From contig JAGSHB010000038.1 in assembly GCA_023954815.1 (NCBI GenBank), forward strand, positions 1 to 38,610: a stretch of 38,610 nucleotides of DNA, written 5' to 3'. Numbering within the stretch: the stretch's first letter is position 1; every line of letters begins with the position of its first letter. The position numbers and the translations under genes were made by a program. Under the pieces are notes generated by a model, which saw only the letters and a program-made list of their open reading frames with translations, was not told the DNA's origin and searched no databases. This stretch comes from Myxococcales bacterium (lineage in GTDB: Bacteria; Myxococcota_A; UBA9042). Positions 1 to 38,610 of the stretch are shown piece by piece.

Positions 1-36
1 ATCATCCGCAGCTCCTGCGCACCCAAGCTCGCTGCG

Positions 37-1968
37 CTACCTGGTAGCGCGCTTGGCGATGCGCTCTTTTTCTTCGGTGCGCAGCTGCTGCTGACCACGA
101 AGGCAGACATCCAGCAATCGCAACACCCGTGGCCGCAATACACCATCCTTGTCGTGGGCAAGGGCCCGACCTAGATGCGTAAACGCGTTTTCAAAATGCC
201 CGCGTTCAGCGTCGACAAATGCCAGGCTGAAGTGAGCGTGGGGGTCGTTGGGGTTGACCTCCAGGGCGAAAACATAGGCCTGCCGCGCTGAATTGCGATC
301 ACCATTGGCCCACAACGCGTCGCCGTAGACGACCCAGAGGTCCGGGCTGTACTCGGAATTGAGGCTGACGCCACGCCGAGCGAGTAGGACCGCCAGCTGT
401 GGATCGAGACCACCAGACAAGGCCCGACGCGCAGACTCGGCCATGAGCGCCCAGTTGTCGGTCTCGATATTCAACGCCGTGCGATACAGATCCAACGCCG
501 CGCTGACGTCCTTTTCGGCCCGGGCAGCAGCGACCAAGTTCTCCATTTCAGCGAAGGTCTGTGCGTCGTACAGCGTCTGGAAAGCGGCAACAGTCTCCGG
601 CAATTCAGCGCGGCACAACATGCGGGAGGCCTGATGGCGCGGCCCATCCGTCGCCGGGGCGATGCAGCGCAAACCTGCGTCCTTGTCGTCCGCGCCGGCG
701 GCAAACCAATCGTCGAGCTCGACCATGTTGACGCCAGAAGCAGCGGTCGGGCCGTAGTGACTGTAGGTACGCGGGACCGCCGCGATGGCGGCCGTGGTGA
801 GGCCCACGTCACGGACCAGCGCGAGTCCGGTCGGCGCGAGCGCATGGGTGATACGAGCTGCAACCCGCAGCGCACCGCCGGAATGACAAGCGACCGTACC
901 GTCTTTTAGCAGCTCGTGATCTGGGCCCAACTCCCCTTCAATGCGGTCAGCGAGCCGCTCCAGTGTGGGCAAGTCGGGGTGTGTGCTCAGATCCACCGGG
1001 AAGGTCCGCAGCTCGACTTCTGTAAGCGGAAATAGCGCTGCAACCGCCCGAAAATCGCCCTCTGCGATGGATTTGCGCAAGCCGCCAATGTCCAGCGGGG
1101 TGTAGACAGGCATACGGTCGGGCTGTGCCAGCCACGTGCGCGCGAGCACGGCGCTCCACGTCTTGTCGGCAGCGCGGCGGAACAGGTCCATGGGCATCAG
1201 ATCGAGCACATAATTGGCGAATACGGCGTGCATCTGACCGCGCATATCGGAGGCGTCACCGCCGGCGAGCGGCAGGAAGATACCGGGCTCAAAGGCGCTC
1301 ATCCGGCCGAGCTGGACCTTGTCGATGTGGTCGGCAAAGAGCTTACGCTTCGCCGCCATCTCCAACACACCGCGGCTCACGTCGGTCGCGTAGACGACGA
1401 GGCGGTCGTACCAGTCCTGCCCACCGGCGGTGCAGTAGGCTAGGAGACGATCGAGGAAAAAGCGCAGGTGTAGGCCGGTGCCCATCCCCAATTCGACAAC
1501 CACGATTTCGGCGGGCAGGTCATCGCCCTGGGCTTGGCACCACGCGATGAACACTTCGGCGTTGCGCCGCGAGATGGCGCCGTTGTCGTGAGCGAGGTTC
1601 GGCACTCGCTGCTCGGTGAACAGCCGCTCGGCCTGCCACGCCCAGGTCTGCAATCCGGCGCGCCAATCGAGGCACTGGCCCATCGGGGTCCAATCTTCCA
1701 GTAGCAGGGCGCCATCGTCGGCTTGATCCGGCGTGGTGGGGAGCCCAGAGACACCAGCGGGCGCAGGTTGCGCCGCGGCGGAGGTCGACTCAGCGGTCGA
1801 CTCAGCGGCGGCACCTGCGGCTACAGCATCGGCAGCGCCTGGCTCATCCGCTGCTTTTTCGCTGGATTCCTTGGCCTTTTTGGGCTTTGCGGCCTTGCTG
1901 CGCTTGGCGGGCTTGCGCTTGCTCGCAGGCGCAGTGGTGGTCTTCTTGGGGCCCTTTTTCGTCGCCAT
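37..1968 (-). CDS. SAM-dependent methyltransferase-like protein with C-terminal TPR region
   Basis: The predicted protein has 643 residues. Residues 1-75 are Lys/Ala/Pro-rich and probably disordered. Residues 157-164 (VVELGMGTG region) match motif I of class I SAM-dependent methyltransferases, and an acidic residue follows the next strand (YATDVS, about residue 196), as expected for ribose binding. The last 110 residues are helical and alanine-rich with TPR-like spacing (NPNDPHAHFSLAFVDAERG), suggesting a protein-binding tail. I chose the ATG at 1968 because AGAGAGG lies just upstream; the reading frame stays open to 2211 but that stretch looks non-coding. The substrate is unknown. The core slightly resembles MidA/NDUFAF7-type methyltransferases, but I cannot confirm this. 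The fold call is fairly secure, the activity less so. Confidence 0.72.
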   Translation of the reverse strand: MATKKGPKKTTTAPASKRKPAKRSKAAKPKKAKESSEKAADEPGAADAVAAGAAAESTAESTSAAAQPAPAGVSGLPTTPDQADDGALLLEDWTPMGQCLDWRAGLQTWAWQAERLFTEQRVPNLAHDNGAISRRNAEVFIAWCQAQGDDLPAEIVVVELGMGTGLHLRFFLDRLLAYCTAGGQDWYDRLVVYATDVSRGVLEMAAKRKLFADHIDKVQLGRMSAFEPGIFLPLAGGDASDMRGQMHAVFANYVLDLMPMDLFRRAADKTWSAVLARTWLAQPDRMPVYTPLDIGGLRKSIAEGDFRAVAALFPLTEVELRTFPVDLSTHPDLPTLERLADRIEGELGPDHELLKDGTVACHSGGALRVAARITHALAPTGLALVRDVGLTTAAIAAVPRTYSHYGPTAASGVNMVELDDWFAAGADDKDAGLRCIAPATDGPRHQASRMLCRAELPETVAAFQTLYDAQTFAEMENLVAAARAEKDVSAALDLYRTALNIETDNWALMAESARRALSGGLDPQLAVLLARRGVSLNSEYSPDLWVVYGDALWANGDRNSARQAYVFALEVNPNDPHAHFSLAFVDAERGHFENAFTHLGRALAHDKDGVLRPRVLRLLDVCLRGQQQLRTEEKERIAKRATR

Positions 1969-2109
1969 GGCGGCCTCTCTGGGTGATCGACAAAAGTCGA
2001 CGCGTGCTGTGGTGCCCAGCGTTGTAGCAGATGGCGGCTGCGTCGGCACCTGTGGCTCATGTGACGGCCGTCGGCCATGCCGTTCACGCCATTCTGATTG
2101 ACGTTGCTG

Positions 2110-2121
2110 TAGACTGCGAAC
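2110..2121 (+). promoter_or_regulatory. Possible -10 element placing transcription start at the ATG (leaderless)
   Basis: TAGACT at 2110-2115 matches four of six bases of the TATAAT consensus and is followed by six bases, then the ATG at 2122. No Shine-Dalgarno sequence precedes that ATG. Transcription from this element would start at or next to the A of the start codon. No good -35 element is visible at 17 bases spacing. Confidence 0.3.
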
Positions 2122-2547
2122 ATGAAAGAGCCCAAGACACATCAGACCGAAGAGAGTCCGCAGGCATTTGTGGACGCTGTCGCAAATCGCACCCGTCAGG
2201 CGGACGCCCACGTGCTGCTAGCGATGTTTTCGGAGATTACAGGCGCCGAACCTCGCATGTGGGGGCCGTCTATCATCGGCTTTGGGCGCTACACCATGAC
2301 CTACGGTGACGGCCGAGAACGCGACTGGTTGCTCACTGGTTTTTCGCCGCGCAAAGCCAACCTCGTGCTGTACATCATGGACGGCGTAAACCAGCGACCA
2401 GACCTACTGGGCCAATTGGGCAAGCACCGCGTGGGTAAATCCTGTCTGTACATCAACAAGCTCGCCGATGTGGACATGGCGGTGTTGCGCGAACTGATCG
2501 AAGCCGCCACTGCGCGTATGGACGCAAGCCATCCGACCGCACGGTAG
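2122..2547 (+). CDS. DUF1801 domain-containing protein
   Basis: This 141-residue protein has the features of DUF1801 (YdhG/YjbR-like fold): an N-terminal helix, MWGPSIIGFGRYTMTYGDGRERDW at about 53-76, then FSPRKANLVLYI and GKSCLYINKLADVDMAVLRELI near the C-terminus. The length suits a single-domain family member. The family has no firmly established biochemical role, so I assign none. The gene is monocistronic, divergent from the methyltransferase-like gene and convergent with the maf-type gene. There is no ribosome binding site before the ATG, so it may be translated from a leaderless message. Confidence 0.85.
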   Translation: MKEPKTHQTEESPQAFVDAVANRTRQADAHVLLAMFSEITGAEPRMWGPSIIGFGRYTMTYGDGRERDWLLTGFSPRKANLVLYIMDGVNQRPDLLGQLGKHRVGKSCLYINKLADVDMAVLRELIEAATARMDASHPTAR

Positions 2548-2575
2548 TTGAAGCCCGGGCGAGCGCGACTGCCGG

Positions 2576-2593
2576 TGACGCCCGACGGCGTCA
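2576..2593. terminator. Short stem-loop between convergent genes
   Basis: A perfect 7-bp inverted repeat (TGACGCC / GGCGTCA) with a 4-base loop lies in the 47-base gap between two convergent genes. There is no T tract on either side, so a bidirectional terminator role is only suggested by position. Confidence 0.3.
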
Positions 2594-2594
2594 A

Positions 2595-3206
2595 TCAGGC
2601 ACCGGACCACGCTTGGCGCAGCAGCTGCCCCAGGGCAATCATCGGCAACCCTTCAATGCTGGTGGGATCGTTCGCCTCGATGCGGTCGATCAGCCACGGC
2701 GCTGCCCGCTCGATCTTGTAGGAGCCAGCGCAATCCCACGTCTCGTCTTGCTGCACAATGGCCTCAGCCTCGCTCACCGAAAACGCGCGCATCGTGATCC
2801 GCACGGACTCGGCCGCTTCCAGCAAACGCCCACCCGGAACGGCCAGCGCCACGGCGGTGAACAGCTCGTGGGTGCGACTCGACAGGCGCATGAGTTGCGC
2901 CACGGCGGCTTCAGGCGTGCCCGGCTTGCCGATCAACTCGGCTTGGCCGGCCTCACCGCTGAGCACGACACCCTGGTCGGCCCCGATGATCCAGGTCTCA
3001 CTGAAGCCATCCATCTCTTGCAGCGCGCAGGCCTTGAACGCGGCCCGCAGCGCGATGGTCTGGCGCGGGGTGTCGGCGACGATAACCGTCTCGTCGATCG
3101 GCGACGCCATGGCCTCAAATGGAATCCCAAAGCGTTCGAGTTGGGCCCGTCGATAGCGAGATTCGGAAGCCAAGATCAGCGGCGCGGGCAAGTCGATTAG
3201 GCTCAT
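2595..3206 (-). CDS. yceF: Maf/YceF-type nucleoside triphosphate pyrophosphatase
   Basis: The 203-residue protein begins with the Maf signature LILASESRYRR (about 10-20), followed by SPIDET, IIGADQGVVL and WDCAGSYKIE. In the Maf family these form the nucleotide pocket and the catalytic Asp/Lys/Glu set. The ADQ and CAGSYK versions resemble YceF, which hydrolyses 7-methyl-GTP, more than dTTP/UTP-type Maf; that subfamily call comes from recall of motifs. It would act as a cytosolic house-cleaning enzyme. I chose the ATG at 3206, three residues before the conserved strand, with GAGG upstream; in-frame ATGs at 3248 and 3266 would add a tail unusual for the family. It follows hutH by 87 bases on the same strand and may be co-transcribed. 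Confidence 0.88.
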   Translation of the reverse strand: MSLIDLPAPLILASESRYRRAQLERFGIPFEAMASPIDETVIVADTPRQTIALRAAFKACALQEMDGFSETWIIGADQGVVLSGEAGQAELIGKPGTPEAAVAQLMRLSSRTHELFTAVALAVPGGRLLEAAESVRITMRAFSVSEAEAIVQQDETWDCAGSYKIERAAPWLIDRIEANDPTSIEGLPMIALGQLLRQAWSGA

Positions 3207-3293
3207 GGGGGCCTCATTTATCAGGGAGAAAGCAGCTGGGGCGCTCATAGCCGCCAGCTGGTGCACATTGCGAGTGCGCGAAGAGAGAGGCTG

Positions 3294-4853
3294 CTACCGA
3301 ACGCCGACAACGGCGGTCACGGCGGCCTCGAGACGACCCGATCGCATGAGCTCTGCCACCGCCTCCATCTCTTCGTACATGACCCGATCTTGGGCCAGAA
3401 ACGGCATCACCTCGCGGATGGCATCGACGGCCGCGCGACTCGCCGGGCTGGGCTCGGTCGGGGCGCGCAGATCGATGGCCTGGGCGGCACAGAGCAGCTC
3501 GATAGCGACGACGCGCTCCACATTTTCGACGACATCCATAAAGCGCCGGGCAGCGATGGGCCCCATGGAGACGTGGTCTTCCCGGCTGGCGCTCGATGGA
3601 ATGCTGTCGACCGATGCCGGCATGGACAGCCCCTTGCACTCACTGACCAACGCCGTCGCCGTCACCTGGGCGATCATCAAGCCCGAGTTGAGGCCCGACT
3701 CACGGGTGAGAAAGGGCGGCAGGCCATTGTTGAGGTGGGGATTGACCATCTGTTCGACCCGCCGCTCGCTGATCGAGCCGAGGCTGGTCAGGCTGATGCG
3801 CGCGAAGTCACAGACGGCGGCGACGGGCATGCCGTGGAAGTTGCCGCCCGACAAGACCGCGCCCTCCGGCACATCGCCATCGTCATCGCCTGGGAAGATC
3901 AGCGGGTTATCTGTGACCGAATCCACCTCGATCTCCAGCACCGAGCGCACGTGGGCCAGCGTGTCGCGCGTCGCGCCGTGGACCTGAGGAATGCAGCGCA
4001 TGGAGTAGGGATCTTGCACCTTGTCGCAGTCGGCATGGCTGGCGTTGAGCGGGCTGTCTGCGCACAAACGGCGCAGGTTATCAGCCACAATCTCCTGGCC
4101 GGCATGGCGCCGAAGACGCTGAATTCTCGGGTCAAAAGCCGTCACCGAGCCGAGCATCGCGTCGATGGTCATGGCCCCGGCGATATCGACCGCTCGGCAC
4201 AGCCGCTCCGCTCTGTCCTGCGCCACGATGGCGATGGCCGTCATCACCTGCGTGCCGTTGATCAGGCAGAGGCCCTCTTTCGCTTCCAGCACCACGGGCG
4301 CAATGCCCAGCTCACTGAGCACCTCGCTTGCTGGCCGCAGCCGCCCCTGATACTCGCACTTTCCTTCACCGATCAACGTCAGGGCGAGGTGCGCCAACGG
4401 GGCCAAATCTCCCGAGGCGCCGACGCTGCCCTGGCACGGAATGAGCGGATGCACACCCGCATTGAGCAGATCGATGAGTTGGTCGATCACCCGTTGGCGG
4501 ACCCCCGAATGGCCAGCCGACAGCACCTGGGCACGCAGCAGCATGGCGAGACGCACTACGGCTTGCGGCAAGGGCGCGCCAACCCCGGTGGCGTGGGATC
4601 GCACCAGATTGAGTTGCAGCTGCCGCAGCTGGTCCAGATCGATCCGCACCTCTGCCAACGCACCAAATCCGGTGTTGATGCCGTAGTGCGCGTGACCATC
4701 GTTCAGGCTGGCGTCCACGACCCCGCGCGCATCGGCGATACGGCTCACCGCGGCAGGAGACAACGCGACCGTGGCCCGTTGCTGCGCGACCGCGAGACAG
4801 GCCGCCAGACTGAGCTGTTCACCGACCATTACAGCTGACATTTGGTGCGCCAT
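3294..4853 (-). CDS. hutH: Histidine ammonia-lyase
   Basis: This 519-residue enzyme (family typical about 510) deaminates L-histidine to urocanate and ammonia. The Ala-Ser-Gly triad that cyclises into the MIO cofactor is at about 146-148 (GSVGASGDLAPLAH), and the catalytic Tyr is in HYGINTGFG (about 57). Ser-His in NLVRSHATGVG (about 86-87) and the Glu in REDHVSMG favour histidine over tyrosine or phenylalanine. The ATG at 4853 has a strong GGGGAGG upstream and fits the family N-terminus. No hutU, hutI or hutG is nearby, so the rest of the degradation pathway must lie elsewhere or be absent. It is divergent from dut and upstream of the yceF-like gene. Confidence 0.95.
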   Translation of the reverse strand: MAHQMSAVMVGEQLSLAACLAVAQQRATVALSPAAVSRIADARGVVDASLNDGHAHYGINTGFGALAEVRIDLDQLRQLQLNLVRSHATGVGAPLPQAVVRLAMLLRAQVLSAGHSGVRQRVIDQLIDLLNAGVHPLIPCQGSVGASGDLAPLAHLALTLIGEGKCEYQGRLRPASEVLSELGIAPVVLEAKEGLCLINGTQVMTAIAIVAQDRAERLCRAVDIAGAMTIDAMLGSVTAFDPRIQRLRRHAGQEIVADNLRRLCADSPLNASHADCDKVQDPYSMRCIPQVHGATRDTLAHVRSVLEIEVDSVTDNPLIFPGDDDGDVPEGAVLSGGNFHGMPVAAVCDFARISLTSLGSISERRVEQMVNPHLNNGLPPFLTRESGLNSGLMIAQVTATALVSECKGLSMPASVDSIPSSASREDHVSMGPIAARRFMDVVENVERVVAIELLCAAQAIDLRAPTEPSPASRAAVDAIREVMPFLAQDRVMYEEMEAVAELMRSGRLEAAVTAVVGVR

Positions 4854-4919
4854 GGCCGCCTCCCCAGGGGTGTTGAGCCCGGTTGATACCACCGGTTGAT
4901 CAGGGATTCGACCCCCTAT

Positions 4920-4947
4920 TTGCATGGGCGATGCTGTGCCCTACAGT
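4920..4947 (+). promoter_or_regulatory. Candidate promoter for dut
   Basis: TTGCAT (4920-4925) and TACAGT (4942-4947) are separated by 16 bases in the intergenic region between hutH and dut. This would give a leader of about 20 bases carrying the GAGGAG ribosome binding site. The -10 matches four of six consensus bases and the -35 only three, so the call is modest. Confidence 0.38.
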
Positions 4948-4973
4948 GCGCCCTAAACGAGGAGACGCCGCCT

Positions 4974-5429
4974 ATGACGACCGTTCAAATTCAGCGCCTG
5001 CACCCTGAGCGCGATGCCGATTTGCCGTTGCCGCGCTACATGACGCCAGGAGCGGCCGGTGCCGACGTCGTGGCAGCCAACGAGAGCCCGATCGTGCTGG
5101 GTCCGCTCGCCCGCGTCGCTGTCCCCACGGGCCTGGCCCTGGCGATTCCCGCTGGGTGGGAGGCGCAGGTGCGGCCGCGTTCGGGCAACGCACTGAAAAA
5201 GGGCCTCACCGTGGTCAACTCGCCCGGCACCATCGACAGCGACTACCGAGGCGAGGTGGGGGTACTCCTGGTCAACCTCAGTGACAAGCCGGTTCAGATC
5301 ACCCGCGGCGATCGCATCTGCCAGCTGGTCTTCGCCCAGGCCCCCCAAGTCACCCTGACGGAAGTCGTCACGCTCGACGATACGAAACGGGGTGCCGGCG
5401 GGTTTGGCTCCACTGGGCTGTCGCAGTAG
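4974..5429 (+). CDS. dut: Deoxyuridine 5'-triphosphate nucleotidohydrolase (dUTPase)
   Basis: A 151-residue trimeric-type dUTPase, the normal bacterial size. It hydrolyses dUTP to dUMP and pyrophosphate, limiting uracil in DNA and supplying dTMP synthesis. The conserved motifs appear in order: PGAAGADV (motif 1), RPRSGNALKKG (2), NSPGTIDSDYRGE with the catalytic Asp (3), RGDRICQLVF (4) and the C-terminal glycine-rich RGAGGFGSTG (5), which closes over the nucleotide. The ATG at 4974 has GAGGAG upstream; the frame is open to 4896 but lacks a better start. Confidence 0.97.
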   Translation: MTTVQIQRLHPERDADLPLPRYMTPGAAGADVVAANESPIVLGPLARVAVPTGLALAIPAGWEAQVRPRSGNALKKGLTVVNSPGTIDSDYRGEVGVLLVNLSDKPVQITRGDRICQLVFAQAPQVTLTEVVTLDDTKRGAGGFGSTGLSQ

Positions 5430-5560
5430 TCGTCCGTACAGTCGATTGGCGCCCAAAGCCCCGCAACATCGGCCTCACAGCGCGAAACCGACTTGCTCCC
5501 ACCTCGCCCAGGTGATTTGCTACCGGTCACCCAAACCACCTGAACCTCCCTTGTCTGCCC

Positions 5561-8554
5561 ATGCGCACGAATCCACCATCAGCGCGCCAACGCTTCTTCG
5601 GTTTGTGGCGTCAGCCCGTAAGCCATCCTGTCGCGCTTGGGTTCTTGGCCCTGTTCGGCACCGGCTGCGTCATGGCACTCACGAACACGACCCTGCGCAA
5701 GGCGCCGTTGTCCGTCGATGTCGGAGTCATGCTGGTGTCGGTCAGCGTCGTCATCGTCGCGACTCAATGGTGGCTGTACCTGCTGCTTGATCGCTTGGCC
5801 AAGTCGGGGACCTGGCGTGGTTTGATCGCCGCTGCGACGTCGCTGGCGATGGCCGCGCTGCTCAGAGTCGATGTATTGAGTCACCAGACCTTTGGTACTC
5901 ACCTCAATCTGGCCCAGGTGCGCCAGATGGCAGAATCCGTGATCGCTGGTGAGGTGGCCGTGCCGATGGATTTGGCCGTCGGTTTGGGCGCGGCTACCGC
6001 GATCTGGTTTTTTGCCATCCCGCCGCTGCTCGCCATCTTCAGCCGCCGCGATGTGGTGCTGGAAGCGGGCCACGGTCCCAGGCGTGTCTATGTCGAACTG
6101 ACGCTGCTCGCGCTCATGCTCGTCGCCCTGCGGGGGTTGGTCGTCGACAGCGCAGCGCCTGAAGTGAAGGCCGTACATAACGTGGTGCCATGGGAGCCGC
6201 CCATCCCAGCGCACGCCACCGCGCCCCTGGGCTGTGCCGCTGCAATTCTCAACCAGGACCTGTCCGACCGCACGGAACTCGCTCAGATGCAGGCCCTCAA
6301 AAAGCAGCAAAAAGCCCGAATTGCTGGGCTCCCCAAGCCAACGAGAACGCCGAATGTGCTGATGGTGCACGTCGAATCTCTCCGCGCCGACATGCTCAAC
6401 GCAACCGATATGCCCAAGCTCTTTGCCCGCAGTCGGAGCTGCTACGTCGCCAAGCATCACTTCTCGTCGGGCAACTCATCGACCATCGGCATGTGGGGCT
6501 TCGTTAGCGGGCTCAACGCGATGTACCACCACGCCACGCGGGAGGCTGCGCTCAAACCGGTGCCGCTCGCCATCTTGGGCAAGCTCGGATACCAGCGAAA
6601 AGTCTGGTTTTCCAAGGATATTCGCGCATGGGACAAGACCTGGGCGCGGCTGTATCAGGGTCGCTCAGAGGGGTACTACCAAGCGAAACGGGGCGCACAA
6701 CTCGCGCAGGAAAAGGAGCTGCTCAGCACGCTGGTCAAGCGAATGGCCGACTGGCCCAAGGCGCAAAAACGCTTCGACATGTTGGTGCTATACGCCAGTC
6801 ATTACCCCTACTATCACCCGGAAGAAACGGCGCCCAATCAACCCGAAGTGGCGGAGGAATTCGGCTTGGAGTCAGGCTGGTCCGAGGAGCAGCGGCCGCA
6901 CCGGGCCAAGATCTTCAATCGCTACAAGAACGCGGTTCGTTTCATCGACGACCAGCTCGCGGAGTTGTTCACAGGGCTGGAGCAGTCAGGTCGGCTTGGC
7001 AACACCATCGTCATGATCGCGGGCGACCACGGTGAAGAGTTCTGGGAGAAGGGGCGATTTGGCCATATTTACGGGCTCAACGACGAGCAGGTGGCCGTTC
7101 CGATGGTCATGTGTGCGCCGGGCAAACAGCCAAAATCGATGTACGAGGTCAGCAGCCACGCCGATCTGATGCCGACGGTCTTTGATTTTATGGGGCTCGG
7201 CAAAGCGACGGCCTGGGCGACCAACGGCAAGTCCCTGCTGACCTTCGACCCAGCGCGGGACTTCGCCATCATCGGCCACGGGCTCATGCACAAGCAGCAC
7301 AACCATCGCTACGCCGTAGTCGGCAGCGGTCTGAAGGTGCATTTTGACAACGTCGGTCGCCTCAAGCCCCTGAGAATCACCGATCCCTACGACGAAGAGC
7401 TGGAGAGCATCCCAGACGACACGGTCGTCGCCCTGCTGCGAAAGGCTGCGGCATCGAAAGACCGGCTGGCGGCGTCCAAGACCAAAGCGACCGCGGCTTC
7501 GAATGGCCGACTTCAGGAGCTGACGACCCTTGCGGCCGCGTTCACCTCCCCCCCTGCGCAGCTTTGGTCGGGGCCTGTGTCGGAGCGCGGCGAGGCTTCC
7601 GCTGCGGAGCTGCGCAAGGTCCACTGGCGCTTGGTGACCTATGGCCCAGGCGGGAAGGAGCGGTCCCAGGTCAATGCCCGCTTCTTGAGCGAGGATGCCC
7701 TGGAAGCTGGCGGTCATCCGACGTGGCACAAGTGGCGCATCACCGGCGAGCAGCTGCTCATCTCCGATCGTCACGCGGCGCCGGTTGCGGTGTTGAGTCG
7801 GCACCCAAGACAGCAGCGTTTGGTGGGTCGCGCGCCGACAGGAGAACTGTTCGTGCTGACCCCGGGCAGTGTCGCTATCGAGTCGCAATTGAGCCCGGTT
7901 TTCTGGCCGAAAAGTCAGCTCTCAGCTTCGATTGGTGCAGGGGACCTCACCGCACAACCCTGGGGATATCGCTGGTTTTTGACCAATGACAACTACGGCG
8001 GCGGCCGCGAGGTGACCTTCTTGCCGAACGGCCGCATCGGCGAAGGCCAGACCAACAACTGGACCTCGTGGCAGCTCGACAAAGGCGCCCTCAAGATCAT
8101 CGACCGGCTCGATCAGCTCGTGGTCAGGTTCGCCTACGACCCCGGCACGCGGCGTCTCGTCGGTCGTACGCGGCGGGGCGAGACCTACACGCTCAATGCG
8201 AAGTGGGATCGCAGCAAAGTGCCGCTGCCCGCCATCTTTTGGCCCGAGGGAACGCAAGCTACGGACCTCGACGTAACCACGCTCACCGCAAAGCCCTGGT
8301 CGTATAGCTATCACGTGCTCACTGGCAAGATGCTCGGCGAGCGGCAGATCACATTCGGCACCGATGGCTCAATTGCAGGCGGTAGGACCGCTTTCTGGCA
8401 TAGCTGGCGACTGAATAAGGGCCGACTCATCCTCCACAACAAGAAGGGCGAGACGGTCTGCACGTTCTCGTTCGACAAGGCCGGAAAGCGCCTGGTGGGT
8501 TGGGGTAAGAGCGGCGATGTCCTGCTGCTAAAACGGCAGAAGATCGGTCAGTAG
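5561..8554 (+). CDS. YejM/LtaS-like membrane sulfatase with triple C-terminal repeat
   Basis: A 997-residue inner-membrane protein. About five transmembrane segments lie at residues 24-40, 53-76, 86-104, 135-160 and 178-195. An extracytoplasmic alkaline-phosphatase-superfamily domain follows (about 262-625). It contains LMVHVESLRADML (metal-binding Glu272), HHFSSGNSSTIGMWGFVSGL (nucleophile region, Thr308 or a nearby Ser), and IAGDHGEEFWEKGRFGH (Asp489, His490). This arrangement resembles YejM/PbgA and LtaS-type phosphoglycerol transferases. Residues about 685-990 hold three related modules of about 85 residues joined by FWP-containing linkers, which those families do not normally have. The start at 5561 has no strong ribosome binding site, but it lies just before the first membrane helix. 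Substrate unknown; a lipid or envelope glycan role is inferred. Confidence 0.85.
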   Translation: MRTNPPSARQRFFGLWRQPVSHPVALGFLALFGTGCVMALTNTTLRKAPLSVDVGVMLVSVSVVIVATQWWLYLLLDRLAKSGTWRGLIAAATSLAMAALLRVDVLSHQTFGTHLNLAQVRQMAESVIAGEVAVPMDLAVGLGAATAIWFFAIPPLLAIFSRRDVVLEAGHGPRRVYVELTLLALMLVALRGLVVDSAAPEVKAVHNVVPWEPPIPAHATAPLGCAAAILNQDLSDRTELAQMQALKKQQKARIAGLPKPTRTPNVLMVHVESLRADMLNATDMPKLFARSRSCYVAKHHFSSGNSSTIGMWGFVSGLNAMYHHATREAALKPVPLAILGKLGYQRKVWFSKDIRAWDKTWARLYQGRSEGYYQAKRGAQLAQEKELLSTLVKRMADWPKAQKRFDMLVLYASHYPYYHPEETAPNQPEVAEEFGLESGWSEEQRPHRAKIFNRYKNAVRFIDDQLAELFTGLEQSGRLGNTIVMIAGDHGEEFWEKGRFGHIYGLNDEQVAVPMVMCAPGKQPKSMYEVSSHADLMPTVFDFMGLGKATAWATNGKSLLTFDPARDFAIIGHGLMHKQHNHRYAVVGSGLKVHFDNVGRLKPLRITDPYDEELESIPDDTVVALLRKAAASKDRLAASKTKATAASNGRLQELTTLAAAFTSPPAQLWSGPVSERGEASAAELRKVHWRLVTYGPGGKERSQVNARFLSEDALEAGGHPTWHKWRITGEQLLISDRHAAPVAVLSRHPRQQRLVGRAPTGELFVLTPGSVAIESQLSPVFWPKSQLSASIGAGDLTAQPWGYRWFLTNDNYGGGREVTFLPNGRIGEGQTNNWTSWQLDKGALKIIDRLDQLVVRFAYDPGTRRLVGRTRRGETYTLNAKWDRSKVPLPAIFWPEGTQATDLDVTTLTAKPWSYSYHVLTGKMLGERQITFGTDGSIAGGRTAFWHSWRLNKGRLILHNKKGETVCTFSFDKAGKRLVGWGKSGDVLLLKRQKIGQ

Positions 8555-8686
8555 GCGGCCGCAAAGTCGTCATGAGCCCGCCGCTGTGATAACCGAGGCT
8601 GCGAGCGCACCGTCGCTGGGCCAACTTGCGAAGCGAGCGGGCGACAACGCGCGCTGTCCTTTCCTCAATCGGAGACTCACCCTCTC

Positions 8687-9622
8687 ATGCTTTCAGCCAT
8701 CACCTGGGACATTGACCCCACCGCCATCGATCTCGGCTTCTGGCAGATCCGTTGGTACGGCATCTGCTTTGCGGCAACCATCTACACCGGCTTTGCGATC
8801 TGGCGCAGCAACGCGCTGAAATACGGCAAAGATCCCGAATTTGCCGAACGATTTCTGTGGTACGGCGTGCTCGGCATCGTCCTGGGTGCGCGCTTGGGCC
8901 ACTGCCTATTTTACGAACCCGAGCGCTACCTCGCCGACCCGATCTCCATCCTCTACTTCTGGAAAGGCGGCTTGGCGTCCCACGGCGCGACCCTGGGCCT
9001 GTTCTTTGTGGTCTGGTTATTTAGCCGAGCGACGACGACCCCCTATCTCCGCATCGCTGATTTCATGGCCTCCGCCATCGCGTTCTCTGTAGGTGGGGTC
9101 CGTCTGGGCAACTTCTTCAACTCGGAAGTCGTCGGCCGCGCTTGGGACGGCCCGTGGGCGGTCATCTTCAGCCGCTACGATCGGATGATGGGCATCAACC
9201 CGCCGATTGGCCGCCACCCCACAGCGCTGTACGAGGTCGCCATGGGCCTCATCACCTACTTCGTGTTGAAGGCGGTGGAGAAGAAAGACCTCCGCAACGC
9301 GGGCTCTGGCCTGCAGTTGGGTGTCTTCCTGGTGATGTACTTCTCGTTCCGCTTCCTGGTGGAGTTCTTCAAGGAATATCAGGTCGACAAGTTCATCTCG
9401 AAGGCCGAGGAGATCCGCCAAGGCGCCGAGGGATTCCAGCTGACCATGGGCCAGTACCTGTCCATCCTCCCCGTCTTGGCGGGCTTGGTGTTCATCTGGC
9501 GGGCCATGAGTCAGCCCAAGGACGCCCACGCCGGTCCGTCGCCGTGGAAGCCGCAGCCGATCGCCGCTCAGGTGGTCCCGACGACGACCAAGAGCAAGCG
9601 CAAGGGCAAGCGCAAGAAGTAG
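8687..9622 (+). CDS. lgt: Prolipoprotein diacylglyceryl transferase
   Basis: This inner-membrane enzyme transfers diacylglyceryl from phosphatidylglycerol to the lipobox cysteine of prolipoproteins. The 311-residue product has the family pattern: IRWYGICF in the first helix, GGLASHG with His99 (E. coli His103), GGVRLGNFFNSEVVGR with Arg139 and Asn142, RHPTALYE, and FRFLVEFFKE with Arg222 (E. coli Arg239). About seven hydrophobic helices are present. The C-terminus carries an extra basic tail (KSKRKGKRKK). Several predicted lipoproteins in this window would be its substrates. GGAG lies rather far from the ATG, so initiation may be weak. Confidence 0.96.
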   Translation: MLSAITWDIDPTAIDLGFWQIRWYGICFAATIYTGFAIWRSNALKYGKDPEFAERFLWYGVLGIVLGARLGHCLFYEPERYLADPISILYFWKGGLASHGATLGLFFVVWLFSRATTTPYLRIADFMASAIAFSVGGVRLGNFFNSEVVGRAWDGPWAVIFSRYDRMMGINPPIGRHPTALYEVAMGLITYFVLKAVEKKDLRNAGSGLQLGVFLVMYFSFRFLVEFFKEYQVDKFISKAEEIRQGAEGFQLTMGQYLSILPVLAGLVFIWRAMSQPKDAHAGPSPWKPQPIAAQVVPTTTKSKRKGKRKK

Positions 9623-9695
9623 CGCGGCTGGCGCTATCCACCCGACAAATCAGGCCGAGAGCGCCGTTTGAGCTAGCTGTTGATGAGCCGCGGAC

Positions 9696-11063
9696 CTACT
9701 TGGCGCCGCCTCTGAAGAACACCCGCGCGGCGGCGATGATCCACGCCATATCCTGAGCGCCCATGGTCTCGCCGGTGGAGTGCATGCCCCACATCGGCGC
9801 GCCGATATCGACAGTGCGCGCGGAGAGTTGCGCGGCGGTCAGCGGGCCGATGGTCGTGCCACAGCCCATATCCTGCCGACCGACAAAGGCCTGAACCGGC
9901 ACATTGGCGGCTTCACAAATCGCCCGGAAAAACGCAGCCGTCTCCCCCACGGTGGCGTAGCGGTCGTTGGTGTTGGCCTTGATGACGACACCCTGGTTGA
10001 TCAACGGCGCGTGCTGGCTGTCGTGCTTGTCCGTGTGATTGGGGTGCAGCGCGTGGGCCATGTCTCCCGAGACCACAAAGCTCCGCAGCAGGCTCTGTTC
10101 GAGGTCCCCCGCGGTCGTCTCAGGATGGTTGCGGGCGATGCGCAGCAGCACGTCTCTCAAGAAGCTCGACTGCGCCCCCGACGAGGTCGTTGAGCCGGTC
10201 TCTTCCGCGTCAAAGAAGGCGGCGACGCTGGTACGACTCGGCGCTGGATCGTCGGTCGTCGCTTCGATGAGCCCCGTCAACCCAGCGAAGACCATGGCGA
10301 GGTCGTCGTGACGCGGCCCCACGATGAGCGAGCCATCCACGCCCACCCGCTGCGGCCGTTGATGGACGACCAAGTGCAGATCGAACCCGTCGATTTGATC
10401 GAGCGGCATGCCCAGACGCAGCGACAGCGCCTTCATGGCCTCGTCCGGATCATCCCCACAGGCAAACACAGCGTTGAGCATGGTCTGGGCGTTGATCTCG
10501 CCTTCGTCGTTCTTCTTTCTGTCGAGGTGAATCGCCAGATCTGGAATCACCGCCAGCGGCTCATCGAGCCGAACGAGCGTGCGCGAGATCACCGGCTGGC
10601 CGTCGATGGGGTTGAAGATCGGATGGCCCGATGCGTCCCGCGCCACCTGAAACACACTGCCCGCGAGCGAGAGCGGCCGGTCGAGCCAACTGCGCCGAAT
10701 GAGCCCGCCATGCAGCTGCGTGGTCAACTGAACCGTGCCCGCCTCGGTCGTCAGCGGATTGAGTCGCAGCCTTAAATCCGGGCTGTCAGTGTGAGCGCCC
10801 CACAGCGCAAAGCCTGTTTTTACGGGCGATCTCGAGCCCACAACGAAGGCGATGAGCGTCTTGCCGTCGGGGTGAACGACGTAGCACTTGTCGCCCTGAG
10901 CGACGTTGAGCGTCTCAAGCACCGAGATCTGCGAAAAGCCCGCTGACTTGAGCCGGTTTTCGCATTCGACCACGGCATGAAACGGCGTCACAGCGTCGCC
11001 GAGAAAGCGGATGTAGTGATCGGCTGGGTCTCTGGGCTCATCTGGAATCTGCAGGGTGTTCAT
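9696..11063 (-). CDS. apeB: M18 family metallo-aminopeptidase
   Basis: A 455-residue cytosolic M18 (aspartyl aminopeptidase-type) peptidase. The co-catalytic metal site is complete by motif: His91 in GAHTDSP, the Asp pair in GPRHDDLAM (about 253-254), DAEETGSTTSSGA with Glu287/288, SGDMAHALHPN (Asp334) and MHSTGE (His428). The length fits bacterial M18 enzymes (about 430-460). It would remove N-terminal, often acidic, residues from peptides. The ATG at 11063 has GGAG seven bases upstream, preferred over an in-frame ATG at 11117. The gene is convergent with lgt and divergent from yaaA. Confidence 0.94.
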   Translation of the reverse strand: MNTLQIPDEPRDPADHYIRFLGDAVTPFHAVVECENRLKSAGFSQISVLETLNVAQGDKCYVVHPDGKTLIAFVVGSRSPVKTGFALWGAHTDSPDLRLRLNPLTTEAGTVQLTTQLHGGLIRRSWLDRPLSLAGSVFQVARDASGHPIFNPIDGQPVISRTLVRLDEPLAVIPDLAIHLDRKKNDEGEINAQTMLNAVFACGDDPDEAMKALSLRLGMPLDQIDGFDLHLVVHQRPQRVGVDGSLIVGPRHDDLAMVFAGLTGLIEATTDDPAPSRTSVAAFFDAEETGSTTSSGAQSSFLRDVLLRIARNHPETTAGDLEQSLLRSFVVSGDMAHALHPNHTDKHDSQHAPLINQGVVIKANTNDRYATVGETAAFFRAICEAANVPVQAFVGRQDMGCGTTIGPLTAAQLSARTVDIGAPMWGMHSTGETMGAQDMAWIIAAARVFFRGGAK

Positions 11064-11175
11064 CGTCGCTCCGACTAGGTGGGGACGCGAAGGGTGACCT
11101 ATGTCGCGCCCATACAAAAGGTTGGTTAGCAGCGTGCGGCGCCTGTGCTAAACCCAGCAGCCTGGAGGTTCATCG

Positions 11176-12003
11176 ATGCTCGCAGTGCTCTCGCCCGCAA
11201 AAAAACTCAATCTACAGCCCGCTCCCGCGGATATCCCGTGGACGCAACCCGCGTTATGGCGCGAGTCTGAGCGGATGATGACCAAGGCAAAAAACCTCAG
11301 TCGCACCAAGTTGCGCAAGCTGATGAACATCTCGGCGGACCTCGCTGAGCTCAACTGGCAGCGCCACAATCAGTTCGAAAAGCCGTTCACTCCGGCCAAC
11401 GCCAAACAAGCGGCGCTGTGCTTCAACGGCGATGTGTACTGGGGGCTCGATCCCAGCACGATTACGGCCGAGCAGTGGCAGTGGGCGCAGGGCAATCTGG
11501 CGATTTTGTCGGGAATGTTCGGTATTTTGCGGCCACTCGACTTGATCCAGGCGTACCGCTTGGAGATGGGGACCCTGATTCCGAGTCGCCGCGGCAAGAA
11601 CCTGTACGACTACTGGGGCGAGAGCGTCACCATGCAGATCAATGAGACGACCAAGGACCACGCCGACCGTACGCTAGTGAACATCGCCAGCGGCGAGTAC
11701 AGCCGTGTCATCCGCCCCAAGAAGCTCGCTGGTGGGATGATCACCATCGCATTCAAAGAGTTGCGCCCCGATGGGCCCAAGATGATCGGCGTGGTGGCCA
11801 AGCGCAGTCGCGGTAAATTCGCCCGTTGGATGGCGACCGAACAGGTGGAGACGCGGGAGCAACTCAAGGCGTTCTGTGTGGACGACTATGCGTTTGACCC
11901 AGGGCTATCCGATGATGCGGTGTGGACATTTTCCAGGGTCGATGTCGCTGGGCGTATGCAGGCCGAGTTTCAAGCGCGAAAGCTGCGAGATGCGTCCGCG
12001 TGA
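11176..12003 (+). CDS. yaaA: Peroxide stress protein YaaA (DUF328 family)
   Basis: This 275-residue protein aligns by eye with YaaA along its length: MLAVLSPAKKL at the start, FNGDVYWGLD near 85-93, ILSGMFGILRPLDLIQAYRLEMG, KNLYDYWGE near 142, and the C-terminal KRSRGKFARWM. In E. coli YaaA is OxyR-regulated and limits intracellular free iron during peroxide stress, binding DNA in vitro. Nothing visible here shows peroxide regulation. The ATG at 11176 has a strong CTGGAGG ten bases upstream. Confidence 0.94.
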   Translation: MLAVLSPAKKLNLQPAPADIPWTQPALWRESERMMTKAKNLSRTKLRKLMNISADLAELNWQRHNQFEKPFTPANAKQAALCFNGDVYWGLDPSTITAEQWQWAQGNLAILSGMFGILRPLDLIQAYRLEMGTLIPSRRGKNLYDYWGESVTMQINETTKDHADRTLVNIASGEYSRVIRPKKLAGGMITIAFKELRPDGPKMIGVVAKRSRGKFARWMATEQVETREQLKAFCVDDYAFDPGLSDDAVWTFSRVDVAGRMQAEFQARKLRDASA

Positions 12004-12066
12004 ACGACAGCGGGTTGGCTGACCTGCGAAGCGAGTTGTGTGCGGTCATCTTGAGAGGGACAACCA

Positions 12067-13794
12067 ATGGCGAAGTTTCTAAGTCTTGTAGTGGTGGCTG
12101 CCCTGGCACTTTCTTGTGGTGAATCGGACGGGCCTGAGGCGACCGGTGCGACCGACGTGGCCGTAGATAGCGCCGCGGACAGCGCCGTAGTCGACGCAGG
12201 TGCAGCCACAGGCCCGACCTGGCACGGCGAGATCAGCGCGGTGATCCAAAATCGTTGCGGATCGTGTCACCGCGAGGGCGGGATCGGGCCGTTTCGCCTC
12301 GATCGTCCGGAGGATTGGGAGGTCATGGGCCAGCCGTCACTGTCGGCGATGGAAGCGGGCACGATGCCGCCTTGGCCGGCCGATCCGACGTGCGGAAAAT
12401 TCTTGCATCGCGGCGACATGCCCAAGGCCGAAATCGCCCAGGTCAAGACGTGGCTCGACAACGAGCGGCCCATCGGAAAAGCCCAGGAATCCGGCAAAAA
12501 AGCGGCTAAACCTGTAGAGATCACGCCGACCCACAAGCTGCCGATGCCGGGACCCTTCACGCCGCCCAAGGGAACGCTGGACACCTACCGTTGCTTCCTA
12601 CTGCCGCTCGATACCAGCGTCGATCGCTTTCTGAAGGCCTCGCAGGTGGTACCGGGCTCCGACAAGCTGGTGCATCACGTGCTGGTCTACAGCCTGGAGG
12701 GCGACCACATCACCAAGGCGGAGGCCGCGGATAAGAAAGAGTCCGAGCTGGGCTACACCTGCTTCGGCGGCCCCCTGCCCAACACCGGCGGCGGTGGCCT
12801 GCTCGACTTTACCAGCGGCTTTCCCAACCAGCTGGCCGCTTGGGTGCCGGGCCTACAGCCGCGTGTCTTTCCAGACGATTACGCCATTCGCATCAAGAAG
12901 GGCAGTCGGGTGGTCATGCAGGTGCACTACAACGTCGCCGCCGGGGAAACCGAGCCCGACCAGACACGCCTCGATCTCGTGCTGACGGAGACGCCGCCCA
13001 AGCGCTTGGTGGTGACGCGGCCCTTGATTATTCGGAACCTCGACATCCAGCCGGGCGACAAGAGCGCGCCGCACGAGCAGACCTTTCGTTACTACGGCGA
13101 GGGTGAGGTGCGCGTTCACTCGTTGACCCCGCACATGCACCTACTCGGCAGCAGCTTTGAGTCCAAGATCCACCGGGCTGGGGGCGACTCCGAGTGCGCG
13201 GTGCGGGTTCCCAAGTGGGACTTCGGTTGGCAGCAGGGCTATGGCCGCCCGATCGACGATCCGATCGTGCTCAAGAGCGGTGACGGGCTGTCGCTGCGCT
13301 GCGTCTACGACAACTCGGCGGCCAACCAACCGCTCGTCGGTGGCAAGCAGCAAACCCCGAAGAAGGTCACGTGGGGAGACGGCAGCCTCGACGAGATGTG
13401 TCTGCTCTACCTCGACATGTCCATGCCGTACGAGCCGGGGCTCGCAGCTGGCGCGCCGCCGTGCCAGGGCATCGATACGTGCCAAAAGACCTGCGACAAG
13501 AGCAGCCCGACGTCCTGTGTGTACGGCTGCCAGAGCACCGAGCCCGTCTGCGGGACCTGCGTCATCGGCAAGCTCATCTCTTGCGCCGGAATCAACTGTG
13601 CCGCCCCCATGCTCAGCGCGCAGAACTGCCTGACCAACTGCCTCATCGGTTCGCTCATGCTCGAAGCCAACGCGCAGACCTGTTTGGAGACCCAGTGCAA
13701 GACCAAGTGGGAAAAGGTGCAGGCATGCCTCGACCCGAAGATTGCGAAGGGCGAGTGCAACAAGCAGCTGAAGGCCTGCGGCGTAGGGTTCTAG
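12067..13794 (+). CDS. Lipoprotein with cytochrome c motif and copper type II monooxygenase domain
   Basis: The 575-residue protein has a signal peptide ending at a lipobox-like ALSC (Cys17) and an Asp/Ala-rich linker. A haem c site, CGSCH, lies at 64-68. The body matches copper type II ascorbate-dependent monooxygenases (PHM/DBM family). It has HHV (His203, His204) and VHYN (His287) for one copper, and HMH (His356, His358) plus Met444 (LDEMC) for the other, so all six expected ligands are present. Residues about 468-575 are cysteine-rich and probably disulfide-bonded. It would act outside the cytoplasm, hydroxylating an unknown substrate. The attached cytochrome may deliver electrons in place of ascorbate (inference). 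GAGAGG precedes the ATG. The nhaC-type gene starts four bases after its stop. Confidence 0.82.
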   Translation: MAKFLSLVVVAALALSCGESDGPEATGATDVAVDSAADSAVVDAGAATGPTWHGEISAVIQNRCGSCHREGGIGPFRLDRPEDWEVMGQPSLSAMEAGTMPPWPADPTCGKFLHRGDMPKAEIAQVKTWLDNERPIGKAQESGKKAAKPVEITPTHKLPMPGPFTPPKGTLDTYRCFLLPLDTSVDRFLKASQVVPGSDKLVHHVLVYSLEGDHITKAEAADKKESELGYTCFGGPLPNTGGGGLLDFTSGFPNQLAAWVPGLQPRVFPDDYAIRIKKGSRVVMQVHYNVAAGETEPDQTRLDLVLTETPPKRLVVTRPLIIRNLDIQPGDKSAPHEQTFRYYGEGEVRVHSLTPHMHLLGSSFESKIHRAGGDSECAVRVPKWDFGWQQGYGRPIDDPIVLKSGDGLSLRCVYDNSAANQPLVGGKQQTPKKVTWGDGSLDEMCLLYLDMSMPYEPGLAAGAPPCQGIDTCQKTCDKSSPTSCVYGCQSTEPVCGTCVIGKLISCAGINCAAPMLSAQNCLTNCLIGSLMLEANAQTCLETQCKTKWEKVQACLDPKIAKGECNKQLKACGVGF

Positions 13795-13798
13795 GGCG

Positions 13799-15703
13799 AT
13801 GGTCAGCCAGCCCAAGCCAATTTCGCCGGCCCAAGTCGTCGCAGCCGCCCTGTTGGTCGCTGGTGTCTTGGCGCTCTTCCATGGCTTTGGGCCTGATCCA
13901 CAGGCTGCCGCCGATGCCGCGCTGGCCCGCAAGGTTGCCAAGAGCACCCACCGGGGGCTGGTCACGGATGGGGCGGGACTGTGCCCGCAGACGCGCGCCG
14001 CCGCCCTGGCGAAACGGGTAAAACCTACCGATAAAACTGGGGCCAAAGCGCCAAATCAGCTTCAATCTCAGCCGCAATCTTGGCGGTGTGTCGAGTTGGA
14101 CGGCCGCCTCCTGCTGCAGCTGACAGACCCCAAAAAGACCGATGAGAAGCTGCCGTCGGTCAAGATCCCTGGCGCCCAGTCCCTGGTGGGGCCGCTGGCT
14201 GCTGTTGCCCTGGTGCTCACCCTCCGCCATGCCGCACTTGGCCTGTTCTTGGCGGTCGTACTCGGCGCCGTTGCGAGTTTTGGCCCGTTGCAAGGCGTGA
14301 AGATCGCAGCAATTGATGTGTTCTGGCCGACGTTGACTGACGGAGACAACCTCCTGATCTTGGCATTCACCGGCACGATGCTCGGCATGGTCCACGTAGC
14401 GATGGCCACCGGGGGATTTGGTGACCTCGCCTGGCGCATTGCCAAGAGAGCGGGCGGCGATCCAGCTGGGGCCCGGCGCCGTACCAGGTTGGCGGCCTGG
14501 CTGCTGGGCTTGGCCATCTTCTTCGATGACTACGCCAACTCGCTCGTCGTCGGCAGCAGCGTGCGCCCGCTGGCCGACAAGACCGGCGTCAGCCGCGCTA
14601 AGCTCGCCTACCTGGTGGACGCGACCTCAGCCGCCGTTGCTGGCATCGCCATCGTGTCGACCTGGGTCGGATTCGAGGTGGGCCTGCTCGACGACCAGAT
14701 CGCCCGTTTTTCCGGTATCGCAGACGCAGGGTACGGCGTCTTTCTCGCCGCGATTCCCTTTCGATTTTACTGCATCCTCACCGTGTTTTTCGCCGGGGTC
14801 ATCGCCTGGACAGGTCGGGATTACGGCCCGATGAAGGCCGAACAAGCCCGCGCACAAGCGACCACAGAAGAGCTCACTGCGCCGACCGGCCGCGCCCACT
14901 GGCTCGACGCGATGGGCCCTGTTCTCGTGGTGCTGTTGACGGTGATCGGATTGGATCTCTGGTATGGCCGCGCCAACCCGGGCGACCTGCTGACGCGCTT
15001 CATCGCTGGCGCCGACGCCGCCGGGCTCAAGGTGCTGGCCATCGCTGGTGTCGCTGGCTCAGTCGCCGCCATGGGTGGCGCCATCGTTCGTGGCCTGCTC
15101 ACCCCGACCGCAGCGCTGGGCGCATGGCTCGCGGGCATCCGCGCCATGGCTCCCGTGCTCGCCATCTTGGTCTGCGCCATGGCCATGCGGGTCGTTTGTG
15201 ATCAAGCGGGCACGCCGAGCTATCTCGCGGCGCTGCTCGGCGGCGTGACCGGCCCGTGGGTGCCCCTGCTGAGCTTCTTTGTGGCTGCGCTGGTCGCGTT
15301 CATGACCGGGTCGAGCTGGGCGACCATGGGCATTCTGCTGCCGATCGTCGTGCCACTAGCCGCTACCGATCCCGGCCCTGCCGCCGTGTGGCTGCTTGCA
15401 TCGACCGCTGCCGTGCTGGACGGCGCTATCTTTGGCGACCACTGCTCGCCCATCTCCGACACGACGGTCATGAGTTCAGCGGCGTCCGGCTGCCCCCACG
15501 ACGTGCACGTGTGGACCCAGCTGCCCTACGCACTGACCGTCATGGCCGCCGCTGCAATCTTTGGCTATGTAGGCACCGCGCACGCCGGACTGTCGGCGTG
15601 GGCCGCCCTCGGCCTCGCCGCTGTGACGCTGGTGATCTTCGTGACAATGGTCGGGCGCCACGCACAGCCGACAGCGCAGCACGAGTCAGCAAAGGCCGAG
15701 TGA
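13799..15703 (+). CDS. NhaC-family Na+/H+ antiporter-like membrane protein
   Basis: A 634-residue polytopic protein with about 12-13 hydrophobic helices. It has the NhaC/IT-superfamily hallmarks LLGLAIFFDDYANSLVVGSSVRPLADK (about 236-262), DATSAAVAGIAIVSTWVGFE, TGSSWATMGILLPIVVPLA and GAIFGDHCSPISDTTVMSSAASGCPHD. The Asp/Asn-rich and SDTT motifs line the ion path in this family. An N-terminal stretch of about 120 residues, one helix followed by a hydrophilic segment, precedes the core and is unusual. It would exchange sodium, or another cation or organic anion, for protons at the inner membrane. The ATG lies four bases after the upstream stop, so translation is probably coupled to the monooxygenase gene. 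Confidence 0.85.
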   Translation: MVSQPKPISPAQVVAAALLVAGVLALFHGFGPDPQAAADAALARKVAKSTHRGLVTDGAGLCPQTRAAALAKRVKPTDKTGAKAPNQLQSQPQSWRCVELDGRLLLQLTDPKKTDEKLPSVKIPGAQSLVGPLAAVALVLTLRHAALGLFLAVVLGAVASFGPLQGVKIAAIDVFWPTLTDGDNLLILAFTGTMLGMVHVAMATGGFGDLAWRIAKRAGGDPAGARRRTRLAAWLLGLAIFFDDYANSLVVGSSVRPLADKTGVSRAKLAYLVDATSAAVAGIAIVSTWVGFEVGLLDDQIARFSGIADAGYGVFLAAIPFRFYCILTVFFAGVIAWTGRDYGPMKAEQARAQATTEELTAPTGRAHWLDAMGPVLVVLLTVIGLDLWYGRANPGDLLTRFIAGADAAGLKVLAIAGVAGSVAAMGGAIVRGLLTPTAALGAWLAGIRAMAPVLAILVCAMAMRVVCDQAGTPSYLAALLGGVTGPWVPLLSFFVAALVAFMTGSSWATMGILLPIVVPLAATDPGPAAVWLLASTAAVLDGAIFGDHCSPISDTTVMSSAASGCPHDVHVWTQLPYALTVMAAAAIFGYVGTAHAGLSAWAALGLAAVTLVIFVTMVGRHAQPTAQHESAKAE

Positions 15704-15722
15704 GCCCAGACTGAGTCAGCCC

Positions 15723-15800
15723 AGACGGTAGATAGCAAAGACGGTAGATAGCAAAGACGGCAGACAGCAAAGATGGCAGATAGCAAAGACGGCAGATAGC
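15723..15800. repeat. 16-bp tandem repeat, five copies
   Basis: The unit agacggtagatagcaa recurs about five times head to tail with few substitutions (ggt/ggc, gat/gac). It lies between the antiporter stop and the convergent START-domain gene. Copies abut without spacers, so this is a simple minisatellite and not a CRISPR array. A partial duplication of cccagactgagtcag just before it suggests local slippage. Confidence 0.9.
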
Positions 15801-15875
15801 TAGCAACCCTGGGCGAATTCGCCCAAGGACCGTCACTGCAGCCCAGAAAATCAGGCTTTCTGTACGATGAGGAAG

Positions 15876-16616
15876 CTATCCCTTCGATGCGCTCGGCTTG
15901 GGAGCGGCACGGGTCGCCTTCGACTTGGGCTGAAACCGGGCCGGGATGCGCCCGCCAAAGGCTGGATCGTAGCGTTTGTGAAAGGCTTGGTATTGGCCCC
16001 GGGTCTTCTTCACCTGCGCACGAAGGAGCCGCAGCGTATTGAGGGGGATCTTCTTTGATGCCGAGCGCACGAGCCACGTCGGCAGCCACCCGCCCGGATC
16101 GCTGTAGACCTGGTAGACCACACGAATACGCTTGGGCCCCAGCACGGTGAACTTAAATGACCCGTACATCTGCTTGACCCGCACGATGCCGGATTTTGGC
16201 CCGACGACCCCGGATACGAGCCGAAATCGACTGGTCGCCTTCTGGGCCTTGCCGCTGAGTCTGGTGTTGGCGCGAAAGACCAAGTCGCGGTCGCTGGCCG
16301 GCCAAGGGGCATGGATGCGGTGGTAGAGCAGGCGGTCGAATTCATCGTACCGTTTGAGTACGCGCATCACCGTGCAGCTCGCCTGCCACTGACAGTGTCG
16401 CGGGGTGTCGTCCAAGATGGCGAGCATCTCGAACATCGTAGCGTGAAAGACAGCGACGCCGCGGAACTCTGGAAAGGCCTGGCCGGGGATGTCCCGCGCG
16501 CTGACCGTCACGCCGTCCTCGCTGGCGATATGCCGCCACTTGCCACGATCGGCGGCCTCAGAGGCGGTGGTGTACAGGAGCACAGCGACGAGCGCCAAAG
16601 CTGGAAACAAACGCAT
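15876..16616 (-). CDS. Exported START/SRPBCC-domain lipid-binding-like protein
   Basis: A 246-residue protein with a signal peptide (hydrophobic residues 4-20, likely cleavage after SEAA near 22). The START/SRPBCC-like domain spans about 28-210. It opens with WRHIASEDGVTVSARDIPG and PEFRGVAVFHATMFEMLAIL, then CQWQASCTVMRVLKRYDEFDRLLYHRIHAPWPASDRDLVF, and ends with GGWLPTWLVRSASKKIPLNTLRLLRAQ. This pattern is typical of bacterial periplasmic START proteins, whose ligand is usually a lipid. The tail is Lys/Ala/Pro-rich. GAGGA precedes the ATG at 16616. The ligand is not predictable here. Confidence 0.83.
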   Translation of the reverse strand: MRLFPALALVAVLLYTTASEAADRGKWRHIASEDGVTVSARDIPGQAFPEFRGVAVFHATMFEMLAILDDTPRHCQWQASCTVMRVLKRYDEFDRLLYHRIHAPWPASDRDLVFRANTRLSGKAQKATSRFRLVSGVVGPKSGIVRVKQMYGSFKFTVLGPKRIRVVYQVYSDPGGWLPTWLVRSASKKIPLNTLRLLRAQVKKTRGQYQAFHKRYDPAFGGRIPARFQPKSKATRAAPKPSASKG

Positions 16617-17032
16617 GCGTCCTCGAAATGACCGGTGTGCGACGATGCTCGCGGCGGATGGATGGGGGTCGGGAACCTAGCAGCGCCGCCCGATGGCGAC
16701 CAGACAAATTGCTGGTGGCGCGATGCAACCATTACAAATCCGTCGATTTTTCCCAACCCGAGCCAAGCCTACCGCCTCGAAACGAGCGATCGCCGAGGCA
16801 CGCGGAACGCCATCTGTGACCCAAAATGAGGGCCTGCGAGACAGTTCATCGATCTGGGCCAGCAGAACTGCGCGCCGAGGCCCTTGGGCAGCTGTTCGGG
16901 CAAGCCTCCGACGTCATCCGATCTGTCGGGGGCAAACCCATGCGTTTCCGGCGTCGTTGCACTAGGGTTGGGAGCCTTGTGCTGCTATGGTGGCCAACCT
17001 CCAAAGACTCGCCGCTTTCCCGACCGGATGCC
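16617..17032. other. Divergent intergenic region, no gene seen
   Basis: About 416 bases separate the START-domain gene (-) from the GT-C gene (+). Reading frames through it look non-coding. The upstream extension of the GT-C frame to 16826 has no ribosome binding site and an atypical composition. Two possible -10-like hexamers are present: TAGGTT on the minus strand (16674-16679) and TAGGGT on the plus strand (16973-16978), each 50-60 bases before a start codon. No hairpin or RNA gene is evident. Confidence 0.5.
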
Positions 17033-20000
17033 ATGGCCCGACGCCCCCCGAGACGCCCTCCGCCCGACAGCGCTCCCGATACCGATGAAACGGTGCAGGA
17101 TCGCTATCGATCGGCCAGCGGCCAGTTCCGAACACGCGACTTTCGCAAGCCGCAGCTGTCGGCGGAGGTCGGCGCCCCACTCAACGATGAACAGCGCCGC
17201 CGCGGCTCGGGCGCCCGCGCCTCAGCGACCCGGGCCTCGGGGATTCGCAAGCCGGATCTGTCGGGCCCCCGCGCGATCCAAAATGAAGAGGTCGTCAGCT
17301 CCGACCCAAACCACGAAGTGCCCCCCCGGCCAGCGACGCCGCGCCCCTCGACGGCGGCCAACGCGGCGCTGGCAGATGCGCCTACCGTAGCGACTCCGGC
17401 CAAGCCTACGTTCCTGCGACCAGACGGGGCGCTGCCATGGCCCGCACTGGCCACCGCAGCGCTGCTGCTGCTCTTCGGCACGCTGCTCCTGCCGCTGCAC
17501 GACGGCGGACCGATGCTGTGGCAAGGGCTCTCTGGGACGCCTGCGGCCCCCTGGGCACTGGGCGCGCAGATCGCTCTTGGACTGGTCGGTGGATGCGGCC
17601 TGCTCTTCATCCTCGCCTACGGCCAGGGCGCGCTCAGCCGCGGCGACTCCAACCTGCCGGACGCGGCGCTGCTCGGTTGCGGGCTCCTAGCCACGGCCTA
17701 TTTGGTCTTTCGATCGGCCGCCGCCCCCGGTGTGGTGGAACACAGCATGGCGCCCCTGCGGAGCGCGCTTGGTGGCATCCCCGACACGCTCTGGTGGGGA
17801 GTCGCCGCCGGCGGCCTCCTGTCGATCTCCGAGCGTCAGGACCAGCGCCATGCGCGCGGAACGGCCGTATTTGCGGTGCTTGCGCTCATTTTGAACTATT
17901 GGACGCCGATCGGCTTCGTTGGCGAGAGCCGTCTCCCCCTGATGGCTGCCCTAGCGAGTCTGGGCAATGTCGCTCCGGCCACAGGTGAGCTGCTGACCTA
18001 TCCGTGGATGGCGTCGCCGCTGGTCGCGATCGTCAGCGCGCTGCTGCCCGTCGGTCTATTGGTAGCGCTGGCCGTGCGTGTGTCACCCAACGTGCTCAAG
18101 GCCCTCGGGGTCAGTTGCTTGGTGTGGGCCGCCGGCAGCGCGGTGCTCGTCAGCTCAGCGACCAACCTTCCGACCATCGGCGGCACCGCGCTCGCGAACG
18201 GCGCAACCGCCCTGCTCATCGCGGCTTGCATGGGCATCACCTTCAAGCAGCTGTCCCGCAAGTGGGATGACGAAGCCCTCATGACCATCGAGTGGGTGTG
18301 GGTCGTCGCTGTGATGGCTGTCTGGCTCCTCGCCAAGCTCAACGGCATGCGCTATTCGGCGACCGACGAAGGCATCTACTTCTACGCTGCCAAGGCCTGG
18401 GCCGATGGCCTGTGGCCCTACTACGACTTCTTCTTCTCGCACCCGCCGTTGCACATCGCCCTTCCCGCGATCGCGTTTGCGTTCACCGGCTTTTCCTTCC
18501 TCACAGCCAAGGCGATGAGCGCGCTCGCCATCGCCATTGCAGCCATTTTTGTGTGGCGCATTGGCAGGCGGACCTTGGACCCCGTCAGCGGCGTCCTCGC
18601 GATGGGCCTGTTCCTCTTCGCCGCCGAAGTGATGAAGTCGTCCACCAACCTCACCGGCATCAACCTCACCACCATGTGGGCGGTCATCGGTTTGTGGGCG
18701 GCGCTGAAACAACGCGGCTTTCTGGCGGGGGCCATGTTCGGCGCGGCGGCAGCCACTGGTTTTTACGCCGTCGGCTACTTCCTCGCCATCACCGTACTCG
18801 CGCTATTTGCCCCAAATATCGGGTACGACAAGCGCGCGCCGATCCTGGACCGGGTCATGAGCCAATCGGCCGTACAGTTGCTGCTGGGATTTGCCCTGGT
18901 CTTCGGTGCGACCAACCTCATCTTCTATCTGCTGGCTGGCGAGACCTACATCGACGGGGTGTACCGCTACCACTTCCTCAAGCGCGCCAAACTCGCTGGA
19001 TTCACGCCGCTGGATCAGGGCCTGCACGCCATTCCGAGCAACCTCATGCTGATGCTCGGTGGGCGAGATTTCCGGGTCTCGCTGTACTACCACGGCGCCC
19101 ATTACGTCCTGGCCTTTCTCGCGCCAGCCGTCGTCGCCATGACGATCGTTGTCAGGCGCAACGCAAAGCGGCTCCAGCCCCAAAGCGTCGTCATCCCGAC
19201 TGGTTTGCCCAGCCATCTCGCCGACCGATCCAGCTGGGCGATGATGTGGGATCCGCGGCTCTGGTGGATTCATCGCAACTCAGGTGGCGGCATTTTGCTG
19301 CTCACCGCGCTGTCGTGGGCCCTGCTGACCGAGTTCGCTCAGTTCAAGGAGCGCTTCGACTTCTATTACACGCTGCTTTTGCCGCCGATTAGCTTGCTCG
19401 CAGCAGCTTGGCTGCATGGTTTGGTCCGTCTCGGCCGCGTAGTCGCGGGCTGTGGTTCCTCGTGGAATCGTCCGAAGGAAGGGCCTGAGTCCAAAGGTCT
19501 GCATCGCTTGGCGCCCCGCTGGGCTCCTGCGCTGCTCGCGGGCTGTATCGGGCTGACGCTGCTCTGGGTTCCCGTCAATATGTGGGCCAATCGCACCGCG
19601 TTTCCAAGTGAAGTCACAGCTCGGCGAGGCTCCAAGGGTGCAGGCGAAATCCTGAATTTCTCGTGGACCGACACCCCCGGGCCGAGTGCCGCATCCGAGC
19701 TCACCCGGGCGTTGCTCTGGAAGGGTCATCGCGTGCGCGGCAACCTCGAAGCGGGCATGCATCACTATCTGTGGAGCAAGAAGCGTTGGTTTTCGACGGC
19801 GGAGGACATCGCCAAGTACATCCGCGAGCACTCCCATCACGATGAGACGGTCACGGGTTCCAGCACCCACGCCCCGATGGTCGCCCTGCTAGCCGGTCGC
19901 CGAATGGCCGGGGACCACGTCGACACCAACTCCAAGACCTTCAAGACCGGTGTCGTGTCCCGTCAGGATTTCTGGACCAAGGCCTGCAAGGATCGGGTGA

Positions 20001-20245
20001 AGTTCATCGTCGCTGGGCCGCGCTCCTACTTCTCGCCGCGCTCGATGCCGCGCCGTCCTACAGTGACGAAGCACTTTCGTCTCGTACGGGAGTTCCAAGA
20101 CAGCCATCTCAAGCACTGGCGCCCGGTGACGCTGCAGCTCTGGGAGCGTCGCCGCAACACGGAGAGCCACATCTGCACCTATGAAGGCCCGCAGCCTCCG
20201 CTGAAGAGACGGCGAGGGAGACGGCGAGGACGGCGCAAACGATGA
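17033..20245 (+). CDS. Large GT-C fold (GT39/ArnT-like) membrane glycosyltransferase
   Basis: The 1070-residue product starts with a cytoplasmic Arg/Pro/Ser-rich region (about 1-130), followed by many hydrophobic helices. About residues 445-474 carry the GT-C signature: a DEGIYFYAAKAWADGLWPYYD loop, with Asp-Glu as the likely metal or catalytic acidic pair, followed by HPPLH. This resembles PMT_2/ArnT-type enzymes that use polyprenyl-phosphate sugars. About a dozen or more helices continue to about residue 850, then a soluble C-terminal part ends in an Arg/Lys-rich tail. It is longer than usual (500-700) because of extra N-terminal helices. The start at 17033 is chosen because coding character begins there; its ribosome binding site is weak. 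The acceptor is unknown; an envelope lipid, glycan or protein is inferred. Confidence 0.75.
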   Translation: MARRPPRRPPPDSAPDTDETVQDRYRSASGQFRTRDFRKPQLSAEVGAPLNDEQRRRGSGARASATRASGIRKPDLSGPRAIQNEEVVSSDPNHEVPPRPATPRPSTAANAALADAPTVATPAKPTFLRPDGALPWPALATAALLLLFGTLLLPLHDGGPMLWQGLSGTPAAPWALGAQIALGLVGGCGLLFILAYGQGALSRGDSNLPDAALLGCGLLATAYLVFRSAAAPGVVEHSMAPLRSALGGIPDTLWWGVAAGGLLSISERQDQRHARGTAVFAVLALILNYWTPIGFVGESRLPLMAALASLGNVAPATGELLTYPWMASPLVAIVSALLPVGLLVALAVRVSPNVLKALGVSCLVWAAGSAVLVSSATNLPTIGGTALANGATALLIAACMGITFKQLSRKWDDEALMTIEWVWVVAVMAVWLLAKLNGMRYSATDEGIYFYAAKAWADGLWPYYDFFFSHPPLHIALPAIAFAFTGFSFLTAKAMSALAIAIAAIFVWRIGRRTLDPVSGVLAMGLFLFAAEVMKSSTNLTGINLTTMWAVIGLWAALKQRGFLAGAMFGAAAATGFYAVGYFLAITVLALFAPNIGYDKRAPILDRVMSQSAVQLLLGFALVFGATNLIFYLLAGETYIDGVYRYHFLKRAKLAGFTPLDQGLHAIPSNLMLMLGGRDFRVSLYYHGAHYVLAFLAPAVVAMTIVVRRNAKRLQPQSVVIPTGLPSHLADRSSWAMMWDPRLWWIHRNSGGGILLLTALSWALLTEFAQFKERFDFYYTLLLPPISLLAAAWLHGLVRLGRVVAGCGSSWNRPKEGPESKGLHRLAPRWAPALLAGCIGLTLLWVPVNMWANRTAFPSEVTARRGSKGAGEILNFSWTDTPGPSAASELTRALLWKGHRVRGNLEAGMHHYLWSKKRWFSTAEDIAKYIREHSHHDETVTGSSTHAPMVALLAGRRMAGDHVDTNSKTFKTGVVSRQDFWTKACKDRVKFIVAGPRSYFSPRSMPRRPTVTKHFRLVREFQDSHLKHWRPVTLQLWERRRNTESHICTYEGPQPPLKRRRGRRRGRRKR

Positions 20246-20769
20246 GTTCGGCGGCCGACACGTCGCCGGTTGCGCGCTCCATGGCCGAGCTGTCTGCGCG
20301 CTGCGGGGCTGAGAACTGGGCACTTGCAGGTGAATTTGCGCTCAGAAAACTCGGCCTCGATGTGCCGATCACACAGCTCCATGTCATCGCCGAGACCCCG
20401 CTGCCAATCGGGGAGAGTGTGCAGACCCACGAGGGCCAGCGATGGACGCCAGACGGCGGCGTGCCCATCATCTGGTCCACGCCCACGCCACATTTCGCGC
20501 CGCTGTGGCACGAGGCGGTAGCGTCGGCGACTGGATCGCCCCCATGTGTGTCTGGGCCTATCGTTTTGGCCCTGCTCATGGCTGCGCGCGCTCAATCCGA
20601 GCTCATCATCGCCCTGCTCGCCCAAGGCGCGGTCGCGATCGACGAGGCACGGTCGACCGTTCATCGGACCCTAGGGCCGCTGGCGCTCGATCTGCTGACG
20701 GACATGATTGCGGAAGCCGAGTGGCAGGCCATGCGCAGTCGGTACGACAACGGTAGCGACCTTCACTGA
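20242..20769 (+). CDS. Unknown protein translationally coupled to the GT-C gene
   Basis: A 175-residue protein whose ATG overlaps the upstream stop (ATGA), so it is almost certainly co-translated with the glycosyltransferase. I do not recognise a family. Residues 26-52 (WALAGEFALRKLGLD followed by a hydrophobic strand) look faintly like the first helix-strand of nucleotidyltransferase-fold proteins, but the two catalytic aspartates of that fold are not visible. An enzyme of that type would therefore be inactive. The middle has an alanine/leucine helix (IVLALLMAARAQSELIIALLAQG) that may be a hydrophobic core helix. No signal peptide is seen. Its coupling suggests an accessory role for the membrane enzyme, which is inference. 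Confidence 0.7.
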   Translation: MSSAADTSPVARSMAELSARCGAENWALAGEFALRKLGLDVPITQLHVIAETPLPIGESVQTHEGQRWTPDGGVPIIWSTPTPHFAPLWHEAVASATGSPPCVSGPIVLALLMAARAQSELIIALLAQGAVAIDEARSTVHRTLGPLALDLLTDMIAEAEWQAMRSRYDNGSDLH

Positions 20770-20808
20770 CGAAGGTCACCGGCTACCTAACTGACGACGA
20801 TCACCGGC
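20765..20808. repeat. Imperfect 19-bp direct repeat between convergent genes
   Basis: ACTGACGAAGGTCACCGGC at 20765-20783 recurs at 20790-20808 with two substitutions. It spans the stop codon of the plus-strand gene and the gap before the convergent lipoprotein. No T tract or strong hairpin accompanies it, so no termination role is claimed. Confidence 0.6.
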
Positions 20809-20811
20809 AGA

Positions 20812-22410
20812 CTACTTGCAGGTTGCGACAAATACGGGCTGCGTGCGGGAGGTCTTGCACTCTTTGTCGGCGCAACGAAGGGCGACGCCATTGAGCGCTT
20901 CAAGCAGACGCTTGTAGGGCGCATCCGAATCGACCGCGACCACGATAGAGGTCTGCTGGCTATCGGCCCATTTCTCGAGACGATCACCCTCGCCGTGGGG
21001 AGCGGCGCTCTGGGGGCTGCGCAGGGTGCCATCGGCGCCCAACTTGCCAGCGTGCACCTGCTTGCCGTCGTGGTAGATCGCCGGGGTGAAGCCCTTGGCC
21101 TCCAACTTGTCGCGGCCCACGACGGCCCATGCAGCACAGGACTTGGCCTTGCCCTTGGCGCCTGGCGCTTTGAGCTTGAAGGGGATGGTCTTGTCTGCTG
21201 CGAGCAAGGTGATGGTGAACGCAGCCCGCTGGTTGCTCCCATCACTCCGACGACGCCCGACGAGCAACACGGTCGGCCACTCCTTGGCGTGCTCACCGAT
21301 GATGGACGACTTGAGCAGCGGCTCGATGAACGTCAGCGCCACGTCCGGATCGGGAACGAGCAACATGTTGCTCTGATTGTAGTTCGAGACCGTCGACTTC
21401 CGGGTGTCGTCCATCAGCTGGCTGACACGGGTCTGCAGGTCGGTGTCGGGCTTGGTCCAGTCGGCCTTCCAAGGCGGTTCACCCTGCCCTGGCTTGCGCA
21501 GCGCGATCCCCATGAGACCGATGCCGCGGCTGGTCACGAACAGGGCCGCGTTTCCGCTGACCGGCGCTGCCACCGTGGAGCGAATACCGGGCAATTTCGG
21601 GAACTCCTCCCACTTCGGTACGGCCTTGATGCGGGCCTGGTACCACGGGATGAGACGATCGACGAAGGTGTTGTAGCCGCTTTGCGGATAGGTCTTTTTG
21701 AAGGCCTCGAGCTGGCCGATGATCTTCTCGTAGTACGGCTTCATGACCTGGAAAGGCCGCAGCTCCATGGGAATCTCTTTGCAGTAGTCGCCCAGTTTGG
21801 TGTTGCACAGGACGTTGGTTTCCTCCTGAAACAGCGAAGTCTTCGGCTTAAAGTCGAAAACCAGATTGCGGTACATCGAAAAATAGGTGACCCGATCGTC
21901 CCTGGGACCGCGCCCCTCGGCGAACAGATCATGCCAACGAGCCGAGGCGCCGACGTGGAAGAAGATCAGCTCAAATGCGAGGTCTTCCTCCCACTTGGTG
22001 CCCTTGCTCGCCCGGAACGCCAGCTTGGCGTCGCGCCAGTAGTCTTTCGGCGACATCTTTTCGTTGAAGTAGAACTTCTTCTGGGCGCCCATCCAGGTCG
22101 CGAGCGTATCTGCGACGCCGGCGACTTTGGTGCCGCGGGCGATCACGCCGACCTTCTTGAACTCGGTGCGCGAGACGGTACCCGCGACCTTGCCCATCCA
22201 CTCCAGATAGGGGTGGCCGCTGTCGCCCTCGGGCTTGTCACTCTTCGGCAGGTTGCTGAGCAGGCGCTTGCGACGGCCGGCCATGATCTCTTCGAGCTTC
22301 GCGATGCCCTTCTCGGCGCGAATATCCTTCTTCTTCTTCTTTTGCTTTGGACCGCAGCCAACCATCGGAACGAAGGTCAAGGCCAGCAATAGGACGAGCG
22401 CGCGTTTCAT
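20812..22410 (-). CDS. Predicted lipoprotein of unknown function, possible ExbD-like C-terminus
   Basis: A 532-residue lipoprotein: MKRALVLLLALTFVPMVGC gives a signal peptide with lipobox VGC, followed by a lysine run (KQKKKKKD). The body (about 80-400) contains many aromatic and charged residues and matches no family I know. The last 90 residues (HDGKQVHAGKLG, then a strand IVVAVDSDAPYKRLLEALNGVA) loosely resemble the periplasmic domain of ExbD/TolR, but without its membrane anchor; this is weak. The final segment has three cysteines. The ATG at 22410 has GGAG eight bases upstream, preferred over an ATG six codons earlier. Another lipoprotein gene lies 85 bases upstream on the same strand, so the pair may form an operon. 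Confidence 0.75.
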   Translation of the reverse strand: MKRALVLLLALTFVPMVGCGPKQKKKKKDIRAEKGIAKLEEIMAGRRKRLLSNLPKSDKPEGDSGHPYLEWMGKVAGTVSRTEFKKVGVIARGTKVAGVADTLATWMGAQKKFYFNEKMSPKDYWRDAKLAFRASKGTKWEEDLAFELIFFHVGASARWHDLFAEGRGPRDDRVTYFSMYRNLVFDFKPKTSLFQEETNVLCNTKLGDYCKEIPMELRPFQVMKPYYEKIIGQLEAFKKTYPQSGYNTFVDRLIPWYQARIKAVPKWEEFPKLPGIRSTVAAPVSGNAALFVTSRGIGLMGIALRKPGQGEPPWKADWTKPDTDLQTRVSQLMDDTRKSTVSNYNQSNMLLVPDPDVALTFIEPLLKSSIIGEHAKEWPTVLLVGRRRSDGSNQRAAFTITLLAADKTIPFKLKAPGAKGKAKSCAAWAVVGRDKLEAKGFTPAIYHDGKQVHAGKLGADGTLRSPQSAAPHGEGDRLEKWADSQQTSIVVAVDSDAPYKRLLEALNGVALRCADKECKTSRTQPVFVATCK

Positions 22411-22495
22411 CTGATAACTCCGATACAAAGCCGATACAAAGCGGGGAGCGGAACCTAGCAGGGGGCAAGATCACCGGCAAGCAAGGGCGCGCTGT

Positions 22496-23650
22496 TCAGG
22501 GGGAAGGACTTGCCCCTGTCGCCCGGCGCAGAACGCGGAGATTGTGCCGCGGCGGCTTGCAGGTCGGGCACCGCGCCACGGCGCGCTGAAACGAGCGTAG
22601 CGCCGACGCGAGCTTGCCTGCGCGAACTGCGATGACGCCTTCAGCGAACGCCAAGGTCCACACATCGATTCCGAGGAGCGCTCCAGCCCCGCGCAGTACG
22701 CCCTCAGCCAGCTCCAGCTCGCCGGACGACATCGCGGCGGCCACCTGCACTTGTACGGCGAGGGCGGCCTTCGGATCGGCACGAATGGCACGGGCGGAGC
22801 GCGCAATCGCGCGATGGTGCTTGCCCTGACGCCATTGAACCCAGGCCATCAAGGCCAACGCGCGTGGATCATCCCGGCCCCGCACAAGTCGAGCGACACG
22901 GGCAGGCTCGTTGAGTGCAAAGGCGATTTCGGCACTCAATGCCCGAACATCAGGTCCCCGCTTCGACTTCATCCGGGCGGCGATCCGTCGCGCCTTTCGA
23001 GGTTGCTGCAAACCGAGATGCATGCGCGCGAGATCGATGGCGAGCGGCCCGGGCGACTCCTTGCAATCACCCAACAAGACTCGGGCGGCTTCCGATGCAG
23101 CAGCGAACTTCTTCCCCCGCGCGGACGCGCGGACACGGAGCCGGAGCCAACTGATCTTTGCAGGCCCGCAGACCGGGATGAGACCCTTGCCGGCAATTGG
23201 CTGGGACTTGGCAATCGCCTGCTGTCTGGCCGCTGCCGCCACCTTCCAGGCCTCATGAAAGGGCTTGTCCGCTTTGGCGACGGAAACCTCACCGATTAGA
23301 CCTAGGCGCTTGTTCGCGCCCGCCACATCACCCTTGGCCAGCGCCCACCCAACGGCAAAGAGATGCACGTGAACATTGTGACGATGCTCGGCGCTGAGCT
23401 CCTTGAGGGCCTTGTCGACGTTGGCCGCTTCGTCTGGTTGGCGAGCGAGGATGCGTAGGCGGTTGAGCTCTGCGCCGACCAGCGCGCCATTGCGTTTGAA
23501 TGCCCATTGATAGCGCTTGGCAGCCCGCGCGTAGTCGCCAGCTTTCTCTGCCTTTTCACCGTCATGAAAGGCCCGCACCGCCTTCGATGTGGTGCAACCG
23601 CTGAGCCCAACGAGGCCCATGGTTATCAGCCCCGCAAGCACAACACGCAT
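22496..23650 (-). CDS. TPR-containing lipoprotein of unknown function
   Basis: A 384-residue lipoprotein with signal MRVVLAGLITMGLVGLSGC (lipobox LSGC). A helical repeat protein rich in Ala, Arg and Lys follows. TPR-like units are visible near the start (FHDGEKAEKAGDYARAAKRYQWAFKRN) and end (AEGVIAVRAGKLASALRSFQRAVARCP), with more degenerate repeats between, so it is probably a solenoid for protein binding at the envelope. The ATG at 23650 is chosen because the signal peptide starts there; there is no ribosome binding site, and the frame is open to 23929 without a better start. It lies downstream of the atp operon on the same strand but is separated from it by a terminator. Confidence 0.78.
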   Translation of the reverse strand: MRVVLAGLITMGLVGLSGCTTSKAVRAFHDGEKAEKAGDYARAAKRYQWAFKRNGALVGAELNRLRILARQPDEAANVDKALKELSAEHRHNVHVHLFAVGWALAKGDVAGANKRLGLIGEVSVAKADKPFHEAWKVAAAARQQAIAKSQPIAGKGLIPVCGPAKISWLRLRVRASARGKKFAAASEAARVLLGDCKESPGPLAIDLARMHLGLQQPRKARRIAARMKSKRGPDVRALSAEIAFALNEPARVARLVRGRDDPRALALMAWVQWRQGKHHRAIARSARAIRADPKAALAVQVQVAAAMSSGELELAEGVLRGAGALLGIDVWTLAFAEGVIAVRAGKLASALRSFQRAVARCPTCKPPRHNLRVLRRATGASPSP

Positions 23651-23798
23651 CAGGAGGCGCCGTGATGTTGCAGTGGGCGTATGCGTTTGCGGCCCAATAA
23701 GCCGGAACGCAGCTTTTTCCTTGTATTGCCGACGTTTGAGACGAGGAGCCGCTGCCGGTGCGGGCTGCCCGACCCTTGGCCATGACCCGGGCTCATCC

Positions 23799-23836
23799 AA
23801 AAATGCGACGACCGCCCTCGCAAGAAGGCGGCCGCC
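23799..23836 (-). terminator. Rho-independent terminator of the ATP synthase operon
   Basis: Read on the minus strand, GGCGGCCGCC pairs with GGCGGUCGUC over ten base pairs (two are G-U) around a ten-base loop, followed closely by a run of five U. It lies 27 bases after the atpC stop. The wobble pairs and U run make it effective on the minus strand, separating atp from the downstream TPR lipoprotein gene. Confidence 0.75.
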
Positions 23837-23862
23837 ACATCGATTGCTTCGGGTCAGCACGA

Positions 23863-24276
23863 CTAGCTCGCGCCAGCCACCGAAAGCCGTGCCTCGGCGA
23901 GTGCGACAGCGTGGCGTTTGACCTTCCACGCTTCGGAGCCGACAGCCTCTTTGCTGCCGTCGAGTTCGCCCTTGGCCGCTGCGAGGTCCGCACGTGCCGC
24001 TTCGACGTCGATCTCATCAGGCGTCTGGGCGCGCTCGGTGACGATAATCACCTTGGCACCGCGCTGACTGACCTGTAGGTAGCCTTGGTCGACCAGGAAG
24101 GTCGTCGGCTCTCCGTGGGCTTCGGTCTGCACATGGCAGCCGCCCGTCCCGAGCGCCGTCATCATGTCGCGGTGACCAGGCAAAATGCCCACTTCACCCG
24201 AAGCGGTCGCCGCACGAATTGCGACGGCCTCTCCGCTGTACTTCTCGCCCGCGGGCGTGACGATCTCTACCTGCAT
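23863..24276 (-). CDS. atpC: ATP synthase F1 subunit epsilon
   Basis: The 137-residue epsilon subunit couples the central rotor to the c-ring and can inhibit ATP hydrolysis. The N-terminal beta-sandwich shows MQVEIVTPAGEKYSGEAVAI and GEVGILPGHRDMMTALGTG, the family hallmark, then FLVDQGYLQVSQRGAKVIIV. The C-terminal helical hairpin (about 85-137) is alanine/glutamate-rich and full length. GAGAGGT precedes the ATG. It is the last gene of the atp operon, 45 bases after atpD. Confidence 0.96.
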   Translation of the reverse strand: MQVEIVTPAGEKYSGEAVAIRAATASGEVGILPGHRDMMTALGTGGCHVQTEAHGEPTTFLVDQGYLQVSQRGAKVIIVTERAQTPDEIDVEAARADLAAAKGELDGSKEAVGSEAWKVKRHAVALAEARLSVAGAS

Positions 24277-24321
24277 TGAAATGACCTCTCAGCTATCCGA
24301 ATCCTCGTAACCGCGGCGCGA

Positions 24322-25725
<1,404 letters not shown>

Positions 25726-25793
25726 TCACTCTCCTGTGCGCTTGATTGCGCAGCGGCGGGAACTTCGCCCGCACTTCGTTTCAATCACCGAGC

Positions 25794-26675
25794 TCAACCC
25801 TTGAGCGACTCCGCACCGGAGACGATCTCCGTGAGCTCGGTGGTAATGGCCGCCTGGCGGGCCCGGTTGTACTGCAACGTCAGCTTCTTGATGAGGTCGC
25901 CAGCGTTGGTCGTCGCGTTTTCCATCGCCGTCATCCGCGCGCCCATCTCAGAGGCAACAGACTCAAACAGACAACGCATGACTTGAACGTCCACGTGCCG
26001 CGGTAGCAGCGCGTCGAGCACTTCGCCCTGGGAGGGCTCAAAGAGCGTGTCCGAGGATGGCGGTGCCAGGACTGAATCGTCGACGTCGTGGTCCTGTGGG
26101 TGAACCGGCAGCAGGCGCTCCAGCTTCACGTCCTGCTGAATCGCGGACTTGAACTGGTTATACGCCACGAACACCTCGTCGAACTGACCGTCGACATACG
26201 CAGCGACGAGATCACGACCGATACGGCCGGCATCGTCCCACTGCACGTCGGGCAGCACGTCCGTGTGGATCTTGCCGATGTTCACATCGCGACGCTTGAA
26301 GTAGTCACGACCCTTCTTGCCGACGATGTGCAGCTCGACGTGGTCACGGCTGTCGGCGTGATCGGTCACCCAGGCAGCCGTGGCCTTGCAGACGTTGGCG
26401 TTAAATGCACCGGCCAGACCACGGTCTGACGTCAGCACCAGCACCAATGTGCGCTTGGGCTCCCGGTCGGCGAGCAGCGGATGGGCATCCGCATCCTGAC
26501 CGACGGCCAGCTCGGCGATCATGTCGCCGATGCGGTACGCGTACGGGCGCATCTGAACGATGTTTTCCTGGGCACGCCGCAACTTTGCTGCAGCGACCAA
26601 CTTCATCGCACGGGTGATCTTCCGTGTGTTCGTCACGGAGCCGATGCGTGTGCGCAGGGACTTCAATGAAGGCAT
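25794..26675 (-). CDS. atpG: ATP synthase F1 subunit gamma
   Basis: The 293-residue rotor shaft subunit begins MPSLKSLRTRIGSVTNTRKITRAMKLVAAAKLRRAQ, the conserved N-terminal coiled-coil helix. It continues with LVLVLTSDRGLAGAFNANV and ends in the matching C-terminal helix (MGARMTAMENATTNAGDLIKKLTLQYNRARQAAITTELTEIVSGAESL). GGGAGCG precedes the ATG. Nothing is unusual for the family. Confidence 0.98.
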   Translation of the reverse strand: MPSLKSLRTRIGSVTNTRKITRAMKLVAAAKLRRAQENIVQMRPYAYRIGDMIAELAVGQDADAHPLLADREPKRTLVLVLTSDRGLAGAFNANVCKATAAWVTDHADSRDHVELHIVGKKGRDYFKRRDVNIGKIHTDVLPDVQWDDAGRIGRDLVAAYVDGQFDEVFVAYNQFKSAIQQDVKLERLLPVHPQDHDVDDSVLAPPSSDTLFEPSQGEVLDALLPRHVDVQVMRCLFESVASEMGARMTAMENATTNAGDLIKKLTLQYNRARQAAITTELTEIVSGAESLKG

Positions 26676-26735
26676 GAGACGCTCCCACTTCCCGGGTACG
26701 GCAAGAAGCCGATTCGGGGTGGATCAGTGGACAAA

Positions 26736-28304
<1,569 letters not shown>

Positions 28305-28319
28305 ATCTTTCTCCTTGGG

Positions 28320-28357
28320 CCTCGCCTTCTGCGAGGTCGGGTGCGGGAAAGCCCCGC
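28320..28357 (-). promoter_or_regulatory. Two stem-loops in the atpH-atpA spacer
   Basis: On the minus strand, GCGGG-gcttt-CCCGC (28343-28357) and CCTCGC-agaag-GCGAGG (28320-28336) form two perfect short hairpins. The second ends a few bases before the atpA ribosome binding site. They have no U tract, so they are not terminators; they might affect mRNA processing or translation of atpA. The role is inference. Confidence 0.4.
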
Positions 28358-28376
28358 GATGCGTAGGTTGTGCGGG

Positions 28377-28928
28377 CTATCCGACGTGGCTCGACGTGAG
28401 CTGCTCGCGCAGCCGACCGAGTTGGTTCTTCACCGATGCGTCATAGATCGTATTGCCGACTTTGATGACCAGACCGCCGATGAGGGCTGGGTCCGTGCTC
28501 GTCTCGATAACGACCTCTTTACCGAGGCGCTTGGCGAGGGTGCTGACCAATTTGTCTTGCGCAGCAGCGTCGAGCGGCACGGCGCTAGTGACCTCGGCGG
28601 TCACGCGACCCGTACGGGCGTCGAGCATCTCTTCAAACGAAGCGTGCACGTCAGCGAGTACAGCGAAGCGACCCTTGTCCAGCATGAGCTTTGCGAGGTT
28701 CGCGATGGGGCCAGAAATCTGCAATTGGCCCATGATCTCGGACAACATCTTGGCGCGAGCGCTTTTGGCGACGGTCGGATCGCTGAGGAGCGCGATCGAC
28801 TCAGGGACACTTAGTAGTGCGCTCGTGAGCGCGCCGAAGGTTTTGCGCAGGGCGGCGTGACTGCCGTCTGCGTCTGCCAACTCGACCATGGCTTGGGCGT
28901 AGCGACGTGCGACTGGGGAGCGACTCAT
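28377..28928 (-). CDS. atpH: ATP synthase F1 subunit delta
   Basis: The 183-residue OSCP-type subunit joins the peripheral stalk to the top of F1. It shows SPVARRYAQAMVELA at the start, the central helical bundle (LSDPTVAKSARAKMLSEIMG), and the C-terminal GRVTAEVTSAVPLDAAAQDKLVSTLAKRLGKEVVIETSTDPALIGGLVIKVGNTIYDASVKNQLGRL. Its ATG overlaps the atpF stop (ATGA), and CCAGGAGGT lies within the end of atpF, indicating coupled translation. Confidence 0.97.
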   Translation of the reverse strand: MSRSPVARRYAQAMVELADADGSHAALRKTFGALTSALLSVPESIALLSDPTVAKSARAKMLSEIMGQLQISGPIANLAKLMLDKGRFAVLADVHASFEEMLDARTGRVTAEVTSAVPLDAAAQDKLVSTLAKRLGKEVVIETSTDPALIGGLVIKVGNTIYDASVKNQLGRLREQLTSSHVG

Positions 28929-29515
28929 GCCTGCACCTCCTGGGTAGCCGATGCACCCAACTGGGCGATGACGCGATCGACGAGGACCTGCTGCTCGGGC
29001 GCGCCGAGCTGCTTTTCGATCTGCGCAGTCGAGATCTTCAGCGCGACGTCCACAGCGTGAGCGGCGAGCTCTTCGCGGATCTTCTTGCCTTCCTGCGCGA
29101 TGCGGGCGGCTTCATCTGCTGCGATGCGGTCGGCGCTGGCGCGCGCGTCTTCGAGGATGCGCCCACACTCGATCTCGGTGCCTTCGCGTACGTCAGCGAT
29201 CACCTGCGCGAGCTCTTCTTCGAGCCGACCCAAGCGCTCTTTGTACTCGTCGTAGCGAGCCTGAGCCTGCTGGTGGAGCACCGTCGCTTCTTCGATCTCT
29301 TGGACGATCGTTTTGTAGCGCCCATCGAGCGCCGCCGCGATCGGCTTGCGGCCGAAGTAGATCAAAATGCCGAGGAACACGGCGAAATCGATCAGGTAGT
29401 AGCCGTGAATCGTGAACACAAAGCCGGCGTCCCCACTCGCGAGCGCCAATGCGGGCGTGAGCATGACGGCGGCCATGGCCAAGAGGACGGGGGTGCGGAA
29501 CTTAAAAGCGTGCAT
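28925..29515 (-). CDS. atpF: ATP synthase F0 subunit b
   Basis: The 196-residue peripheral-stalk subunit starts with a signal-peptide-like segment (hydrophobic residues 9-26, ALALASGDAG). The true membrane anchor (IDFAVFLGILIYFGRKPI, about 42-60) and a long charged coiled coil follow. A cleavable-looking N-terminus on b is seen in several deltaproteobacterial-type operons. It is co-translated with the b' gene (TAATG overlap) and with atpH. Confidence 0.93.
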   Translation of the reverse strand: MHAFKFRTPVLLAMAAVMLTPALALASGDAGFVFTIHGYYLIDFAVFLGILIYFGRKPIAAALDGRYKTIVQEIEEATVLHQQAQARYDEYKERLGRLEEELAQVIADVREGTEIECGRILEDARASADRIAADEAARIAQEGKKIREELAAHAVDVALKISTAQIEKQLGAPEQQVLVDRVIAQLGASATQEVQA

Positions 29516-29994
29516 TAGGCCTGCCCCCCGACGATCTTGGCTGTGATCAACGCGGCGATCTGACCGGCTTCGGCCTCGATCGCGCCGCGCGCCTTGTCGG
29601 CCTCGCCGCGTAGGGCGGCGATACCAGCGTCGATCTTGCTATTGGTCTCTGCGCGAACCTTGGCGATCAACGCGTTGGCCTCTTTCTGTGCGGCGTTGCG
29701 AGCGGCAGCGCGCTCAGCGAGGGCTGTCTGCTTTTCGTCGGCCATCGCTTTTTCATAGACGGCGACCTGGGCGTCGGCCTCTTTGAGCATGCGGCGTGCG
29801 TCGGCGCGGGCACCGTCAGTGCGGGCCTCCCGCTGCTCAAAGCGCGACAACAAGGGCTCGAAGACCAACTTGGGCAGCACGAGTACGAGGGCGATGAAGA
29901 AGCCGAACTGGACGATCGCGGTCGCGTCGACATCGACGAGACCAGCGCTCATCGTCGGCAAGTCCCAGGCAGCTACTGAAATCGTTGCAAACAT
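29515..29994 (-). CDS. atpF': ATP synthase F0 subunit b'
   Basis: The 159-residue protein has one membrane helix near the N-terminus (AIVQFGFFIALVLVLPKLVFEPLL, about 26-49), then a long alanine/glutamate/lysine-rich coiled coil, the layout of b-type stalk subunits. With the adjacent longer b gene it forms a b/b' pair. It is the first gene of the operon; AGGAG lies about ten bases before the ATG. The usual upstream genes for subunits a and c are not here; the neighbour is a divergent lipoprotein gene. Confidence 0.9.
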   Translation of the reverse strand: MFATISVAAWDLPTMSAGLVDVDATAIVQFGFFIALVLVLPKLVFEPLLSRFEQREARTDGARADARRMLKEADAQVAVYEKAMADEKQTALAERAAARNAAQKEANALIAKVRAETNSKIDAGIAALRGEADKARGAIEAEAGQIAALITAKIVGGQA

Positions 29995-30065
29995 AGGCAG
30001 GTTAGCTCCTCAGGCCGAGGGAGAGACAGGCATTCGCTCTGAAGGGGTCCCAGAGCGGCGCGCGC

Positions 30066-30094
30066 GGCTTACCATTTCGAGCGGTGGGGGTCAA
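30066..30094 (-). promoter_or_regulatory. Weak candidate promoter for the ATP synthase operon
   Basis: On the minus strand TTGACC (30089-30094) matches five of six -35 consensus bases. Seventeen bases later TAAGCC (30066-30071) is a poor -10. The position, about 70 bases before the atpF' start, is suitable. The call rests mainly on the -35 and location. Confidence 0.28.
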
Positions 30095-30129
30095 CGCGCA
30101 AGGTGCGACGCGCCGTGAATCAGGGCGAT

Positions 30130-30140
30130 GTGAATTTCAC
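30130..30140. promoter_or_regulatory. Palindrome upstream of the Cys-rich lipoprotein promoter
   Basis: GTGAATTTCAC is a perfect 11-base palindrome between the divergent atp operon and lipoprotein gene, about 34 bases before the lipoprotein -35 element. It could be a regulator site for either side, but one copy alone is not strong evidence. Confidence 0.25.
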
Positions 30141-30173
30141 CGTTGCGAGGCCAAGGTTCCTTGCCACAACGCG

Positions 30174-30202
30174 TTGACGCGCCTTGGGGGCTTCGCCACA
30201 AT
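30174..30202 (+). promoter_or_regulatory. Sigma70-like promoter of the Cys-rich lipoprotein gene
   Basis: TTGACG (30174-30179) and CACAAT (30197-30202) are separated by exactly 17 bases and match the -35 and -10 consensus at five and four of six positions. Transcription would start near 30209, giving a leader of about 58 bases with AGGAG before the ATG. This is the clearest housekeeping-type promoter in the window. Confidence 0.55.
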
Positions 30203-30266
30203 CCTCGCACCCCATGAGAGGGAGAACGCGGGTCGCTCGGCAAATGAGCTGCCCCAGGAGCGATCG

Positions 30267-31016
30267 ATGAAGCACATGAGTCTGGTAGTAGGTGTCGCAA
30301 TGGTGAGCGCGCTGATGGCGACGGGCTGCGGAGAAGAGACCACGCCCGGCGGAACCGGCGCCGGCATCACCTGTCAGGTCGGTGAAACGCTCCGCGAGGA
30401 CAGTCAGGGCGTTAAGTACTGCCAGCCAGCGAGCGGCGACGCGTCCATCGGCGGTAACGACTCAGGGACGACCGGTCAGGCGGATGGCACAACTGGGCAA
30501 GACACTGGCGGCACGACCGGCACCGACACCGGCGGTACGACCGGCACCGACACCGGCGGCGGTACGACGGACGCAGGTGGACCGACAGATCCGTGGGCGC
30601 AATGTCCACCGGTGAAAGGCAAAGGCTTGGAGCACGGCAAAAAGTGCAGCAAGCACAGCGACTGCCTCTACGGCTACTGCATGAAGGGTGGCCACCTCAC
30701 CGGCTACGACGACTCGATCTCCTACTGCACAAAGAACAACGGGTGCACCGGCGGTGGGAGCGCGCAGACCGCCCCGTGTGCACCGGACGACGGTGCGCCG
30801 AGCGGCGTGACGTACAAATCGGCCTTCGAAAAGAGCAAGTCCGGCGGCAACGACAAGCGCACGAGCAAGTCGCCCTACAAAGTGTGCGCGCGCGTGTGCA
30901 AGACCGATAGCGAGTGCGCCTCGTGGAACAGCGAAATGCCCGACTGCATCCTCAGCTCGACCAAGTACGTGTCGGCGGGCACCCAGGGCGTTTGCGGAAA
31001 GAACCCCTTGAAATAG
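30267..31016 (+). CDS. Cys-rich lipoprotein with Gly/Thr/Asp repeat linker
   Basis: A 249-residue lipoprotein with signal MKHMSLVVGVAMVSALMATGC. A low-complexity linker (about 55-105) includes the repeated eight-residue unit TGGTTGTD, encoded by a 24-base DNA repeat near 30505-30555. The C-terminal domain (about 110-249) has roughly ten cysteines in patterns such as CSKHSDCLYGYCMKGG and CARVCKTDSECASW, probably disulfide-bonded. The linker and domain style is common in surface lipoproteins of Myxococcota-type bacteria. No enzymatic motif is seen. The ATG at 30267 has AGGAG six bases upstream. It has its own promoter and terminator, so it is monocistronic. Confidence 0.85.
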   Translation: MKHMSLVVGVAMVSALMATGCGEETTPGGTGAGITCQVGETLREDSQGVKYCQPASGDASIGGNDSGTTGQADGTTGQDTGGTTGTDTGGTTGTDTGGGTTDAGGPTDPWAQCPPVKGKGLEHGKKCSKHSDCLYGYCMKGGHLTGYDDSISYCTKNNGCTGGGSAQTAPCAPDDGAPSGVTYKSAFEKSKSGGNDKRTSKSPYKVCARVCKTDSECASWNSEMPDCILSSTKYVSAGTQGVCGKNPLK

Positions 31017-31043
31017 GGCTGAAAGCTGACTAGCAGCAAATGG

Positions 31044-31081
31044 CGCGGCCGCTCCTCACGGGGCGGCCGCGTTGGTTTTTT
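31044..31081 (+). terminator. Rho-independent terminator after the Cys-rich lipoprotein gene
   Basis: CGCGGCCGC (31044-31052) pairs with GCGGCCGCG (31063-31071). The stem can extend three more pairs (one T-G) to a four-base loop, and TTGGTTTTTT follows. It starts 28 bases after the stop codon. The minus strand has no matching T run after the hairpin, so it acts mainly on plus-strand transcripts. Confidence 0.9.
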
Positions 31082-31102
31082 AGGGGGACGACGAGTACCT
31101 GT

Positions 31103-31516
31103 TCAGCCTTCGGCGGTGAAACCCAGCAACTGGTCGATGGACGCCTGATCGGCCGGCGGAAAATCGTATCGCCCAAAGTCCTCGGGACGCACCCAGCGGA
31201 ACTCGCGCACGTACTTACAGGTGAGTTCGCCGCTGACAATGCGAGCAGACCAAGCGACGAGGCGAACACGATAACGATCGTAGGGGCGCTCCACCGCTAA
31301 CCGTGGCTCGTCACAGGCGACATCGACGCCTAGCGTGGCTTGTAGACAACGTTTCAGGGCTTGTTGCTCCGTCTCGCCATCCCGGACGCGCCCTCCCGGG
31401 AACTCCCACAGCAGCGGCATCACGGCGTGCGCGTTGCGTTGTGCGATGAGGTAGCGGCCTTGGCTATCAACGATCTCGGCAGCAACGACGGTCACCAAGG
31501 GCGTATCAAAGCTCAT
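31103..31516 (-). CDS. Nudix (MutT-like) domain protein with a degenerate Nudix box
   Basis: A 137-residue single-domain protein. The fold is clear: VVAAEIVDSQGRYLIAQRN, WEFPGGRVRDGE, YDRYRVRLVAWSARI and ELTCKYVREFRWVRPEDF resemble MutT/CTP pyrophosphohydrolases. The Nudix box (consensus Gx5Ex7REUxEExGU) reads GGRVRDGETEQQALKR then CLQATLGV (about 42-65). The first Glu and the Arg are kept, but all three later Glu that bind catalytic magnesium are replaced (by Cys, Ala and Thr). Activity is therefore doubtful; it may bind nucleotides without hydrolysis or use other ligands. AGGAG precedes the ATG. It follows selC by 34 bases on the same strand, with no terminator visible between them. Confidence 0.85.
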   Translation of the reverse strand: MSFDTPLVTVVAAEIVDSQGRYLIAQRNAHAVMPLLWEFPGGRVRDGETEQQALKRCLQATLGVDVACDEPRLAVERPYDRYRVRLVAWSARIVSGELTCKYVREFRWVRPEDFGRYDFPPADQASIDQLLGFTAEG

Positions 31517-31550
31517 CGGGGCTCCTGGTGGATCACAGCGACGTCACAAA

Positions 31551-31647
31551 TGGCGGAAGTGCAGGGGAATCGAACCCCCCTGAGACGCTCGTCACGCCTC
31601 ACACCGGTTTTGAAGACCGGGGAACTCACCAGAGCCCACGCACCTCC
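31551..31647 (-). tRNA. selC: tRNA-Sec (anticodon UCA)
   Basis: This 97-base gene including an encoded CCA folds as a selenocysteine tRNA. The acceptor stem has 8 bp (GGAGGTGC with GCACTTCC, one G-U). The D stem has 6 bp with a 4-base loop (GGGCTC-TGGT-GAGTTC). The anticodon arm is CCGGT-CTTCAAA-ACCGG with UCA. A long variable arm has 7 bp (TGAGGCG with CGTCTCA). The T arm is GGGGG-TTCGATT-CCCCT with a first G-U pair, as in E. coli selC, and the discriminator is G. The long acceptor, extended D stem and UCA anticodon are specific to tRNA-Sec, so the organism should decode UGA as selenocysteine. No selA, selB or selD lies in this window. Confidence 0.96.
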
Positions 31648-31657
31648 GGCGCGCCAG

Positions 31658-31684
31658 AATCTACACGCCCCTGGTCCGCGTCAA
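31658..31684 (-). promoter_or_regulatory. selC: Candidate selC promoter
   Basis: On the minus strand TTGACG (31679-31684) and TAGATT (31658-31663) match five and four consensus bases. The 15-base spacing is short. The -10 ends ten bases before the mature tRNA 5' end, a typical position for a tRNA gene promoter. Confidence 0.42.
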
Positions 31685-31731
31685 CAGGCATTTGTTCGCC
31701 ACGGGTCACATCGCGAGCGACGATGTCGATG

Positions 31732-32511
31732 CTACTCGGGAACATCGCCACGAAATCGCCACAGTGTAATCCCCGCACACATGACGGTCAGCACGACGAT
31801 GCTCAGGACGGAGAACCACAAATCGAGCCCAGCGCTCCCCCACAACGACAGATCGGGGTCGAAATTGACGATGCTGGCTGCTGACGGGCCCGGCGTGAGG
31901 CGACCCAGACGATCTGAGAGATTGCCCAAGCCGAGATCGATGAGGACCAACCAAGCGAGGCCGATGGCGGCGGCGGGGCGTAGGAGCGAAGCGAAGAGCA
32001 TGAACAATGCGGTGTAGCCGACCGACGCCAAGACATAACCGCAAATGATGTAAGGCATACGCGCCCACTCAACAGGCAAGGCGACCGCCAACGCCGCGCC
32101 CTGCACCGCGACGGCCATGAAGACGGCCAACGTAGACACCATGATGATGGTCGCGAACAAACGTCCGATTGGGAGTGCCACCGCGGCGCGCGGTCGTAGC
32201 AAAAAGGCCGAAAGTGCGCCGTGATCTGCATCAGCGCGCAAGGCGCGCGTGCCCATTCCCAACGCGATGAGTCCGACGGCGCGCACGCCCAACGTACTCA
32301 GGAAGGTGAGCAGCGCGAGGGGCTGACCGGCGGACACACGGGCAATTCCGGCACCAGCAGCGACGACCAAAGCGATCAGCAGCAACGCAGGGAACATACG
32401 GCGGAGCTTGAGGCTCCGCCTGAGATGGAGACCCGCGTGGAGCGCCAACGCCGAGGCCATACTCGGCGAGGCCGGCAGCGTGATGGGCGGCAGGTCGGGC
32501 AGGCGACTCAT
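31732..32511 (-). CDS. ABC-2 type transporter permease (second pair)
   Basis: A 259-residue polytopic protein with about six hydrophobic helices: 43-60, 65-85, 115-140, 153-172, 178-195 and 230-250. The segment GALSAFLLRPRAAVALPIGRLFATI resembles the cytoplasmic coupling region of ABC-2 permeases (compare YFSRPVRRRHYLIGRALAGT in its upstream homologue). It probably forms the channel for the ATPase encoded just upstream; the genes overlap by ATGA. GAGGAG precedes the ATG. It is the last gene of the four-gene operon, with selC downstream on the same strand. Substrate unknown. Confidence 0.82.
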   Translation of the reverse strand: MSRLPDLPPITLPASPSMASALALHAGLHLRRSLKLRRMFPALLLIALVVAAGAGIARVSAGQPLALLTFLSTLGVRAVGLIALGMGTRALRADADHGALSAFLLRPRAAVALPIGRLFATIIMVSTLAVFMAVAVQGAALAVALPVEWARMPYIICGYVLASVGYTALFMLFASLLRPAAAIGLAWLVLIDLGLGNLSDRLGRLTPGPSAASIVNFDPDLSLWGSAGLDLWFSVLSIVVLTVMCAGITLWRFRGDVPE

Positions 32512-33446
32512 CGCATCTCCTCGCCGAGGGCGGCAAAGAGGCTCACCAAATCATCGCCCTGGGTCTCGATCTCAGCGATTTTGGCGCCGGATGAGACGAT
32601 CGCCGCTGGGAGGGCGCTGTGCACAGCGGCCAACTGAGACGCGTGCGCGATGACGGCGCCGGGTTCGAACTGAAGGGCTGAGATCTCAGCGTCCACGAGC
32701 AAGGCGCGGGCCAACTCCCGGGGCTGGTCGGTCGACACCCGGACAGCCGTGCCGCGCGTACTGAGCAGTGAACGAATCTCAGCCTGCGTGCCCGAGGCGA
32801 CGACCCGGCCCCGATAGAGCAGTACGAGGCGCTCGCAGATCGCCTCCACCTCTTCAAGAATGTGACTGCTGACGATAACGCAAGCGCCCCGCTCGGCGGC
32901 CTCATTCATCAGGGTGGCGACTTCCATGCGCCAGACAGGATCGAGCCCGTTGAGTGGCTCATCGAGTAGGACGAGAGATGCGGGCAGGGCCAGTGCCTGG
33001 GCGAGCTTCACACGCTGCCTTTGGCCACGAGACAGCGTCGAAATGGGCGCATCGAGCTTTTCAGCGAGGCCCAAGCGGCGAAGGACTTGCTCGGCTCGCT
33101 CATCGGCTTGGTCGCCCGTCAAACCGGCACACTGGAGCAGCATGGCGACAAACTCTTGGGCCGTATCGGAGACTGGCAGCTGGTCGCCGTCGGAGGCCAT
33201 CGAAATGGCGTTGGCTAGCGCCGGATCGCGTCGCTGATGGCCGCCGAGCCAGGAGACCGTGCCGGATGTGGGACCGATCAGTCCTGCGGCGAGTCGCAGG
33301 AACGTCGTCTTCCCCGCGCCATTGGGCCCAAGTAATCCGACGAGCCCCGGCCGCAGGCTCAAGGTCGCATCGAGCAACGCAACCCGGGAACCAAAGCGGC
33401 GCGTACACCGCTCGAGGCGCAGAACTTCGGGCACAGCCTCGCTCAT
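32508..33446 (-). CDS. ABC transporter ATP-binding protein (second pair)
   Basis: The 312-residue ATPase has Walker A GPNGAGKTT (about 40), signature LSRGQRQRVKLAQAL, Walker B LVLLDEPLNGLDP and switch His SSHILEE. A C-terminal domain of about 100 residues resembles the regulatory tail of CcmA/NatA-type exporters. In the Q-loop region a Ser/Asp pair (SMASDGDQL) replaces the usual Gln-containing segment. It overlaps both neighbours by ATGA and should power the permease downstream, the one upstream, or both. Confidence 0.93.
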   Translation of the reverse strand: MSEAVPEVLRLERCTRRFGSRVALLDATLSLRPGLVGLLGPNGAGKTTFLRLAAGLIGPTSGTVSWLGGHQRRDPALANAISMASDGDQLPVSDTAQEFVAMLLQCAGLTGDQADERAEQVLRRLGLAEKLDAPISTLSRGQRQRVKLAQALALPASLVLLDEPLNGLDPVWRMEVATLMNEAAERGACVIVSSHILEEVEAICERLVLLYRGRVVASGTQAEIRSLLSTRGTAVRVSTDQPRELARALLVDAEISALQFEPGAVIAHASQLAAVHSALPAAIVSSGAKIAEIETQGDDLVSLFAALGEEMR

Positions 33447-34417
33447 GAGCGCCCCCTTCCGAGGGGCGGATCAGCGACGAAGCGCTCCAGCAAGAGCCAG
33501 GCGACCACAGCGAGCGCCACCCAGAGTCCGAGGCCGGCGCCTGCATCGAGCATCACGAACTCAGGCGCGTCCGCTGGGTCGATGAGGCGCAGGGCGAACG
33601 TCAGTGGTGCTTCCAAGGCATGGTGAAGGTCTACGGATCGGGCGAGGCTGTTGCGCTCCCAGATCAACTGCCCCACCCAACTGAGGCCGACACTACCGAG
33701 CACACCGCCGCCAAAGAGCATCGGCACCAGCCCCGGATTGCGCGCGACCACGCCGCAGGCGAGACCGACCACTGTGCTCAAGAAAGCGGCGAGCAGCGAT
33801 GCGAGTATCGCCCCCACCAGGGCGAGCGGCCAAAACGCCCATGCCAGCTCTCCGGCGCCGCCGGGTGTGACGCCCATCGCCAGCACGTGAACGAGGACCA
33901 ACAGGATGAGCGGGATGGCCAACCCCATCGCCACGAGCAGTGTGCCTGCCAAGGCGCGGCCGATGAGATAGTGACGGCGCCGAACGGGCCGAGAGAAGTA
34001 GAGCAGCAGCGCGCCAAAGCGAATGTCCCGAGCGATGGTCGGCGCGACCATGCCCGCTTGGAGCAGCAAGGCCCAGGCGAGCCCCACCATGAACGACAGC
34101 GACAAATTTTGAACGGCGAACGCAGCTTGCTCCGGTCCAGCGATCGCGAACGCTTGGACTTGCGTGCGAACCCATACATAGATCGCCATGCCCACCGGTG
34201 GCAGCAAGAACGCCAGCCACAACAACGTGCGCATCAGACCGCGGCGGAGGTCGCGTACAAAGACGCCAACGAGCGACAGCAAGCGATCAGAATCGGAGAC
34301 GGATTGCCCGTGCCAGGGCGAAAACCCCGCTGGCCGTACGAAGGAGTCGCCCTTGTCTGTGGGCGGCCCACCCGCTGTAGAGGCAATCGGTGGCGATTGT
34401 GGTCCAGTGCCCGTCAT
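33443..34417 (-). CDS. ABC-2 type transporter permease (first pair)
   Basis: A 324-residue membrane protein with a hydrophilic, Pro/Ser-rich N-terminus (about 1-45) followed by about six to seven helices, including LLWLAFLLPPVGMAIYVWV, LSFMVGLAWALLLQAGMVA and ALAGTLLVAMGLAIPLILLVLVHVLAM. IARDIRFGALLLYFSRPVRRRHYLIGRALAG is the typical ABC-2 coupling segment and resembles the downstream permease, so the two pairs may have arisen by duplication. The ATG overlaps the upstream ATPase stop (ATGA), supporting this start. Confidence 0.84.
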   Translation of the reverse strand: MTGTGPQSPPIASTAGGPPTDKGDSFVRPAGFSPWHGQSVSDSDRLLSLVGVFVRDLRRGLMRTLLWLAFLLPPVGMAIYVWVRTQVQAFAIAGPEQAAFAVQNLSLSFMVGLAWALLLQAGMVAPTIARDIRFGALLLYFSRPVRRRHYLIGRALAGTLLVAMGLAIPLILLVLVHVLAMGVTPGGAGELAWAFWPLALVGAILASLLAAFLSTVVGLACGVVARNPGLVPMLFGGGVLGSVGLSWVGQLIWERNSLARSVDLHHALEAPLTFALRLIDPADAPEFVMLDAGAGLGLWVALAVVAWLLLERFVADPPLGRGRS

Positions 34418-35433
34418 GACGCGGAACCTCCGGCACGCCGCGTCGGATCATCGAGGCGAAGGTGTCGCACGAAGGCCTCAGCCATGCCTTCCTGTTGGGG
34501 CTTGAACGTGCGAATCCCGACGCCAAGCGACATCGCGGCTTGCCACAAGAGCTGGGTCTGATCTGCTGACAACGACATCCGAAGACGATCGCCATCGACA
34601 TCGACCGCGAGGCCCTGTTCACGGAGATGGGTGGCGAGCGCCGCGGCGTCGCCAACCACGTCGACAAGGTGATGCCCAGCGGTCGAGGTGTGATCTGTCC
34701 CAGTCGAACGCGCTGGCGCGCTGCGATGTCCGGCTCCGGCACGGAAACGGGTCGTAGGCCCTACAAATCCAAGCTTTCCGCGCGAAAGCAGCACGACGTG
34801 ATCGCAAACTTCCTCGACGTCGCCCAATACATGAGTCGATAAAATAACAGCGGTGCCGGCGCGCCCTACCTCCGCGATCAGGCCCAGCATTTCAGCCCGA
34901 CCAGCCGGATCCAGACCCGCCGTTGGCTCGTCCAGCAGCACCATTTTCGGGCCATGTACCAACGCCATCGCTAGGCGCAGACGCTGGCGCATGCCGAGCG
35001 AAAAACCGCTGGCAGCCCGGTATCGCGCCTCACTGAGACCGACCAGATCGAGGATCTCATGCGCCCTCGCGAAGGCGTCCGTGTGGCCGAGCCCGCAGAG
35101 CTTGGCCGCGTGAACCACCTGCTCGATGCCGTTGAGCCCTGGGAAGAGGCTGTCATCTTCCGGCATGAACCCGATTTCAGCACGGGCTTGAACCGACGCC
35201 TCTGGGAGCGGCCAGCCGAGCAGTTCGACCGAGCCGTTGTCAGCGTGCTCAAGGCCGAGCAACAGACGCATCAATGTCGACTTACCGGCGCCGTTGGGGC
35301 CGAGAAGTCCAACAATGCCAGCTGGCACCTGCAGCGAAATCCCTCGCAGCGCCGCAGTATCCCCAAAGCTCTTGGTGACGCCGTCGAGCCGGGCGATGGG
35401 AGATGCCGATGATTGTGCGGCGGAACTCTGCAT
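34414..35433 (-). CDS. ABC transporter ATP-binding protein (first pair)
   Basis: A 339-residue ATPase with Walker A GPNGAGKST (about 47), Q loop FMPEDDSLFPGL, signature FSLGMRQRLRLAMAL, Walker B MVLLDEPTAGLDP and switch His STHVLGDVEE. The SLGMRQR signature is the variant common in NatA/CcmA-type exporters. A C-terminal extension (about 240-339) carries a small alpha/beta domain after a linker. I take the ATG at 35433 (GTGAGG at a long spacing); ATGs at 35472 or 35613 would add an atypical Pro/Ser/Arg tail. First gene of the four-gene operon; the exported substrate cannot be told from sequence. Confidence 0.92.
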   Translation of the reverse strand: MQSSAAQSSASPIARLDGVTKSFGDTAALRGISLQVPAGIVGLLGPNGAGKSTLMRLLLGLEHADNGSVELLGWPLPEASVQARAEIGFMPEDDSLFPGLNGIEQVVHAAKLCGLGHTDAFARAHEILDLVGLSEARYRAASGFSLGMRQRLRLAMALVHGPKMVLLDEPTAGLDPAGRAEMLGLIAEVGRAGTAVILSTHVLGDVEEVCDHVVLLSRGKLGFVGPTTRFRAGAGHRSAPARSTGTDHTSTAGHHLVDVVGDAAALATHLREQGLAVDVDGDRLRMSLSADQTQLLWQAAMSLGVGIRTFKPQQEGMAEAFVRHLRLDDPTRRAGGSAS

Positions 35434-35836
35434 TGAACGGGGCGGCCTCACGGGGGGTTGGGCGCGGAGCATGACATGGGGAGAGACCGCCGAAAAGCCG
35501 TGCCCGAATTTCCGCAAGCTCCCGAGCAATGTCGTGCACTGGACGACACCAGAGGGGGAGCGAAGCGGCGACGAACGAGGCGCAATGTGGCCCTGCAGGA
35601 AGGGGGCGATCACAGCCGAAAACTTGGCCGGATGGAGTGACTGATCCCGACCGAACGCGACAATGTTCCAAACGGCGCCGTGGTCTCGCTCCGCCCCATT
35701 GACATTCGCGCCGAATCGGCGGTACCCCTAGCGTCTATGTGGACGTTTACACTGAGTCACATTGGACACGCAGCGCAGCTGCTTTGACGCCGCCAATCGA
35801 CGCTGGGCTCCAGTCCCAGCCAGGAGAACTTCATCC
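35434..35836. other. Divergent intergenic region, no gene seen
   Basis: About 400 bases separate the ABC operon (-) from the short Cys-rich lipoprotein (+). The ATPase frame stays open to 35613 but the extension looks non-coding. TTGACA at 35699-35704 is a perfect -35 hexamer on the plus strand; 18 bases on is TACCCC, a poor -10, so it is only a weak candidate for the lipoprotein promoter. I see no RNA gene or terminator. Confidence 0.45.
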
Positions 35837-36172
35837 ATGAAGATTATGCACTTCATCGCCGCTAGCGCCCTCGTTGCCGGAGCTCTGACAGTCACGGGTT
35901 GCAGTGGCAGCAAAAAAGCCGCCAAGGCGACGCCCGCCCCCACGCCAGCTGCGGCGCCCGCCTACCCGAGTTGCGCCACAGACGCGCACTGCGCCTCCCA
36001 CGCACAGGTCTGCGTCGCGGGCACCTGCAAGCAATGCCGTGAGCACGCTCAGTGCTCTTCGATGGGACCGTGCGGGCGCTGCGAAGCGAACGCGTGTGTC
36101 AAAGTCGCTGGCTGCTGCGCGACTGACGCCGACTGTGGCGGTGGACGCTGCCGCGGCGGCAAGTGCCGCTAA
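35837..36172 (+). CDS. Short Cys-rich lipoprotein, paralogue of the Pal N-terminal module
   Basis: A 111-residue lipoprotein with a signal peptide ending at TGC (Cys22), a Lys/Ala/Pro linker, and a domain (about 43-111) with some fifteen cysteines. The order YPSCATDAHC, VCVAGTCKQCREHAQC, ACVKVAGCCATDADCGGGRC matches the module at the start of the next gene's product (YPNCDGDDNC, YCVEKKCVQCRLTSHC, QCVRKQGCCANNLDC) at nearly every cysteine. This protein stops where the neighbour continues into an OmpA domain. The pattern resembles small disulfide-rich (Dickkopf-like) repeats. AGGAG lies about eleven bases before the ATG. It is the first gene of a probable three-gene unit with Pal and the CpoB-like protein. 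Confidence 0.85.
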   Translation: MKIMHFIAASALVAGALTVTGCSGSKKAAKATPAPTPAAAPAYPSCATDAHCASHAQVCVAGTCKQCREHAQCSSMGPCGRCEANACVKVAGCCATDADCGGGRCRGGKCR

Positions 36173-36231
36173 GCGACGATTCCGGCCTCTGTTACTGAGG
36201 TCGACGTAATCGTGCCGCCAAGATCATGCCG

Positions 36232-36264
36232 CGCCGGCATGCCCACCATTTGGGCATGCCGGCG
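36232..36264 (+). terminator. Perfect 14-bp inverted repeat before the Pal-like gene
   Basis: CGCCGGCATGCCCA (36232-36245) and TGGGCATGCCGGCG (36251-36264) pair perfectly around a five-base loop. No T run follows. It lies 60 bases after one lipoprotein stop and 28 bases before the next start, so it may partly terminate, stabilise, or process the transcript between the two genes. A protein-binding palindrome is the alternative. Confidence 0.5.
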
Positions 36265-36292
36265 TCGGTGCGAAACGCCTCTGGAGCCCGTC

Positions 36293-37072
36293 ATGTCCGT
36301 TGTTTTGCCCCGCTCACCTCTCGGTCCACTCTTGATCGCCGCCGCACTCTGGCTCGGCGCCTGTGGTCCGACGTACCCAAACTGCGATGGGGACGACAAC
36401 TGCAAGTCCAAGGGCGAGTACTGCGTGGAGAAGAAGTGCGTCCAGTGTCGACTGACCTCGCACTGTGCGAACGCGACGACCGACGCATGCGTCGCTTGCG
36501 ACAAAGGTCAATGCGTTCGCAAGCAAGGCTGCTGCGCCAACAATCTTGACTGCTCGGCGGGCAAGAAATGCAGCAGCAACAAGTGTGTCAACCAGTGCGC
36601 ATCGGACGCGGACTGCACCGGCGGTAAGATGTGTAACGAGCAGGGCGCATGCGTGAGCCCAGACGCATCCGGGTGCTCCACGGACGCCGATTGCGGCGGC
36701 AAACTCAAGTGCAAGTCTGGCAAGTGCGTCAACTCGGACGGCCTCTGCGAGCTGGTTCCGATCAACTTCGACTTCAATCGCTCCAACCTGAGCCGCGCTT
36801 CGCAGAACACCATCTCTGCTAACGCCCGGTGCTTCAAGGAGCGCAAGGTCAAGAGCATCACGGTCGAGGGCCACTGCGACGAGCGTGGTACGGACGCCTA
36901 CAACCTTGAGCTCGGCAACCGCCGCGCACGGGCAGTCAAGCGCTACCTCAAGGGCGTATCGCGTCGCCTGAAGGTTCGCACAGTCTCCTATGGCAAAGCG
37001 CGCCCGACCTGCAACGAAGCCTCCGAAAGCTGCTGGTCAGAAAATCGCCGTGCTGAGTTCAAGGCTCGGTAA
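36293..37072 (+). CDS. pal: Pal-like OmpA-family lipoprotein with Cys-rich N-terminal module
   Basis: A 259-residue lipoprotein: signal peptide with lipobox LGAC (Cys24), about twenty cysteines in repeated CxxDxDC-type units (about 30-152), then an OmpA/Pal peptidoglycan-binding domain (153-259). The domain shows INFDFNRSNL, VEGHCDERGTDAYNLELGNRRARAVKRYL and NRRAEF, matching Pal, including the conserved Asp/Arg region that grips diaminopimelate. Unusually, the Pal alanine of GHADERG is Cys here, and three more Cys (180, 240, 247) suggest disulfides inside the domain. TGGAG lies seven bases before the ATG at 36293. No tolB or tolQRA is present upstream; the CpoB-like gene follows two bases after the stop. 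Confidence 0.88.
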   Translation: MSVVLPRSPLGPLLIAAALWLGACGPTYPNCDGDDNCKSKGEYCVEKKCVQCRLTSHCANATTDACVACDKGQCVRKQGCCANNLDCSAGKKCSSNKCVNQCASDADCTGGKMCNEQGACVSPDASGCSTDADCGGKLKCKSGKCVNSDGLCELVPINFDFNRSNLSRASQNTISANARCFKERKVKSITVEGHCDERGTDAYNLELGNRRARAVKRYLKGVSRRLKVRTVSYGKARPTCNEASESCWSENRRAEFKAR

Positions 37073-37074
37073 TC

Positions 37075-38610
37075 GTGCGTCATTGTCGCTCCCTCCTAGT
37101 CAGCCTTCTGCTGCTCATCGGGCTGTCCGTTCTGTCGAGCGGTTGCGCGACGACGGGCCGTGTCGCGCTGCTAGAAGCCCGTATTATCAAGCTGGAACGG
37201 GATCGCGCCGCTGTTCGACTGCAATATCAGCGCGACCAGAAGCGGATGAAACGCCTTCGCGCGGAAATTGAGAGCAGCTCCGATTTTCTGCGACGAAATG
37301 GCGCGCAAATGACATCCAAACTCGACGACCTAGAGGATGCCGGTCGGCGTGGCAAGGGTGCGCGAGAGGTGCTGAGTCACCGCTTGAGCCAGGTGAGCAA
37401 GACGAGCAAGAGCGACCACGTGAAGCTAGAACGTGTCGACGGTCGCGTGAGCCAGTTGATCGCTGATCTGCGGGATCGAGCGGGCATCACCATCTTGGCG
37501 TTGCCGCGCGAGCTACCGGATCACGCGAACGATTGGGTCAAGCTCGCGGAGAATCGGTTCGGTTGGGGCGAAGTCCGGGTCGCTGAAGCGATCGCAAAGG
37601 AGTGCCGCAAGCGCTTTCAAGGTACCAAGCAGGCTGGGCGGTGCGGGCTCATTCAGGCACGAATCGCCTATGAAGAGCATCGATTCGGCGACGCTGTGTT
37701 GACCTACCGGGCTGTACACGACGGCCTCGATGGCAAACCGGTGTTGGAAGTCGCGGCTGCGCTGCTGGGAATCGCGACGACATTCGAGGCCCAGGGTAAA
37801 TGCAAACAAGCGCGCGACGTGCTGGGCTATGTCTCCACTCTGATGAAGCGCAAGGGAAAGGCAGCGCGGGCGGCCAAAGAGCTGCTCAAGACGCAGCCGC
37901 GGCGGTGCTCCGCTGGCAAGGTCGTGTTGCCACCACGCACATCGGGACAGCTGAAACTCGCTGCTGAAGCCAAGAAGAAGGCGGAGGCTGAAGCGCTGGC
38001 CAAAGCGGAGGCCGAGCGTCGTGCCGCGGCGGAGGCCAAGCGAAAGGCTGAGGAAGCCGCTATCCAGAAAGCGCGCTCCGAACGGGACGCGAAGGCCAAG
38101 GCGGACGAGGCAGCAGCGGCTGAAAAGGCGGCGGCCGAAAAAGCAGCGGCGGCCAAAAAAGCGGCGGCCGAAAAAGCGGCGGCCGAAAAAGCGGCGGCCG
38201 AAAAAGCGGCGGCCGAAAAAGCGGCGGTGACGAAGAGCGCTGGCAAAACGGAGAAAGCTCGGCCAGCCGCAACATCTGGCAAGTCGGGGAGCCCGGCTAA
38301 GGTCAGCGACAAGACGACAACCAAGAAAGCGGTCCGCCCTGCCACGCCGAAGTCGAAGTCAGGAAAGGCGGCAGCGCCGGCAGAGAAAGCGGCGAAGAAG
38401 ACTGCCAGGACCAAACCGACGACGGCCACCAAGACGAAGGCCGTGAATACAAAGTCGACGGCCAAGAAGCCGACCGCGAAGAAGCCGGCCACGAAGAAGC
38501 CGGCCACGAAGAAGCCGGCCACGAAGAAGCCGGCCACGAAGAAGCCGGCCACGAAGAAGCCGGGACCTAAGGCGAAACCGAGCAGCAAGCCCGCCAAACC
38601 AGTGAAAAAG
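37075..38610 (+). CDS. CpoB/YbgF-like coiled-coil and TPR lipoprotein (partial, runs off window)
   Basis: Reading from GTG at 37075, two bases after the pal-like stop, the frame is open for 512 codons to the window end. The start MRHCRSLLVSLLLLIGL with SSGC (Cys24) is a lipoprotein signal. Residues about 30-140 are a charged coiled coil (IIKLERDRAAVRLQYQ, LDDLEDAG). Residues about 158-280 have TPR-like helices (FGWGEVRVAEAIAKECRKRF, ARIAYEEHRFGDAVLTYRAV). This order and the place after pal match CpoB/YbgF, the Tol-Pal partner that coordinates outer-membrane constriction with septal peptidoglycan synthesis. From about 305 it is an Ala/Glu/Lys then Lys/Pro/Ala/Thr low-complexity tail, which CpoB lacks. 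The start codon is inferred from the signal peptide. The true end is not in view. Confidence 0.8.
   Translation, partial: MRHCRSLLVSLLLLIGLSVLSSGCATTGRVALLEARIIKLERDRAAVRLQYQRDQKRMKRLRAEIESSSDFLRRNGAQMTSKLDDLEDAGRRGKGAREVLSHRLSQVSKTSKSDHVKLERVDGRVSQLIADLRDRAGITILALPRELPDHANDWVKLAENRFGWGEVRVAEAIAKECRKRFQGTKQAGRCGLIQARIAYEEHRFGDAVLTYRAVHDGLDGKPVLEVAAALLGIATTFEAQGKCKQARDVLGYVSTLMKRKGKAARAAKELLKTQPRRCSAGKVVLPPRTSGQLKLAAEAKKKAEAEALAKAEAERRAAAEAKRKAEEAAIQKARSERDAKAKADEAAAAEKAAAEKAAAAKKAAAEKAAAEKAAAEKAAAEKAAVTKSAGKTEKARPAATSGKSGSPAKVSDKTTTKKAVRPATPKSKSGKAAAPAEKAAKKTARTKPTTATKTKAVNTKSTAKKPTAKKPATKKPATKKPATKKPATKKPATKKPGPKAKPSSKPAKPVKK
38128..38229. repeat. 15-bp tandem repeat coding for AAAEK
   Basis: The unit gcggcggccgaaaaa occurs in four perfect consecutive copies (38161-38220), with one exact and one variant copy just before and a partial one after. 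It encodes repeated Ala-Ala-Ala-Glu-Lys in the lipoprotein tail, likely helical. Confidence 0.9.
38461..38565. repeat. 15-bp tandem repeat coding for TKKPA
   Basis: The unit acgaagaagccggcc is repeated about seven times (four identical central copies, degenerate flanks) and encodes Thr-Lys-Lys-Pro-Ala. It makes a strongly basic, histone-H1-like tail that could bind anionic polymers. The reverse strand of this region gives a long artefactual frame. Confidence 0.92.

Follow-up and report, generated by a model that had tools for sequence, protein, structure and literature searches.

Why should a free Cys-rich lipoprotein be encoded right beside a Pal-like lipoprotein that has a Cys-rich region of its own, and do the two belong to an unusual Tol-Pal system? 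The question is raised by the terminal 2.8 kb of the window, that is, the whole 38,610-nucleotide stretch of DNA analysed here, which is the entire contig C226 of a 6.44 Mb draft genome. Three lipoprotein genes lie there on one strand (+) at the contig end, and the coordinates and gene content given for them in a first-pass annotation were correct. The features are listed below.

35837-36172, + strand: free Cys-rich lipoprotein, 111 aa; ATG at 35837, signal peptide, lipid Cys22, Ala/Pro-rich spacer and Cys module
35963-36166, + strand: residues 43-110 of the free lipoprotein, its Cys module, a paralogue of Pal residues 28-98
36293-37072, + strand: Cys-rich Pal, 259 aa; ATG at 36293, lipid Cys24, Cys-rich stalk and C-terminal OmpA/Pal domain
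36374-36586, + strand: Pal stalk part 1 (residues 28-98), common to Pal and the free lipoprotein
36587-36733, + strand: Pal stalk part 2 (residues 99-147), with more Cys repeats, in Pal only
36767-37030, + strand: OmpA/Pal peptidoglycan-binding domain; Asp196/Arg211 kept, with extra invariant Cys180, Cys240 and Cys247
37075-38610, + strand: CpoB/YbgF-type lipoprotein; GTG start, lipid Cys24, coiled coil, TPR region and Lys/Ala/Pro-rich tail

The lipoboxes are VTGC (Cys22) in the free lipoprotein, LGAC (Cys24) in Pal and SSGC (Cys24) in CpoB, and 120 bp separate the free lipoprotein gene from pal in the window. The third ORF, starting with GTG at 37075, crosses the contig end at 38610 and is therefore incomplete. 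In the relatives, the next gene after the trio is mnmG. The genes upstream encode ABC transporters, a NUDIX protein and an F-type ATP synthase, and these neighbours are not kept with the trio across the family. A functional tie of the ABC-transporter genes to the trio was considered and rejected: they adjoin pal in two other same-genus genomes and partly in L061, but elsewhere in the family they do not. Further upstream, ARAGORN called a selenocysteine tRNA with anticodon TCA (31551-31647, - strand), which suggests selenoprotein synthesis in this organism. Another lipoprotein, P0004 (30270-31016, + strand), has several Cys residues and a Gly/Thr/Asp-rich repeat stretch; it matched no Pfam or NCBIfam family and occupies the same position in same-genus genomes and in G009.

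The two Cys-rich regions proved to be related. Residues 43-110 of the free lipoprotein are 40% identical to residues 28-98 of Pal, and the global alignment of these regions scored 152, compared with 80.7 ± 13.3 for shuffled sequences (z 5.4). Every Cys was held in place in the 5000 shuffles, none of which reached 152 (0/5000), so the two modules are homologous beyond their Cys composition. Genome-wide, Pal was the sole significant match to the free lipoprotein besides itself (E 6.8e-8; next E 0.018), and a profile of the Pal stalk retrieved the free lipoprotein at E 1.3e-16. The first-pass annotation had already proposed this relationship, which holds on the Cys-fixed shuffle, the genome search and the matching order of predicted strands. 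It had also placed the shared region in the first 150 residues of Pal, and here a correction is needed: the actual span is about 71 residues (28-98), and residues 99-147, with DUF7107/Dickkopf_N-like repeats scoring below cut-off, occur in Pal only. Neither Pfam nor NCBIfam named a family for the free lipoprotein, and its Cys module found no solved relative in sequence or fold searches. Scorpion-toxin matches of the module (E above 4) were weak and judged to be due to chance.

Structure prediction of both Cys modules had been set beforehand as a test of their relatedness, and the predicted folds agree. The AlphaFold models place short helices and hairpins in the same order in the Pal stalk and the free module, with strands at 43-45, 48-50, 67-70, 73-76, 91-94 and 97-100 in Pal and at 58-60, 63-65, 80-83 and 86-89, plus a last short pair, in the free module. 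Block pLDDT was approximately 86-94 over both modules, exceeding 90 for most of the free one, with a pTM of about 0.5, and the alignments behind the models, drawn from the window proteins and related loci, were shallow (8-10 rows). On these models, the Pal stalk appears as ordered hairpin repeats (pLDDT about 90), and its fold would be one of small beta-hairpin Cys repeats.

As for the remainder of Pal, its C-terminal domain is, judging from its sequence, a genuine Pal/OmpA domain. The PF00691 match was above cut-off and the best PDB fold match was 2hqs, the E. coli TolB/Pal complex (E 1.5e-10). The Pal model TIGR02802 matched at E 2.2e-31 with 108 bits and did not reach its equivalog cut-off of 125.35, which is a curated limit on scores and not a biological property; the OmpA domain covers nearly the whole model, and we therefore describe the protein as a divergent Pal variant. 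Among 33 class-level orthologues, the lipid Cys, the stalk Cys residues from 31 to 98 and Asp196 and Arg211 of the OmpA domain are all invariant. The Asp/Arg pair of OmpA domains binds peptidoglycan. Cys247, one of the extra Cys residues, lies just outside the Pfam match for the OmpA domain. Weak matches of Pal comprised three stretches resembling the Cys repeats of TIGR04201, DUF7107 and Dickkopf_N, as well as NF033763 (TraB). The genome has 13 OmpA-domain matches, of which the window Pal was the one Pal-like protein found; the others inspected were of TSP3/porin or coiled-coil types, and no better Pal candidate was present among the 13. The fusion of one Cys-rich copy to a peptidoglycan-binding OmpA domain, as proposed from the sequence, is thus borne out by the best-matching Pal models and solved Pal structures. 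Calling the Cys-rich region a surface module was not justified, since nothing indicates surface exposure and a periplasmic location is expected for a Pal stalk.

The gene following pal was also identified correctly as encoding a CpoB/YbgF-like coiled-coil/TPR lipoprotein. Although the window sequence alone gave weak matches only, the CpoB family profile (A6) matched 6g5s, the solved CpoB of E. coli, with E 4.7e-14 and YbgF with 7.8e-11; TPR families were detected in 10/17 family members and TolA_bind_tri in 7/17. The family CpoB has a long Lys/Ala/Pro-rich repetitive tail (37935-38610, + strand), and the contig breaks inside this repeat. Class relatives outside the family have a CpoB of approximately 250-275 aa without such a tail.

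tolB and tolQRA had been reported as missing upstream of the trio, which is correct for that position, but they are present elsewhere in the genome. A search for them found a TolQ-like, a TolR-like and a third gene together where contig C136 ends, and C273 carries a TolB-like gene; all TolB, TolQ and TolR matches were under their equivalog cut-offs. In G053, G062, G295, G208 and other genomes, tolQ and tolB are separated by no more than about 4 kb, with pal far off or on another contig, while members of the window's family (e.g., G008, G012) have tolQ and tolB on separate contigs. At L113:6901-9058 and L112:7250-8914, tolQ, tolR and the third gene were likewise seen together, with tolB on another contig. 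Split layouts of the type tolQRAB//pal-cpoB have been published (PMC12204202).

How widespread are these genes? Pal relatives were detected in 53/53 relatives searched, the strong full-length Cys-rich form being that of the family and of nearly all the class. With a profile threshold of E 1e-6, the Cys-stalk profile matched 224 of 373 Myxococcota genomes, approximately 40% of the phylum's genomes being without a match; named records among the matches were mostly Myxococcales and Sandaracinaceae, pointing to Myxococcota as the phylum. The window Pal alone as query returned no match in the contig scan, but an alignment query did. Because some of the 224 matches are other Cys-rich proteins, 20 loci outside the family were inspected individually: the stalk and the OmpA domain were in a single ORF in all 20, and cpoB was the next gene in 19 of them. 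In the family and class set, CpoB followed Pal everywhere except for four second-copy Pals (L074, L079, L084 and L092). These second Cys-rich Pals without cpoB belong to genomes G008, G029, G032 and G024.

The free paralogue has a narrower distribution. Conservation of the gene trio across related genomes had been chosen in advance as a test, and a free module was found upstream of pal in 18/18 first-copy family loci, among them the window (17 were detected with a profile and L065 with tblastn); the synteny between the free lipoprotein and pal is kept over approximately ten genera. Outside the family, two f7 loci (L086, L098) have the module upstream of pal; it is rare elsewhere, and unlinked copies were seen in G024, G028, G035 and G038. 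The description of this locus as lineage-specific is consequently right for the free paralogue and wrong for the pair of Cys-rich Pal and cpoB, which is phylum-wide in Myxococcota.

In a phylogenetic tree, the free modules formed one clade (support 100/97), separate from that of the family's Pal stalks (100/96); the tree included seven free-module rows and 73 columns, and the deeper branching order lies beyond its resolution. The separate, well-supported clades place the duplication before the family's spread and rule out a recent tandem duplication. In the window's genus, the free lipoprotein is under purifying selection, with dN/dS values of 0.07-0.15 against same-genus orthologues, similar to those of Pal, and it was therefore rejected as a pseudogene or spurious short ORF. 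One same-genus genome (L063) has a degenerate free lipoprotein. In other genera, the free module is down to two repeats or one while the gene position is unchanged. At L073 and L076, a long Ala/Pro spacer precedes the one Cys repeat left in the free lipoprotein, a stepwise loss with position kept, so a complete module is not required in every case.

Taken together, we consider it likely that this is an ordinary split Tol-Pal system, in which Pal has a disulfide-braced stalk acting as a spacer and to which a paralogue of the stalk has been added that lacks a domain for binding the wall. The computation shows the parts, their homology, gene order, distribution and selection. The locus would represent the pal-cpoB half of the split system in a Myxococcota bacterium. 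Pal tethers the outer membrane to the wall, its movement being driven by TolB/TolQRA (review PMC7391070), and CpoB links Tol-Pal to wall synthesis (PMC4458516). Here, the lipid would anchor Pal in the outer membrane, and a disulfide-braced stalk of beta-hairpin Cys repeats would replace the flexible linker of E. coli Pal. The OmpA domain would bind peptidoglycan and, by homology, TolB. As in E. coli, the movement of Pal would depend on TolQRA and TolB, whose genes lie elsewhere. Lipidated CpoB has been reported for most non-proteobacteria and is regarded as the ancestral form (PMC12204202), and the CpoB of this locus would be of that kind. The free lipoprotein would have arisen by duplication of that half of the Pal stalk which lies nearer the membrane, with a single origin before the family diversified; the copy retained the outer-membrane anchor but not the domain that binds the wall. 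Its most likely place is in the outer membrane next to the Pal stalk, where it may share a binding partner with the stalk or adjust it. Disulfide formation and the spacer role are what we infer for the stalk, and the function proposed for the free lipoprotein, like any septal role, is of the same kind. Naming the locus a variant of the constriction machinery, as was done initially, goes further than this evidence.

Alternatively, the free lipoprotein could be independent of Pal, for instance one of the small secreted or surface Cys-rich lipoproteins common in myxobacteria, whose position is a leftover of the duplication. Cys-rich candidates are numerous in these genomes (169 at first look in its own), module length varies between genera and a 120-bp gap precedes pal in the window, all of which is consistent with this explanation. 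However, synteny with pal across some ten family genera and a genome without another close homologue of the free lipoprotein argue against it, and we see it as a possibility of limited weight. The opposite proposal is that of a dedicated Pal partner, a lineage-specific regulator that would bind the stalk as a hetero-oligomer or through a mixed disulfide and set when or where Pal couples outer membrane and wall. It draws on synteny and shared ancestry: the gene directly precedes pal, both on one strand, in all first-copy family loci and lies upstream of it also in the second family f7, the homologous module occurs in both proteins, and purifying selection is strong in the window's genus. Yet several genera have lost most of the module, down to one or two repeats, despite the kept synteny, most of the class has no free module beside pal, and four genomes carry unlinked copies, which together make a partnership of this type unlikely. 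Finally, that the Cys-rich Pal is an unrelated OmpA-domain lipoprotein outside the Tol-Pal system, as its TIGR02802 score below cut-off and the lack of linkage between pal and tolQRAB might suggest, is very improbable given the CpoB orthologue downstream throughout the phylum, Pal proteins as nearest solved structures, no better Pal candidate among the genome's OmpA-domain matches and the split pal-cpoB loci known elsewhere (PMC12204202).

The trio is real and conserved, with the phylum-wide Cys-rich Pal as its more interesting part and the free paralogue as its more uncertain one. Pal is among the principal connections of the outer membrane to the wall, and the part between its lipid and OmpA domain is usually seen as a simple flexible linker. 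If its Cys residues are invariant across a phylum, the Cys-rich stalk would alter the reach and stiffness of Pal and make it depend on oxidative folding. No description of a Cys-rich Pal stalk was found in our literature search, subscription papers being outside its coverage. At its furthest, the argument would have Pal of Myxococcota as a rigid disulfide-braced rod setting or regulating the spacing between outer membrane and wall, with one family adding a free stalk lipoprotein to control the grip of Pal on the wall; we hold this to be quite improbable. If true, it would bear on a preprint (PMC12132463) according to which outer-membrane division in M. xanthus is not coupled to the wall as long as Pal is not overproduced, a report that makes the structure of Pal in Myxococcota worth testing. 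The Cys-rich Pal thus offers a concrete reason to compare outer-membrane division between E. coli and Myxococcota, a phylum of predatory and social bacteria.

Compared with known systems, the window Pal resembles E. coli Pal (1oap, 2hqs; TIGR02802) in its outer-membrane lipobox, its C-terminal OmpA domain with the Asp/Arg pair and the adjoining cpoB. It differs in that approximately 125 residues of Cys-rich stalk separate the OmpA domain from the lipid anchor, in the extra invariant Cys residues inside that domain and in a pal gene that is not linked to tolB. TIGR04201 (Myxo_Cys_RPT), DUF7107 and Dickkopf_N have Cys spacing similar to the Pal repeats, but all scored below their curated cut-offs and none describes the YPxC...CRxxxxC...GCC module. 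In myxobacteria, the Cys-rich stalk protein TraA and its partner TraB, which has an OmpA domain, carry out outer membrane exchange. The likeness to TraA/TraB lies in the Cys-rich extracytoplasmic repeats and in the OmpA domain of TraB, whereas the window proteins differ in architecture and size, and surface exposure is not indicated here. The third protein shares with CpoB/YbgF (6g5s, 2xev) the coiled coil followed by a TPR region and the position directly after pal, but it is lipidated and its family has the long Lys/Ala/Pro-rich tail. The gene partition is identical to that of the published split tol-pal loci (PMC12204202), with tolQRAB distant from pal-cpoB, and the window's family differs from these in having tolB apart from tolQRA as well.
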